Source: Caulobacter sp. D5 (GTDB lineage: Bacteria; Pseudomonadota; Alphaproteobacteria; Caulobacterales; Caulobacteraceae). Taken from it: 48,887 nt of DNA. The notes under the pieces are model-generated. The model was given only the letters and a program-made list of their open reading frames with translations, made no database searches and was not told where the DNA came from. Both the position numbers and the translations under genes were made by a program. The stretch spans positions 1 to 48,887 of the forward strand of contig NZ_QHJY01000006.1 in the NCBI RefSeq assembly GCF_003185805.1, given 5' to 3'. Of this stretch, positions 1 to 48,887 are shown piece after piece (position 1 is the stretch's first letter; each line of letters begins with the position of its first letter).

Positions 1-993
1 GCGCCCGCTGGAGGCGAACGGCGCCTGACGGCTGAACTGTCGGGCGACCTGGTCGGCCAGCGGCTGGACAAGGCCCTGGCGGTTCTGTTCGACGAACTCT
101 CCCGCGCCCGGCTGCAGGCCCTGATGGCCGAGGGCCGGGTCTTCCGCCTCGACGCCGACGGCGAGCCGCGCCCGGTCACCAATGGCTCGGCCAAGGCGCA
201 GGCCGGCGACTATCTCGTCGTCGAACCGCCGCCCGCCCCGGCGATCCCGCAGCCCGAGGCGATCCCGCTCAGCGTGCTCTACGAGGACGCCCACCTGATC
301 GTGGTGGACAAGCCGGCCGGCATGGCCGTGCACCCGGCCCCCGGCAGCGAGACCGGCACCCTGGTCAACGCCCTGCTGGCCCACTGCGGCGACAGCCTGT
401 CGGGCGTCGGCGGCGTAGCGCGGCCCGGCATCGTCCACCGGCTCGACAAGGAGACCTCCGGCGTCATGGTCGCGGCCAAGAGCGACGCGGCCCATCGCGG
501 CCTGTCGGCCCTGTTCGCGACCCACGACATCGACCGCATGTACGTCGCCCTGGTGCGGGGCGCGCCGCAGCCTTCGTCCGGCACGATCGAGACGCGCCTT
601 GGCCGCTCGCCGCACGACCGCAAGAAGATGGCGGTTCTGAAGAGCGGCGGCCGCGAGGCCACCACCCACTATCGGGTCGAGCGCACCTTCGGCGGCGACG
701 GGGCCAAGCCCCTGGCCGCTCGCGTCTCCTGTCGACTGGAGACCGGCCGCACCCACCAGATCCGCGTGCACATGGCCAGCAAGGGCTCGCCGTGCCTGGG
801 CGACCCCATCTACGGCGCCGGCGCCCCGGCGGCCCCGGTCAAGGCGGTGCTGACCGAAACCGCCTTCGCCCGCCAGGCCCTGCACGCGGCCCTGCTCGGC
901 TTCGTCCATCCGGTGACGGGGCAGACCCTGCGCTTCGAAACGCCCCTGCCGCCCGACATGGCCGCGGTCGAGGCGGGGCTGGAGGCGCTGTAG
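1..993 (+). CDS. RluA/RluD-family 23S rRNA pseudouridine synthase, 5' partial
   Basis: This enzyme family isomerises uridine to pseudouridine in structured RNA, usually 23S rRNA. The reading frame is open to the left edge, and the part before the first ATG (124) encodes an S4-like RNA-binding segment (VGQRLDKALAVLF, then SRARLQALMAEGRV). The annotated gene therefore starts outside the window, and ATG 124 is internal. The catalytic block GIVHRLDKETSG with the family's essential Asp is encoded near 430-465, and the later GRTHQIRVHMASKGSPCLGDPIYG block is typical of the RluA fold. The stop is at 991-993, 3 bp before the next gene. Family assignment is firm. Which paralogue (RluC, RluD or other) cannot be decided from sequence alone. 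Confidence 0.95.
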   Translation, partial: APAGGERRLTAELSGDLVGQRLDKALAVLFDELSRARLQALMAEGRVFRLDADGEPRPVTNGSAKAQAGDYLVVEPPPAPAIPQPEAIPLSVLYEDAHLIVVDKPAGMAVHPAPGSETGTLVNALLAHCGDSLSGVGGVARPGIVHRLDKETSGVMVAAKSDAAHRGLSALFATHDIDRMYVALVRGAPQPSSGTIETRLGRSPHDRKKMAVLKSGGREATTHYRVERTFGGDGAKPLAARVSCRLETGRTHQIRVHMASKGSPCLGDPIYGAGAPAAPVKAVLTETAFARQALHAALLGFVHPVTGQTLRFETPLPPDMAAVEAGLEAL

Positions 994-996
994 CCG

Positions 997-1335
997 ATGG
1001 CCAGAGGCCGCACCTACCTGCGCTTTCGCCGCTTCGTGGATCGCGAACTGGCCAAGCCGCGGACCGCCGCCGCCCCGCTGCCGGTCTGCCTGCTGGTGCT
1101 CGCCATGGCCTTCCTGCGACCGCACCTGGCTCCACCTGCGGCGCTCGCCGGCTGGATCATCGTCGCGGCGGCTTCCCTGGCCTGGGTCACCTTCGTCGCC
1201 TGGCGCGGCTGGCGTCTCTTCCGGGCCGGCGCCCTGCGCGGCGACCGCGCGTTCGACCAGCGCGGCAAATTCGAGCTCCCACCTGAGTATTGGACCTCGG
1301 AAAGCGCCAGCCGGGCGCGCCGCCGAAAGCGTTGA
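997..1335 (+). CDS. Small two-helix membrane protein of unknown function
   Basis: I do not recognise this 112-residue protein. It begins 3 bp after the pseudouridine synthase stop, so the two are probably co-transcribed. The N-terminus is basic (MARGRTYLRFRRF). Two hydrophobic segments follow: about residues 28-43 (PVCLLVLAMAFL) and 50-70 (LAGWIIVAAASLAWVTFVAW). The C-terminus is strongly basic and ends in RARRRKR. This pattern suggests a small inner-membrane protein with both ends in the cytoplasm. The high GC and strong third-position GC are like its neighbours, which supports a real host gene. Confidence 0.6.
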   Translation: MARGRTYLRFRRFVDRELAKPRTAAAPLPVCLLVLAMAFLRPHLAPPAALAGWIIVAAASLAWVTFVAWRGWRLFRAGALRGDRAFDQRGKFELPPEYWTSESASRARRRKR

Positions 1336-1416
1336 ACCGCCTTGCGTCCGAGCAATATTCGCGCCCTAATTCAGCTTCGCCGCCCGCTTATCGGTACAGG
1401 GCTGGAGATTTGTCCC

Positions 1417-2103
1417 ATGTCCCTCGCCGCCCGCCTCGTTCCCGCACTCGCCCTGCTCGCCGCGCCCGTGATGGCTTTCGCCGCCGGCGCCGACGACGAG
1501 GTGGTCGCCACCGCCAAGACGACGACGAGCCCGACCCAGGCTCAAGCCCAGGCCGAAGCCGCGCCTGCTCCGGCCGCGCCCGCCGCGACCCGTCCGCTCA
1601 CCACCCAGGAGCAGATCGACGCCTGGCTGAAGGCCTCGCCGGTCAAGACGGTCGACGACAGCAGCGGCCCGCTGAACCTGACGCGCGCCGACGAGGACGG
1701 TCCGACCAAGCGCAAGATTCACGGCAGCGTCGAGGTCGGCGTCGGCACCGGCGGCTATCGCCACATGGGCGTCACCGCCTACTATCCGGTCGGCGAGACC
1801 GGCACCCTGGGCGTCGCCGTCAGCCAGACCGAGTACGGCAAGAACGGCCGCGGCGGCTATGGCTACGACGGCTACGGTTATGGGGGATACGGCTATGGCG
1901 GCCTCGGCTACGGCCCCTACGGCTATGGTCGCGGCGGCAAGAGCCAGTCGATCGCCCTGTCGCTGGACATGACCGGTCGCGGTTCGGCCGCCGAACGCTG
2001 TGCGAGCGGCCTCCGCGCCGACGACGGCCGCTATATCGAACCGCTGTGGGCCACCGAGATGCGCGGCGCCCAGCGCCCCTGCGACATCGACGACCGTCCG
2101 TAA
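1417..2103 (+). CDS. Secreted hypothetical protein with Gly/Tyr-rich repeat
   Basis: The start chosen is ATG 1417. Its first 23 residues form a clear Sec signal peptide (MSLAARLVPALALLAAPVMAFA, cut after AFA-like). A longer in-frame start at 1342 would bury that signal. After cleavage there is an Ala/Gln/Pro-rich linker, then a globular part (about 75-140), then a Gly/Tyr run (GYGYDGYGYGGYGYGG) around residues 148-172, and a C-terminal segment with two cysteines (ERCASG and QRPCDID) that could form a disulfide. The protein is probably periplasmic or surface-exposed. I do not recognise a family. It is 228 residues long and belongs to the host side. Confidence 0.6.
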   Translation: MSLAARLVPALALLAAPVMAFAAGADDEVVATAKTTTSPTQAQAQAEAAPAPAAPAATRPLTTQEQIDAWLKASPVKTVDDSSGPLNLTRADEDGPTKRKIHGSVEVGVGTGGYRHMGVTAYYPVGETGTLGVAVSQTEYGKNGRGGYGYDGYGYGGYGYGGLGYGPYGYGRGGKSQSIALSLDMTGRGSAAERCASGLRADDGRYIEPLWATEMRGAQRPCDIDDRP

Positions 2104-2182
2104 GACTCCCGTTCCGGCGTTCGCCGAAGCTTAACGGCTTGCCGTCATGGTGCCGGGCAATCGGGGACCTTCAGGCGTAAGC

Positions 2183-3034
2183 ATGCAGCCGGACATCACT
2201 GCGTATCACCATGCCGCCACGGGGCGGGTGACCTATCTCGTGGCCGATCCGGCCACTCTGCTGTGCGCCATCGTCGATCCGGTGCTCGACTTCGACCCGG
2301 CCACCGGCGAGACCTCGACCGCCTTCGTCGACGGCATCATCGCCGACATCCGTGAGAAGGACCTTGGCCCGACCTGGATCCTCGAGACCGGCGTCCACAC
2401 CGGACACCTGTCGGCCGCCGGCCATCTGAAGTACGAGACCGGCGCCTCGGTCGCCATCGGCGCCCACGTGCTGGAAAGCCTGCAGCGTCTGGTTCCGGCC
2501 CTCGGCGCCGACGGCGTCGACCTGGAAGGCTGGGACTTCGACAAGCTGGCCCGCGAGGACGACGAGCCCCTGATCATGGGCGGGATCGAGTTCCACCCCA
2601 TCGCCCTCTCCGGCCGCCTGCCCGGCGCCGTGGCCTACAAGGCCGGCGACGTGGTCTTCGTCGGCGACGCGCTACTTCCCCTTGGCCTGGCGACCGGCCT
2701 GCCCGACAGCGACGCCCCCGGCGCCGATGCGGCCGGCCTGTTCGCCGACGCCCGCAAGCTGCTCTCACTGCCTGACGACACCCGCCTGCTGTCGAGCTGG
2801 GCCGGCGAAGACGTCGCCGCCGCCGACACGACCGTCGCCGCCCAGAAGGCCGCCAATCCCGACGCCGGCGACGCCGTGGCCGAAGCCGAGTTCGTCGCCC
2901 GCCGCGCCGGCGACAAGCCCGCCCCCTCGGCCCTGACCATCGCCGCCCTCGATGTCGCCGTCCGCTCGGGCAAGCTGCCCTATCCCGACGAGGCCGGCGT
3001 TCGCTTTCCGTCGCGGAATATCAGTTCGCTTTAA
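2183..3034 (+). CDS. Metallo-beta-lactamase-fold protein lacking metal ligands (ETHE1/Blh-like paralogue)
   Basis: The protein follows the ETHE1/Blh persulfide-dioxygenase-like layout: an N-terminal beta strand (VTYLVADPATLLCAIVDPVLDF), then the block where the family has THxHxDH, and later the FVGDALL strand. In this protein the metal-binding block reads ETGVHTGHLSAAGHLK. The first His is Gly (residue 70) and the Asp is Gly (residue 74), leaving only His72 and His75. The usual GHTPG site reads SGRLPG, so another ligand His is missing. The Asp of GDALL is kept. This predicts loss of binuclear metal binding. ATG 2183 is preferred over in-frame ATG 2147 because the family starts near the first strand. 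It is 283 residues long. Confidence 0.75.
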   Translation: MQPDITAYHHAATGRVTYLVADPATLLCAIVDPVLDFDPATGETSTAFVDGIIADIREKDLGPTWILETGVHTGHLSAAGHLKYETGASVAIGAHVLESLQRLVPALGADGVDLEGWDFDKLAREDDEPLIMGGIEFHPIALSGRLPGAVAYKAGDVVFVGDALLPLGLATGLPDSDAPGADAAGLFADARKLLSLPDDTRLLSSWAGEDVAAADTTVAAQKAANPDAGDAVAEAEFVARRAGDKPAPSALTIAALDVAVRSGKLPYPDEAGVRFPSRNISSL

Positions 3035-3103
3035 AAACGGACTTGCCTTCATCGCCCTCGGCGCGCCTAATACTTCGCACGTGAAGCATTAGGAGGCCTC
3101 GCC

Positions 3104-3523
3104 ATGGCCGACGACCAGAGCGCCAACCTCACCGCCGTCCAGGCCGGCAGCCTGCCCGACCACCTGGGCCTGCAATGGCTGGAGGCCAAGCCGGGCCTGG
3201 TGCGCGGCCGCTTCGACGTCGCCCGCCACCACATGGCCCCCAACGGCTTCCTGCACGCCGCCGCCGTCATCGCCCTGGCCGACAGCGCCGCCGGCTATGG
3301 CTGCGTCGTCTCCCTGCCCGAGGGCGCGACCGGCTTCACCACCATCGAGCTGAAGTCGAACTTCCTGGGCACCGCCCGCGACGGCGGCGTGGCCTGCGAG
3401 GCCAAACTGATCCACGGCGGCCGCAACACCCAGGTCTGGGACGCCGTCGTCACGGCCGAAGGCACGGGAAAGACCATCGCCCTTTTCCGCTGCACCCAGA
3501 TGGTTCTCTACCCGAAAGCCTGA
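3104..3523 (+). CDS. PaaI-family hotdog-fold thioesterase
   Basis: Proteins of this family hydrolyse acyl-CoA or aryl-CoA thioesters in the cytoplasm. The 139-residue length is usual for a single hotdog domain. The central block MAPNGFLHAAAVIALADSAAGYGC contains the HGG-like helix start with the small-residue helix and conserved Asp. The strand GFTTIELKSNFLGTARDG matches the family's T-x-E-x-K-x-N-F core. A strong ribosome site (taggagg, 3090-3096) precedes ATG 3104. The substrate cannot be inferred. It is the last host protein gene before the tRNA. Confidence 0.85.
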   Translation: MADDQSANLTAVQAGSLPDHLGLQWLEAKPGLVRGRFDVARHHMAPNGFLHAAAVIALADSAAGYGCVVSLPEGATGFTTIELKSNFLGTARDGGVACEAKLIHGGRNTQVWDAVVTAEGTGKTIALFRCTQMVLYPKA

Positions 3524-3682
3524 GCCGCCACGGTCCGGACGCGGATCAAGCCGCCGCCCGACGCAGGAAATTGCGCCCTGAGACAGAAAAGCGCACCGGA
3601 GCCTCTTGCGCTCTTTCGGCGGCGCGGATAGGTATCCCGCCCTCACTCAAGGCCGGCCCCAAGCCAGCCACGAAGACCCCCT

Positions 3683-3772
<90 letters not shown>

Positions 3773-3842
3773 ATTCTGCGTTGATTTCATTGAAGAAATC
3801 CTCGCTTTCGGCCTACTGGGCCGTCGGCACGGTGCCGAACAG

Positions 3843-3901
3843 GGTGTGCCGGGGGTTTTCCTGGCACATTCGGCACACCATGAGCCGGCCTCAGGCACAC
3901 C
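3843..3901. repeat. Cluster of GGCACAYY repeats, candidate integrase arm sites (left arm)
   Basis: Within 130 bp of attL the motif GGCACA[CT][CT] occurs at 3863, 3872 and 3894 on the plus strand and at 3843-3850 on the minus strand (ggtgtgcc). The copy at 3863 sits in TTTTCCTGGCACATTCGG, which resembles TTTTCTGGCACACCCAGG near attR. Repeats on both sides of the core are what arm-type integrase sites look like. The assignment is by pattern only. Confidence 0.45.
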
Positions 3902-3914
3902 CCCGAGGCACCCT

Positions 3915-4034
3915 GTGACGCCCATTCGTCAGCACCTAGTTGAGATCGCCGGGGCCGCCCTCGTAATCGCGGGCTTCGCTCTTGGATCGCTGTGGCTGAC
4001 CCAGGGCTGGGACGCGGTGCGCGCCCTATTCTGA
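3915..4034 (+). CDS. Small single-span membrane protein
   Basis: A 39-residue reading frame starts at GTG 3915 with a GAGG ribosome site at 3905-3908. It has one hydrophobic segment (LVEIAGAALVIAGFALGSLW) and a short charged tail. It is the first possible gene inside the left prophage end, between attL and the RNA polymerase leader. Its size makes chance possible. No family is recognised. Confidence 0.4.
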   Translation: MTPIRQHLVEIAGAALVIAGFALGSLWLTQGWDAVRALF

Positions 4035-4065
4035 TACCTTCGGGAGACGGGCAGCGTTCGGCCCG

Positions 4066-4100
4066 TTGACTTAACCCCTACCCGCAAAGCGCCCTTGCGC
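4066..4100 (+). promoter_or_regulatory. Possible host-type promoter upstream of the RNA polymerase gene
   Basis: TTGACTT at 4066-4072 is a good -35-like hexamer for an alphaproteobacterial sigma-70. A GC-AAAGC-like block follows after 10-12 bp. The phage RNA polymerase must first be read by host polymerase, so a host promoter in this leader is expected. The -10 match is weak. Confidence 0.25.
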
Positions 4101-4120
4101 CCACGCTGCGGACCAGATAC

Positions 4121-4151
4121 TTGCGTCAACGCAACTATCTGGCAGCGACGC
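4121..4151 (+). promoter_or_regulatory. TTGCGT element (imperfect) in the RNA polymerase leader
   Basis: The left arm reads TTGCGTCAACGC, preceded by ATAC as in several other copies. The right arm is degenerate (TGGCAGCGACGC). The first 14 bp are themselves a near-palindrome (TTGCGTCAACGCAA). It lies 65 bp before the near-perfect copy at 4186. Confidence 0.5.
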
Positions 4152-4185
4152 ATGTTCCCCCCTCGACCCGATCCGTAACCGATGT

Positions 4186-4216
4186 TTGCGTAAGAGCATC
4201 TAACGCTCTCACGCAA
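4186..4216. promoter_or_regulatory. 31-bp inverted repeat, candidate operator
   Basis: The arms are TTGCGTAAGAGC and GCTCTCACGCAA, with 11 of 12 positions complementary, around the centre ATCTAAC. This is the best-conserved member of the TTGCGT family. It lies just upstream of the candidate phage promoter and the RNA polymerase gene. There is no T-tract, so a terminator is unlikely. Confidence 0.65.
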
Positions 4217-4220
4217 TCCT

Positions 4221-4240
4221 AATTACTGCTGCCCTTAGGG
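4221..4240 (+). promoter_or_regulatory. Candidate phage RNA polymerase promoter, copy 1
   Basis: The sequence AATTACTGCTGCCCTTAGGG recurs with few changes at 6842 and 18504. Aligned at TAGGG to the T7 consensus (TAATACGACTCACTATAGGG), it shares the AC, CT and TAGGG positions. All three copies point rightward and lie ahead of major gene blocks. Confidence 0.55.
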
Positions 4241-4341
4241 GGCCGATTAAGGCCCACCCAGAGGTCAAACCAAAAGTCCAACCAAAAGCCACCTGCGGCC
4301 CACCAGCCGACGGGATGGCGGACTCATGCCTGGAGAGCACC

Positions 4342-6801
4342 GTGGTTCACACCCAAGAGACCCTGAAAGAACTGATCGCCCGCCAGCTGGAGCTGGAAAA
4401 CGAGAGCCGCGCGCTCGGGGCCGCTCGATACCAATCCTCCCGCCCCCTGCCCTGGCGCACCGAGACGTCCTCGGTCATCGAGGAGGCGGAGCTACCGCCC
4501 GGCCGTCAGCTGCTCAAGCTGGCCCTGGAGCCGGCCGCCGCCGCCATCACCGAGTTCCTCGACCGGGTCCGCGAAGGCGGCGCAGGCCGCCGGCCCAAGG
4601 CCTACCGCGTGCTGTGCCTGGCCGGCGCGCAAGAGGCCGCCTACCTAACCGGCCGCGTTGTCGTGAACGCCGCCGCGTCGCGCCTGCCTGTGACCACCAC
4701 GGCCTACGCCGTCGCCGCGTCCATCATCGAGCACATCGAGATGGTCCAGCTGAAGGCCGCCAACAAGGCCGGCTTCAAGGGCCTGGTGAAGGCCCAGAAG
4801 AAGGGTGGCTCCTCGTCGAAGAAGCGCCAGGCCATCAAGGAGATCATGGCGAACGAGGGCGCACGCCTGGAGGTCCCCCAAGCCGAGCAGCTTCAGATCG
4901 GCCTGAAGGCCATCGAGCTGTTCATCTCGTCGTCGGACCTCTTCGTCATGGAGCTGGGCCCCAACAAGTCCGGCCGGGACACCTACTTCCTCCGCCCGAC
5001 CGAGGCCCTGGCCGGGTGGCTGGAGCGCCAGCACGCCCGCTGTGAACTGCTGGAGCCCATCCACCTGCCGATGGTCGTCCGTCCCCGCGCCTGGCGCACG
5101 CCCTTCTGGGGCGGCTACCTGACCAAGCGGCCCGGCCTGCGGCTCGTCAAGCAGTGGAACGACAAGTACCATACCGAGCTGCGCAACGTGGACATGAAGC
5201 CCGTCTACGACGCGGTCAATGCCGTCCAGAACACGGCCTGGCGCATCAACGAGACCGTCCTGTCGGTCATGCGGGAGGTCTGGGACGGCGGCGGCGACAT
5301 GGGCGGCCTGCCCCGTCGGGACGACGTCCCACTGCCGGCCAAGCCCGAGGGCATGGAGGAAGACCCCTCGCTCTTGAAGGATTGGAAGCGGGAGGCGGCG
5401 ATCGTCCACCAGGCGAACGCTATGGCCCTGTCCAAGCGGCTGTCCTTCCAGCAGCGCCTGTGGATCGCCGACAAGTTCGAAGCCGAGGCGGCGATCTACT
5501 TCCCGCACGAGTTGGACTTCCGGGGCCGCATCTACCCGATCCCGACCGGCGGCCCGCACCCGCAGGCCGACGACAGCGGCAAGGCGCTGCTCCAGTTCGC
5601 CGAGGGCAAGCCCCTGGGCGACGCGGGAGCCTGGTGGCTGGCCGTCCACATCGCCAACCTCTTCGGCGTGGACAAGGTCAGCTTCAAGGATCGCGTGGAC
5701 TGGGTCTTCGCCAACACCCAGCTGCTGCTCGACAGCGCCGACGATCCGCTCGACGGAGCCCGGTTCTGGACCACGGCAGACAGCCCTTGGTGCGCCTTGG
5801 CCGCCTGCGTGGACTGGGCGGGGTACATGAAGGACGGCGGGGACTACGTCTCGCACACCCCGATCGCCCTCGACGGCTCCAACTCCGGGCTCCAGCACTT
5901 CTCGGCCATGCTCCGCGACCCCGTCGGTGCTGCCGCCGTGAACCTGCTGCCGTCCGACAAGCCGCAGGACGTCTACGCCCAGGTCGCTGCCAAGGCCCAG
6001 GCCATGGCCGACACTTCCACCTCGGAGGAACTGCGCGCCTGGGCCGGCGGGAAGGTAAGCCGCAAGATCGCGAAGCGCCCCTGCATGACCTACGTCTACT
6101 CGGCGACGCGCTTCGGGATGCACGACATGATCCTGCAAACCCTGCGCGAGGTGGACAAGGAGCACGCGAAGAAGGCGGAGCTGCCCCACCTGGCCGGCGC
6201 GGACAACTACAAGTCTGCCATGGCCCTCTCCTACGTCATGTGGGACGCCATCCAGCAGACCGTGGTGGCCGCCTCGGGCGCCATGGAGTGGCTGCGGAAT
6301 GCGGCGAAGATCGCGACGACCTCGGGCCAGCCGATCTGGTGGACCACCCCCATGGGCCTGCCGGTCCTTCAGATGTACCGAGCGACGGCCTCGGAGACGG
6401 TCAACGTCTTCATCGGAGCCAAGCGGCTCCAGCTGGTAACCGCCGTCCACGCGGAGGGGATTAACCGGAACGCCCAGGTCAACGGCATCGCGCCCAACTT
6501 CGTCCACTCGATGGATGCTGCCCACCTCATGGCCGTGGCCAATACTTGCGTAAGAGCAGGTATTATCAGCCTCGCCGTGATCCACGACAGCTTCGGCACC
6601 CACGCCGCCGACGCCGCCGACCTGGCGATGATCCTGAAGGAGACCTTCGTGGCCCAGTACACCCCAAACGTCCTGGCCCGGTTCCGCGACGAGCTAATGG
6701 CGCAGCTCCCACCAGAGATCGCCGAACTGATCCCCGAGCTTCCCCCGCTGGGCACCCTCGATCTCTCGGAGGTGCTGCGCTCGGACTACGTCTTTGCGTG
6801 A
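4342..6801 (+). CDS. Single-subunit (T7-type) DNA-directed RNA polymerase
   Basis: This enzyme transcribes phage middle and late genes from phage-specific promoters. All core motifs of the family are visible: ALDGSNSGLQHFSAMLRD with the first catalytic Asp (about residue 511), RKIAKRPCMTYVYSATRFG with the conserved Lys/Tyr of the O-helix, GIAPNFVHSMDAAHL, and VIHDSFGTHAADA with the second catalytic Asp (about 749). The C-terminus ends YVFA, close to T7's FAFA. The start GTG 4342 is chosen because GGAGAG (4332-4337) is well spaced; the same CTGGAGAG precedes the next gene. ATG 4315 is in frame nine codons upstream but has no good ribosome site. A TTGCGT element lies inside the gene at 6546, and another overlaps the stop codon. 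Confidence 0.97.
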   Translation: MVHTQETLKELIARQLELENESRALGAARYQSSRPLPWRTETSSVIEEAELPPGRQLLKLALEPAAAAITEFLDRVREGGAGRRPKAYRVLCLAGAQEAAYLTGRVVVNAAASRLPVTTTAYAVAASIIEHIEMVQLKAANKAGFKGLVKAQKKGGSSSKKRQAIKEIMANEGARLEVPQAEQLQIGLKAIELFISSSDLFVMELGPNKSGRDTYFLRPTEALAGWLERQHARCELLEPIHLPMVVRPRAWRTPFWGGYLTKRPGLRLVKQWNDKYHTELRNVDMKPVYDAVNAVQNTAWRINETVLSVMREVWDGGGDMGGLPRRDDVPLPAKPEGMEEDPSLLKDWKREAAIVHQANAMALSKRLSFQQRLWIADKFEAEAAIYFPHELDFRGRIYPIPTGGPHPQADDSGKALLQFAEGKPLGDAGAWWLAVHIANLFGVDKVSFKDRVDWVFANTQLLLDSADDPLDGARFWTTADSPWCALAACVDWAGYMKDGGDYVSHTPIALDGSNSGLQHFSAMLRDPVGAAAVNLLPSDKPQDVYAQVAAKAQAMADTSTSEELRAWAGGKVSRKIAKRPCMTYVYSATRFGMHDMILQTLREVDKEHAKKAELPHLAGADNYKSAMALSYVMWDAIQQTVVAASGAMEWLRNAAKIATTSGQPIWWTTPMGLPVLQMYRATASETVNVFIGAKRLQLVTAVHAEGINRNAQVNGIAPNFVHSMDAAHLMAVANTCVRAGIISLAVIHDSFGTHAADAADLAMILKETFVAQYTPNVLARFRDELMAQLPPEIAELIPELPPLGTLDLSEVLRSDYVFA
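6546..6557 (+). promoter_or_regulatory. TTGCGTAAGAGC half-element inside the RNA polymerase gene
   Basis: The 12-bp arm is identical to the left arm of the 4186 copy, and is preceded by ATAC as at 4117-4120. It is followed by AGGTATT; the right arm is not kept. In frame it reads T-C-V-R-A using ACT TGC GTA AGA GCA, codons that are rare in the GC-rich surroundings. Confidence 0.5.
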
Positions 6802-6806
6802 GATGT

Positions 6807-6837
6807 TTGCGTAAAAGCATCTAATGCTCTGACGCAC
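6807..6837. promoter_or_regulatory. 31-bp inverted repeat, candidate operator
   Basis: The arms are TTGCGTAAAAGC and GCTCTGACGCAC around the centre ATCTAAT. A further TTGCGTGAGA overlaps the RNA polymerase stop codon at 6794, giving two elements in tandem. Confidence 0.6.
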
Positions 6838-6841
6838 TCGC

Positions 6842-6861
6842 AATTAGTGCTGCCCTTAGGA
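6842..6861 (+). promoter_or_regulatory. Candidate phage RNA polymerase promoter, copy 2
   Basis: AATTAGTGCTGCCCTTAGGA differs from copy 1 at two positions. It lies 30 bp ahead of the first gene of the middle block (6891). Confidence 0.55.
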
Positions 6862-6890
6862 GCAACACGCTTTCGACCCTGGAGAGACCC

Positions 6891-7124
6891 ATGAAGTTCG
6901 CCACCCCCACCACCCCCATTGACGTGGTAGCGCTGGACCTGGCCGTAGACGCCGACGGCGACGCGGCCCTCTCGGCGACCGTGAGCGGCCAGAAGATCGC
7001 CCTCGGCTACATCGGCCAGGGCAGTGGCACGTTCTACCTGTACGCCCTGAGCCTCGCCGAACGCCGCGCCCTTGAAGGCGCCGGCTTCAAGCTCAGCGCA
7101 ACCCACCGCCTGACGATCGGCTGA
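6891..7124 (+). CDS. Small hypothetical phage protein
   Basis: This 77-residue protein has no family that I recognise. ATG 6891 has GGAGAG at 6880-6885 as ribosome site. The sequence is mostly beta-prone (GDAALSATVSGQKIALGYIG, then TFYLYALSLAERRAL) with a short C-terminal helix. The stop overlaps the next start (TGATG), which suggests translational coupling. It is the first gene after the second phage-promoter candidate, so it should be among the first middle genes expressed. Confidence 0.65.
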   Translation: MKFATPTTPIDVVALDLAVDADGDAALSATVSGQKIALGYIGQGSGTFYLYALSLAERRALEGAGFKLSATHRLTIG

Positions 7125-7405
7125 TGCAGGGCATCGCCGACCGCGTTCGGACGGCAAGCGAGGTCGGCATCCTTCGGGAGCCGGCCTTTCGCATCATCGA
7201 CCGGATGCAGCACATCAACCCGAGCGACCAAGTTCGGGCCCTGATGCTCGCCGCCGCCGTCACCTGTGACGCCCTCCGGCTCGACCCTCACGAAGAGATC
7301 GAGCGAGCCCGCCGAATGATGGCGCAGGCCGAGGGCCCCTTCTCCTACCACGTCCAGGCCATCCGCGATTACGCGGCGGGTGAGCTGGCCCGAAAGGACC
7401 GCTGA
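7124..7405 (+). CDS. Hypothetical phage protein, helical
   Basis: A 93-residue, apparently all-helical protein (RVRTASEVGILREPAFRIID; DQVRALMLAAAVTCDALRLD; IERARRMMAQAEG). It overlaps both neighbours by the stop/start arrangement TGATG, so it sits in a tight operon. No motif or family is recognised. Codon use matches neighbouring phage genes. Confidence 0.65.
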   Translation: MQGIADRVRTASEVGILREPAFRIIDRMQHINPSDQVRALMLAAAVTCDALRLDPHEEIERARRMMAQAEGPFSYHVQAIRDYAAGELARKDR

Positions 7406-7791
7406 TGCAGTTCCGCTACCCCTACGTCGAGATCAACGCCGGCCGCTCCGACAGCAGCTGCGTTCTCGCCATCTCGACTGGCCGCAACGGCCTCTACATC
7501 GACGTCGGCCCGTGGATGCTCGACATCTACTGGTACACCCGCGTCTACCGCCGGGACTTCAAGATGCTGGCCCGGGCCTACGCCCTGCGCGGCATCGCGA
7601 TCTACACCCTGGCCCTGGCCTTCATGGTCCCGCTCGCCATCCTCTACGTCCTCGGCGAGGGCGTCGGCGCGCTGATCAAGGGCTTCAGCAGCCGCGTCGT
7701 CCAGCCCGTTCTGGACCGCTACGTGCTCCGCAGCCGCTGGGGCGTCCGCGACACCTTCGCGAGCCTCTGGGCCGTGGTGGTCGCCCGATGA
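7405..7791 (+). CDS. Hypothetical membrane protein
   Basis: A 128-residue protein with a soluble N-terminal part (FRYPYVEINAGR; LYIDVGPWMLDIYWYTR) and a hydrophobic hairpin at about residues 60-92 (GIAIYTLALAFMVPLAILYVLG, then ALIKGF). The C-terminal part is amphipathic. The N-terminus resembles phage proteins with a W-Y-rich strand, but I cannot name a family. It ends in ATGA overlap with the next small gene. A role at the host membrane during infection is possible but unproven. Confidence 0.6.
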   Translation: MQFRYPYVEINAGRSDSSCVLAISTGRNGLYIDVGPWMLDIYWYTRVYRRDFKMLARAYALRGIAIYTLALAFMVPLAILYVLGEGVGALIKGFSSRVVQPVLDRYVLRSRWGVRDTFASLWAVVVAR

Positions 7792-7943
7792 ACCAGTACG
7801 TCCGCCGCCTGTTCAACGACGCCGTGCTGGAGCACCGCACCGACGGCGTCGTCTCATCGGACACCCAGATGCGCCTAGCTGCCGAGGGCTACGACCTAGC
7901 CCAGCTCGACCGCGACATCGACCGCGTCAACGCCCGGCACTAG
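7788..7943 (+). CDS. Very small hypothetical protein
   Basis: A 51-residue frame starting with ATG in a 4-bp ATGA overlap with the preceding stop. It is rich in charged residues (YVRRLFNDAVLEHRTDGVV; YDLAQLDRDIDRVNARH) and is probably a small helical protein. The coupling and GC-rich third positions support it being real. Confidence 0.55.
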   Translation: MNQYVRRLFNDAVLEHRTDGVVSSDTQMRLAAEGYDLAQLDRDIDRVNARH

Positions 7944-7970
7944 CCGGCCCCTCCCGACATCGGAGTTCCT

Positions 7971-8543
7971 ATGACCCACCCCTTCAAGACGGGCGACCGC
8001 GTCCGCTGTACCCGGGCGAACAGCACCTTCAACGGCCCGACCGAGCGCATCTTCCGCGACGTCGAGTACGTCGTGTCCCGTGCGTTCACCGATGAAGGCA
8101 TCGCCTACGTCAACCTCGCTGACCGCACGGGCTACTTCTACGCCAACCGGTTCGCCCTGGTCGCCGCGCCGCAGCCGAAGGTCGCCAGCACCCAGTGGGT
8201 CAAGGGCCCCGAGGCGATCGACCTCAAATCCCTGAAGGTCGGCGACAAGGTCGCCGTCGTCGAGGAATTCGAGGTGCTGGCCCCGGCCGACGGGGAGGGT
8301 GACGTCCGCGTCCGCTCCGAGCGCGGCCCGATCGGCTACCTGGCCCGCACCAGCACCTTCAAGGGCACCGTGCGCCGGGCCGTTCGCCTGGAGCCCGGCA
8401 TGGCCGTCACCTGGGGAGGCCCCACCAACTCGAAGTACGAGCTGGTCGCCCTCTCGGACCAGCAGGCCGTCCTGAAAAGCCCCACCGGCAAGTTCGTCGT
8501 CTACCGCCGCGACCACCTGCCGAACCTCCGCCCCTACACCTGA
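7971..8543 (+). CDS. Hypothetical protein with repeated SH3/KOW-like beta units
   Basis: This 190-residue protein begins FKTGDRVRCTRANSTFNG, and a similar opening (FKRGDKVVCTQ) starts the gp1.7-like protein at 13474. Further units begin LKVGDKVAVVEEFEVL and PGMAVTWGG. Each is a short beta-rich block of the SH3/KOW type that often binds RNA or protein. About three units can be seen. The ribosome site is weak (gacatcggag). No enzymatic motif is present. A shared domain at two loci suggests duplication within the phage lineage. Confidence 0.6.
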   Translation: MTHPFKTGDRVRCTRANSTFNGPTERIFRDVEYVVSRAFTDEGIAYVNLADRTGYFYANRFALVAAPQPKVASTQWVKGPEAIDLKSLKVGDKVAVVEEFEVLAPADGEGDVRVRSERGPIGYLARTSTFKGTVRRAVRLEPGMAVTWGGPTNSKYELVALSDQQAVLKSPTGKFVVYRRDHLPNLRPYT

Positions 8544-8546
8544 AAT

Positions 8547-8577
8547 TTGCGTAAGAACAGAGAACGCATTTGAGCAA
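8547..8577. promoter_or_regulatory. TTGCGT inverted repeat overlapping the SSB start
   Basis: The left arm is TTGCGTAAGAAC. The degenerate right arm GCATTTGAGCAA spans the TTG start codon of the SSB gene. It fills the only gap between 7971-8543 and the replication block. Confidence 0.5.
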
Positions 8578-9238
8578 GCACGACGAGAAAATCCGCACGC
8601 CGAAGGGCGTCGCCATCTACCCGCACCTGAACAAGGCCGACACGAAGTACAACGCCGACGGCCGCTTCCACACCAAGCTGGCGCTCGACGCTGACGACCC
8701 GGAGGTCCAGGCCTTCATCACCAAGCTGGAGGCCATCCGCGACGCCGAGTTCGACCGCAAGTACGCCGAGTTGGTCGAGCAGAAGAAGATGGCCGTCGCC
8801 AAGCAGATGGTGAAGGGCCCGGTCTGCAAGCCGGAGATCGACAACGAGACGGGCGACGAAACCGGCCGCCTGCTGATCACGGTCGCCATGAAGCACCGCG
8901 TGGTCTCGCGGAAGGACGGCAAGACCTACTTCCTCGTCCCGAAGTACTTCAACTCCAAGCGCGAGCAGCTGAAGAACCCGCCGATCATCGGTGGCGGCTC
9001 GGTGCTGAAGTGCTTCGTCGTGCCGTGGGCGTCGCTGAAGGAGGACACCAAGTCCGTCAACGTGACCCTCCGCCTGGACGCCGTCCAAATCCTGAAGCTG
9101 TCCTCGTTCGGCGAGCGCAGCGGGGCCGACTACGGCTTCGACGAAGAGGACGGTGACGACATCACCGACGGCGTGGCCGACACCGCCGACCAGACTTCGA
9201 CCGGCGACCGCGACCCCAGCGAGGACGATGACCTCTAA
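8570..9238 (+). CDS. Single-stranded DNA-binding protein, T7 gp2.5-like
   Basis: Proteins of this type coat single-stranded DNA and contact phage DNA polymerase and helicase through an acidic C-terminal tail. Here the 222-residue protein opens with TPKGVAIYPHLNKADTKYN, typical of the group. It has an OB-fold-like middle part and ends in a very acidic tail (GDRDPSEDDDL), the hallmark of gp2.5. The start is TTG 8570, overlapped by the TTGCGT inverted repeat, with AGAGA as a modest ribosome site. It is in a replication operon with the resolvase, whose start overlaps its 3' end. Confidence 0.85.
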   Translation: MSKHDEKIRTPKGVAIYPHLNKADTKYNADGRFHTKLALDADDPEVQAFITKLEAIRDAEFDRKYAELVEQKKMAVAKQMVKGPVCKPEIDNETGDETGRLLITVAMKHRVVSRKDGKTYFLVPKYFNSKREQLKNPPIIGGGSVLKCFVVPWASLKEDTKSVNVTLRLDAVQILKLSSFGERSGADYGFDEEDGDDITDGVADTADQTSTGDRDPSEDDDL

Positions 9239-9641
9239 GGTCGAACTCGTTCTGCCGTTTGAGCCCATGCCGAGCCCGCGCCCTAGGGTGCGGGTCATCG
9301 GTAAGTTCGCCCAGGTCTACATGGAGAAACCCTATGTGGACCTGAAGGCGCAGATCGCAGAGTTCGTGAAGGGCACCATCGAGCGGGTCGGCGACGACCT
9401 GTTCGTGGCCCCGGTCACGATCTTCGTGGAGAGCGTCGCGACGCCTCCCAAGACCACCAAGCTCCGCGCCCCCAAGGGCGACGTGGACAACTTCGCCAAG
9501 ACCATCCTCGACGCCCTGACGACGAGCGAGATGGTCTGGAAGGACGACACCCAGGTCCACGACCTGCGGACGACCAAGCGCTGGGCCGCCAAGGGCGAGC
9601 CTGCGCACACCGCCGTCATCATCCAGTACGGAGCCGCATGA
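9228..9641 (+). CDS. RusA-family Holliday junction resolvase
   Basis: RusA enzymes cut four-way DNA junctions as dimers. In this phage the gene takes the slot of T7 gp3 (endonuclease I). Visible motifs are the N-terminal PMPSPRPRVR, then GDVDNFAKTILDAL with Asp85, Asp87 and Lys91, and WKDDTQV with Asp106/Asp107; these are the acidic residues that bind the metal. The length (137 residues) is usual. ATG 9228 lies inside the SSB 3' end with a GAGG site upstream. The stop overlaps the lysozyme start by 4 bp. Confidence 0.88.
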   Translation: MTSKVELVLPFEPMPSPRPRVRVIGKFAQVYMEKPYVDLKAQIAEFVKGTIERVGDDLFVAPVTIFVESVATPPKTTKLRAPKGDVDNFAKTILDALTTSEMVWKDDTQVHDLRTTKRWAAKGEPAHTAVIIQYGAA

Positions 9642-10129
9642 ACTTCATGCCCATCAAGCGCGTCGATTTCCTCGTCGTCCACTGCTCGGCCACCCCTGTC
9701 ACCCGCGACATCGGCGCGAAGGAAATTCGCCAGATGCACATGCAACAGGGCTGGGCAGACATCGGCTACCACTACGTCATCCGGCGTGACGGTCGCGTCG
9801 ATAAGGGCCGGGCCGACACCGTGCCCGGTGCCCACGTCCAGGGCTTCAACAGCCGCTCGCTCGGCATCTGCATGGTTGGAGGCGTCAAGCCCGACGGCAA
9901 GACCGCCGAAGCCAACTTCACGGACGCCCAGTACGCCGCCCTGCGGCACACCCTGGACAGCCTGAAGCACGCTTACCCGGACGCCGTGATCCTCGGCCAC
10001 CGCGACCTGAGTCCTGACCGCAACCGCGACGGCAAGGTCACCAAAGGCGAGTGGCTGAAGGAGTGCCCGACCTTCGATGCCGGCACTTGGTACGCCGGCC
10101 ACCCGGTCGAGCACCCCGCCTACACCTAG
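9638..10129 (+). CDS. N-acetylmuramoyl-L-alanine amidase, T7 lysozyme (gp3.5) type
   Basis: The enzyme cleaves the amide bond between N-acetylmuramic acid and the stem peptide. In T7 it also binds and inhibits the phage RNA polymerase. The sequence tracks T7 gp3.5: VVHCSAT with zinc ligand His15, GWADIGYHYVIRRDGRVDKGR, SLGICMVGG, GHRDLSPD with the second His, and ECPTFDAGTW with the Cys ligand. A dual role in lysis and RNA polymerase control is possible because the phage encodes its own polymerase. The N-terminal tail before HCSAT is slightly shorter than in T7. An alternative start is ATG 9647. Confidence 0.93.
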   Translation: MNFMPIKRVDFLVVHCSATPVTRDIGAKEIRQMHMQQGWADIGYHYVIRRDGRVDKGRADTVPGAHVQGFNSRSLGICMVGGVKPDGKTAEANFTDAQYAALRHTLDSLKHAYPDAVILGHRDLSPDRNRDGKVTKGEWLKECPTFDAGTWYAGHPVEHPAYT

Positions 10130-10155
10130 CTCCACCCCCGACCCTGAAGGAAACC

Positions 10156-10827
10156 ATGACCAACACGTTCACCGGCCTCTCCCAGTTCAGGGTCGGGGCC
10201 TCGCTCCCCGCGTTCTCCCAGGAGGAGATCGCCGCCGAGACCATGCTGTTCTCCGCCTCGCCCCGGTTCGCCTACGACAACGGTGGGCCGATCACGCGGG
10301 CCTTCCTCGAAGCGGTGAACCCCGACATCGACGCGATCGAAGGGGTGCTGGACACCCGCGTCCACATGCTGATGCGCGGCATGTGGCCCTGCATCCCCGG
10401 CTGGCACCTCGACGACGTGCCGCGCACCAGGCCCGACGGCCAGCCCGACCTCTCGAACCCGGACAACGCCCAGCATGTGCTGGCCTTGATCGGCGGCGAG
10501 GTCTCGCCCACCGAATTCGCCGTCGGCACCTGGTCGTTCCCCGAGGTCCCCGTCGGCTCCGACCGCAATGTCTGGGACGTCTACGACGAGGCCGTCACCA
10601 ACGCCCTGGCCGAGTGCTCGCTCGTGTCGGTCTACGCCCCCTCGAACCGCTTGGTGTGGTTCGACAGTCGCGCCTTCCATCGCGGCACCTCGGCGAACGC
10701 CCCCGGCTGGCGCTGGTTCGGCCGCCTGTCGAACAGCCGGGCCGCCAAGGCCGCCGGCCGCAAACCCCGCAACCAAATCCGCAGCCAGGTTCAGGTCTAC
10801 CTCCAAGACCCGCGCCTCGGCTGGTGA
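10156..10827 (+). CDS. Putative Fe(II)/2-oxoglutarate-dependent dioxygenase-like protein
   Basis: The 223-residue protein has the motif set of a double-stranded beta-helix oxygenase: PGWHLDDVPR with an HxD pair (His84, Asp86), a distal His in SRAFHRGTSA (His175), and basic residues downstream (WRWFGRLS, Arg186/Arg190) that could hold 2-oxoglutarate. The spacing fits the family. The start ATG 10156 has GAAGGA upstream. It is not a T7 core gene. The substrate is unknown; a nucleic acid base, a protein side chain or a small molecule are all possible. It lies between lysozyme and the primase block. Confidence 0.6.
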   Translation: MTNTFTGLSQFRVGASLPAFSQEEIAAETMLFSASPRFAYDNGGPITRAFLEAVNPDIDAIEGVLDTRVHMLMRGMWPCIPGWHLDDVPRTRPDGQPDLSNPDNAQHVLALIGGEVSPTEFAVGTWSFPEVPVGSDRNVWDVYDEAVTNALAECSLVSVYAPSNRLVWFDSRAFHRGTSANAPGWRWFGRLSNSRAAKAAGRKPRNQIRSQVQVYLQDPRLGW

Positions 10828-10842
10828 GCCTGAGAGAACCCC

Positions 10843-11013
10843 ATGTCCTTCGCCTTCTGCGGCCTGCTGGCCCTCCTGTTCATCGGCCTGAAGCTGGCCG
10901 CTTTCATCACGTGGTCGTGGTGGTGGGTGCTCGCTCCGCTTTGGATCGGCCTGCCGCTCACCCTTCTCGTCATCATCGGCATCGCCTTCCTGATCGCCTG
11001 GGCGAACAGCTGA
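10843..11013 (+). CDS. Small two-span membrane protein (transmembrane Fragile-X-F-like)
   Basis: A 56-residue protein with almost no soluble part: MSFAFCGLLALLFIGLKLAA, a Trp cluster (TWSWWWVLAPLW) and a second span (LTLLVIIGIAFLIAW). This sequence type recurs in phage genomes, commonly labelled transmembrane Fragile-X-F protein, without known function. GAGAG precedes the ATG. Its role is unknown. Confidence 0.65.
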   Translation: MSFAFCGLLALLFIGLKLAAFITWSWWWVLAPLWIGLPLTLLVIIGIAFLIAWANS

Positions 11014-11022
11014 CTCCGATAC

Positions 11023-11040
11023 TTGCGTTAATCCATAGAA
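11023..11040 (+). promoter_or_regulatory. TTGCGT half-element with ATCCATAGA
   Basis: ACTTGCGTTAATCCATAGA (11021-11039) matches 44949-44967 at all but one position. It lies in the 41-bp gap before gene 11055, in the same orientation as transcription. The right arm is lost. Confidence 0.45.
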
Positions 11041-11054
11041 TTTTCGAGAGGCAC

Positions 11055-11339
11055 ATGAGCAAGACCCGCAACGAAGTGGTCGCTGACCACCTGATCACCG
11101 TCGGCCGCATCACGTCGGCCGCCGCCCACACCGCCCACGGCTACTTCTACCTGCCCATGGTGATCCGCCGCCTGCGCACCAGCCATCGGCATCTCGTCCC
11201 CGAGGGCCGCGAGATCATCACGGTGACCCGCGAGGACGCCCTGGGCCGTCCCTTCGCCGAGTACCGGCTGGTCGCCCGGAAGCAAGCCTTCCCGAACCCG
11301 CCCGCCTTCCTCACCAAGTCTGTCCGAAAGGCCGCCTGA
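11055..11339 (+). CDS. Hypothetical phage protein
   Basis: A 94-residue protein with a helical N-terminus (TRNEVVADHLITVGRITSAAA) and a beta-rich basic C-terminal half (GREIITVTREDALGRPF, then RLVARKQ). The fold could be winged-helix-like, but the similarity is not strong enough to name. GAGAGG lies ahead of ATG 11055, and a TTGCGT half-element is directly upstream. It is the first gene of the tight cluster ending in the primase-helicase. Confidence 0.6.
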   Translation: MSKTRNEVVADHLITVGRITSAAAHTAHGYFYLPMVIRRLRTSHRHLVPEGREIITVTREDALGRPFAEYRLVARKQAFPNPPAFLTKSVRKAA

Positions 11340-11551
11340 TGCAGCGCGACAACCAAGGTCGTGAGCTGGTCCGCACCAGCACCCACATGCGCGCCGCGTT
11401 CGGCGATGCCCTGATCACCAAGGCCCTAACCTTCGCCCACACCGACGAGGTCCCCCTGTCGGGGACCTACGCCGTCACGCTCGAAGCCTTCGCAGCCGGC
11501 GCGGGCCGCCGGAAGGTGCCGGCCTGGCGCATGAAGAAGGGCGCTCGCTGA
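11339..11551 (+). CDS. Small hypothetical phage protein
   Basis: A 70-residue basic protein (QRDNQGRELVRTSTHMR; GAGRRKVPAWRMKKGAR). It overlaps both neighbours through TGATG junctions. No family is recognised. Confidence 0.55.
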   Translation: MQRDNQGRELVRTSTHMRAAFGDALITKALTFAHTDEVPLSGTYAVTLEAFAAGAGRRKVPAWRMKKGAR

Positions 11552-11820
11552 TGCGCCGCTTCGTCGTGATCCTGGCAGGCTACCTCGGCTTCGTACCGGC
11601 CGCCCAGCTGCGCCGCGCCGAGGACGCCCTCGCCGTCGCCACCGACACGATCGAGAAGGCCCGGGCGCTCGCCGGCCACGAAGTTCTCCGCCGCCGGGAT
11701 GCCGAGGATCGCTTCGACCGCTACCGCGAGGCGGTGCTGTCGGGTGCCTTCGGCGTCCCGGCCCGCGTGGACGGTCTCTACGTCCAGCTCGAACTGCCTG
11801 AGCCCGCCTTCGCCCTCTAG
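11551..11820 (+). CDS. Small hypothetical protein with hydrophobic N-terminus and coiled coil
   Basis: An 89-residue protein. The first 16 residues are hydrophobic (MRRFVVILAGYLGFVP) and could be a membrane anchor. The middle (RRAEDALAVATDTIEKARAL; RRRDAEDRFDRYREAV) looks like a coiled coil. The stop TAG shares its last base with the GTG start of the primase gene, so translation is probably coupled. Confidence 0.55.
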   Translation: MRRFVVILAGYLGFVPAAQLRRAEDALAVATDTIEKARALAGHEVLRRRDAEDRFDRYREAVLSGAFGVPARVDGLYVQLELPEPAFAL

Positions 11821-13484
11821 TGGCTGACGGGGACAGCGAGTTCGTCCGCCACGTCCCCTGTGGGGACTGCGGATCGTCGGATGCGAACGCCGAGTACAGC
11901 GACGGCCACACCCACTGCTTCGCCTGCGGTGTGACCAAGAGGGGGGACGGCCAGGAGGCCTCCCCCCGCCCCCAATCCCCAAGAGGACGCATGGACCTAC
12001 TGTCGGGGGAGATCGAAGCGATCTCTCCGCGAGGCCTGACGCGCGACACGTGCGAGAAGTACGGCTACCGCATCGGGACCTACCAGGGCCGCAAGTGCCA
12101 CCTGGCCCCCTACTACGACGACCTGGGCGCACTCGTCGCCCAGAAGGTCCGCTACAAGCGCGACAACGAGAAGGCCTTCACCTGGGCCGGTGACCCTAAG
12201 GCGGCCGGCCTGTTTGGCCAGCGCCAGGCCCGAGCCGGCGGCAAGATGATCGTGGTGACCGAGGGCGAGATCGACGCCCTCTCGGCGGCCCAGGCTCTCG
12301 GCCTTCGGTGGCCCGTGGTCTCCCTCCCGAACGGCGCTTCGGCCGCCCGCCGCGACCTCTCCAAGCACACCGCCTTCCTCGAAAGCTTCGAGAAGATCGT
12401 CCTGTGCTTCGACATGGACAAGCCCGGCCGCGAGGCCGTGGAGGACGTCGTGGGCCTCTTCAGCCCGGGCAAGGTGTTCGTCGCCCAGCTGCCGCTGAAG
12501 GACTCCAGCGAGATGGTCATGGCGAACCGCTCGGCCGAGCTGGTGGACGCCCTGTTCGGGGCCAAGGTCTATCGGCCGGACGGCATCCGCACGGTCGCCG
12601 ACCTCAAGCAGAAGGCCCTGGCGCCCCAGGCTTGGGGCCTGCCCTGGCCGTGGCGCACGCTGACCCAGCGCACATACGGCATCCAACGCCGCTACATCTA
12701 CGCCTGGGGCGCTGGCGTCGGCTCCGGCAAGACCACCACCCAGAAGCAGCTGATGCTGACCGCGATGCGGCCGGACCTCCTAGAGGACCACGGCGATCTC
12801 GGCATCCCCATCCCGCCGCCCCGGAAGGTCGGGACGATCCTCTTCGAGGAGAACCCCGCGAAGACCCTGCGGTCGCTGGCGGGCATGGCCATCGGCAAGC
12901 GCCTGAACAAGCCGGACGTCATCGTGACGGACGAGGAGATCAGCGCCGCCATCGACACGTTCGACGGCCTGTTCTTTCCCATCGACTGCTTTGGCGCGAA
13001 GGACTGGGACAGCGTCAAGGCGAACATCAAGTACCTCGTCCTGTCCGAGGGCGTCCGCGACATCTTCATCGACCCGCTCACTGCCCTGGTGGCCGGCGAG
13101 GAAGACGAGCGGCGGGCTCTGGACGCCATCATGGCCGACATGAGCGGCCTGGTGGAGACCTACGACTTCACCATCCACCTCGTCTCCCACCTCACCACCC
13201 CTCAGGGCACCGCCCACGAGGAAGGCGGCCGGGTGCTGGAGAAGCACTTCACCGGGAGCCGCGCCATCGCCCGGTGGTCCCACGCCATGATCGGCCTGGA
13301 GCGCAACAAGCAAGAGCCGGACAGCCCGACGACCCTCCGGGGTCTGAAGGACCGCGAGCATGGCGAGGCCGTCGGCCCCCTGCTCGGCCTGACGTTCAAC
13401 CGGGAGACCGGGCGGATGATCGAGTGCTCGCTCGACGGCGACAACGACTGCCCTTTCAGTACGGAAACCTCTGATGACCTCTGA
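11820..13484 (+). CDS. Primase-helicase, T7 gp4-like
   Basis: The bifunctional protein primes lagging-strand synthesis and unwinds the fork. The order of domains is as in T7 gp4: a zinc-binding domain with Cys14, Cys17, Cys33 and Cys36; a TOPRIM domain with VTEGEIDALS and LCFDMDKPGREA; a linker; then a DnaB/RecA-type helicase with Walker A GAGVGSGKTTTQKQ and Walker B-like IFIDPLTAL, followed by HLVSHLT. The length of 554 residues is close to T7 (566). The GTG start overlaps the previous stop. A strong internal ribosome site at 11983 precedes ATG 11991 (Met58), at nearly the same place as the T7 short form 4B. Confidence 0.95.
   Translation: MADGDSEFVRHVPCGDCGSSDANAEYSDGHTHCFACGVTKRGDGQEASPRPQSPRGRMDLLSGEIEAISPRGLTRDTCEKYGYRIGTYQGRKCHLAPYYDDLGALVAQKVRYKRDNEKAFTWAGDPKAAGLFGQRQARAGGKMIVVTEGEIDALSAAQALGLRWPVVSLPNGASAARRDLSKHTAFLESFEKIVLCFDMDKPGREAVEDVVGLFSPGKVFVAQLPLKDSSEMVMANRSAELVDALFGAKVYRPDGIRTVADLKQKALAPQAWGLPWPWRTLTQRTYGIQRRYIYAWGAGVGSGKTTTQKQLMLTAMRPDLLEDHGDLGIPIPPPRKVGTILFEENPAKTLRSLAGMAIGKRLNKPDVIVTDEEISAAIDTFDGLFFPIDCFGAKDWDSVKANIKYLVLSEGVRDIFIDPLTALVAGEEDERRALDAIMADMSGLVETYDFTIHLVSHLTTPQGTAHEEGGRVLEKHFTGSRAIARWSHAMIGLERNKQEPDSPTTLRGLKDREHGEAVGPLLGLTFNRETGRMIECSLDGDNDCPFSTETSDDL
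11981..11993 (+). promoter_or_regulatory. Internal ribosome site and start for a short helicase form
   Basis: AAGAGGA followed by CGC and ATG 11991. The start is in frame at residue 58 and would give a product without the zinc domain. T7 makes its 4B protein from Met64 in the same way. Confidence 0.6.
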
Positions 13485-13890
13485 CTTCAAGCGCGGCGAC
13501 AAAGTCGTCTGCACGCAGCCGATCTCGACGTCCGGCCCCCGGTGGAACCTGCCGGCGGACACGGTCTTCACGGTGACGAACTCCCACGGCCTCTCGCTGG
13601 AGATCGAGGGGCGCACCCAGAGCTTCTCCAGCGACCGCTTCGCGATCGCCCCGGCCGACGCTCCCTCTGCCCCGGCCGGCGCGCTGACCACCCAGGTCGG
13701 TGGCGCGCACTACAAGGACTGCGCCATCCAGCCGGTGGAGTTCATCCACGCCAACGGCCTGCCGTTCATCGAAGGCAGCGTCGTCAAGTACGTCAGCCGC
13801 TGGCGGAAAAAGGGCGGCGTCCAAGACCTGAAGAAGGCCCGCCACTTCCTCGAAATGCTGATCGAGATGGAGGAGCGCCCGGCCGCCTAG
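13474..13890 (+). CDS. DUF3310 protein, T7 gp1.7 nucleotide kinase-like, with N-terminal SH3-like unit
   Basis: The C-terminal half (VGGAHYKDCAIQPVEFIHAN, then VVKYVSRWRKKGGVQDLKKA, RHFLEMLIEME) is the DUF3310 pattern found in T7 gp1.7, which is reported to phosphorylate dGMP and dTMP. The N-terminal half (FKRGDKVVCTQ...FTVTNSHGLSLEI) resembles the repeated units of the 7971-8543 product, so this looks like a fusion. The gene overlaps the primase 3' end by 11 bp. In T7 this gene lies before SSB; here it sits between primase and polymerase. Kinase activity is an inference from family. Confidence 0.75.
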   Translation: MTSDFKRGDKVVCTQPISTSGPRWNLPADTVFTVTNSHGLSLEIEGRTQSFSSDRFAIAPADAPSAPAGALTTQVGGAHYKDCAIQPVEFIHANGLPFIEGSVVKYVSRWRKKGGVQDLKKARHFLEMLIEMEERPAA

Positions 13891-13918
13891 GCCCCGCCTC
13901 CCACCCCCACCGCAACCA

Positions 13919-13952
13919 AAGGCCGTCCCTCCGGGGGCGGCCTTTTTTCTTT
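13919..13952 (+). terminator. Intrinsic terminator between the gp1.7-like gene and DNA polymerase
   Basis: GGCCGTCCC pairs with GGGGGCGGCC around a short loop (13921-13942), followed by TTTTTTCTTT. It should stop host RNA polymerase. The DNA polymerase gene starts only 10 bp further on, so read-through or the phage polymerase must serve it. Confidence 0.85.
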
Positions 13953-13961
13953 GGAGCCTCA

Positions 13962-15944
13962 TTGCTCGTTTTCGACATCGAGGCCGACGGCTTCATCGAA
14001 GAGATGACCGTGATCCACTGCGTCAACGTAGTGGACCGCCTCACCGGTCGTCGCCGCCGGTTCAACTCCGGCTTCTACGCCGACGGCACCCCTGCCCCGC
14101 GCGCCGGCACCATCGAAGAGGGTCTAGTCCTCCTGATGGAAGCCGACTGCATCGGCGGTCACAACGTCATCGGGTACGACATCCCGGCGATCCAGAAGCT
14201 CTACCCGTGGTTTGAACCGAAAGGGAAGGTGCGGGACTCCCTCGTCGAGGCCCGGGTCATCTGGACCAACCTCTTCGACATCGACACCAACGCGATCAAG
14301 AAGAACAAGCGGCCCGAGGAGTTCATCCGCGACCGCCTCACCGGCACGCATAAGCTGTCGGCCTGGGGCTTCCGCCTCGGGGAATACAAGGGCGACTACG
14401 GGCCGGCCAAGGAGGCCGAGGCCAGGGCCCTGGGCCTGGAAGGCGACGAGATCCGCAACTTCGTCTGGGGCCGGTTCACGCCGGACATGGACGAGTACTG
14501 CGAGCAGGACGTCGTCGTGAATGTCGTGCTGTTCGACAAGATCGACAGCAAGGGGTTCTCGCCCGACGCCCTAGAGCTGGAGACCGCCGTCGCGGGCATC
14601 ATCCGGCTTCAGGAGAAGCACGGCTTCCTGTTCGACAAGGTCGCCGCCGACGCCCTCCTCCATGTTCTGCAGGTTCGCCACGCCCAGCTCTCCGACGAGC
14701 TGCGGAAGGTCTTCCTCCCCTGGTACGCGCCTAAGCGGAAGCTGGGCCGTCACGACCTGATCGACCCTGCCCGGGACAACAAGAAGTTCGGCTACGTGGC
14801 CGGCTGCAAGGCCACCCGCGTCGAGCTGATCGTCTTCAACCCCGGCTCCCGCGACCACATCGCCGACCGGATGATCAAGCTGTTCGGCTGGACCCCGGTC
14901 GAGCTGACGGAAACCGGCAAGCCCAAGGTCGATGAAACCACCCTGGACGGCCTCGACTACCCCGAGGCCAAGCTCCTCGTTGAGTACCTGACGGTCGATA
15001 AGCGGATCGGGCAGCTCGCCACCGGCAAGCAAGCCTGGCTCGGCCACGTGAGGAGAGACGGCCGCATCCATGGCCGGGTCAACGCCAACGGCGCGGTGAC
15101 CGGGCGGATGACGCACAGCTCGCCCAACATCGCCCAGGTGCCCAAGGTCGGCTCGCTCTACGGCGAGGCCTGCCGTGCCCTCTTCATCGTCGCCCCCGGC
15201 TTCAAGCTCGTCGGCTGCGACGCCGAGGGCCTGGAGCTGCGGATGCTGGGCCACTACATGGCCCGCTTCGACGGCGGGGCCTACGCCAACACGGTCGCCA
15301 ACGGCCGGAAGGAAGACGGCACCGACGTCCACACCGTCAACCAGCGTCTGCTCGGGCTGAACAAGCGCGACAACGCCAAGACGTGGATTTACGCCTACCT
15401 CTACGGGGCGGGAAATCTCAAGCTCGGCTCCATCGTCTACGACGATATGAGCGAGGCCCGCCGCGCCGCCTTCAATGCGCGCTGGGCCCCGGGTGACCCC
15501 CGTGAGAAAGCCCTGGCTCGCCTGGGGCTGAAGACCCGACGCTCTATCGAGGAAGGCCTACCCGCCCTCGGTAAGCTACAGGACCTGATCAAGGACAAGG
15601 CCAAGCGGGGCTACATCAAGTCCCTCGACGGCCGGGAGCTGCACGTCCGCAGCGCCCACGCTGCGCTCAACACCCTGCTCCAGGGCGGCGGCGCGGTCGT
15701 CATGAAGAAGGCCTTGGTCATCTGCTTCCGGGCCTTCACGGCCCTGGGGTGGGTCCACGGCGTGGACTACGGCTTCTGCGCCAACGTCCACGACGAATTC
15801 CAAATCGAAGTACGTGAGGAACTTGCCCAACAAGCAGGTCAAATCGCGGCAGACTCTATCGCCGAAGCAGGCGTTGCGTTCGGGCTCCGCTGCCCGCTCG
15901 CTGGTGCCTTCGACATCGGCGACAACTGGGCCGAAACCCACTGA
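13962..15944 (+). CDS. DNA polymerase, family A, T7 gp5-like
   Basis: This is the replicative polymerase with proofreading 3'-5' exonuclease. The start is TTG 13962 with GGAG at 13953-13956. The protein then begins LLVFDIEADGFIEEMTVIHC, matching the T7 start with the exonuclease DIE motif; the frame is open far upstream, but that part overlaps another gene and the terminator. Polymerase motifs are GCDAEGLELRMLGHYM (A), KRDNAKTWIYAYLYGAG (B) and VHDEFQIEV (C). The length is 660 residues (T7: 704). Codons in the last 50 residues (from about 15796) shift to AT-richer choices, where an HNH-like frame overlaps. Confidence 0.95.
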   Translation: MLVFDIEADGFIEEMTVIHCVNVVDRLTGRRRRFNSGFYADGTPAPRAGTIEEGLVLLMEADCIGGHNVIGYDIPAIQKLYPWFEPKGKVRDSLVEARVIWTNLFDIDTNAIKKNKRPEEFIRDRLTGTHKLSAWGFRLGEYKGDYGPAKEAEARALGLEGDEIRNFVWGRFTPDMDEYCEQDVVVNVVLFDKIDSKGFSPDALELETAVAGIIRLQEKHGFLFDKVAADALLHVLQVRHAQLSDELRKVFLPWYAPKRKLGRHDLIDPARDNKKFGYVAGCKATRVELIVFNPGSRDHIADRMIKLFGWTPVELTETGKPKVDETTLDGLDYPEAKLLVEYLTVDKRIGQLATGKQAWLGHVRRDGRIHGRVNANGAVTGRMTHSSPNIAQVPKVGSLYGEACRALFIVAPGFKLVGCDAEGLELRMLGHYMARFDGGAYANTVANGRKEDGTDVHTVNQRLLGLNKRDNAKTWIYAYLYGAGNLKLGSIVYDDMSEARRAAFNARWAPGDPREKALARLGLKTRRSIEEGLPALGKLQDLIKDKAKRGYIKSLDGRELHVRSAHAALNTLLQGGGAVVMKKALVICFRAFTALGWVHGVDYGFCANVHDEFQIEVREELAQQAGQIAADSIAEAGVAFGLRCPLAGAFDIGDNWAETH

Positions 15945-16299
15945 CGACCCCCGGCGGCTGATGGTCACCGCTGCACGATCCCGGGCGAAAGCTGCGGGCG
16001 TGCCGGCCACGATCATCGCCGCCGACATCGTCATCCCCTCCCATTGCCCAGTCCTGGGCATCCCGCTGTTCCGCCGCCTCGGCCGGAAGGGAGGCTGCGA
16101 CAATTCCCCGTCGCTCGACCGCATCGTGCCCGACCTCGGGTACGTCCCCGGCAACATCATCGTCGTCAGTCGCCGGGCGAACCGCATCAAGAACGACGCC
16201 ACTCTAGAGGAGTTGGAGTGTGTTGCCGACTTCTACCGGATCGGCCTCAAGGCCCACACCCGGTCGGGCCGGCAGACGCGCACTCCTGCCAACCCATGA
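15814..16299 (+). CDS. HNH-like (His-Me finger) endonuclease, possible homing endonuclease
   Basis: The conserved block is CPVLGIPL, then DNSPSLDRIVPDLGYVPGN, IIVVSRRANRIKNDATLEEL. This is the phage HNH-like pattern in which SLDR, GY..GN and NRIK replace the classical His core. It lies directly at the 3' end of the DNA polymerase gene, a frequent site for homing endonucleases in T7-like phages. The start is uncertain: GTG 15814 gives 161 residues and overlaps the polymerase by 131 bp; GTG 15904 and ATG 15961 are alternatives, with no strong ribosome site for any. The conserved part begins near 15945, so a start at or before 15904 is likely. Confidence 0.72.
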   Translation: MRNLPNKQVKSRQTLSPKQALRSGSAARSLVPSTSATTGPKPTDDPRRLMVTAARSRAKAAGVPATIIAADIVIPSHCPVLGIPLFRRLGRKGGCDNSPSLDRIVPDLGYVPGNIIVVSRRANRIKNDATLEELECVADFYRIGLKAHTRSGRQTRTPANP

Positions 16300-16532
16300 A
16301 GCTCCCCGACTTCCTGAACGACCTCGTCACCACCCGTGACGGCGTCAGCTTCGACCCCATCCGGGTCGGCATGATCCTGGGCGGCCTCGGCGTCCTAGCC
16401 TTCACCGGCTGGGACGTCGTCGCCAACCAGGCCCACTTCAACGCCGTCGAGTTCGGCACCGGCCTCGCCGCGATCTTCGCGGGTGGTGGCTTCGGCATCG
16501 GCGCGAAGGTCAAGGACGAACCTGACGCATGA
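16296..16532 (+). CDS. Putative holin with two membrane spans
   Basis: A 78-residue protein starting at ATG 16296 in a 4-bp overlap with the endonuclease stop. A polar N-terminus (MKLPDFLNDLVTTRDG) is followed by two spans (IRVGMILGGLGVLAFTGWDVV and FGTGLAAIFAGGGFGIGAKV) and a charged tail (KDEPDA). Size and layout fit a class II holin, which would let the amidase reach the wall. The spanin genes a few hundred bases downstream support the lysis role. T7 keeps its lysis genes near the terminase; here they lie in the replication block. Confidence 0.65.
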   Translation: MKLPDFLNDLVTTRDGVSFDPIRVGMILGGLGVLAFTGWDVVANQAHFNAVEFGTGLAAIFAGGGFGIGAKVKDEPDA

Positions 16533-16735
16533 GCCCCCTCGACCGCTGTGCGCGGTGCGGCCAGTTGCGCGCTGAGCACGAGTTGCTCGGCGACTTCGAG
16601 GCCTGCGCCCCGTCACTCCAGACCTGCCGGTCCTGCGGCCCCGGCATCTACACCGGCCTGCCCGGCAACGCCTGCTCCGACTGCATGGACACCGGGCTGG
16701 ACTGGAACGGCGACAGCTTCACGGACCCCACATGA
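16529..16735 (+). CDS. Small zinc-ribbon protein
   Basis: A 68-residue protein with cysteine pairs CARC (7-10), CRSC (33-36) and CSDC (48-51), plus Cys26. The middle resembles the Cys-rich repeat of DnaJ-type zinc fingers. It overlaps the holin stop and the i-spanin start by 4 bp each. The function is unknown; the location in the lysis operon may be incidental. Confidence 0.6.
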   Translation: MSPLDRCARCGQLRAEHELLGDFEACAPSLQTCRSCGPGIYTGLPGNACSDCMDTGLDWNGDSFTDPT

Positions 16736-17058
16736 TCGACAAGTTCCTCCTGGCCGTCGCGGCGCTCGCCGTCCTCGTCGCGTGCTTCTTCGGGGCAGGC
16801 ATGGAGTCCGCCAGCAAGCGGGCCGACAGGGCCGAGGCCCAGGTCGTCAGCCTCCAGCTGGACATCCGCCACGCCCAGGAACTCTCGGACCTCCGCGCCG
16901 AGAGCGCCAAGGCCCAGCTGGCCCAGGCCAACACCATCGCCGCCGGGCTGAACCGGCAGGCCGCCACCATCCTGCAACTCCCCACCCCGGCCCCCGCCGA
17001 CCGCTGCGATGCGGCCCAGGCGCTGACCGACAGCATCATCCGAGAGGAACGCCCTTGA
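16732..17058 (+). CDS. i-spanin (Rz-like inner membrane lysis protein)
   Basis: Spanins fuse inner and outer membranes at the last step of lysis. The 108-residue protein has an N-terminal signal-anchor (FLLAVAALAVLVACFFGAG), then a long periplasmic coiled coil (SKRADRAEAQVVSLQLDI through NRQAATIL). The C-terminal APADRCDAAQALTDSI resembles the PTDRC-type ends of many Rz-like proteins. The likely partner is the lipoprotein at 17276-17518, separated by one small gene. Confidence 0.78.
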   Translation: MIDKFLLAVAALAVLVACFFGAGMESASKRADRAEAQVVSLQLDIRHAQELSDLRAESAKAQLAQANTIAAGLNRQAATILQLPTPAPADRCDAAQALTDSIIREERP

Positions 17059-17276
17059 AGAACTACGTCGTCCGCTTCACGCGAACCCAGTGTGGCCGGG
17101 CCGAGGGCAACTACGCCGCCGGCCGCGACGTGTGGGCAGGCCAGTCCACGCCCGACCTCCAGAAGGCCTACGTCTACAACAGCCACATGCAGCGGCACGG
17201 CTACCACAAGCTGACCGCCGAGGAGCAGGCCGAGCGCGGCGTGGAGGTCATCTTCGTGGACCTCGTGGCCCAGTGA
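17055..17276 (+). CDS. Small hypothetical protein inside the spanin operon
   Basis: A 73-residue protein starting at TTG 17055, which overlaps the previous stop as TTGA. The sequence (KNYVVRFTRTQCGRAEGNY; YVYNSHMQRHGYHKLTAEEQ) shows an alpha/beta mix and no known motif. It separates the two spanin genes and overlaps the o-spanin start (TGATG). Confidence 0.55.
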   Translation: MKNYVVRFTRTQCGRAEGNYAAGRDVWAGQSTPDLQKAYVYNSHMQRHGYHKLTAEEQAERGVEVIFVDLVAQ

Positions 17277-17518
17277 TGCGCCGCATCCTCGCCCTCGGCG
17301 CTGCCGCCCTGGTCCTGACCGGGTGCGGCCACCGGCCCGCCGAGCCCACCCTCACCGTCGCCTGCCGCCTGGAGCGGGTGGAGAAGCCGCAGTTCCCCTT
17401 CGACACCCTGGAGCCGGGCGCGGACATCTTCACCCAGACCAAGACCCTGCACGCCGACCGCAAGGTCCGCCAGGGCTACGAGGCCAAGCTCGAAGCGGCC
17501 AACAAGGCCTGCCAATGA
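17276..17518 (+). CDS. o-spanin (Rz1-like outer membrane lipoprotein)
   Basis: The 80-residue precursor starts MRRILALGAAALVLTGCGHR, a lipoprotein signal with lipobox LTGC; Cys17 would be lipidated. The mature part is short and periplasmic and contains two more cysteines (VACRLER and the C-terminal KACQ). Size and signal fit an o-spanin that pairs with the coiled-coil protein at 16732. ATG 17276 overlaps the preceding TGA by one base. Confidence 0.75.
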   Translation: MRRILALGAAALVLTGCGHRPAEPTLTVACRLERVEKPQFPFDTLEPGADIFTQTKTLHADRKVRQGYEAKLEAANKACQ

Positions 17519-17688
17519 GCAAGCAGCCTGGCCTTTACGTGGACCGGGTGTACGTGTCGGTCCATGACCGCGACCCCGCGCTGATGCGGGAGTTTGCCTC
17601 TCGCGGTCGTCTGACCACGACCTACATGGATCGGGGCCGCTTGGTCCACGTGAAGGTCCGCGCATCGCAGCTGGTGCCGGCCTCTTGA
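17515..17688 (+). CDS. Very small hypothetical protein
   Basis: A 57-residue beta-rich protein (GLYVDRVYVSVHDRD; RLVHVKVRASQLVPAS) starting in an ATGA overlap with the o-spanin and ending in a TTGA overlap with the exonuclease gene. The coupling on both sides supports expression. No family is recognised. Confidence 0.55.
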   Translation: MSKQPGLYVDRVYVSVHDRDPALMREFASRGRLTTTYMDRGRLVHVKVRASQLVPAS

Positions 17689-18509
17689 GGACCCTCCTCA
17701 TCGACGCGGACATCATCGCCTTCCGCGCCAGCGCCTCCACCCAGGAGGCCTACGACTGGGGCGACGGCGAGACGTCCACCGTGGCCGACTTCGAGGAAGC
17801 CAAGCGCCACGCCCGGGACACCATCGACGCCCTGATGGACACCCTCGACGCCGACCGGGCGGTCATCTGCCTCTCGGACGACTTCAACAACTTCCGCAAG
17901 CGGGTCTGCCCGACTTACAAGGGCAACCGCACCAGTGAACGGCCGGTCCACCTCTACGACATCAAGGAGTGGCTGGCCGAGAACTACGAGACCGAGCGGC
18001 GCGGCTGGCTCGAAGCCGACGACATCATGGGCATCATGGCCACCGAACCCCACCCAGGTGAGGAGCGGATCATCGTCTCGGCGGACAAGGACATGCAGAC
18101 CATCCCGTGCCTGCTGTACCGGCCGCACCTCGACCGCCCCAAGGTCGAGACCATCACGCCCGAGTTCGCCGATCGCTACCACCTGTACCAGACGCTGGTC
18201 GGGGACAGCACGGACGGCTACCCGGGATGCCCCGGGGCCGGCGACGTGATCGCCACCCGGCTGCTCGACGAGGGCCTGAAGTGGTCCCCAGTCCACCGGG
18301 AGATCACCCGGGGCCCGAACAAGGGCGTGATCCGCACCACCTGGGAACTGGTCCCGAGCGAAAGCCCGTGGGCCTCTGTGGTTTCGGCCTACGCCAAGGC
18401 CGGCCTGAAGGAGAAGGACGCGCTGAAACAGGCACGTCTTGCCCGCATCCTCCGCCACGACGAGTGGAACGGCCGGCCGATCCTGTGGTCTCCGCCAGCC
18501 CCGAATTAG
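17685..18509 (+). CDS. 5'-3' exonuclease, T7 gp6-like (FEN/RNase H family)
   Basis: In T7-like phages this enzyme removes RNA primers and degrades host DNA. The 274-residue protein shows the FEN acidic residues in order: LLIDADIIAFRA, CLSDDFNNFRKRV followed by YKGNRTSERP, LEADDIMGIMA, IIVSADKDMQTIP, and VGDSTDGYPGCPGAG. The start is TTG 17685, coupled to the previous gene. It is the last replication gene; a phage-promoter motif overlaps its stop codon and a strong terminator follows. Confidence 0.92.
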   Translation: MRTLLIDADIIAFRASASTQEAYDWGDGETSTVADFEEAKRHARDTIDALMDTLDADRAVICLSDDFNNFRKRVCPTYKGNRTSERPVHLYDIKEWLAENYETERRGWLEADDIMGIMATEPHPGEERIIVSADKDMQTIPCLLYRPHLDRPKVETITPEFADRYHLYQTLVGDSTDGYPGCPGAGDVIATRLLDEGLKWSPVHREITRGPNKGVIRTTWELVPSESPWASVVSAYAKAGLKEKDALKQARLARILRHDEWNGRPILWSPPAPN

Positions 18510-18523
18510 TGCTGGTCTTAGGA
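18504..18523 (+). promoter_or_regulatory. Candidate phage RNA polymerase promoter, copy 3 (late block)
   Basis: AATTAGTGCTGGTCTTAGGA matches copy 2 at all but two positions. It overlaps the exonuclease stop codon and precedes all structural genes. Confidence 0.55.
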
Positions 18524-18567
18524 GCCTGAAAGGCGACGACTGCTGGTTCTCTCCCCTAGCACACCTG

Positions 18568-18606
18568 AAGCCCCCTCTGGTCCTCGACCGGTGGGGGCTT
18601 TTTTTT
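18568..18606 (+). terminator. Strong intrinsic terminator after the exonuclease gene
   Basis: AAGCCCCC pairs with GGGGGCTT, with an inner GGTC/GACC stem, followed by eight T. It lies about 50 bp after promoter candidate 3, so it should block host transcripts from entering the late genes while late phage transcripts start just before it. Confidence 0.9.
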
Positions 18607-18617
18607 CGAGGACGCCC

Positions 18618-18842
18618 ATGCGCCGCCGACCGCCGCCGCCCCGCTCACCCAATCTCTTCCCCAAGACCGTCGAGCAGTTCCTTGCCGATCTCGACCGCCG
18701 GTTCCCCGAGCCCCGCCCTTCGCCCACGGATGACCCTCGGCAGGTGACTTGGGACCTCGCCCAGCGCGCCGTCTACCTGACGATGCAAGACGCTTACGAG
18801 ACCTCCCGCCGCCGGGAGGACGCCCCCGATGTGTTTGATTAA
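18618..18842 (+). CDS. Small hypothetical protein at the start of the late block
   Basis: A 74-residue protein. ATG 18618 has CGAGGA (18607-18612) as ribosome site, right after the terminator T-tract. The N-terminus is basic and Pro-rich (MRRRPPPPRSPNLF), then helical (KTVEQFLADLDRRF; WDLAQRAVYLTMQDAYETS). It lies directly before the gp7.3-like gene with a 14-bp overlap. In T7 this place is near gp6.7/gp7, small virion or host-range proteins, but I see no clear match. Confidence 0.6.
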   Translation: MRRRPPPPRSPNLFPKTVEQFLADLDRRFPEPRPSPTDDPRQVTWDLAQRAVYLTMQDAYETSRRREDAPDVFD

Positions 18843-19107
18843 GAAAGCCAAGGTCGCCACCGCGACCGAGACGGACACCCCGGTGCTCCGCAACTCCTAC
18901 CTCGACGGCATCGACCCGATCATCCGATCGCGTTCCACCGGCCTCCGATCCCTGCGGATCGACCGGAACACCGCCGGCACCCAGAACCCCACCACCCCCG
19001 CGACCTCGCCCCTGACGGTCCAGCCTGCCAGCTCGACCGCTGACGCCACCCAGGCCGCACAGCTGAAGATCATCCGGGGCCTGTTCGGCAACAAGATCGG
19101 CACCTAG
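18829..19107 (+). CDS. gp7.3-like tail assembly/virion protein
   Basis: A 92-residue protein just before the portal gene, the position of T7 gp7.3. The N-terminus MCLIKKAKVATATE and the block RSTGLRSLRIDRN are like the basic SLRI motif of gp7.3-type proteins. The middle is Thr/Ala/Pro-rich and low in complexity. T7 gp7.3 is needed for tail assembly and adsorption. Assignment rests on position plus weak motifs. Confidence 0.55.
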   Translation: MCLIKKAKVATATETDTPVLRNSYLDGIDPIIRSRSTGLRSLRIDRNTAGTQNPTTPATSPLTVQPASSTADATQAAQLKIIRGLFGNKIGT

Positions 19108-19114
19108 CCCCCTG

Positions 19115-20626
19115 ATGACGACCGCGAGGGCGGAGTACAACGCCCTTACCCCCGCCCGCTCCACCGTACTGGAACGGGCGCGTGAAGCCTCCGCGCTCAC
19201 GATCCCCGGGATGATCCCCGACGAAGGCCAGAACGAGCACTTCGTCTCGGTCCAGCCCTACAATTCCGTCAGCGCCCGAGGCGTCGCCAGCTTGGCCGCC
19301 CGTTCACTGCTGGCCCTCTTCCCGCCGAACCTCCCGTTCTTCCGGCTCCAGCTCGATGCGGCGACCGCCCGTGAACTCGGGGCGGACCTGGGCGAGGCGA
19401 ACATGCGCATGTCGCTGATCGCCGGCACGGCCTACTCCATGATGGAGGCGGTCACGATCCGCCCGATCATGAACGAGGCCCTGCGGCACCTGATCGTCGC
19501 CGGCAACGGCCTGGTCCACATCCCGCTCAAGGATCGCCCCCGGTTCTTCCGGCTCGACCAATACGTCTGCAAGCGCGACCACACCGGCAACTTCGTGACC
19601 ATAGTGGTCCGCGAGCAGGTGCTCCCCTCGGTCCTCTCGGAGGACGTCCGGGCCGCCTGCAAGGTCACGACCAGCGACACGAGCGACGAGAAGCCGATCG
19701 AGGTTTTCACCGTGGTCCGCCGGCTCGGCGACCGCGTCGAGCAACACCAGGAGATCAACGACCTGGTGGTCCCCGGCTCCCAGGGCTCCGCCCCGGCGGA
19801 AGCCTCCGGCTGGATGCCCCTGCGCTGGCTTATGGTCCCGGGGTCCGACTACGGCCGGGCCCACGTCACCGAGTACATCGGCGACATCCTGTCCTTGGAA
19901 GACCTGACGAAGGCGATGGTCCAGTTCGCCACCGTCGCCTCCCGCATCATCGGGATGGTCGATCCGAACTCCGGCATCGACATCGACGAACTGATGGAAG
20001 CCGACAGCGGCACCTTCATGTCGGGCTACCACGAAAAGGTGAAATTCCTCCAGCTGGAGAAGTCCCAGGACTGGGCTGTCATGTCCACGCTGGCCGAGCG
20101 TCTGGAGCAGCGCGTCTCAAACGCCTTCCTCCTCCGCACCTCCGCCGTGCGCAACGCCGAGCGGGTGACCGCCGAGGAAGTCCGCATGGTCGCGGAAGAA
20201 CTCGAGACGACCCTGGGCGGGACCTACAGCGTGCTCTCGGCTGAGATGCAGCTACCCCTGGTTCGCCGCTTCCTCCACATCGGTGCCCGCCAGCAGCGCA
20301 TTCCCGCCCTGCCGTCGGCCGTCCACCCCAACATCGTCACGGGCTTCGACGCCCTAGGCCGGGCCGCCGCCGTGAACCGCATTCGCGCCTTCCTGGCCGA
20401 TGCCTCCCAGATGCTGGGCCCGCAGGTCGCCATGTCGTTCATCAACGGCGAGGAAGTCCTGAAGCGCCTCGGCGAGGGCTACGCCGTCGAAGGCCTGGAC
20501 AGCATCCTGAAGTCTCCTGAGCAGCAGCAAGCTGACCAGCAGAACGCAGCCATGAGCCAGGCCGCCGTGGCCGCAGCTCCGAACATGATCAAGGCCGCGA
20601 CCGACGCGGCCGCTAACCCCGAGTGA
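19115..20626 (+). CDS. Portal (head-tail connector) protein, T7 gp8-like
   Basis: The portal forms a dodecamer at one capsid vertex through which DNA is packaged and ejected. The 503-residue length is close to T7 (536). Typical blocks are the N-terminal PYNSVSARGVASLAARSLLA followed by LFPPNLPFFRLQ, and the later NAFLLRTSAVRNAERVTAEE, close to the T7 clip/stem region. The C-terminus is Gln/Ala-rich, as often in portals. ATG 19115 is 8 bp after the previous stop. Confidence 0.93.
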   Translation: MTTARAEYNALTPARSTVLERAREASALTIPGMIPDEGQNEHFVSVQPYNSVSARGVASLAARSLLALFPPNLPFFRLQLDAATARELGADLGEANMRMSLIAGTAYSMMEAVTIRPIMNEALRHLIVAGNGLVHIPLKDRPRFFRLDQYVCKRDHTGNFVTIVVREQVLPSVLSEDVRAACKVTTSDTSDEKPIEVFTVVRRLGDRVEQHQEINDLVVPGSQGSAPAEASGWMPLRWLMVPGSDYGRAHVTEYIGDILSLEDLTKAMVQFATVASRIIGMVDPNSGIDIDELMEADSGTFMSGYHEKVKFLQLEKSQDWAVMSTLAERLEQRVSNAFLLRTSAVRNAERVTAEEVRMVAEELETTLGGTYSVLSAEMQLPLVRRFLHIGARQQRIPALPSAVHPNIVTGFDALGRAAAVNRIRAFLADASQMLGPQVAMSFINGEEVLKRLGEGYAVEGLDSILKSPEQQQADQQNAAMSQAAVAAAPNMIKAATDAAANPE

Positions 20627-20631
20627 GAACC

Positions 20632-20811
20632 TTGGCAAAAACCCCCACCTCGGCTGACGAAGCCGCTCCGGCCGTCGAGCGCGGCGTCCTCGAAACCAAC
20701 GACGTCGTCCAATCCTTCGGTCAACGCGAGTACCCGAAGGTCACCTCGGTTCTGGAGTCTGGCGCGGTCATGACGACCTACGTGGACCCCAGCGTCCCGG
20801 GCGCTGAATGA
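20632..20811 (+). CDS. Small hypothetical protein between portal and scaffold
   Basis: A 59-residue frame. TTG 20632 gives MAKTPTSADEAAP; an alternative GTG at 20623 overlaps the portal stop. The protein is acidic at the N-terminus and ends in TTYVDPSVPGAE. It overlaps the scaffold start by 4 bp. It could be a minor head component. No family is recognised. Confidence 0.5.
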   Translation: MAKTPTSADEAAPAVERGVLETNDVVQSFGQREYPKVTSVLESGAVMTTYVDPSVPGAE

Positions 20812-21707
20812 CCGAGACTGCGCAAGTAGCGCCGTCGCTTCCGCCTGAGGCCCTGCCGCCTGGCGCTGACCCGGCGGCCTACGTCGCCCAACAACAGGCC
20901 GCCGCCCAAGGTGGTCTGCCGGAGCCGGCCCTGGCCGACCCGGGCAAGGCCGCGGTGCCTGCTAAGCCGGACCATGTGCCGGCCAAGTTCTACAACGCCA
21001 CGACCGGCGTGGTGGACTACGAAGGCATGGCCAAGAGCTACTCGGCGCTCGAAGCCAAGCTCGGTGCTCCGAAAGAGGAGCCCGCTGCCGACGCCCCGCC
21101 GGCCGACCAGACCGGGGTCGAGATCAAGCGTCCCGAAGCCGACCCGGAGTCGGGCCGACATCCCGCTGCCGAGGCCGTTGCGGCCATCGAAGCCGTCGCC
21201 GCCAAGTACGCCGATGGCTCCCTGGCCGACACCGACGTGGCCGACCTGTCGAAGAAGATCGGTCTGCCCGAGGCGAACCTCCAGCTCTACTTCGAGGGCC
21301 TGAAGGCCATCGAGACCCTGCGAGGCATGGAAGCCCATGAGGCGGCCGGTGGGAAGGACACCTTCCTCGCTGCCCAGAATTGGGCGGCCGAGAAGCTGAC
21401 CGACGCCGAGCTGGAGTTCTACAACAGCTCGGTCGCCAACCCGAAGACTGCCCGCTCGGCCGTCGAATGGCTGGTCGGCAAGTACAACGGCGCGAACCCG
21501 TCGGAGGGCCTGGTGATCAACCCGGGCCCGACCCCGGCTGCTGCCGGCGACGTCTTCCGCTCGACTGAAGAAATGAGCGCCGCCATGAGCAGCGACCAAT
21601 ACAAGCGCGACCCGGCGTTCCGCCAGGCCGTCGCCGAGAAGATCCAGCGCTCGAAGGCGGCCGGCACGATGGTGACCGGTGCGCAATTCTTCGGCGGCGG
21701 CTTCTGA
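20808..21707 (+). CDS. Capsid assembly scaffold, T7 gp9-like
   Basis: Scaffolds guide capsid assembly and leave before DNA filling. The 299-residue protein has a Pro/Ala-rich acidic N-terminal third, a block VPAKFYNATTGVVDYEGMAK followed by SYSALEAKLG typical of podovirus scaffolds, and an amphipathic C-terminal part (STEEMSAAMSSDQYKRDPAF) that normally contacts the capsid. It lies between portal and major capsid genes as in T7. Confidence 0.9.
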   Translation: MTETAQVAPSLPPEALPPGADPAAYVAQQQAAAQGGLPEPALADPGKAAVPAKPDHVPAKFYNATTGVVDYEGMAKSYSALEAKLGAPKEEPAADAPPADQTGVEIKRPEADPESGRHPAAEAVAAIEAVAAKYADGSLADTDVADLSKKIGLPEANLQLYFEGLKAIETLRGMEAHEAAGGKDTFLAAQNWAAEKLTDAELEFYNSSVANPKTARSAVEWLVGKYNGANPSEGLVINPGPTPAAAGDVFRSTEEMSAAMSSDQYKRDPAFRQAVAEKIQRSKAAGTMVTGAQFFGGGF

Positions 21708-21711
21708 CCCG

Positions 21712-21745
21712 ACCGCCCCGCTCGCGAAAGCACGGGGCGGTTCTC
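21712..21745 (+). terminator. Hairpin terminator after the scaffold gene
   Basis: ACCGCCCCG pairs perfectly with CGGGGCGGT (21712-21720, 21733-21741), with an inner GC-GAAA-GC tetraloop, followed by TTCTCTTA. The T-tract is interrupted, so it may be a partial terminator or an RNA-stabilising hairpin. Confidence 0.6.
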
Positions 21746-21974
21746 TTAGACCCAGACCCCTCGTCGGCTGAACGCTGACGGACCCGCGTCTGGGCCGGCC
21801 CCTCGTGCCGTGAACGAGTGACCTCCGTGGCCACGGAGGGCGGCCGGTGAAAGCCCGGCTCTCGATACCAGAACAATCCTCGCGGGGGGCCGGTGCGCCG
21901 ACAACCCCCGACCACGCGCGCGACTCTGGAGCCGAGGCCCGTAACCCGACTCCTCACTTCTCAACGGAAACCGA
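21746..21974 (+). ncRNA. Highly structured leader upstream of the capsid gene
   Basis: No gene is seen in these 229 bp. A closing stem CCGGCC/GGCCGG (21795-21800 with 21842-21847) encloses a CTCGT/ACGAG hairpin (21802-21818) and a perfect 18-bp palindrome CCTCCGTGGCCACGGAGG (21822-21839). Outside it, CCCAGAC (21750s) can pair with GTCTGGG (21788-21794), and CCGGC (21855) with GCCGG (21889). A multi-branched 5' leader or processing site is likely. No phage-promoter motif is present. Confidence 0.5.
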
Positions 21975-22925
21975 TTGACCAACTCCGTTCCTAACCGTCC
22001 CGGCGCTAAGCAGGGCGGAACCGGTGGCGACCGCGAGCTGATGCTCGACCTGTTCGCTGGCGAACTGCTGACTGCCTACACCTCGAAGCTCACCATGCGC
22101 GACAAGCACATGGTCAAGGCGCTGTCGAAGGGTAAGAGCTTCAAGTTCCCTGCGATCTGGCAAGCCACCGCCGGCTACCACACCCCGGGCACTGAAATCC
22201 TGGGCGACCAAATCCCCCACACCGAAGTCACGATCCTGCCGGACGACAAGCTGGTCTCCAGCGTCTTCGTCGCCGACATCGACGAGGTGCTGAACCACTT
22301 CGACGTTCGTGGCGCCTACGCGGGTGAGCTGGGCGCTGTCCTGGCGAAAATCTACGACAAGAACGTCATGCGCCGGATCATCCAGGCGGCCCGTGGCGGC
22401 CCCCTGTTCACGGGCGACCAAGGCGGCTCGAAGCTGACCCTGGCCAGCTACGCGACCGACGCCTCGGCCCTGATCAACGGCTTCTCGGACGCCAAGCAGG
22501 CGATGGACGTCAAGGACGTCCCGATCGACACCATGCCGGTCTACGGCCTGCTGGCCCCGGCCCAGTGGTACATGGTCGCCCGATCGGACAAGAACCTGAA
22601 CCGCGACGTCAACGGCGGCACCGCCGACATCCGCAAGATGGCCCTGACCACCATCGACGAGATCACCATCCTGAAGTCGAACATCACGCCCTTCGGCGTG
22701 AACGACACGGCGAACTCGGCGATCCCGGCGAAGTACCGCGCCGACTTCACGAACACCGTGGGTCTGGTCTGGACGCCGATGGCTGCGGCCACCGCCGAGG
22801 TCCAAGGCCTGTCGACCCAGGTGGTCGATCAGCCGGAAAAGCAGGGCACGCTGATCCTGGCGCGCCAGATGGCCGGCACCGATCCGCTGCGCACCAAGTG
22901 CGCCGTGGAACTGGCCAAGGCCTAA
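21975..22925 (+). CDS. Major capsid protein, T7 gp10-like
   Basis: The protein forms the HK97-fold icosahedral shell. The 316-residue sequence follows the T7 gp10A pattern: DRELMLDLFAGELLTAYTSK near the N-terminus, then KSFKFPAIWQATAGYHTPG, the extended EILGDQIPHTEVTILPDDK loop, and FVADIDEVLNHFDVRGAYAG. The start is TTG 21975, with GGAAA upstream and a structured leader. A long perfect terminator follows the stop, as in T7. Confidence 0.95.
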   Translation: MTNSVPNRPGAKQGGTGGDRELMLDLFAGELLTAYTSKLTMRDKHMVKALSKGKSFKFPAIWQATAGYHTPGTEILGDQIPHTEVTILPDDKLVSSVFVADIDEVLNHFDVRGAYAGELGAVLAKIYDKNVMRRIIQAARGGPLFTGDQGGSKLTLASYATDASALINGFSDAKQAMDVKDVPIDTMPVYGLLAPAQWYMVARSDKNLNRDVNGGTADIRKMALTTIDEITILKSNITPFGVNDTANSAIPAKYRADFTNTVGLVWTPMAAATAEVQGLSTQVVDQPEKQGTLILARQMAGTDPLRTKCAVELAKA

Positions 22926-22934
22926 GCCACCCCC

Positions 22935-22978
22935 GGGGAGGCCCTCAGTTTCGACTGGGGGTCTCCCTCTATTTTTTC
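22935..22978 (+). terminator. Strong terminator after the capsid gene (position of T7 T-phi)
   Basis: Thirteen consecutive pairs (GGGAGGCCCTCAG with CTGGGGGTCTCCC, two of them G-T) enclose the loop TTTCGA and are followed by TTTTTT. T7 has its main phage terminator at this same place after gene 10. Confidence 0.93.
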
Positions 22979-22979
22979 C

Positions 22980-23459
22980 TTAGCCCCACCCGAAGGTGAT
23001 GGCCGCCAACGCCCATGTGATGCCGCCTGCAAAAGCGATTGCTGCGACCGCATTCAACGCCGCACTTCCCGTCCTCCAAAACTTCAGGCCTCGCCGGTCC
23101 GCCAACTGTTTCTTCGGCTCCGGCCCGAAGATGCCTCCGCCCATCCTAAGGCTGAGGTTTCCCCAGTTTCTGCGTTCGAATGTGTGGAGGCGCGCTCGCG
23201 CGAACGGCTCGGCTCCGGCGGCCAGTAGACCCACCATGAACAGCCACATCGCCGGCAGAAGCGCGAACCACAGGGCACCCTTCGCGTCTTTGAGGGCCGA
23301 CCCCAAAGCCAGAAGGCCGGCCCCGTTTCCTACGGCGAGAGACAGCGTCCAAACTTTGAACCAGGCAATCGCGGCTGCGTCAGCTCGCTCTCGTTGAGCG
23401 TCGGCCAGCCGCTCGACAGCAGCAGCGCCGTCATCCTCCGCCGTTTCCTCCTCACTCAT
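22980..23459 (-). CDS. Moron-like membrane protein on the opposite strand
   Basis: This is the only minus-strand gene in the structural block, set between the capsid terminator and the tail tube A gene. The 159-residue protein starts with an acidic segment (MSEEETAEDDGAAAVERLAD), then a helix, and about three membrane spans (FKVWTLSLAVGNGAGLLALG; LWFALLPAMWLFMVGLLAAG; AALNAVAAIAFAGGITWALA). A basic loop lies between spans two and three. Its codons are somewhat less GC-rich than its neighbours. Such inserted genes are often expressed from the prophage and change host properties, for example by superinfection exclusion. No family is named. On the minus strand TTGACT occurs about 50 bp upstream, a possible -35. 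Confidence 0.7.
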   Translation of the reverse strand: MSEEETAEDDGAAAVERLADAQRERADAAAIAWFKVWTLSLAVGNGAGLLALGSALKDAKGALWFALLPAMWLFMVGLLAAGAEPFARARLHTFERRNWGNLSLRMGGGIFGPEPKKQLADRRGLKFWRTGSAALNAVAAIAFAGGITWALAAITFGWG

Positions 23460-23473
23460 CCTGAGCTTTCCCC

Positions 23474-24085
23474 ATGTCCATCACGACTCCCTTCACGGAG
23501 CTGGAGGCAGTCAACGAGATGTTGATGGCCATCGGCCAAGCCCCGGTCAACGCCCTCGTCGGCATCGGCGACGTCAACATCGCCCTCTCCGAACTCCGCA
23601 AGGTCGTGCGTTACGTCCAGCTGCACGGCTTCGCCTTCAACACCGACGCCGGTTACCCGCTCACCCCCGACATCAACGGCTACCTGCTGGTTCCGGCCGG
23701 CGTGCTGAAGATCGGCCCCGAGGACCGCAACCTCCGCCTAGTCCAGCGCCGGCATCCCAGCGGCCAGCTGGCCATGTGGGACACCGCCGTCCACACCTGG
23801 GCCTTCTCCGCCCCGGTCTACTTCCGGGTCACCTGGGGCTTCGGCTTCGAGGACCTGCCCGAGACCGCCCGGAACTACATCGCCATCTCAGCCGCCCGTC
23901 GTTTCCAGAAGCGCATCCTCGGCTCCAACGAGCTGGACGGCTTCAACGCCGAGGACGAGCAGCGCGCCTGGGCCCTGCTGATCCGCGACGAGATGGCGTC
24001 GTCTGACAAGAACCTCTTCCGCCAAAACCCCGCCATGCGCCGCTACACCAACCGTAGTGGGCGCTCGGGTCGGACCTTCCCCTGA
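23474..24085 (+). CDS. Tail tubular protein A, T7 gp11-like (adaptor/gatekeeper)
   Basis: This protein joins the portal to the tail nozzle. The 203-residue sequence opens TTPFTELEAVNEMLMAIGQA, the hallmark start of the family, then ALSELRKVVRYVQLHGFAFN and ARNYIAISAARRFQKRILGS. The length fits T7 (196). The stop codon overlaps the unusual CTG start of the next gene. Confidence 0.93.
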   Translation: MSITTPFTELEAVNEMLMAIGQAPVNALVGIGDVNIALSELRKVVRYVQLHGFAFNTDAGYPLTPDINGYLLVPAGVLKIGPEDRNLRLVQRRHPSGQLAMWDTAVHTWAFSAPVYFRVTWGFGFEDLPETARNYIAISAARRFQKRILGSNELDGFNAEDEQRAWALLIRDEMASSDKNLFRQNPAMRRYTNRSGRSGRTFP

Positions 24086-26268
24086 GCCTCTACACCGACA
24101 CGCTCCCCTCGCTGTACAACGGGGTGAGCCAGCAGTCCGCGCTCGTGCGCTCGAAGGACCAGCTGGAGCTGCAAGAAAACGGCTGGGCCTCCCTGGCCAC
24201 CGGCCTGGGCAAGCGCCCGCCGACCGAGCACGTGGCCAAACTTCTGACCACCGCCCCCGACCGGGCCCTGGTCCACGAGATCAACCGCGACACCACCGAG
24301 CGGTACATCGTCGTGGCCGCCGACGGCCGCCTCCGGGTCTTTGACCTGGCCGGCAACGAGAAGAACGTCAGCGCCCCGGGCGGCTGGGCCTACCTCGGCG
24401 GCGTCAGCGACTACGCCCAAGACCTCGCGATGACCACGGTGGCCGACTACACCTTCGTCGTGAACCGCAAGATGGTCTGCAAGACGGCCCCGGCTCTCGC
24501 CGACCAGGCCGCCGATCCCTCGTACTACCTCTGGATCAACCGGGCGTCCGGCACCGACGGTCTCAACAATCCGTATGGACCGGGCAAGGCCTACCAGTAC
24601 GTCGTGAACCCCTCGGGCGGGACGCTGACCGGTGAGGTCCAGCGGTTCGACAAGCTGCCGACGACGGCGGCAGAGGGCGCGGTCTACCGGGTGGTTGGCG
24701 ACGAGACCACGAGCTTCGTCTCGTACTACGTCCGCCGTACCGGAGCAGTCTGGGACGAGACGGTGAAGCCGGGCCTGATCAACGCGCTCGACTCGGCCAC
24801 GATGCCCCATGCGCTGGTTCGCCAGCTCGACGGCTCCTTCGTGTTCGCCCCGTTCTCCTGGGCCCCTCGCCGTGTAGGCGACGAGACGAACAACCCGCTG
24901 CCCGGGTTCGTAGGCCGGACCATTCGCAAGGTGTTCTTCTACCAGAACTGCCTCGCCTTCATCTACGACGAGAACGCGGTTCTGTCCGTGGCCGGAGACT
25001 TCGGCAACTTCTGGCGCATGACCGTGCTGGACTACCTCGACAGCGACGTCAAAGACGTGGCCGCGACGTCCACCAAGGTGTCGATCCTGTACGACGCCGT
25101 GCCCTTTGCCGACGGCATCATGCTGACGTCCGACCAGACGCAGTTCTCGATGACCAACGGCGAGGCCGGCATTTCAGCCACCTCGATCGCCATTCGTCCG
25201 ACCACGAATTATGAGGTCAACGTCCGCGCCGGCATGGCCGCCATTGGCTCGGAGGTCTACTTCGCGACCGAAGCCAGTGGCTGGGCCACGATCCAAGAGT
25301 ACTCCCGCATCACCGGAGGCGAGGCCACCTCGGCTTCCGACGTGACCGGCCATGTACCCAACTACCTGCCGGCCGGTGTCCACCGCCTGATCCCAGCAGG
25401 CGACCGCAAGGCCCTTTTCGTCCTGACCGACGGCGCGCCCAACAAGGTGTTCGTCTACCAGTTCTACTGGATCGGCGACGCCGAGAAGGCGCAGTCGGCC
25501 TGGCACGTGTGGGACCTCGGGTCCGGCTCGCGGGTCCTCTCCGGCGCGTACCTCGGTGGCTACCTCTACCTGCTGATCGACCGAGGCGACGGGGTCTACC
25601 TCGAACGCCTGAACCTCCAGGCGGGAGCCCGTCCGGCCGCCGCCCCGAGCGAGGTTCACCTCGACCGCCGCCTGGCGCTGACCGGGGTCTACATCCAGCA
25701 GAACGACAGGACGCAGTTCAATCTGCCCTACGCGGCCGACACGGCGAACTTCCAGCTTGTCCGGGGCTCCGCCTTCGCCGACCGCGTGCTCTCCCTGATA
25801 GACCCGGCATCGTACACCTGGGTCGGCAACACGATCCTTCAGGTGCCGGGCAACCAGACCGCCGGAGCTGTGCTCGCCGGCCGGCGCTACACGTTCCGCT
25901 TCCGGTTCAGCCAGCAGTACCCCCGCAAGGGTGACGGCACGGCGGTGACCACCGGTCGCCTCCAGCTCCGCACGTGGACCATCAGCTACCGCGAGACGGG
26001 CTTCTTCCGAACGGAGGTCGCCCCCTACGGCCTGGAGTCTACGGTTGGCGAGGTGATCCCGGCCAAGGTCGCGGACTTCACCGGAAAGATCGTCGGGGCC
26101 TCCGACCTCGTACTGAACAAGCCCGTGCTCCACACCGGCAAGTACAGCTTTCAGGTCTACGGCGACGCGGCCCAGGCCACCGTCACCATCAGCAACGACA
26201 CCCACGTCGGCTCGACCTTCTTGGCGGCCGAGTGGGAGGCCTTCTACTGGAACCGCGCCACCCTATGA
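24082..26268 (+). CDS. Tail tubular protein B, T7 gp12-like (nozzle)
   Basis: This protein forms the distal nozzle of the short tail. The sequence LYTDTLPSLYNGVSQQSALV, then ENGWASLATGLGKRPPTEHV matches the family N-terminus (GGxSQQ and KRPP in T7). The first conventional start, GTG 24124, would cut through the GVSQQ motif. The only start-like codon in the short open upstream part is CTG 24082, which overlaps the preceding stop as CTGA. I therefore propose a CTG start, giving 728 residues (T7: 794). The rest is beta-rich with no enzymatic motif visible. Confidence 0.9.
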   Translation: MSLYTDTLPSLYNGVSQQSALVRSKDQLELQENGWASLATGLGKRPPTEHVAKLLTTAPDRALVHEINRDTTERYIVVAADGRLRVFDLAGNEKNVSAPGGWAYLGGVSDYAQDLAMTTVADYTFVVNRKMVCKTAPALADQAADPSYYLWINRASGTDGLNNPYGPGKAYQYVVNPSGGTLTGEVQRFDKLPTTAAEGAVYRVVGDETTSFVSYYVRRTGAVWDETVKPGLINALDSATMPHALVRQLDGSFVFAPFSWAPRRVGDETNNPLPGFVGRTIRKVFFYQNCLAFIYDENAVLSVAGDFGNFWRMTVLDYLDSDVKDVAATSTKVSILYDAVPFADGIMLTSDQTQFSMTNGEAGISATSIAIRPTTNYEVNVRAGMAAIGSEVYFATEASGWATIQEYSRITGGEATSASDVTGHVPNYLPAGVHRLIPAGDRKALFVLTDGAPNKVFVYQFYWIGDAEKAQSAWHVWDLGSGSRVLSGAYLGGYLYLLIDRGDGVYLERLNLQAGARPAAAPSEVHLDRRLALTGVYIQQNDRTQFNLPYAADTANFQLVRGSAFADRVLSLIDPASYTWVGNTILQVPGNQTAGAVLAGRRYTFRFRFSQQYPRKGDGTAVTTGRLQLRTWTISYRETGFFRTEVAPYGLESTVGEVIPAKVADFTGKIVGASDLVLNKPVLHTGKYSFQVYGDAAQATVTISNDTHVGSTFLAAEWEAFYWNRATL

Positions 26269-26756
26269 TCACCTTCGTTGACCTCCGCCAGGTCGGCCCC
26301 GAGCAATCAGTTGCCTGGGTGTCCGACTTGGCGGGGCGTCTGCGGCCGTCCGACTTGGACGAGATCGCCGCCACTCACGACCTCGACCCCGAGGTCTCGC
26401 TGACCACGAGCGTCATGCTCTCCGACCACGCCTGGGTGATCCTGAAGGGAACCCGCCCCATCGCCGTCTTCGGCTGCGCCGCGACCGGCTGCGAGGGCTC
26501 CGGCCTGGTCTGGATGATGGGCACCCCTGAGATGGACGAACGGCGCGCCGCGATGACCATCGCCCGGGCGACCCGCCCCTATCTCCGCCAGATGCACCGG
26601 ACCTATCCGTGCCTCTGGAACTACATCGACGCCCGCAACGACAAGTCCATGAACTGGCTCCGCTGGTCCGGCTTCCGGCTGCTTGAGGCGCACCCAAAGC
26701 ACGGCCGTGAAGGCCGCCTCTTTTTCACCTTCGCAAGGTACGATCCGCATGTGTGA
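26265..26756 (+). CDS. Internal virion protein A, T7 gp13-like
   Basis: A 163-residue protein between nozzle and gp14-like genes, as in T7. It has a GNAT-like layout: VSLTTSVMLSDHAWVILKGT, RPIAVFGCAAT, GLVWMMGTPEMD, then CLWNYIDARNDKSMNWLRWS and GFRLLEA, close to T7 gp13's LWNYVWVGN...FLKTIGA. T7 gp13 is required for core assembly. ATG 26265 overlaps the gp12 stop by 4 bp. Confidence 0.85.
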   Translation: MITFVDLRQVGPEQSVAWVSDLAGRLRPSDLDEIAATHDLDPEVSLTTSVMLSDHAWVILKGTRPIAVFGCAATGCEGSGLVWMMGTPEMDERRAAMTIARATRPYLRQMHRTYPCLWNYIDARNDKSMNWLRWSGFRLLEAHPKHGREGRLFFTFARYDPHV

Positions 26757-27255
26757 CCCCGTCACGATCGCGATGACGGTGGTCTCGGTCGCCACGACTG
26801 CGGCCTCCGTGATCAGCGAGGTCAAGGCCGCCAAGGCCCAGAACGCCGCCATCGCCGACCAGCTCGCGAACAGCGAGGCCGAGATCAAATCGGCCGAGAG
26901 CGCAGAGCTGAACGAACGCGCCCGCGCCGCCCGGCGTGAGCAGGCCCGCATCAAGGTCGCAGCCGGCGAGTCAGGCGTCCAGCTCGGCTCGGGCTCGATC
27001 GAGGCGCTACTCCTCGACAGCGTGACCCAGCAGCAGCTGGCCGGCGAGCGCACCCAGATGAACGCCGAGACACAGCAACGCGCCGCCGTCGCCGAGGCCA
27101 ACTCGATGTACTCGCGGGTTCAATCCCCAACCCTGCTCGGCGCGGGCCTCCGGCTCGCGAGCGCAGGTCTCCAAGGCTACTCCGCCGGGACGAGCCTGGA
27201 GATTGCCCGAAAGGGCGCGAGCAAGAAGGCCGCTTCGGCCGCAACCTCCAAATAG
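26749..27255 (+). CDS. Internal virion protein B, T7 gp14-like
   Basis: T7 gp14 inserts into the outer membrane during ejection. The 168-residue protein starts MCDPVTIAMTVVSVATTAAS, a hydrophobic segment after MC as in T7 (MCWAAAIPIAISG). It then has a long Ala/Glu/Arg-rich helical part (ANSEAEIKSAESAELNERAR, then VAAGESGVQLGSGSIEAL) and a Gly-rich C-terminal hydrophobic segment. The gene overlaps the gp13 3' end by 8 bp. Confidence 0.85.
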   Translation: MCDPVTIAMTVVSVATTAASVISEVKAAKAQNAAIADQLANSEAEIKSAESAELNERARAARREQARIKVAAGESGVQLGSGSIEALLLDSVTQQQLAGERTQMNAETQQRAAVAEANSMYSRVQSPTLLGAGLRLASAGLQGYSAGTSLEIARKGASKKAASAATSK

Positions 27256-27263
27256 GATAAGCC

Positions 27264-28898
27264 GTGGCCGATCTCGCCCGTGCGCCGACCCGCCGCACGG
27301 CGGCCGAGCGCCTAACCAAGAACACCGACACCGTCCTGCCGCGCTCGCGGATCACGGACATGGCGGCCCCCCAGGTCCGCGCCGACATGCGCAGCGCCTA
27401 TCGGGGCAACGACGTGGACGAAGTCCGCCGCGCCCTGGGCATGGTGACCGACGGGGTCGCCGCCGTGGCGGACCTGACGCAGCAACAGCACTTCGAGAAG
27501 GAAAAGGCCCAGGCTCAGCAGGCCGTGGCCGACGAAGCCACCGGCAAGATCAACGCCGAGGCTGCGAAGAAATCCGAGGCCTACGCCCAGGTCATCGCCA
27601 CGTCGGCCGCCCGCCGCACCGCGTCGGATCTCGAAGCGAAGGCGAAGCTCCGCATCCAGGCCCTCATGGCCGACGGCGAGCACGACCTCGACGACGTGAA
27701 CGCCGCCCTGGACGAGGTCTTCAAACCCGCCCTGTTCGAGGCTGACGGCAAGACCGCGAAGGACTACGGGACACCCGAGGCCAACACCGCGCTCTACCAG
27801 GCGCTCGGCGAGGTTCGGCTCGGGCTCCACGCCGAGGCCCAGCAGGTCATCGCCCAGCAGGTCCAAACCAAGGGCCTGGCTGGCGTCGCCGACATGGTGG
27901 CGCTCGACGCGAAGAAAGGCCTGATCTCGATCGAGGCGGGGATCGCCCGCGCCGGGGAATTAGGGATCGACCCGGTCGCCGCCAAGCGCGAGTTGCTCCC
28001 GGCCCTGGTGAACACAGCGATCCAAACGGACAACCCTGACCTCCTCCTGAAGGCCGCCGACAGTCGCAAGGCCGACGGCTCCCGCACTTGGAGCACCGCC
28101 GAGGAGAACTCCCTCCGCGACCAGGCGCTCACCCTCAAGCGCATCGTGGACGCCAAGAACGAGAAGGCCGCCGCCGACCGCTCCGCCGCAACGCTCGGCA
28201 CGATGGCGGTCAAGGTGCAGCAGGGCTTCAAGATCACCCCGGCCTTCGTCCAGCAGCAGATCGACTCCGGCGCGATCCGGCCGCAGGACGCGCAAGACCT
28301 CTTCAGGGTGCAGGAGCACCGGGACGACGAGGAGCGCCAGAAGATCGCGCAGCGTCGCCAAGACATCAGCTGGGCACAAGGCCAAGAGGACCGCCGCCTA
28401 GCCCTGATCGACCGGGCCGAGGCCCGCGCCGCCCGCGCCTCGGTAAAGGCGGCCAACGACGTTCTCGTGGGGCTCTACTCCAAGGGGGCGTCCCCCGCTC
28501 AAGCTCAACGCGCCGCTGCCAAGCTCTACGGCGACCGCAAGATCAACGGCGACACCTTCCGCACCCTGACCGAGGAGATCGGCCAGATGCCGGGTGACGC
28601 GAGCGTGGTCAGCCGCGTGGGGGCCCAGGACTACGAGTACACGCTCAAGGACATCTACGCCCAGAGCAACGCCTACGCAGGTCAGCCAGGCCGGCCCTCC
28701 GCCGCCCAGCTCGCCGAGCAGTCTCAGGCCGCGCAGCTGTCGTTCTACCGCGCCCTGCGGACTGGCTCCTCGCCGGCCGAAGCGCTCCGTGCCGGCCTGA
28801 CCGCTGGCGGCTTCCAGAAGTCGTTCGTGGACGCCCGCGTGGCCGAAGCCCGCGCCCGCGACATGAGCCCCACCATCTCCGATCAGAAGAAGAAGTAG
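27264..28898 (+). CDS. Internal virion protein C, T7 gp15-like
   Basis: T7 gp15 forms part of the ejected channel across the periplasm. The 544-residue protein is almost wholly helical and rich in Ala, Gln and charged residues (for example VVADEA-type repeats near 70-110 and EHRDDEERQKIAQRRQDISW near 350). It is shorter than T7 gp15 (747). The GTG start has AGGATAA upstream. Assignment rests on order and composition; the sequence itself diverges. Confidence 0.75.
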   Translation: MADLARAPTRRTAAERLTKNTDTVLPRSRITDMAAPQVRADMRSAYRGNDVDEVRRALGMVTDGVAAVADLTQQQHFEKEKAQAQQAVADEATGKINAEAAKKSEAYAQVIATSAARRTASDLEAKAKLRIQALMADGEHDLDDVNAALDEVFKPALFEADGKTAKDYGTPEANTALYQALGEVRLGLHAEAQQVIAQQVQTKGLAGVADMVALDAKKGLISIEAGIARAGELGIDPVAAKRELLPALVNTAIQTDNPDLLLKAADSRKADGSRTWSTAEENSLRDQALTLKRIVDAKNEKAAADRSAATLGTMAVKVQQGFKITPAFVQQQIDSGAIRPQDAQDLFRVQEHRDDEERQKIAQRRQDISWAQGQEDRRLALIDRAEARAARASVKAANDVLVGLYSKGASPAQAQRAAAKLYGDRKINGDTFRTLTEEIGQMPGDASVVSRVGAQDYEYTLKDIYAQSNAYAGQPGRPSAAQLAEQSQAAQLSFYRALRTGSSPAEALRAGLTAGGFQKSFVDARVAEARARDMSPTISDQKKK

Positions 28899-28905
28899 GA
28901 GCCGC

Positions 28906-31900
28906 ATGGCTGACCTGTTGACCGACCTCGACGCCGCCTTGGCGGACGACCCCGAGCTGAGCCTCGAAGCCCAGTTCCGCGCCCCGAAGCCGGCCCCAGG
29001 CACGCCCGTGCTCTCCAACCGCACCCCCGAGCCCTACCGACCGCCGGCCCAGAAGCCCGACCGCCCTTCCAGGGCTGTCGACTACGGCTGGCGGGGTGTG
29101 GCCGGGGGTGTGGCCGACGGCATCTTCGGCCTGATGGACACGGTGCAGACCTTCGACCACAGCATCAGCGCTCGCCTCGACCGCACGCTTCACAGCACCC
29201 TTGGCATCCACCTGCCTGGGGGCGCGACCATCGACGCCGACGGCAAGTACCGCTTCGTGAATGCCTCGGAGAGCTTCGAGTCCTACAAGAGCGACCGCGA
29301 CGGTGCCCGGGCCTTTATGAAGACGACCCTCTTCAAGGAACCCGAGCGCACCGGGGCTAAGATCACCCGCGACATCTCCGAGTTCGCCGCCAACTTCGTG
29401 CCCATGATGGTCGCGACCGAGGGCATGGCGGGCTGGGGTTACGTCGCGGCCTGGTCCCGCCCGATCCTGGCGTCGGCCGTCGCCGCCTACCAGAAGACGG
29501 ACCCGCTCGAAGGCAACCTGGCCAACGTGGCGGAGCACTTCGGGATCGAGAAGGCGGCCATCTCCAAGATGCTTCACGTTGACGATCTCGTCGGCGCGCT
29601 GTCGGTGGAGCAGGACGACTCTGAGTTCGAGGCCCGCCTCAAGAACATGGCGGCCGATGGCGTCGTCGGCGTCGCGGCCGATGGGGCCTTCAAAGCCCTC
29701 GGGACCATGATCGGTGCCCTGCGGAAGGTGAAGGTCCAGAAGGCCGAGCTGGAGGCCCTGGAAGGGGCCGCCGAAGTGAAACCGGACGTCAACACCGCCG
29801 CCATCCGCGAGGCCGTCGAAGACGACGCTGCGGGCGGGGCCAAGACCCTGGCCGAAGGTGCCGAGCCGCCGCCTTCCGTGGCTAAGCCCGAGGGCCCCTC
29901 GGTTCCCCAGGACGCCCCCGCCGGCACCCAGGGCGAACTGTTCGAGCGGCCCCAGTCCGCCGCCCCCGACGTGCTCGACGAGTTCGAGCGGGTCCACCTC
30001 GACGTGGACGCCAAGGTGCGGGGGATGACGGAGGTGGAGTTGCGCCAGCTCGCTGAGGACCAGGCCGCCGGCCGTGGCTTCACGATGCTGGAGCGGATGG
30101 GGGTCAACCCCGCCCGCCTCGACTTCGGCAAGTTCCTGGCCAAGCACCCGAACGCGGCCGAGGCCATGGAGGCCCTGCACGATTGGGTCGCCCGCATCGC
30201 CACGGCGGCGGAGCCCATGTCCCTCCAGCTCGGCTCCAAGCCCCGCACGGCGGAGACCACTGCGGTCCTCGCCCGGTTCCTCGGGTCGGACATCAAGACG
30301 ATCTCCAAGACCTTCGCCGACAAGACGAAGAACCTGGATGTGTACGCCAACGCAGCCGCCGGCCTGATCGGCGGTGAGGCGGAGAAGCTGGTGGTTCTGG
30401 CCGAAAAGGCCGTACCCCGCGTCGCCGACGCCGGCTCGCCTGAGTACATCGCGTTCCTGAAGCAGCTGGAGACCGTCTCGGTTCTTCAGGCCGCCTTCCG
30501 GGGCTCGGCGTCAAACATGGGCCGGGGACTTCGGTCTCTCCAGACGATCGTCGAGTCTCGACAGGGTCTCGCCAAGATCTCCCGCATCAAGAGCGTCCTG
30601 GGCAAAGACCCGGCCGACGCCACCGCGAAGATCGGCAAGACCTTCGAGGACCGGCTGACCGCCCTGGGCGAGGCCAAAACCCCGGCCGCTCGCGCGAAGC
30701 TGCTCCAGCAGATCCTGAAGCAGCGCGGTGACCTGGCCCGCGTCGTCCGCGACGCGACCAAGTACTCCGGCATCGTGGGCAAGCTCCGCGTGTTCCGCGA
30801 GACGTCGGCCAACCTGTTCTCGCCGGCCACCTTCACGTTCAACATCCTGGGCGGGGCGGGGATGATCACGTCCGACATCATCGCGGCCTCGACATCCCAC
30901 CTCGGTGCCGCTCTCTTCCGCTCGCCGGAATGGGTCGCCGCCGCCGCGTCGAACCGGGCCTACCTCGGCTCCCTCCTGCCCTCCCTGTGGCACGGCACCG
31001 TCCGCTCAACCCAGTACCTGGCCCGCGAGTCCATCGCCGAGGTCAGGGCCGCGACCGAGGGCCTGGGGACCAACGTCGCCAGCGCCAAGCTCACCCAGGC
31101 CTCCTCCTGGGTAGAAAGGCAGTTCGGCAAAATCCCGGTCTGGGAGGCCGACAAGCTGGGCAAGGAAGCCACCCTCGGCGACCTCCGTCCGAAGTTCGAG
31201 CGCGCCGATGCTACCCGCGAACGCCTCTGGCACATCGCGCCCACCACGGTGGACGCCTGGAACGCCAGCGACAACCACGGCGCGGCCTTCCTTACGGCGG
31301 GCCTCCGGTCCCTCACGGGCCTGGCCTTCAACACGTTCGGCGCGATCAGCCGGAGCGCTCGCGTCCTAGCCATCGACGTGCCGGACGAGCTGATCGGGCA
31401 AACCGTGTTCGACGCCTCGCGGTACGCCGAGGCTGTCCGGCAGGCGACCCTACAGGGCCTCCAGTTGGGCAAGTCCGGTACGGACTTGGCGTCGTTCGCC
31501 GAGCGTCAGGCCAAGCAGCTGGTGTCCGAGGCCTCCGACGACACGCTGACCCGCCTGGAGCAGCTCGTCGCCGCAGGCCAACAGGACGCCGGGAAGATCA
31601 AGCTGCTCGCCCAGGAGGCCCTGGACCGGACCAACATCGAGTCCGTCGCCGAGGCCGACGCACGGCGCATCCTCTTCCAAGACGACCTGAAGACCGGCGT
31701 CGCCCAGGGGGCCTCCCGGGCCCTGAACCAGATGGACCCCGGCGGCATCATCGTGCCGTTCGTGAAGACCCCGCTGCGGATCATCGAGTCCGCCGCGATG
31801 GAATTCACCCCGGCCGGTCTGTTCTTCAGGGAAGCCCGCGAGACCATCGCGGCCGGTGGTCCCGAGGCGGCCGAGATGATCGCCCGGATGACGCTCGGCA

Positions 31901-32898
31901 CCATGCTGATCGTCGAGGGGTACACTCGCGCCGCCAAGGGCGACGTCGTCGGCTACGACGGCGGCCCGACGTCCTCGTCCCGCCTTGGGCGTCCCCAGTA
32001 CTCCATCCGCCTTCCCGGCGGGAACCACTGGGAATTCGGCCGTATCGACCCGCTGGCGATCCCGCTTGGCCTTGGCGCGGACCTGTACGAATGGGAGCAG
32101 CGCTTCGAGGATGAAGACAAGGAGCACACCAAAGGCGCACTGGAGAAGTACACCTACGCGGTGATGCACGCTGTCACCAGCAGCGTCCTGTCGAAGTCGT
32201 GGCTAAAGTCGTTGCAGAACTTCTCGGCCATGGCCGACCCCAAGACTGGCGACTACAGCCGCGAGCAATTCTTCAACGGACTCATGCAGCGCATGGTCCC
32301 GGCTGGCGGCTTCCAGAAGTACGCCGCCCAGGGCGACGCCGACGCGATCCGCGAGGCCAAGACCCTGGCCGAGAAGTACCGCGCCTCGTGGGTAGGCCTG
32401 TCCGCCGCCCTGCCCGTTCGACGCGACCCACTCCTCGGCAAAGTCGTCGAGTTCAATCGCACCGCCGGCTTCCGGCGCGGCGAGGATGCCGACGACCAGC
32501 TGATCGCCGAGGTCTCGCGCCTCAACTTCGAGGCTCCGAGGGACACCCGCGCCATCGCCGGGGTGCAGCTGACCGCCAAGCACTCGGAGCGTCTAAAGGC
32601 GCTGATGGGCGAGGAAGTCCGCCTCGGCGGACTCACGCTCGACGGCCGCTTGCGGGCGCACATGGCGAACCCCCGGTGGCGGACCATGAGTGACTACCAG
32701 CGTGTCGAGGCCATCCGCGACACCCGCGAGATGTACGCCGACGTGGCGAAGACCCGCCTCCAACAGGAGGACAAAGGCCTCGCCCAGGAGGTGAAGGTTC
32801 AGAGCCACATCCGCCTCCTCGAACAGAGGGGCACGACCCCCGACGAGCTGCCCGCAGCCGTCCAGCGCTTTAGGAAAGAAGCCCTCTCCCAAGAATGA
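28906..32898 (+). CDS. Internal virion protein D, T7 gp16-like, without a recognisable transglycosylase domain
   Basis: The 1330-residue protein is the longest in the phage and nearly equals T7 gp16 (1318), which forms the inner core and ejects with DNA. In T7 the N-terminus is a lytic transglycosylase. Here the first 150 residues (VDYGWRGVAGGVADGIFGLM; STLGIHLPGGATIDADGKYR) show no SLT Glu/GLMQ motifs. The middle is helical with hydrophobic patches (FNILGGAGMITSDIIAAS). The C-terminal third is better conserved-looking (YSIRLPGGNHWEFGRIDPLA; WLKSLQNFSAMADPKTGDYS). AGGAG precedes ATG 28906. Confidence 0.8.
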   Translation: MADLLTDLDAALADDPELSLEAQFRAPKPAPGTPVLSNRTPEPYRPPAQKPDRPSRAVDYGWRGVAGGVADGIFGLMDTVQTFDHSISARLDRTLHSTLGIHLPGGATIDADGKYRFVNASESFESYKSDRDGARAFMKTTLFKEPERTGAKITRDISEFAANFVPMMVATEGMAGWGYVAAWSRPILASAVAAYQKTDPLEGNLANVAEHFGIEKAAISKMLHVDDLVGALSVEQDDSEFEARLKNMAADGVVGVAADGAFKALGTMIGALRKVKVQKAELEALEGAAEVKPDVNTAAIREAVEDDAAGGAKTLAEGAEPPPSVAKPEGPSVPQDAPAGTQGELFERPQSAAPDVLDEFERVHLDVDAKVRGMTEVELRQLAEDQAAGRGFTMLERMGVNPARLDFGKFLAKHPNAAEAMEALHDWVARIATAAEPMSLQLGSKPRTAETTAVLARFLGSDIKTISKTFADKTKNLDVYANAAAGLIGGEAEKLVVLAEKAVPRVADAGSPEYIAFLKQLETVSVLQAAFRGSASNMGRGLRSLQTIVESRQGLAKISRIKSVLGKDPADATAKIGKTFEDRLTALGEAKTPAARAKLLQQILKQRGDLARVVRDATKYSGIVGKLRVFRETSANLFSPATFTFNILGGAGMITSDIIAASTSHLGAALFRSPEWVAAAASNRAYLGSLLPSLWHGTVRSTQYLARESIAEVRAATEGLGTNVASAKLTQASSWVERQFGKIPVWEADKLGKEATLGDLRPKFERADATRERLWHIAPTTVDAWNASDNHGAAFLTAGLRSLTGLAFNTFGAISRSARVLAIDVPDELIGQTVFDASRYAEAVRQATLQGLQLGKSGTDLASFAERQAKQLVSEASDDTLTRLEQLVAAGQQDAGKIKLLAQEALDRTNIESVAEADARRILFQDDLKTGVAQGASRALNQMDPGGIIVPFVKTPLRIIESAAMEFTPAGLFFREARETIAAGGPEAAEMIARMTLGTMLIVEGYTRAAKGDVVGYDGGPTSSSRLGRPQYSIRLPGGNHWEFGRIDPLAIPLGLGADLYEWEQRFEDEDKEHTKGALEKYTYAVMHAVTSSVLSKSWLKSLQNFSAMADPKTGDYSREQFFNGLMQRMVPAGGFQKYAAQGDADAIREAKTLAEKYRASWVGLSAALPVRRDPLLGKVVEFNRTAGFRRGEDADDQLIAEVSRLNFEAPRDTRAIAGVQLTAKHSERLKALMGEEVRLGGLTLDGRLRAHMANPRWRTMSDYQRVEAIRDTREMYADVAKTRLQQEDKGLAQEVKVQSHIRLLEQRGTTPDELPAAVQRFRKEALSQE

Positions 32899-35420
32899 GC
32901 TACGCGACCCGTGCCACCTACGTGGCGGCGGCAGGGCAGCGGGATTTTGATTTCAACATCCCCTTCCTCGACGCCTCCCACGTGGAGGTCACGGTCAGCG
33001 GCGCACCGGCCCCGTTCGACTGGGTGTCCAGCTCGCGGTTGCGACTGGTCTACCCGGCGACGGCCGGTGCTGCCGTGGTGCTGCGCCGCAAGACGCCACT
33101 CGACCAAGCCCTAGTTACCTTTCAGAACGGCGCGGTACTCACCGAGCTGGAGCTGAACACCGCCGTCCGGCAAGTGCTGTACGTTCAGCAAGAGCTGACG
33201 GACCTCTACAACGGCGCTCTGACGGAAGCCCAGGTCCGCCTCGGCGACAACCTCGGCGTCGTCACCGATCCGTCCGAGATCATGGACGAGCTGACGAAGC
33301 TCGCCTTGGAGAACACGCTGCTGGCCGAATTCCGCCAGCGCATCTCCGACATCGACCTCAACGCCGAGGCCATCCTCCGCCAGGCCCTAGACACGTCCCA
33401 GCGGGATGCCGCCATCGCCCACGCTGACAGCGTCGGAGCCTCCCTGACGGCCCGCGCCGAGGGCATCCGCATCGATCTCGACGCTCTTACCGGCGTCGTG
33501 GACGGGCTGATCGACTTCGGCAACGGCCAGGGCATCGCCACGGTCATTCAGAACGAAGCCAACCAACGGGTGCAGGGTGACACCGCCCTCGGCAACATCC
33601 TGTCGCTACTTGGGGCCAAGAGCGGCGACGGCCTCTCCTTCATCCTGAACCTCGACACCGTCCGGGCTTCGCCGACGGAAACGCTGGCCAGCCGCCTAGC
33701 CGCACTTTCGGCGGCCGACGCGGACAACCGCGCGCGGATCATCGCCGAGGAAACCGCCCGTGTATCGGCGGCCGGCTCCGAGGCCACCCGGATCGAGGGG
33801 CTGATCGCCACCTCCCGTGGCCAGGCGCAGTCCTATGCAGACGCCCAGGTCACCGCCGAGCGCGTTGCGCGCACGACCGCCGCTTCCGCCGAGGCCACTC
33901 GGGTTGACGCCCTGGTCGCCCAACGGTTCGCCGACGGCAAGACCTACGCCGACGCCCAGGTGCTCGCGGAGACCAACGCCCGGGTAACCGCAGTCAGCGC
34001 CGAAGCTACCGCCCGGGGCCTGCTGACCACGCGGGTGAGCAATGCCGAAGCCGCCCTCACCACCGAGCAAACCGCCCGGGTAACGGCCGAGGGCGTCCTC
34101 ACGTCTACCCTGGCGCTGCTGGGCGCCAAGAATGGTGCGGGCACGGCCTTTGTGCTCGATCTGAACAAGACCCTCGTGTCTTCGACCGAGAGCCTCTCGT
34201 CCCGTCTCACCAGCATGTCCTCGGCGACGGCCAACGCCCTATCGGTCGCCCAAACCGAGATCACGAACCGCACCACGGCTGACACCGCCCTGGGCCAGCG
34301 GATCGACACGATGGGCACTCGCGTGGGTGACGTAGAGGCGGGCCTGGTCGCAGAGACCAACGCCCGCGCCACCGCCGTTTCCGCCGAGGCTACCGCCCGC
34401 TCCCAGCTCGCCGCCGCGATCCGGGGCGAGCTGAGCGCTGCTGTCCAGAATGAGGCGACCGTCCGAGCAGGGCAGGACGGCGTGTTCGCCACCCAGTTCT
34501 CGCTTCTCGGGGCCAAGAGCGCCGACGGCCAGGCCTGGAACCTGAACGAAAACACGGTGCGTCTCAGCAGCGGCCTGGCCCTGGCGACCCGCCTGTCGGG
34601 CCTGGACGTCCGCATCGGCAGCTCCGAGGCCGCCATGGTCACCGAGCAGCAGACGCGTGCATCGGGCGACAGTGCGCTGTCCCAACGCATGGACACGCTA
34701 ACCGCTACCGTCGGGCAGCAGACGTCTTCCATCACGTCGCTCCAGCAGGTCCAGGCCGGCCTAAGCGCCCGCTACAGCGTGGCCCTCAACGTCAACGGCC
34801 ACATCACTGGCTGGGTCGCGAACAACGATGGAACCACGGGCTCCTTCACCATCGCGGCGGACCGGTTCGCTGTCGTGGACCCCAATGGCGGCTCCCCCAT
34901 AGTCCCCTTCGAGATCAGCGGCGGCGTTGTCCGCGCGCCGAACCTCGTGGTCGGCAACCTGTTCGCGAACACGATCCAGGGCTGGCACATCGTCAACGGC
35001 GCTGTGACCACGCCGGCCATCGCCGACTCCGCCATCAGCGCGCCGATCCAGGCCGCGATGGGCGCGGGAACCCAAATCAGCCGCCCCGTCCAAAACTCCA
35101 CGGTGTTGCCGCTCGCCGTTCCGGCCGAAGCCGGCCAGACGGTGGACATCCAGTTCCAAGTGGACGTCGGCTACCCCTCGACCCGCTCGGGGATCACCTT
35201 TCAGCTGCTCCGCAACGGCATCGCCGTGACCGACGCCCAGTCCACCTCGGGCTTCGACGGCAACGACCGCGTGCCCATGTCGCTGACCTTCACGGACGCG
35301 ACACCGGATGCTGGAACCAACGTCTACTCGATCCTGATCACAGGCACGCGCCTGATCAACGGCGGGATCGACTGCACCCTCTGGAACGGGATCATCCGCG
35401 CCCGAGTCATGAAGAAGTAA
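32895..35420 (+). CDS. Tail fibre, T7 gp17-type N-terminus with lambda J-like C-terminal module
   Basis: Residues 1-150 follow the T7 gp17 tail-attachment domain (SYATRATYVAAAGQRDFDFN; VVLRRKTPLDQALVTFQNGA; LNTAVRQVLYVQQELTDLYN). Then comes a coiled-coil shaft with at least three related units beginning LLGAKSGDGLSFILNLD, LLGAKNGAGTAFVLDLN and LLGAKSADGQAWNLN. From about residue 625, the segment YSVALNVNGHITGWVANNDG, then GSFTIAADRFAVVDPN, resembles the central region of lambda-type tip protein J of siphoviruses. The protein ends in a small beta domain. A recombinant origin is likely. ATG overlaps the gp16 stop. Confidence 0.88.
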   Translation: MSYATRATYVAAAGQRDFDFNIPFLDASHVEVTVSGAPAPFDWVSSSRLRLVYPATAGAAVVLRRKTPLDQALVTFQNGAVLTELELNTAVRQVLYVQQELTDLYNGALTEAQVRLGDNLGVVTDPSEIMDELTKLALENTLLAEFRQRISDIDLNAEAILRQALDTSQRDAAIAHADSVGASLTARAEGIRIDLDALTGVVDGLIDFGNGQGIATVIQNEANQRVQGDTALGNILSLLGAKSGDGLSFILNLDTVRASPTETLASRLAALSAADADNRARIIAEETARVSAAGSEATRIEGLIATSRGQAQSYADAQVTAERVARTTAASAEATRVDALVAQRFADGKTYADAQVLAETNARVTAVSAEATARGLLTTRVSNAEAALTTEQTARVTAEGVLTSTLALLGAKNGAGTAFVLDLNKTLVSSTESLSSRLTSMSSATANALSVAQTEITNRTTADTALGQRIDTMGTRVGDVEAGLVAETNARATAVSAEATARSQLAAAIRGELSAAVQNEATVRAGQDGVFATQFSLLGAKSADGQAWNLNENTVRLSSGLALATRLSGLDVRIGSSEAAMVTEQQTRASGDSALSQRMDTLTATVGQQTSSITSLQQVQAGLSARYSVALNVNGHITGWVANNDGTTGSFTIAADRFAVVDPNGGSPIVPFEISGGVVRAPNLVVGNLFANTIQGWHIVNGAVTTPAIADSAISAPIQAAMGAGTQISRPVQNSTVLPLAVPAEAGQTVDIQFQVDVGYPSTRSGITFQLLRNGIAVTDAQSTSGFDGNDRVPMSLTFTDATPDAGTNVYSILITGTRLINGGIDCTLWNGIIRARVMKK

Positions 35421-35642
35421 GTGAAGACCTACGTCATCTACGGGACGGCGACCGGGGAAATCCTCCGTGTCGTCGTCTGCCTCCCCGCGCTCCTCCCGAT
35501 CCAGCTTCAAGCCGGCGAGAGCGCCTTGGAAGTCCCCAAAGACACCAACACCGCCGGCCTTCAAGTCGTGGAGGGGGCGCTCACGCCCATTCCCGACTGG
35601 ACGCCGCCCTCCGCCTTTCACATCGAAGAGACCCTCGAATGA
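35421..35642 (+). CDS. Small hypothetical protein between fibre genes
   Basis: A 73-residue beta-rich protein (KTYVIYGTATGEILRVVVCL; LQVVEGALTPIPDWTPPSAF) with a GTG start directly after the fibre stop. Short proteins of this look often accompany tail fibre genes in other phages as chaperones or small virion parts. That role is only a guess here. Confidence 0.55.
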   Translation: MKTYVIYGTATGEILRVVVCLPALLPIQLQAGESALEVPKDTNTAGLQVVEGALTPIPDWTPPSAFHIEETLE

Positions 35643-35863
35643 ACCAGCCCACCGCCGCCCAGTCCGCTGAAAGCCTCCTGCGCGAAGACGCCGAGCTGGC
35701 CGTCGTTGTCGCCAACCTGGCTGACCAACTGGAGGTCGCCCGCGAGCGCCGCAAGGTTGTCCGTGCCGCCCTCGAAGGGGTGCGTCTTGGCCAGGCCCTG
35801 GCCGGCGAGATTGCCCAGGCGGCCCAGGCCCAGAAGGCCGCCGAGACCGTAGACGCCGAGTAA
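35639..35863 (+). CDS. Small coiled-coil protein
   Basis: A 74-residue helical protein (SAESLLREDAELAVVVANLA, then QLEVARERRKVVRAALEGVR) that begins in an ATGA overlap with its neighbour. It may be a fibre-associated assembly factor. No family is recognised. Confidence 0.5.
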   Translation: MNQPTAAQSAESLLREDAELAVVVANLADQLEVARERRKVVRAALEGVRLGQALAGEIAQAAQAQKAAETVDAE

Positions 35864-35869
35864 CCCGGG

Positions 35870-38581
35870 GTGAGCCTCTCGAACGCCCAGCTGGCCCAAC
35901 AGATCACCACCCTCGTTGGCCTGTGGAACCAGCGCGAAGCCGAGTTTCGCGACTGGCTCGCCGGCTCTGCGACGGGAGGCCCTCAAGGCGACGGCAGGTT
36001 CCCCCTGACCAACGGCCAGGGGGCGACCTCGCTGGTGGCCTGTCCGGCCTCGCTCGCCTCAACGGTCTCGGGCCCCGGGGCATCCGCCGTCGCCGCCCAG
36101 TTGGCCGCCGAAGCCGCCCGCGACTTCGCCCTTGCCTACCGCGACGCCGCCGACCAATCCCGCGTCCTGACCCAGGCCGCGCTTACGGCCGCCCAGGCTG
36201 CCCGCGATCTCTCGATCCAGTACCGCGACCGCGCCGCAAATGCCGAGGCCAACGCTAAGGTCTACATGGAGGCCGCAGATGCCGCCGCCGCCGCCCTCGC
36301 GGCGGCCCGCGACACCGCAGTCCAGGCGAACACGGACGCGCAGGCCGCCAAAGCCTCGGCCGCCGGCAGCGCCCAGGCCGCAGCTACGAGCGCTGCCCTG
36401 GCCGCAACCTTCAACCCGGCCAACTTCGTGGGCACCGCGGCCTTCACCTGGGCCAACCTCGGCGGCAAGCCCGCGACCTTCACCCCCGCCGCTCATGCTC
36501 ACGCCATCGCAGACGTCACCGGCCTCCAGGCCGCCCTCGACGGCAAGCAGGCTTCGGGCTCCTACGTGACGACCGCCGGGTTCACCTGGGCCGCCCTCTC
36601 GGGCAAGCCCTCCACCTTCGCGTCCGACTGGAGCACACTGGCAAACAAGCCCGCGACGTACGCCTCCGACTGGAGCACGCTGTCCAATAAGCCGGCCGCC
36701 TTCGCCCCCACGGCGCACACCCACGTCATCGCCGACGTCACAGGCCTTCAGGCCGCCATCGACGCACGCCTGCTGGTCACCACTGGCGTTGGCGGCGCGG
36801 GCCAAGGGGTGTGGCAGCAGGCCGCCCTCGGCTTCGACAGCGCGGTCGGCGACGGCCTCCTAAACCTTGTCGCTGGCGCTACGCACATTCGGCAGAACGC
36901 TACGTCAGGCACCGGCCACTCCTACCAGGGCAGCCGGGGTGCATCGCGCATTGGCCTGCACGACAACACCATCAACCTCTACGTCGGCTCCAAGGCCAGC
37001 GGCGCAGGTCAGGTGGCAGGCGAAACCGTCGTCTGGAGTCAACTTGTGGGCCTTGCCGCCAGCGGCGCGCAGTTCAACGTCAATGCGGCGTTCCCCGGCG
37101 GCCTCTCGGTCGGCCAGAACGTCGCGACGGGCCTTTACGGCGACTACTCTAACGTGGCCGTGCGTGGTTACTCGACCGGCAGCCTCTACCTCCAGACCCA
37201 AGCAGGCGCGGTTACGAACTTGCTGTTGGAGCCGACGAGGATCACCGCCTACCAGCCGATGTTCTTTAACGGGCTGGGCACCTTCAACGCGGGAGCGGCC
37301 TTCGGGTCGTCCTCGACGATGAACGGCCTCACGATGGCCACCGGCGGCATCCTGTTCAACGCCGGGCCGACCACGGAGCAGACCATTACGTGGAAGATGG
37401 GCGACCGAAACGTCTACTTTTACGGCAACGGCACTGCGGTTGGGCTCTACTCATCCAGCGGCGTCAGCATCTGGGCCTACGACAAGACGAACCTGAACAT
37501 GGGCGTCTTCGCCCACCTGACGGCAGGGGCGCAAGTCTCGGGCAACCTGACGGTGACCGGTTCAATGTCCCTCGGCGGCTACACGCCGTGGACCAACGGC
37601 AACCTCGCGCCCATGACGTCGAACACCGGCCAACTGCTGACGCAGGGGGTCAAGGAGTTCGTCACGGTCGCCGGGAACGTCTGGCAGAACGCAGCGCCCT
37701 TCAACACCTACATCAGCACACTCGGGGTCCGCGCGATGGGTGGGACCGGCGACAGCGCCGCAATCTCCTTTCACCGCCCCGGCCAGTTCGCGGCCCACTT
37801 CGGCCTCGACCACCTCAACCGGTGGAGCGTTGGCGGGTGGTCCATGGGCGACGTGCGCAAGCAGCTATGGCTCGACGGGCAAATCCCGACCGGGGCATGG
37901 CAGAACAGCGACGACGGTCGGAACCGCTTTTGGTTCGGTGCCAACGGCGACAGCCTCTGGAAGACCGCTGGTTACCACCACTGGAGAAACAGCAGCGACA
38001 GCAATGTCCTGTCCCTGTCTCCGAACGGCGACCTGTCGGTCAACTCCAACGTCCGCGCCTTCGGGACCGGAGGCACCGGCCAGTTCACCGCCGTCATCGG
38101 CAACACGATGGCGGGCTTCTATCAGGACGGCACCCAGTTCTACATCCTGAAGAACGCCACGTCTTCGACCAGCTTCGACAGCCACCGCCCGCTCTACGTG
38201 AACCTCGCCTCTGGCGCGGTCACGCTCGACGGCACGGGCGCGGGTGGGGTCGTGGTCGGGGGCCGCCTCGATGTGGCGGGGACGCTCTACGCGAACGGAG
38301 AGATCGTCACGCCGGGTTGGATCAGGGTGACCGGCTCCAACGGCATCTACTGGAACAGCTTCGGCGGCGGCTGGCACATGAGCGACAGCACGTGGATGCG
38401 CTCCTACGGGGGCAAGAGCATCTACACGAGCGGCTTCGTCCAGGCCGACGCCGGAATGACCTCCCAGGGCGGCCGGGTGTTCCGCCATGCCGATGGCGCA
38501 TACGCCAACTCGTCCGTCACCTACTCGACCGCAGCACCCTCGGGCGGCGCGGACGGGGACGTATGGTTCCAATACTCGTGA
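35870..38581 (+). CDS. Second tail fibre/receptor-binding protein
   Basis: A 903-residue protein. The N-terminal part is a helical shaft rich in Ala (QLAAEAARDFALAYRDAADQ; AAALAAARDTAVQANTDAQA). Then come repeated fibre units with WSTLANKPATYASDWSTLSN, and two copies of the AHxHxIADVTGLQAAxD block (residues about 205-220 and 280-300), typical of side tail fibres. A long beta-rich part follows, ending in SISFHRPGQF-like and WSVGGWSMGD segments common in phage fibre tips. The C-terminus (APSGGADGDVWFQYS) is a common fibre end. The GTG start follows CGGGG. Confidence 0.85.
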   Translation: MSLSNAQLAQQITTLVGLWNQREAEFRDWLAGSATGGPQGDGRFPLTNGQGATSLVACPASLASTVSGPGASAVAAQLAAEAARDFALAYRDAADQSRVLTQAALTAAQAARDLSIQYRDRAANAEANAKVYMEAADAAAAALAAARDTAVQANTDAQAAKASAAGSAQAAATSAALAATFNPANFVGTAAFTWANLGGKPATFTPAAHAHAIADVTGLQAALDGKQASGSYVTTAGFTWAALSGKPSTFASDWSTLANKPATYASDWSTLSNKPAAFAPTAHTHVIADVTGLQAAIDARLLVTTGVGGAGQGVWQQAALGFDSAVGDGLLNLVAGATHIRQNATSGTGHSYQGSRGASRIGLHDNTINLYVGSKASGAGQVAGETVVWSQLVGLAASGAQFNVNAAFPGGLSVGQNVATGLYGDYSNVAVRGYSTGSLYLQTQAGAVTNLLLEPTRITAYQPMFFNGLGTFNAGAAFGSSSTMNGLTMATGGILFNAGPTTEQTITWKMGDRNVYFYGNGTAVGLYSSSGVSIWAYDKTNLNMGVFAHLTAGAQVSGNLTVTGSMSLGGYTPWTNGNLAPMTSNTGQLLTQGVKEFVTVAGNVWQNAAPFNTYISTLGVRAMGGTGDSAAISFHRPGQFAAHFGLDHLNRWSVGGWSMGDVRKQLWLDGQIPTGAWQNSDDGRNRFWFGANGDSLWKTAGYHHWRNSSDSNVLSLSPNGDLSVNSNVRAFGTGGTGQFTAVIGNTMAGFYQDGTQFYILKNATSSTSFDSHRPLYVNLASGAVTLDGTGAGGVVVGGRLDVAGTLYANGEIVTPGWIRVTGSNGIYWNSFGGGWHMSDSTWMRSYGGKSIYTSGFVQADAGMTSQGGRVFRHADGAYANSSVTYSTAAPSGGADGDVWFQYS

Positions 38582-39045
38582 CCCTGACCATCAAGACCGG
38601 GGGCTCGTGGCGCACCGTTACGGCCCCCTCCGTCCGCGTCTCGGGCGCTTGGCGACCCGTCCAGAACATCTGGGTTCGCTCGGGCGGCTCCTGGCGGCAG
38701 GCCTTCGCGGCCTATGTCGCGCCGACCGTGTCCGTGGATCGCGACTACATCAGCGGCTACGGCATCCCCAACGGCAGCGCCCAGACGGTCGCAACTGAGG
38801 TCGTCGCCGCACTGGTCGCCAACGGCCGCGCCCCCTTCACCTACCAGTGGGAGTTGCTCGACGGCGCGGGGATCATCACCAGCGCCGCCACGGCGTCCAC
38901 CGGCGTCCGATACAACTTCCCCCGCTTAGGCGGGACCATGACGGGCTCGATCCGCTGCAAGGTAACCGACGCGCTCGGGACCGTCAGCTACTCCCCCGTC
39001 GTCACCTACTACCTCCAAGTCTCCGAAGAGGGGACCGTCTCCTAA
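38578..39045 (+). CDS. Ig-like domain virion protein
   Basis: A 155-residue protein that starts at GTG 38578, overlapping the fibre stop. The N-terminal part has a repeated W-R/G-G-S-W motif (KTGGSWRTVTAPSVRVSGAW; IWVRSGGSWRQAF). The C-terminal 90 residues look like an Ig/PKD beta sandwich (APFTYQWELLDGAGIITSAA; IRCKVTDALGTVSYSPVVTY). Such domains decorate virions or tail tips and may bind carbohydrate. Confidence 0.65.
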   Translation: MTLTIKTGGSWRTVTAPSVRVSGAWRPVQNIWVRSGGSWRQAFAAYVAPTVSVDRDYISGYGIPNGSAQTVATEVVAALVANGRAPFTYQWELLDGAGIITSAATASTGVRYNFPRLGGTMTGSIRCKVTDALGTVSYSPVVTYYLQVSEEGTVS

Positions 39046-39053
39046 GAGAGCCC

Positions 39054-39299
39054 ATGAACCCCGAAGAAGAACTGCTGGCCGCCTTGGTGGCCTACCGCTC
39101 GGCCGTGGCTGCCGCCCGGCTCGATGCCGAGGCCGCCCGCGCTCGCTTGGCGGCCGAACCCCTGGCCAACACCCTCAAGGCCTTTAGCGCCCTGGAGCAG
39201 GCCGCCTACTCGCCGCCGCAAGGCTCGCCGGGTGTCAGCCTGGAGTCCACGGTGGCCGAGGCGATCAGCCAGCTCCAAGCCCGGGCAGGGACCGCCTAA
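39054..39299 (+). CDS. Small helical protein before the holin-like gene
   Basis: An 81-residue Ala-rich helical protein (EELLAALVAYRSAVAAARLD). AGAGAG lies ahead of ATG 39054. Its stop overlaps the next start (TAATGG). Unknown function. Confidence 0.5.
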   Translation: MNPEEELLAALVAYRSAVAAARLDAEAARARLAAEPLANTLKAFSALEQAAYSPPQGSPGVSLESTVAEAISQLQARAGTA

Positions 39300-39556
39300 T
39301 GGACGGGCCTGACCAATCGACCTTCCTCCTGCTGGGGCAGATCGACGGAAAGCTCACAGCCCTGGTCGAGTCCTTCGGCCAGCACCGGGAGGCGACCGAT
39401 CGCCGTTTCGAGAAGCACGAGGTCACCCACGAGGATCACGACAAGCGCCTCTCGGCGCTGGAGCGGTTCCGCTGGCTGGCCGTCGGCCTGGCCTCCATCG
39501 CCGCGTCCGCCGTGGGCGCGGTCTTCACCGCATTCCTCGGGAGCATCCTGAAGTGA
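39299..39556 (+). CDS. Coiled-coil protein with C-terminal membrane span (gp17.5-position, holin-like)
   Basis: An 85-residue protein with a long amphipathic helix (QHREATDRRFEKHEVTHEDH, then DKRLSALERFR) followed by one clear membrane span (WLAVGLASIAASAVGAVFTA). It lies between the fibre block and the terminase small subunit, where T7 has its holin gp17.5. It could be a second holin, a pinholin or an anchor. The stop overlaps the terminase start by 4 bp. Confidence 0.55.
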   Translation: MDGPDQSTFLLLGQIDGKLTALVESFGQHREATDRRFEKHEVTHEDHDKRLSALERFRWLAVGLASIAASAVGAVFTAFLGSILK

Positions 39557-39813
39557 CCGGACGCGCCTCTGAAGCCGCCCTCGACGCCCTCCACGGGCTC
39601 CTGGCCGGCGCGCTGAAAGACGAACTGGAGGCGGCCATGCTCGCCTCCAAGACCGAGAACACCCCCATCAACCCGCAGCTCCTCGACAAGGTCATGAAGT
39701 TCCTCGCCCAAAACGGCGTGGACACGCCCCAGGCCGCGCCCCGAGTGGACGCCCTGGCCGCGACCCTTCAAGACATCGACCTCGAAGCCGAGCTGACCCG
39801 TCCCCGCCACTGA
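39553..39813 (+). CDS. Terminase small subunit, T7 gp18-like
   Basis: The small terminase recognises concatemer DNA for packaging. The 86-residue protein (T7: 89) has the family pattern GRASEAALDALHGLLAGALK, then NTPINPQLLDKVMKFLAQNG. The GTG start overlaps the previous stop. Confidence 0.88.
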   Translation: MTGRASEAALDALHGLLAGALKDELEAAMLASKTENTPINPQLLDKVMKFLAQNGVDTPQAAPRVDALAATLQDIDLEAELTRPRH

Positions 39814-39823
39814 TAGGAGCATT

Positions 39824-40636
39824 TTGCAAACCCAAGCCCCCCGCCCCGCCCGGTCCCCGACCGGCGGGTTCGAGGCGGTCGCCCTCTTCGATCCCGAGAG
39901 CGGCCAGCCCATAGTTTTCGCCTCCGGCATCACCGGAACTCCTGCCGCATCCTCGAATGCGATCCTGTTCGACGTGGACCTGACGGGCGTTCAGACCCTC
40001 CTGGCCCAGCTCACGGGTACGTGGGGCGGCTCGGTGGCCTTCGAGGCCTCGATCGACGGGGCCGTCTGGTTCTCGATCGCTGGCTACCGCGCCGACACGG
40101 CGGGAGCCGCTGCCGTCACATCGACGAGCGCGAACCTCGTCGTGGCCTTCCCCGCCATCGCCAAGCGCATCCGTGCGCGCCTGGCCTCATACTCGTCGGG
40201 AACGGTCAATTCCGCGCTGTTCCTTACTGACGTCCCGGCGGTCTCCGTACTCAATTTGCAGGCCTTGCCGGCCGGCACGAACGTAATCGGCGGCGTGACC
40301 GTCGCCACCAAGACAACCGGCGGCACTTCTGCGGCCCGCATCCAGACCGCCTCGGGGTCCATCAAGACTTCCGCTGGGCAGCTCTACGCCTACGACTTGA
40401 TGAACACGACGGCCGCGCTCCGCTTCCTCCAGATTTACGCCAAGACCTCGGCGGGCATTCCCGGCACCGATACCCCGGTGCGGACGATCCCCTTCGCCGC
40501 CGGCCAGGTGAAGACCTGGGAGAACACGAGCGGCTCGGCGGTGACCTCAGGCCTCGCCTTCGCGATCACCACCGACGCTGCCGGTGCCACCCTGGCCGCC
40601 GCCGGGGACATCGTCGGCACGATCGACTTTGCCTGA
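39824..40636 (+). CDS. Beta-rich protein between terminase subunits (possible capsid decoration protein)
   Basis: A 270-residue protein that starts at TTG 39824, with AGGAG at 39815. It is rich in Ala, Thr and Gly and beta-prone (GGFEAVALFDPESGQPIVFA; TWGGSVAFEASIDGAVWFSI; KTSAGQLYAYDLMNTTAALR). T7 has no gene here. The second half resembles jelly-roll proteins seen on phage heads, but no specific match can be claimed. It is bounded downstream by a hairpin terminator. Confidence 0.5.
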   Translation: MQTQAPRPARSPTGGFEAVALFDPESGQPIVFASGITGTPAASSNAILFDVDLTGVQTLLAQLTGTWGGSVAFEASIDGAVWFSIAGYRADTAGAAAVTSTSANLVVAFPAIAKRIRARLASYSSGTVNSALFLTDVPAVSVLNLQALPAGTNVIGGVTVATKTTGGTSAARIQTASGSIKTSAGQLYAYDLMNTTAALRFLQIYAKTSAGIPGTDTPVRTIPFAAGQVKTWENTSGSAVTSGLAFAITTDAAGATLAAAGDIVGTIDFA

Positions 40637-40641
40637 TCCCC

Positions 40642-40672
40642 TCCCCGGGCCTCGCTGCCCGGGGACTTTCCC
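40642..40672 (+). terminator. Hairpin terminator after gene 39824-40636
   Basis: TCCCCGGGC pairs with GCCCGGGGA (loop CTCGCT), followed by CTTTCCCTATT. The T-run is poor, so termination may be partial. Confidence 0.55.
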
Positions 40673-40691
40673 TATTCTCCACGGACCCCTC

Positions 40692-41045
40692 ATGCACCTA
40701 GCCGAGACCTCGGCGTCCCCCTCGGACGCCCGAGCAACGACCCCTGCGCCGCAGCCTCTGCGCCGGATCAACGAGGCCGAGCTGGCCACGGCCCTGGCCG
40801 ACTGGTTTGCCGGCAGCGACTTCGCCGCGAGCGACGCCATGTGGCTCCCCTACAAGCAGGGCGTGAACGTCCAGCTCCGGGCCCGGGGCGACTACCTGTT
40901 TCACAAGGACACCCTGGTCGCCACCCGCGCCCCGTTCCCCGAGGTCATCCCGGGCCGGAACACCGCCGCCCTGCGCGACGCCCGCGCCGTGTGCGCCGTC
41001 GTGATCCGGGGCGACCACCAGGCCCTCTACGGCCTCCCCACCTAG
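40692..41045 (+). CDS. Hypothetical protein upstream of terminase large subunit
   Basis: A 117-residue protein starting at ATG 40692. A disordered Ser/Pro-rich N-terminus (ETSASPSDARATTPAPQPLR) precedes a globular part (INEAELATALADWFAGSDFA; NVQLRARGDYLFHKDTLVAT). No family is recognised. It may be a packaging or head-completion accessory by location only. Confidence 0.55.
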   Translation: MHLAETSASPSDARATTPAPQPLRRINEAELATALADWFAGSDFAASDAMWLPYKQGVNVQLRARGDYLFHKDTLVATRAPFPEVIPGRNTAALRDARAVCAVVIRGDHQALYGLPT

Positions 41046-41072
41046 TCCGAGAGATCAGGCCTCCGACCGCCC

Positions 41073-41094
41073 GCCGGCTACTGCCCCAGCCGGC
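41073..41094 (+). other. Hairpin in the terminase leader
   Basis: GCCGGCT pairs perfectly with AGCCGGC (loop ACTGCCCC). It lies 55 bp before the large terminase start, in a 103-bp gap. No T-tract follows. Confidence 0.4.
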
Positions 41095-41148
41095 ACCCGT
41101 GAACACCCTGGTCAACCCCCAGGCCACGGGGGCGGGACGGCCCTGCCC

Positions 41149-42870
41149 ATGCTGTCCTCCAAGGAAATCCTCCAGGCCGACTTCCTGAAGTTCGTCTGGT
41201 ACGTCTGGACCCGCGTGCTGTCGCTCCCGAAGCCGACCCGCATCCAGCTCGACATTGCCCTCTACCTTGCCACGGGCCCCCGCCGCCGGTTCATCCAGGC
41301 CTTCCGGGGGATCGGCAAGACCTTCCTGACCGCCGCCTACGTGGTCTGGCGGCTGTGGAAGAACCCCCAGCTCAAGATCATGATCGTCTCGGCGAACGAG
41401 ACCTTCGCCACCGAGATCGCCACCTTCATCAAGCTGATCATCGAGGCCGACCCCATGTGGGCCGAGCTTCGCCCCCGGATCGGCCAGCGCTCCAGCGCCA
41501 TGGCGTTCGACGTCGGCGGTGAAGTTGAGACCCCCGACAAGTCGCCCTCGGTGAAAGCCGTGGGCATCACCGGTCAGCTCACGGGCTCGCGCGCCGACAT
41601 CCTCATCTCCGACGACGTCGAGGTCCCGAAGAACTCCGAGACCGAGACCATGCGGGAGAAGCTGGAGGCCAAGACCGGCGAGTACACCGCGATCCTGAAG
41701 ACCACCGAGGAAGCCGAGATCATCTACCTCGGCACCCCGCAGTCCCAGGAGTCCATCTACCGCCGCCTGCCTGAGAAAGGCTACGGCGTCCGCATCTGGC
41801 CGGCCCGCTACCCGCTGGCCTCGAAGATCGCGGCCTACCTCGGCCACCTGGCCCCCATGCTGCTGGCGGACATCGAGGCGGACCCCGAGCTGTGCAAGCC
41901 CAGCGCCTCGTCGCTCGGCGGCAAGCCCACGGACCCCGAGCGATTCACCGAGATGCAGCTGATGGAGCGGGAGGTCGAGTACCGCCAAGCCCCGTTCCTT
42001 CTCCAGTACATGCTCGACACGTCCCTGTCGGACGCGAACAAGTTCCCGCTCAAGACCCGCGACCTCGTGGTCATGGACGTCCACCCCAAGATCGCCCCGG
42101 TGCGCCTGGCGTGGGCCGGCGGTCGCGAGCAGGTGCTCCCTGACCTCGTGAACGTGGGCTTCGACGGCGACCGGTTCTGCAAGCCGATGTTCGTCTCGCC
42201 CGACTGGGTGGATTACTCCGGCTCCGTCATGCACATCGACCCCAGCGGCCGGGGCAAGGACGAGACTGGGTACGTCGTCACCAAGTTCCTCCACGGTCAG
42301 ATTTACGTCCGGCAGTGGGGTGGCTTCACCGAGGGCTACTCCGAGGCGACCCTCCAGGCCCTGTCGAAGATCGCGGCGGACGAGGGCGTGAACAAGATCG
42401 TGGTCGAGAGCAACTTCGGCGACGGCATGTTCTGCCGCCTGCTGGAGCCCGTGCTCGCCCGGGTCCACCCGTGCGCGATCGAGGAGGTCCGCTCGTCCGG
42501 CCAGAAGGAACTCCGAATGCTCGGCGTCCTCGAACCGGTCCTAGCCCAGCACCGCCTGGTCATGGACTCCAAGGTCGTCGAGCGCGACCTGGCGCACCCC
42601 GAGCTGGTCCGGCGCGGCCTCTACCAGCTGACCCACCTGACCGCCCAGCGCGGGGCCCTGAAGCACGACGACCGCATCGACGTCCTGTCGCTCGGTGTGG
42701 CCTACTGGACCCAGTACCTCAACGCCGACCAGCAGAAGGCCCAGGAGGCCTACGACCGGAAGCAGAACGAGAGGTGGGAGAAGCAGTTCTTCGCCGGGAC
42801 GATCCTCGGGGGCAACCTGAAGAAACCCGGGGCCGGCCCCCGCCGTGGAGCCGGACGTCGCATGAGGTGA
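41149..42870 (+). CDS. Terminase large subunit, T7 gp19-like
   Basis: This is the packaging ATPase and nuclease. The 573-residue length matches T7 (586). Walker A is FRGIGKTFLTAAYVVWRLWK, nearly the T7 sequence. DILISDDVEVPKNSETETMR carries the Walker B/adenine region. The nuclease domain shows VMHIDPSGRGKDETGY and VVESNFGDGMF, with the acidic residues of the RNase H-like fold, and later HDDRIDVLSLGVAYW. The ribosome site before ATG 41149 is poor. Confidence 0.95.
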   Translation: MLSSKEILQADFLKFVWYVWTRVLSLPKPTRIQLDIALYLATGPRRRFIQAFRGIGKTFLTAAYVVWRLWKNPQLKIMIVSANETFATEIATFIKLIIEADPMWAELRPRIGQRSSAMAFDVGGEVETPDKSPSVKAVGITGQLTGSRADILISDDVEVPKNSETETMREKLEAKTGEYTAILKTTEEAEIIYLGTPQSQESIYRRLPEKGYGVRIWPARYPLASKIAAYLGHLAPMLLADIEADPELCKPSASSLGGKPTDPERFTEMQLMEREVEYRQAPFLLQYMLDTSLSDANKFPLKTRDLVVMDVHPKIAPVRLAWAGGREQVLPDLVNVGFDGDRFCKPMFVSPDWVDYSGSVMHIDPSGRGKDETGYVVTKFLHGQIYVRQWGGFTEGYSEATLQALSKIAADEGVNKIVVESNFGDGMFCRLLEPVLARVHPCAIEEVRSSGQKELRMLGVLEPVLAQHRLVMDSKVVERDLAHPELVRRGLYQLTHLTAQRGALKHDDRIDVLSLGVAYWTQYLNADQQKAQEAYDRKQNERWEKQFFAGTILGGNLKKPGAGPRRGAGRRMR

Positions 42871-43347
42871 GCTTCGGGTGGACCAGAGGTTCTACTAGGG
42901 ACCTACGTCTACCTGTCTAATCACCTAGGTATGAGCCTGGGTGTAACCTCTAGTTCTTTACGTAGAAGGGTCGGGCCCTCTTTCAAGGGGGTCCGATCGT
43001 TTCTGGGTCAGAAATCCGAAGCGGCATGTACGTGGTGGCTTCTGTCCCACTCCCCCCATGGGGTGGGCCCGGGGGAACCGCCCGGCTCGCCTGGGGTCCG
43101 CCTGAGGCCTGACACATGGGTCCTGGCACGCATCGGCGGCACACTACGACGCAAGCCCTTGATTTCACTGCATGTGAATGGCGGGACAAGCGCCAAGGGG
43201 CGACGGCAGGTCAGCAAGCGGCGCACCTGGGGACACCCTGGGCCGCCCTGTTGGCCTGCCGTGCGTTCTCGGCGTGCCTCCGGTGTACCCTGCTTTTTTC
43301 GCTAGGCTGGCCTAGGGTCGCCCCCTGACTCACCGGGAGGGGCTGGA
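42871..43347. other. 477-bp gap after the terminase gene
   Basis: No convincing gene is seen. It holds a terminator-like hairpin (42972-42995), GC-rich unstructured sequence and, at the end, CTAGGCTGGCCTAGGG (43304-43319). A T7-like phage carries its direct terminal repeat after terL, so this gap could hold the packaging ends. A prophage keeps only one copy, so it cannot be confirmed here. Confidence 0.4.
42972..42995 (+). terminator. Putative late terminator
   Basis: CGGGCCCTC pairs with GGGGGTCCG with two G-T pairs around the loop TTTCAA, followed by ATCGTTTCT. It lies about 100 bp after terL, where late transcripts should end. Confidence 0.5.
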
Positions 43348-43575
43348 GTGAACTGGAAGCGCGGACTGCGGCGCGTCGCCGTCGTGTTGACCGTGATGTA
43401 CGCCGGGGCGGCCCCCTGGTTCATCTGGAGGCAGTGGGAGGAAGGGTGGCTGTTCCGCCCCATCCACGTTGCCTACGCCGTCGGCCTCTGGGTCGTCGCC
43501 TACCTCGCTGCCTGTCTAGTCCTCTGGGTCGCCTACAGTGTCGGCCGTTGGTTGGTCCGGGGGTTCCTCGACTAA
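43348..43575 (+). CDS. Small two-span membrane protein (early region)
   Basis: A 75-residue protein starting at GTG 43348 with a strong GGGAGG site (43335-43340). It has a basic N-terminus (MNWKRGLRR) and two spans (VAVVLTVMYAGAAPWFIW; VAYAVGLWVVAYLAACLVLW). It is the first gene after the terminase gap, so in a linear virion it may be the first gene to enter. Unknown function; a membrane-acting early protein is plausible. Confidence 0.6.
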   Translation: MNWKRGLRRVAVVLTVMYAGAAPWFIWRQWEEGWLFRPIHVAYAVGLWVVAYLAACLVLWVAYSVGRWLVRGFLD

Positions 43576-43646
43576 GGCCACACGCCGGGGTCCTGGCCTG
43601 GGGCAACACGGGGCGAACCCGGGGGCGGCCGGGGGATTGCGCCGGG

Positions 43647-43690
43647 GCCTGCCTGGGCGGCCTGTTTCGCCGGGCTAGGGACTTTTTATT
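43647..43690 (+). terminator. Imperfect hairpin followed by T-tract
   Basis: GCCTGGGCG can pair with CGCCGGGC with one bulge, and ACTTTTTATT follows 6 nt later. It overlaps the start of the inverted repeat at 43689. Confidence 0.4.
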
Positions 43691-43719
43691 GCGTCAGTGC
43701 ATTTGATGGATTGACGCAA
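43689..43719. promoter_or_regulatory. 31-bp inverted repeat, candidate operator
   Basis: Arms TTGCGTCAGTGC and GGATTGACGCAA around the centre ATTTGAT. The surrounding 60 bp are AT-rich compared with the flanks. Confidence 0.6.
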
Positions 43720-43800
43720 TCAATCTGATTTGCGAGAAGCAGGAACACCGGGGCGGCGACGCACCGGACGGGCTCCGGCCCGGCTCTTTGACATCGTGAA

Positions 43801-43861
43801 CATGCGTCGCGGCCTGACACCGGCCGCCTGAGGAAGGCCCATGGAAGGGCCGAAACGCATA
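43801..43861 (+). ncRNA. Type III hammerhead self-cleaving ribozyme
   Basis: All parts of the core are in place. Stem III is ATGCG (43802-43806) with CGCAT (43856-43860). The cleavage triplet GTC is 43806-43808. Stem I is GCGGCC/GGCCGC (43809-43814, 43822-43827) closed by UGACACC. Then CUGAGGA (43828-43834), one extra A, stem II GGCCC/GGGCC (43836-43851) with loop AUGGAA, and GAAA (43852-43855). Cleavage is predicted after C43808. An extra residue between the CUGANGA box and stem II is also present in both other copies here, and is known from a viroid hammerhead. It is 43 bp ahead of gene 43905. Confidence 0.82.
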
Positions 43862-43862
43862 C

Positions 43863-43893
43863 TTGCGTAAGACCATCCAATGGCCTTGCGCAA
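43863..43893. promoter_or_regulatory. 31-bp inverted repeat, candidate operator
   Basis: Arms TTGCGTAAGACC and GGCCTTGCGCAA around ATCCAAT. It starts 2 bp after the ribozyme and ends just before the GGGAGG ribosome site of gene 43905. Confidence 0.6.
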
Positions 43894-43904
43894 CGGGAGG
43901 CACC

Positions 43905-44078
43905 ATGCACCGCTACCAAGTCTTCGACTGCACCACGACTGTCGGCGTCGCCGCCGACTTCCACGGGCCGCGCTGGGCCGCCCGATGGCTGGCCGTGGTG
44001 CTCACCAAGCTGACCGGCCGCTTCCACGACTACGGCCGCCCTGAGGGCTGCTACCCGGCCTGGGTGGTGGAGCGGTGA
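43905..44078 (+). CDS. Small hypothetical early protein
   Basis: A 57-residue protein with GGGAGG at 43895-43900. The sequence (MHRYQVFDCTTTVGVAADFH; GPRWAARWLAVVLTKLTGRF) is not recognised. The arrangement ribozyme, inverted repeat, ribosome site, gene is distinctive. It overlaps the Rmf-like gene by 4 bp. Confidence 0.6.
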   Translation: MHRYQVFDCTTTVGVAADFHGPRWAARWLAVVLTKLTGRFHDYGRPEGCYPAWVVER

Positions 44079-44230
44079 TCCTCCCGACCTACTACGAGGA
44101 GGGCCGCCGGGCTTGGCGCACCGCCAACGGCCCATGCCCCTATGACCCCGAGAGCGACCGGCCTTCCGAAGTCGCCCGCTACCAAAGCTGGATGGCGGGA
44201 TGGTGGGACGAGGAGGCCGACCACAAGTAG
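44075..44230 (+). CDS. RMF/CrpP-like small protein
   Basis: A 51-residue protein starting at GTG 44075 in a 4-bp overlap with the previous stop. The core YYEEGRRAWRTANGPCPYDP, then YQSWMAGWWDEEAD, follows the ribosome modulation factor pattern (GYxAG, CPY, W-x-x-GW-x-EA). RMF dimerises and silences ribosomes in stationary phase; the related CrpP proteins occur on phages and plasmids. In a phage early operon it could alter host translation. Its stop is the first base of the type I hammerhead stem I. Confidence 0.62.
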   Translation: MILPTYYEEGRRAWRTANGPCPYDPESDRPSEVARYQSWMAGWWDEEADHK

Positions 44231-44291
44231 CCGCCTGATGATGACCGCTTGAGACACGGTCGAAACGCCCTGTGGGCGTCGCGGCGTCTCA
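44230..44291 (+). ncRNA. Type I hammerhead self-cleaving ribozyme, copy 1
   Basis: Stem I is GCCGC (44230-44234) with GCGGC (44281-44285). Then CUGAUGA (44235-44241), one extra U, stem II GACCG/CGGTC (44243-44261) with loop CUUGAGACA, GAAA (44262-44265), stem III CGCCC/GGGCG (44266-44278) with loop UGU, and UC with cleavage after C44280. Loop II UGAGAC is fully complementary to GUCUCA (44286-44291) just after stem I, so a loop II-to-stem I pseudoknot is predicted. Confidence 0.88.
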
Positions 44292-44341
44292 CGTCCGCCC
44301 GCTGGCCGACCGGCCGTCGGCCTACAACGGAGGGCAAAGCG

Positions 44342-44422
44342 ATGCCTAGGCTGAGCTTTGGGGTCCGCTGGAAAAGCAAAAGGACCAGGTGGTCGTTCCA
44401 CCTAGTCCTTCGGTTGCTCTAG
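44342..44422 (+). CDS. Possible 26-residue basic peptide
   Basis: ATG 44342 has GGAGGG about 8 bp upstream. The peptide would be Arg/Lys-rich (MPRLSFGVRWKSKRTRWSFH). Most of its coding sequence is taken up by a long hairpin, so the DNA may be conserved for RNA structure and the frame may be chance. Confidence 0.25.
   Translation: MPRLSFGVRWKSKRTRWSFHLVLRLL
44380..44410 (+). other. Thirteen-pair hairpin
   Basis: AAGGACCAGGTGG pairs with CCACCTAGTCCTT (one C-A mismatch), loop TCGTT. No T-tract follows, so it is not an ordinary terminator. Confidence 0.5.
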
Positions 44423-44530
44423 CCAGCTACCCGGTCCTCGGCGCTCCAACGCCGGGGGCCACCTCCGAACCCTACTCCCGACAACCCAGGACAGCAAGAG
44501 GACCGCGCCTAGCCGCGCGGCTGCAAACCC

Positions 44531-44947
44531 ATGGCCGATCTCGACCTTCAGCGCCTCCGCGCCGCCATCGTCAACCGCGTGGACACCTTCGAGACCCACG
44601 GCATTCGCGCCGCGCTCCTCGACTGGGCTCTTGAAGACGCGGCTTACGAGGCCAACGACCTGGGCGACGCCCTAGGCGCCGTCCAGCGCCGTCTGGAGAC
44701 TGTCGATTGCGCCGCCTGTGCCGCCCCGTCCGGCCTGATCTACGACGCCGACCTTGCCCGCCGCGTGCCTGAGTGGCGCACGGAGATCGACGAGGCCTTG
44801 ACCGACTACCATGACGCCGTGGGCCAACGGCCGGTCATCGAAAGCGTCGGCGGGCTCGTCTGGTTCGCCGTCGAATGGAACGCCTCCGAGATGGCCTCGA
44901 TCCTCGATCGGACCCGCGCCGACATCCTGTCGGCTCTCGCCGCCTGA
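44531..44947 (+). CDS. Hypothetical phage protein (early region)
   Basis: A 138-residue protein, acidic and helical (ADLDLQRLRAAIVNRVDTFE; YEANDLGDALGAVQRRLETV). It has a CAAC cysteine pair in the middle and a C-terminal SVGGLVWFAVEWNASEMASI segment of a kind I have seen in other unannotated phage proteins. It ends 3 bp before a TTGCGT half-element. Function unknown. Confidence 0.6.
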   Translation: MADLDLQRLRAAIVNRVDTFETHGIRAALLDWALEDAAYEANDLGDALGAVQRRLETVDCAACAAPSGLIYDADLARRVPEWRTEIDEALTDYHDAVGQRPVIESVGGLVWFAVEWNASEMASILDRTRADILSALAA

Positions 44948-44950
44948 AAC

Positions 44951-44968
44951 TTGCGTCAATCCATAGAT
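44951..44968 (+). promoter_or_regulatory. TTGCGT half-element with ATCCATAGA
   Basis: ACTTGCGTCAATCCATAGA is the twin of 11021-11039 (one difference). It lies right after gene 44531-44947 and before a strong hairpin. Confidence 0.45.
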
Positions 44969-44984
44969 CGCCTCGGGCCTAGCG

Positions 44985-45010
44985 CCCGGGGCTCCTGTCC
45001 AAGCCCCGGG
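44985..45010 (+). terminator. GC-rich hairpin, possible terminator
   Basis: CCCGGGGCT pairs perfectly with AGCCCCGGG (loop CCTGTCCA). It is followed by GTTGTCCCGGGGTTTCGCTT, which lacks a clean T-tract. Confidence 0.45.
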
Positions 45011-45042
45011 GTTGTCCCGGGGTTTCGCTTGGAGCCCTTCCG

Positions 45043-45195
45043 ATGCCTACCCCTCCCGCTCACCGCCCGACCAAGCGCCGCCCGGCTCCCGTCATCGAGC
45101 AGGGCCGGGGCTACGACCTCGACGGATCGCGCGACGTCCTCCGCCAGCTCGACCTGACCGGCCGCCAAGTGCGCGCCCTGGGCGGGGCGTACTGA
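45043..45195 (+). CDS. Small basic hypothetical protein
   Basis: A 50-residue protein starting at ATG 45043 with GGAG at 45031-45034. The N-terminus is Pro/Arg-rich (MPTPPAHRPTKRRPAPVIEQ). Its stop overlaps the next ATG. Unknown function. Confidence 0.55.
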   Translation: MPTPPAHRPTKRRPAPVIEQGRGYDLDGSRDVLRQLDLTGRQVRALGGAY

Positions 45196-45419
45196 TGCGC
45201 CAGGACGACACCACTCAGCGGCTGACCTCGTCGGCCCTCCTCGTGCTCGCCGATCTGGAGGCGAAGCGCCTGCGGGCCTGGGACGCGGGGCTGCTCGATG
45301 CCTCGCGCAAATGCGTCTTCGCCGCGCATCACGTCATCATGGCCGTGACGGGGAACTACACGGGCGACCCGCGCACCATGGAGATCATGGCCTGGGCCTA
45401 CGAAGAGCAGGACGCCTGA
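45195..45419 (+). CDS. Small hypothetical protein
   Basis: A 74-residue helical protein (TSSALLVLADLEAKRLRAWD; CVFAAHHVIMAVTGNYTGDP). TGATG overlaps on both sides link it to its neighbours in a three-gene unit that ends at the third ribozyme. Unknown function. Confidence 0.6.
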   Translation: MRQDDTTQRLTSSALLVLADLEAKRLRAWDAGLLDASRKCVFAAHHVIMAVTGNYTGDPRTMEIMAWAYEEQDA

Positions 45420-45631
45420 TGGCCCGCCCTTCACCCCCTTCAGTCGCCGAGATCAACGCCGCAGTTGACCGCTGGATCGCCGAGGCGCGCTTCTACCCTC
45501 CCCAGCGGGCGGCCGAGATGCTGCGCTCGAAGGCGCGGTTTGTCGCCCAGCAGGCCCGCGCCCTTGCCGGTGACGCCGTGGCCCTGAGCCTCGCCGAGAC
45601 CGCCCTGCTCGCGGCCGCCATGGCCGTCTAA
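45419..45631 (+). CDS. Small hypothetical protein before the third ribozyme
   Basis: A 70-residue Ala-rich helical protein (VAEINAAVDRWIAEARFYPP; RFVAQQARALAGDAVALSLA). The stop codon TAA is immediately followed by hammerhead stem I. Unknown function. Confidence 0.6.
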   Translation: MARPSPPSVAEINAAVDRWIAEARFYPPQRAAEMLRSKARFVAQQARALAGDAVALSLAETALLAAAMAV

Positions 45632-45693
45632 GCCACCTGAAGATGACCGCGTGAGACACGGTCGAAACCGCCGCTGGCGGTCGTGGCGTCTCG
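45632..45693 (+). ncRNA. Type I hammerhead self-cleaving ribozyme, copy 2
   Basis: Stem I is GCCAC (45632-45636) with GTGGC (45683-45687). Then CUGAAGA (45637-45643), an extra U, stem II GACCG/CGGTC with loop CGUGAGACA, GAAA (45664-45667), stem III CCGCC/GGCGG (45668-45680) with loop GCU, and UC with cleavage after C45682. Compared with copy 1, one stem I pair changes G-C to A-U and stem III is rearranged with pairing kept. Loop II GAGAC again pairs with GUCUC (45688-45692). Confidence 0.88.
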
Positions 45694-45699
45694 CCTGGG

Positions 45700-46047
45700 T
45701 TAGCGCCCGGGTCGCCGCAAGTGAGCCTTGAGGAGGTCCGCCGCCTCGGGGCCGTACTGCGCCTCATACTGGGCCAGGCGCTCCCGCTCTTGGCGGCCGT
45801 AGTAGTCCAGCACCGAGGCCCGCGCCCCGATCATCTTCTGGCGCCCTGCGGCTTTGCACGCGGGGCACACGAGGATGCGCCGGGCGTCGGCGAACGTCGT
45901 ATGCGCGCCCAGGCGGGCCACGGCTTCCTCAGGCATCCACACGGTGATCTCCGTGCGCGAGCAGCCGAGGTTCTGGCACCAGACCTCTAGCCGGTCCCCG
46001 GTGACGAGGAGGTCCCCGATTACGGGGGCTGATGGGGGCGCGTTCAT
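45700..46047 (-). CDS. Zinc-ribbon protein on the opposite strand
   Basis: A 115-residue protein, transcribed against the early genes. It has RLEVWCQNLGCSRTEITVW, then LGAHTTFADARRILVCPACKA: a pair of Cys motifs (C..C and CPAC) around a short helix, a layout found in small phage and alphaproteobacterial zinc-ribbon proteins. A helical tail follows. ATG at 46047 is preferred; an in-frame ATG at 46083 is possible. Unknown function. It shares a divergent intergenic region with 46179. Confidence 0.65.
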   Translation of the reverse strand: MNAPPSAPVIGDLLVTGDRLEVWCQNLGCSRTEITVWMPEEAVARLGAHTTFADARRILVCPACKAAGRQKMIGARASVLDYYGRQERERLAQYEAQYGPEAADLLKAHLRRPGR

Positions 46048-46061
46048 GCGCCCATCATGGT

Positions 46062-46178
46062 CAGAACAGATGGAGAACATCAAGGCGGCGCTGCCGCCCC
46101 GGCCGTCCCCAGGTGCGTCAATCGGACTCGCATCGGGTGCGTCCAGTTCTGACGTAAACCAGAACGATAGGAGAACAT
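46062..46178. promoter_or_regulatory. Divergent regulatory region with short repeats
   Basis: CAGAACAGATGGAGAACAT (46062-46080) and CAGAACGATAGGAGAACAT (46160-46178) match at 15 of 19 positions. GTTCTG/CAGAAC (46146-46151, 46160-46165) forms an 8-bp-spaced palindrome. GTGCGTCAATC (46114-46124) is a diverged TTGCGT-like site. Promoters for both the minus-strand zinc ribbon and gene 46179 should lie here. Confidence 0.45.
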
Positions 46179-46307
46179 ATGTCCTGCCCAGTTTGTCCCG
46201 CGTTGATCAACTTCGAGATGGCCGCCGGCCGACTCGTGGTGGCCGACAAGGGCGCGTCGGTCGCACATCCCCATCCCTTCAAGCCTATCGAGGAGCGTGG
46301 CGCGTGA
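46179..46307 (+). CDS. Very small hypothetical protein
   Basis: A 42-residue protein with a strong AGGAG site (46168-46172) ahead of ATG 46179. It has CPVC near the N-terminus (MSCPVCPALINFEMAAGRLV) and a His/Pro-rich end (VAHPHPFKPIEERGA). It overlaps the next gene by 4 bp. Confidence 0.5.
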   Translation: MSCPVCPALINFEMAAGRLVVADKGASVAHPHPFKPIEERGA

Positions 46308-46450
46308 GGGCGTCCCTCGCCTGCTTCGTCTTCCCGATCCTGGCCTTCTTCCTCCTCGCGGCGTTGTGCCGCGTCGTCAGCTCGCTCTTTCCTGTGGATA
46401 GGCGCGCCAAACGGAAGGTCAGGAATTCACACATCCAGAGGATGCGGTAG
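46304..46450 (+). CDS. Small single-span membrane protein
   Basis: A 48-residue protein from GTG 46304, with one span (LACFVFPILAFFLLAALCRV) and a very basic C-terminus (DRRAKRKVRNSHIQRMR). Coupled to the preceding gene. Unknown function. Confidence 0.5.
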   Translation: MRASLACFVFPILAFFLLAALCRVVSSLFPVDRRAKRKVRNSHIQRMR

Positions 46451-46484
46451 AGCGTCTACTCATCCTAGGTCCTGCTGCTTTGGT

Positions 46485-46589
46485 CGTCTCCTAGACGTCG
46501 AGCTAAGCGGTAGCGGGGCCCGGTGCGCTCAACCCACCCAAGGTGCTGGTTGAGCTGTCCCGGGTAACGCGGGTCTCTTGTTAAGACCC
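46485..46589 (+). other. Array of four hairpins
   Basis: CGTCT/AGACG (46485-46497), GCTA/TAGC (46502-46514), GCTCAACC-CACC with GGTG-CT-GGTTGAGC (46527-46555) and GGGTCT/AGACCC (46571-46589). The third is the longest, with 12 pairs. They may end early transcripts or form a structured leader. Confidence 0.45.
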
Positions 46590-46659
46590 TCCCTGACCAC
46601 CTGTGGATTAGCCTTGGCGGGGTGATTGTTTCAGAGCCGCGACTGACTTAGGTCCGTCG

Positions 46660-46690
46660 CAACGTAAAGCCATTGGATGCGTTCCCGCAA
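46660..46690. promoter_or_regulatory. Degenerate 31-bp inverted repeat upstream of the regulator gene
   Basis: On the minus strand it reads TTGCGGGAACGC, ATCCAAT, GGCTTTACGTTG, so the centre matches the 43863 copy in reverse orientation. It lies 68 bp before the regulator start, as an autoregulatory operator would. Confidence 0.45.
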
Positions 46691-46757
46691 TTAATGGCCT
46701 TGCTCAAGTAATTTGCCAAGGTTAGGAGTCTGAGTCCCTTGAGAAGTGAGGCCATCA

Positions 46758-47207
46758 ATGACGAACACGTCGAAGACCGCAGGGGCCACGAAAGGACCCG
46801 CTGTCATATCAAAAACGCTCTTGGGTTCCGCGAGCGCCTTGCAGCAATTGTCGGTGGCCCTCCAGGCGATCTCAGCCGAGGTGCCTGCACGGACGTCCGC
46901 ACGCCAGTGCATGGCGTTCCTGACGGTGGCCTATCTGGACACCATGGGGAAGAGCATCACCATGTCCGACCTGCGCGAGCTGGTGGGTGAGGACAACGAA
47001 GGCCAGCCGATCCTCGGCAACTCGGTCGAACGCACCCTGAATTCGTTCCTTGAGCCGACCAAGCGCGACCCCGAGGCGCTCGGATGGCTCACCCACGAGA
47101 ACGACGCGGACGATCGTCGGCGGAAGTACCTGCGCCTCACTCTGGAGGGCCAGGAAGCCGCCACCCGCTTTATCGAGGCCTATCAGGGCCGAGCACTGAA
47201 GGAGTAG
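46758..47207 (+). CDS. Winged-helix (MarR-like) regulator, candidate lysogeny repressor
   Basis: A 149-residue protein with a MarR-like layout: a helical N-terminus (SALQQLSVALQAISAE), then ARQCMAFLTVAYLDTMGKSI, helix 2 TMSDLRELVG, a recognition-helix region GNSVERTLNSFLE, and a wing with DADDRRRKYLRLTLEGQEAA. Such proteins bind palindromic DNA as dimers. It lies upstream of the integrase with only 3 bp between them, so they form one operon. No CI-like repressor is seen elsewhere in the prophage. ATG 46758 has GTGAGG 6 bp upstream. Confidence 0.7.
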   Translation: MTNTSKTAGATKGPAVISKTLLGSASALQQLSVALQAISAEVPARTSARQCMAFLTVAYLDTMGKSITMSDLRELVGEDNEGQPILGNSVERTLNSFLEPTKRDPEALGWLTHENDADDRRRKYLRLTLEGQEAATRFIEAYQGRALKE

Positions 47208-47210
47208 GCC

Positions 47211-48329
47211 ATGCGCCTCCGTAAGAAGCCCAGCGGCATCTGGGTCGTCGACTACACGGACGCGGCCGGCGAACGCCGCCGCGTCACCACAGGCACCCGC
47301 GACAAAGCGGCTGCGACCCTCCTTGCGCGTGACATCGTGTCCGGCATTTGCGTAAGTCCATCCACCGTAAAGACGCAAGCACCGGACGGCCGGACCACCG
47401 TGGACGAGCTGTTCCGCATGTGCGAGCAGGACATCTGGAAGCCCGGCAAGGTGAAAGCCGAGGCCACCGTCAAGTCGAACCTGAAGCTGCTTCGGGAGCG
47501 CATCGGCTCCGTTGCGGTCGTCGATCTGACCGGCGCACGCCTGAAGCTGCTCGTGGCCGACTTGGAGAATGACGGCTACGCGCCAGCCACCATCAAGCGG
47601 AAGCTGGACACCCTGTCGAAGGCGCTCGTGATGGGGCTGGAGTACGAGGACAGCAAGGGCCGGCCGATCCTGGCGGCGAAGCCGAAGATGCCGACCATTG
47701 AGGTCCGCAACTACTCCGACCGCGTCCTTGAGCCCGCCGAGGAAGCTGCCCTGTTCGCCGCCATCGAGCGTCGCCGGGCCGCCGAGCCGACCCGCGACTG
47801 GCTCCGCTTCGGGCTGCTGATCCGCTTCCTGCTGGACACCGGGTGTCGCCTGGGCGAGGCCCTGAACGCCCAGGTGCCGCGCTTCGAGGAGTTCGCCGAG
47901 CGCTGGTGGGTCACCTTCCCCATCTACTCGACGAAGAACGACAAGCCGCGCCAGCTGCCGCTCACCCGGGCGATCGAGGAGAGCCTACCGGTGCTCCTGG
48001 CCATGGCCGGTCCCGACGGCCGCGTGTTCCCGTACTCGCCGGCCAACGTCTGGTACAAGTGGACGAACCTGCGCGACGACCTGAAGCTCGTCGGGTTCGA
48101 CATCGGGGATGTGAAGCTCCACACGCTCAGGCACACCTGCCTGACCAAGCTCGCCAGGACGTCTCTGCCGATCCACAAGATCATGCAGTGGGCGGGCCAC
48201 AGCTCGATCGACATCACGGTCAAGCGCTACGCCCACCTCCGCCCGGAGGACACGATGGACGCCCTGGGCATCCTCGACGGGCCGGCCCCGGCGGTCACCT
48301 CCCGGTCTAAGCAACTTCTTCTTTCGTAA
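47211..48329 (+). CDS. Tyrosine integrase
   Basis: The enzyme integrates and excises the phage at tRNA-Ser. The 372-residue protein has an N-terminal arm-binding-like part (KKPSGIWVVDYTDAAGERRR), a core-binding SAM-like region (VKSNLKLLRERIGSVAVVDL) and the catalytic domain with TGCRLGEAL (Arg213), LHTLRHT (His304, Arg307), WAGHSS (His330) and the nucleophile in VKRYAHL (Tyr340). It lies 108 bp from attR. A TTGCGT inverted repeat lies inside its 5' part. Confidence 0.96.
   Translation: MRLRKKPSGIWVVDYTDAAGERRRVTTGTRDKAAATLLARDIVSGICVSPSTVKTQAPDGRTTVDELFRMCEQDIWKPGKVKAEATVKSNLKLLRERIGSVAVVDLTGARLKLLVADLENDGYAPATIKRKLDTLSKALVMGLEYEDSKGRPILAAKPKMPTIEVRNYSDRVLEPAEEAALFAAIERRRAAEPTRDWLRFGLLIRFLLDTGCRLGEALNAQVPRFEEFAERWWVTFPIYSTKNDKPRQLPLTRAIEESLPVLLAMAGPDGRVFPYSPANVWYKWTNLRDDLKLVGFDIGDVKLHTLRHTCLTKLARTSLPIHKIMQWAGHSSIDITVKRYAHLRPEDTMDALGILDGPAPAVTSRSKQLLLS
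47348..47378. promoter_or_regulatory. 31-bp inverted repeat inside the integrase gene
   Basis: Arms TTGCGTAAGTCC and GTAAAGACGCAA around ATCCACC. It encodes C-V-S-P-S-T-V-K-T-Q with GTA, AGT, CCA, GTA and CAA codons, which are rare in this genome. The DNA motif seems to be kept at the cost of codon preference. Confidence 0.5.
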
Positions 48330-48338
48330 TGGCGGTAA

Positions 48339-48369
48339 TTGCGTCAACGCATCTAATGTTTTAACGCAG
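48339..48369. promoter_or_regulatory. 31-bp inverted repeat after the integrase gene
   Basis: Arms TTGCGTCAACGC and GTTTTAACGCAG around ATCTAAT, the same centre as the 6807 copy. It begins 10 bp after the integrase stop. In the excised circle it would lie upstream of the RNA polymerase leader. Confidence 0.6.
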
Positions 48370-48393
48370 AGAACAGCGGCGGCGGGTAATTTT

Positions 48394-48404
48394 CTGGCAC
48401 ACCC
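48394..48404 (+). repeat. GGCACACCC copy near attR, candidate integrase arm site
   Basis: TTTTCTGGCACACCCAGG (48390-48407) is similar to TTTTCCTGGCACATTCGG near attL. It lies 33 bp from the core. Confidence 0.4.
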
Positions 48405-48436
48405 AGGCCTCACAAGTGCCTGTAATTGCTACACTT

Positions 48437-48455
48437 AATCCCACCCTCTCCGCCA
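48437..48455 (+). other. attR core
   Basis: It is identical over 19 bp to the tRNA-Ser 3' end at 3754-3772. It marks the right boundary of the prophage. Confidence 0.9.
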
Positions 48456-48495
48456 TTACCCCCTGAAAATCGACCCCGCGAAAGCGCCCTCGGCG

Positions 48496-48887
48496 CTAGC
48501 CTGATCGCGTGCTCTCGCGCTCGACCAGCCGCGCCGGAACCACCCGCGCCACGCAGGTCGCCCCCGCCTCCAGGCCCAGCAGCTCCATCGCCGTCGCCAC
48601 CAGCGCCTCGATGTCCTGGTCGAAGGAGGTCAGGCGGTAGGGAGCCCAGGCGGCCATGTCGAGATTGTCGTAGCCGACCAGCAGCACGTCGTCGGGGACC
48701 TTGAGGCCGAACGTCTCGCGCAGGGTGTCGATCACGCCGAAAGCCGCCAGGTCGTTGGCGCAGAACAGGGCGTCGGGCCGTTCCGCCTCGCCGAACAGGA
48801 CCCGCGCCGCCTCCGCCCCGCTGGCGTAGTCGTAGCCGCCGCCCGCGCGCACGGCCGGCGGCAGGGCGAGCGCGGCCAGGCCATGGG
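48496..48887 (-). CDS. LacI-family transcriptional regulator, C-terminal part
   Basis: The frame is open to the right edge, so the DNA-binding head lies outside the window. The visible part is the end of the periplasmic-binding-like effector domain: ASGAEAARVLF, then RPDALFCANDLAAFGVIDTL, and VPDDVLLVGYDNLDMAAWAP followed by YRLTSFDQDIEALV, all standard for LacI/GalR proteins. It ends 41 bp from attR and belongs to the host. The ligand, probably a sugar, is not known. Confidence 0.9.
   Translation of the reverse strand, partial: HGLAALALPPAVRAGGGYDYASGAEAARVLFGEAERPDALFCANDLAAFGVIDTLRETFGLKVPDDVLLVGYDNLDMAAWAPYRLTSFDQDIEALVATAMELLGLEAGATCVARVVPARLVERESTRSG

Follow-up and report, generated by a model that had tools for sequence, protein, structure and literature searches.

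Hammerhead ribozymes have been described in clusters within prophages (the Agrobacterium ardA cluster and others; Perreault et al., 2011; PMC3088659), where elements of types I to III flank single genes or small blocks, pseudoknots occur in all three types, and mRNA processing was proposed as their role. Cleavage was shown in vitro for three clusters and in vivo for one, which had been cloned in E. coli; the role of prophage hammerheads was left open in 2011, and a 2017 review continues to treat it as an open question. According to the accessible text of PMC3088659, hammerhead cores match the consensus almost always, an insertion between A9 and 10.1 is not named, and the loop II pseudoknot is optional, with about 40% of hammerheads having a pseudoknot form. 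The hammerhead variant HHphage of haloviruses HF1 and HF2 is located 13 nt ahead of the start codon that opens an early transcript's first gene; the mapped 5′ end of that transcript is at most 3 nt from the cut. The group to which HHphage belongs differs from the elements described here by insertions near C3 and P1, and a Shine-Dalgarno sequence (SD) within the ribozyme is not described in that text (PMC3088659). The (+) hammerhead of Chrysanthemum chlorotic mottle viroid has one extra nucleotide between A9 and G10.1, as do the elements reported below, but it is an A in a viroid, outside any phage context, in the part of PMC3705267 consulted. Finally, the crystal structure 8YDC also shows a pseudoknotted hammerhead core, with the pseudoknot in place of helix II, whereas the two type I elements described here (copies 1 and 2) keep helix II and pair its loop with the tail after stem I (PMC11300833, accessible part).

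The window analysed here is a 48,887-nucleotide stretch of Caulobacter sp. D5 DNA. It holds a temperate T7-like prophage inserted in tRNA-Ser, with the ribozymes located within the early region. The features are as follows.

3754..3772, + strand: attL, 3′ end of tRNA-Ser, an exact 19-bp repeat of attR (48437-48455); prophage boundaries
4315..6801, + strand: T7-like single-subunit RNA polymerase (phrog_414, E 2.1e-239)
41149..42870, + strand: terminase large subunit, 89.8% identity with the Caulobacter phage S2B counterpart
43802..43860, + strand: type III hammerhead (scanner, counterparts in phages S2B and jiawei, model R2, covariation); stem III ATGCGT 43802-43807/ACGCAT 43855-43860; C17 43808, predicted cut between 43808 and 43809; stem I 43809-43814/43822-43827; core CTGAGGA 43828-43834; extra A 43835; stem II 43836-43840/43847-43851; GAA 43852-43854
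43905..44078, + strand: gene A, 57 aa, the first ATG frame of such length past the type III element
44075..44230, + strand: gene B, 51 aa, the last base of its TAG common to copy 1
44230..44291, + strand: type I hammerhead copy 1 (direct reading, structure scanner, covariation, model R1); stem I 44230-44234/44281-44285; core CTGATGA 44235-44241; extra U 44242; stem II 44243-44247/44257-44261; GAA 44262-44264; stem III 44265-44270/44274-44279; C17 44280, predicted cut between 44280 and 44281
44250..44255, + strand: pseudoknot strand TGAGAC, loop II of copy 1, partner GTCTCA 44286-44291
44531..44947, + strand: gene C, 138 aa
45195..45419, + strand: gene E, 74 aa
45419..45631, + strand: gene F, 70 aa, its TAA adjoining copy 2
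45632..45693, + strand: type I hammerhead copy 2 (direct reading, structure scanner, covariation, model R1); stem I 45632-45636/45683-45687; core CTGAAGA 45637-45643; extra U 45644; stem II 45645-45649/45659-45663; GAA 45664-45666; stem III 45667-45672/45676-45681; C17 45682, predicted cut between 45682 and 45683
45652..45657, + strand: pseudoknot strand TGAGAC, loop II of copy 2, partner GTCTCG 45688-45693
47211..48329, + strand: integrase (phrog_1, E 9.7e-51)

The Pfam search gave no match for gene A and a weak resemblance of gene B to ribosome modulation factor (E 0.1, under the cut-off). No sigma-70 promoter was found in a scan of 43000-47300.

Copies 1 and 2 each consist of three helices around a core, with stem I open and stems I, II, and III of 5, 5, and 6 bp. 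Copy 1 reads GCCGC-CTGATGA-T-GACCG/CGGTC-GAA-ACGCCC/GGGCGT-C↓GCGGC, then GTCTCA, and copy 2 GCCAC-CTGAAGA-T-GACCG/CGGTC-GAA-ACCGCC/GGCGGT-C↓GTGGC, then GTCTCG (arrow, predicted cut). The hammerhead letters CUGANGA...GAA, the A15.1-U16.1 pair, and H17 (C here) are present in both. An earlier note had proposed type I hammerheads at 44230 and 45632; direct reading and the scanner uphold this topology and the catalytic-core letters. The compensatory changes it claimed, from GCCGC/GCGGC to GCCAC/GTGGC in stem I and from CGCCC/GGGCG to CCGCC/GGCGG in stem III, were likewise found, and the 5′ ends it predicted, 44281 and 45683, agree with the predicted cut positions. Both copies have at least 16 helix pairs; when 5.87 million strand-bases were simulated with a first-order Markov model, 0 elements reached that number. 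The minimum free energy (MFE) fold of copy 1 is the hammerhead secondary structure; the folding energies of copies 1 and 2 were ordinary relative to shuffles (z −0.91 and −1.53). Model R1 scored the copies at 86.7 and 85.3 bits, respectively, both being members of its training alignment.

The type I alignment A1 contains 8 elements of the TGAG type, taken from 91 listed elements that had been picked for a pseudoknot of at least 5 bp. In A1, 98.8% of 168 cells are paired, and the unpaired core letters (except N7), A15.1-U16.1, and C17 are constant in all eight elements. Its covariation score was 0.413, compared with 0.161 when shuffled and at most 0.094 with slid partners; the covariation claimed earlier is strong among these eight relatives. 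The pseudoknot proposed in the same note, in which loop II (TGAGAC) pairs with GTCTC[AG] just past stem I, is present in both copies with at least 6 bp. In an unselected set of 185 type I hammerheads, with kinship ignored, the mean complementarity between loop II and the tail was 3.70 bp, compared with 2.85 bp when tails were swapped (maximum 3.04 over 500 swaps). Overall, the interpretation given in the earlier note is supported at the sequence level.

In the hammerhead consensus, position 10.1 directly follows A9. Both copies depart from this spacing, with a U between the two positions. Viral contigs and bacterial genomes were scanned with the A9/10.1 position left free and stem I fixed as CCGC/GCGG. 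Among the matches listed, 189 type I hammerheads were parsed: 95 with U, 81 with nothing, 10 with G, 2 with A, none with C, and 1 with two bases, a count that leaves out the elements unparsed at the thresholds (33 of the 135 matches from viral contigs and 62 of the 149 from genomes, again among the matches listed). The viral set includes the IMG/VR copy of this prophage (L024), duplicates across the viral and genome sets were kept in, bacterial loci were entered whether prophage or otherwise, and element sets selected for U were excluded from the U frequency. When one extra base was present, it was U in 95/107 and G in 10/107 of the elements among the matches listed. A laxer parse of the viral set (n = 139 among the matches listed) gave 61 with nothing, 55 with U, 5 with G, and 18 unparsed.

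The sole published natural case that we found is the viroid hammerhead with its extra A (PMC3705267). With U in place of this A, trans-cleavage rose 3-4-fold, while C or G had a detrimental effect (De la Pena and Flores, 2001, as reported in PMC3705267); in the type I sets examined here U is dominant, C absent, and G present, among the matches listed. Since the viroid hammerhead violates the spacing and nevertheless self-cleaves, the A9/10.1 spacing is not a defining trait. The U at this place is probably extruded, tolerated, or favourable; as a core change it was beneficial in the viroid ribozyme in one laboratory study. The frequency of the extra U suggests wide natural use and that searches with a textbook core overlook many elements.

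Could the inserted U instead break the core, leaving copies 1 and 2 as decaying relics of once-active hammerheads? The departure from the consensus spacing speaks for it. The viroid base is termed additional in PMC3705267, and insertions elsewhere in the core (A6a) are harmful according to Perreault et al. (PMC3088659, accessible text). Decay, however, would be expected to give mixed letters and broken stems, while U recurs at the frequencies given above for the listed matches and nearly all A1 cells pair; moreover, the natural viroid hammerhead, which carries one additional base in this very position, cleaves (PMC3705267). Rfam detected no hammerhead in the window at gathering scores, nor over 43000-46500 up to E 10. 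This silence is irrelevant to the U and uninformative, because Rfam at gathering also misses insertion-free hammerheads of the same loci; in the other loci, too, no hammerhead match exceeded the cut-off at gathering or at E up to 10, the best being Hammerhead_3 in L166 (19.5 bits against a cut-off of 48.5). We regard decay as unlikely.

Position bears on two further readings. As the earlier note had stated, both copies come directly after a stop codon: TAG 44228-44230 shares its G with stem I of copy 1, and TAA 45629-45631 adjoins copy 2. The early region of phage S2B likewise contains hammerheads: the stop codons of gp062 and gp060 each coincide with a type I element, and gp065 is preceded by a type III element. 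Across type I elements with enough flank (n = 159; same-strand frames of 60 or more codons stop to stop), an upstream frame ended near the 5′ end of the element (−25..+14) in 133/159, compared with 512/3180 random places and 21/159 antisense; for 45 of these 133, the UGA of the core itself supplies the stop, a triplet forced by the pattern and not in the controls, leaving 88/159. An SD followed by an open frame of 40 or more codons occurred within 120 bases 3′ of the element in 98/159, compared with 596/3180. Past copy 2, the best frame examined (45700-46083) is on the opposite strand; instead of splitting two genes, copy 2 may therefore trim the end of a transcript. The closeness to stop codons and this opposite-strand frame would suit hairpins acting as stable mRNA 3′ ends or terminators, with cleavage incidental. 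A plain hairpin, though, needs none of the unpaired core letters (N7 apart), A15.1-U16.1, or C17 that are kept in 8/8 elements, no T run occurs 3′ of the copies, and the terminator scan has no entry at either copy, which makes this explanation quite improbable. It is even harder to credit that, instead of processing mRNA, the ribozymes yield RNAs that are circular or trans-ligated, or that they spread as selfish cassettes: hammerheads elsewhere do serve circular RNAs, and copies 1 and 2 align to a single S2B element (blastn), as if duplicated, but element positions track gene ends, and for prophage clusters Perreault et al. report a failure to detect any spliced or circular RNA products (data not shown; PMC3088659, accessible text).

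The sequence, secondary structure, covariation, and positions of the elements and their conservation in relatives are direct observations. Judged by sequence, the three elements are of a known kind but have an extra letter in the catalytic core. It is likely that copies 1 and 2 are type I self-cleaving hammerheads, with an extra U and a pseudoknot between loop II and the 3′ tail, which together with the upstream type III element serve as punctuation in a temperate T7-like phage's early transcript. The RNA of the early region would fold, the pseudoknot keeping stems I and II side by side, and each element would cut itself after C17 (43808, 44280, and 45682). Upstream products would end in a 2′,3′-cyclic phosphate and downstream products begin with a 5′-OH, and the cuts would divide the polycistronic RNA between genes. 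In T7, early RNA is divided by RNase III, and the division proposed here would resemble that processing. The S2B lineage offers an isolated member that has an integrase and an early region with hammerheads of both types I and III, making the question of function testable.

Such elements appear rare. Model R1 matched 3/299 genomes of the family and model R2 3/385 genomes of the class, the own genome included in each; the scanner found no hammerhead at the two other R1 matches nor at one of the two other R2 matches (G560). T7-like terminases matched in 6/398 genomes of the order, own included, and in 6 regions at the other 6 terminase places neither the scanner nor models R1 and R2 gave a hammerhead.

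The type III element lies 370 bases upstream of copy 1, heading the early genes; the earlier note had passed over it, as well as the extra U in both type I cores. Position 43828 was read at first as a partial type I element, a reading superseded by the full type III fit, and a scan of the window for type II elements gave nothing with at least 13 pairs. At 43802-43860 the core, hairpin stems I and II, an open stem III, and C17 are all present. No type III element arose in 3.9 million simulated strand-bases (scanner), and model R2 scored the window copy, which is in its training alignment, at 66.3 bits (E 1.5e-18). Counterparts are kept in Caulobacter phage S2B and Mycobacterium phage jiawei. 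In alignment A2 (23 distinct elements, 4 of them without a near ATG: L036, L403, L405, and L406), 99.2% of 368 cells are paired, 10 of 16 pairs have double changes, and the covariation score was 0.705, compared with 0.175 shuffled and at most 0.147 slid. The MFE structure of the window copy is a misfold (−30.2 versus −27.4 kcal/mol for the hammerhead), and the native fold lacked MFE support in 7 of 8 elements folded (the window copy and 6 of 7 relatives; L394 had equal energy). In the eighth, L113, the MFE structure is the hammerhead minus one stem II pair, the scanner structure being invalid for the energy model.

In S2B and jiawei, stem-loop II of the type III element contains the SD, and the AUG lies within stem III or directly against it. 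A half-pattern that includes SD and AUG had 22 viral matches, and every one of them is a complete type III hammerhead; SD and AUG were fixed by the choice of pattern, several matches are near-identical pairs, and L378, although parsed, was left out. The comparison under a lax SD definition gave 4/17 versus 1/48 (Fisher p 0.015), and with GGAGG alone 4/5 versus 1/60. The window copy falls outside this class with an embedded ribosome-binding site (GGAGG in stem-loop II and AUG at stem III), having lost both SD and start: its loop reads ATGGAA, and ACGCATA replaces ACGCATG. As the element forms the ribosome-binding site of the next gene in the relatives, the start codon would be exposed once the RNA is cut and stem III lost. 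Tentatively, and with considerable doubt, we propose that in some phages, including temperate T7-like ones, a type III hammerhead is its own ribosome-binding site (SD in stem-loop II, start in or near stem III), which would hide the start when uncut and open it upon cleavage and stem III loss, gating translation of the first early gene; the proposal also takes in the U at A9/10.1 in about half of the sampled type I elements with stem I CCGC/GCGG. Engineered ribozyme switches exist, and a ribozyme containing its own ribosome-binding site would, if this is true, be their natural counterpart. The proposed class differs from the published prophage clusters in this respect, the main text of PMC3088659 not containing the words Shine, ribosome, or translation. 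Kissing between loops I and II was not significant in the GGAGG class (n = 25; 3.24 versus 2.90, maximum 3.28 of 300 swaps), and no claim is therefore made that the SD is held by loop I; across all 84 type III elements it was significant (3.11 versus 2.42, maximum 2.63).

The two hammerheads under study are real, well supported by covariation, and of a known kind, namely prophage hammerheads with a pseudoknot. What is uncommon about them is an extra U in the core; a second uncommon feature is that the leader ribozyme of this lineage, judging from its sequence, doubles as a ribosome-binding site. The elements concerned are the following.

43802-43860, type III hammerhead: stem III ATGCGT/ACGCAT, C17, hairpin stem I, CTGAGGA, extra A, stem II, GAA
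44230-44291, copy 1, type I hammerhead
45632-45693, copy 2, type I hammerhead
3754-3772 and 48437-48455, 19-bp exact repeat (3' end of tRNA-Ser)

Sequence reading and a structure scanner bore out the earlier note's description of both copies, showing type I topology, the core letters, the A15.1-U16.1 pair and C17, along with the three stems (I, 5 bp; II, 5 bp; III, 6 bp) and the pairing of loop II (TGAGAC) with GTCTC[AG] directly 3' of stem I. No element as good as these was found in 5.87 million strand-bases of simulated sequence. The minimum-energy fold was the hammerhead secondary structure for copy 1, and the same structure with two additional loop pairs for copy 2; the fold energies were ordinary (z -0.91 and -1.53). 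The claim that covariation reveals an RNA structure held in an alignment of eight related type I elements (two from the window, one from Caulobacter phage S2B, five from four IMG/VR contigs), where 98.8% of cells were paired and nine pairs showed double changes (stem I, 2; stem II, 3; stem III, 3; pseudoknot, 1). The pseudoknot was better shown by a wider set of 185 type I hammerheads, chosen without regard to it, in which loop II and tail were complementary over a mean of 3.70 bp vs 2.85 with tails swapped.

The window is one whole contig (C502 among 587) of a 5.29 Mb genome. The tRNA-Ser repeat at 3754-3772 and 48437-48455 marks it as a temperate T7-like prophage that sits in a tRNA gene. 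It encodes a T7-like RNA polymerase, primase/helicase, DNA polymerase, head-tail adaptor, major head protein, tail protein, terminase, and integrase. S2B, the closest named phage (terminase identity 89.8%), aligned collinearly across most of the window. Since on its map the terminase is followed by the terminal repeat, and the integrase and polymerase are preceded by a group of small genes, 43-47 kb of the window would be the early region. Sites of the form TTGCGTCAA/TTGACGCAA, which look like putative repressor or integrase operators, lie close to both prophage ends and within the early region (4121-4129, 43689-43719, 44951-44959, 48339-48347; one half-site lacks the last A); the second, shared with S2B, is an inverted repeat of two half-sites. 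A 14-pair hairpin at 44379-44411, terminator-like on the minus strand, separates copy 1 from gene C (44531..44947, +, 138 aa).

Type I elements were found to sit at gene ends. An open frame of 60+ codons ended at the 5' end in 133 of the 159 elements with enough flank, vs 512/3180 random places and 21/159 antisense controls; the stop was at offset 0 or +1 in 31 of the 133, as in the window, and was the core's own UGA in 45, as in S2B gp060 and gp062. A Shine-Dalgarno sequence (SD) and open frame followed within 120 bases in 98/159 elements vs 596/3180 random places. This placement is the arrangement of prophage clusters described by Perreault et al. (PMC3088659). Multi-hammerhead phage loci also carried other self-cleaving ribozymes: a pistol ribozyme in locus L058 (1279-1355, 53.8 bits) and a type-P1 twister in L166 (3890-3805, 45.1 bits, E 6e-8, below its cut-off).

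The type III element, a type with no occurrence in 3.9 million simulated strand-bases, has counterparts at the corresponding place in S2B and in Mycobacterium phage jiawei, with differing stem I letters (GCGGCC/GGCCGC, GAGGCC/GGCCTC, CGCCCC/GGGGCG). Both counterparts hold AGGAGG within stem-loop II; the ATG of S2B gp065 (start 44985) lies within the 3' strand of stem III, and the next jiawei gene starts at 41133, the base directly after the element. The window element has ATA in place of ATG and the loop ATGGAA, so there the ribosome-binding role is either lost or has shifted to the next start, at 43905. The jiawei record names a mycobacterial host, a questionable assignment given that its terminase is 66% identical to that of the window, the closest relative of which is a Caulobacter phage's, and that its leader ribozyme matches.

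When viral contigs were searched with the 3' half alone (core, GGAGGGYCGAAAC, ATG within 4), 22 matches in 21 stretches were obtained, and in all 22 the halves of stems III and I that the pattern had left open were present, as in a type III hammerhead (with just 3 stem III pairs in locus L393). Dropping the ATG gave 28 stretches, of whose 7 additional members 5 parsed as type III, with the ATG farther off or absent, and 2 did not. In loci unselected for SD or ATG, a near ATG accompanied 4/5 elements with GGAGG in stem-loop II vs 1/60 with other loops (4/17 vs 1/48 under a laxer SD definition). Covariation was strong among 23 type III elements. Three type III elements, two with the SD/ATG arrangement, lay within the first 2 kb of one 48-kb record (G398; T7-like polymerase 62% identical). 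A survey of titles and abstract openings found no published natural hammerhead with a Shine-Dalgarno sequence.

T7 early RNA is cut by RNase III, whereas in the window's phage the predicted cutter is the RNA itself. Early transcripts probably fold and then cut themselves between genes; the structures, their covariation and their positions are the established steps of this mechanism, and cleavage, its timing and its effect on translation are predicted. After a type I cut the upstream mRNA would keep most of the ribozyme as a structured 3' end, and after a type III cut the downstream mRNA would keep it as a structured 5' end with a 5'-OH. In the relatives, the start codon would become free once stem III is lost from the cleaved RNA. 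Two results count against the mechanism. The minimum-energy fold of the window type III RNA, like that of most relatives folded, differs from the hammerhead, and model matches were few: the type I model hit 3/299 genomes of the family and the type III model 3/385 of the class, own genome included, with one match beyond it confirmed by the scanner. In four type III elements (L387, L388, L389, jiawei) the cleavage-site strand can also pair with core GATGAT or GACGAT, a rival fold of similar energy in which stem III is opened.

Outside the window's own genome, the type III model matched, at 61.8 bits, a type III element with an extra U and a loop without SD in another genome of the class, whose T7-like polymerase lies ~32 kb away. 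By eye, the next frame 3' of it (L417, 181 aa) resembles the antirestriction protein ArdA, found next to hammerheads by Perreault et al. (PMC3088659) as well.

The extra U lies between A9 and stem II in both copies. Viral contigs and genomes were surveyed with stem I fixed as CCGC/GCGG and with stem II and the extra-base position free. Among the matches listed, strict parsing gave no insertion in 49, U in 48, G in 5, and 33/135 unparsed for viruses, and U in 47, none in 32, G in 5, A in 2, two bases in 1, and 62/149 unparsed for genomes, the U-bearing records including Cyanobacteria, Clostridiales, and Saccharibacteria. Among these same matches, stem II started with GG or GA in 47/48 viral and 45/47 genomic U-bearing elements, and mostly with GG, GT, or GC in insertion-free ones. 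The 23 type III elements had U in 16, nothing in 5, A in 1 (the window), and C in 1; at the corresponding place S2B has nothing and jiawei U. According to a review (PMC3705267), the plus-strand hammerhead of CChMVd carries an additional A here that moderately lowers trans-cleavage, U in its place raises trans-cleavage 3-4-fold, and C and G are detrimental. The abstract and the collection, core-variant and discussion sections of PMC3088659 do not mention such an insertion, titles and abstract openings yielded no paper on phage hammerheads with one, and excerpts of PMC544870, PMC12531169, PMC9608096, and PMC4918200 held no further natural case. In some extra-U type I hammerheads (L044 at 2283; similarly L097, L119, L124), the predicted cut falls ~8 bases 5' of GGAGG and the next start codon.
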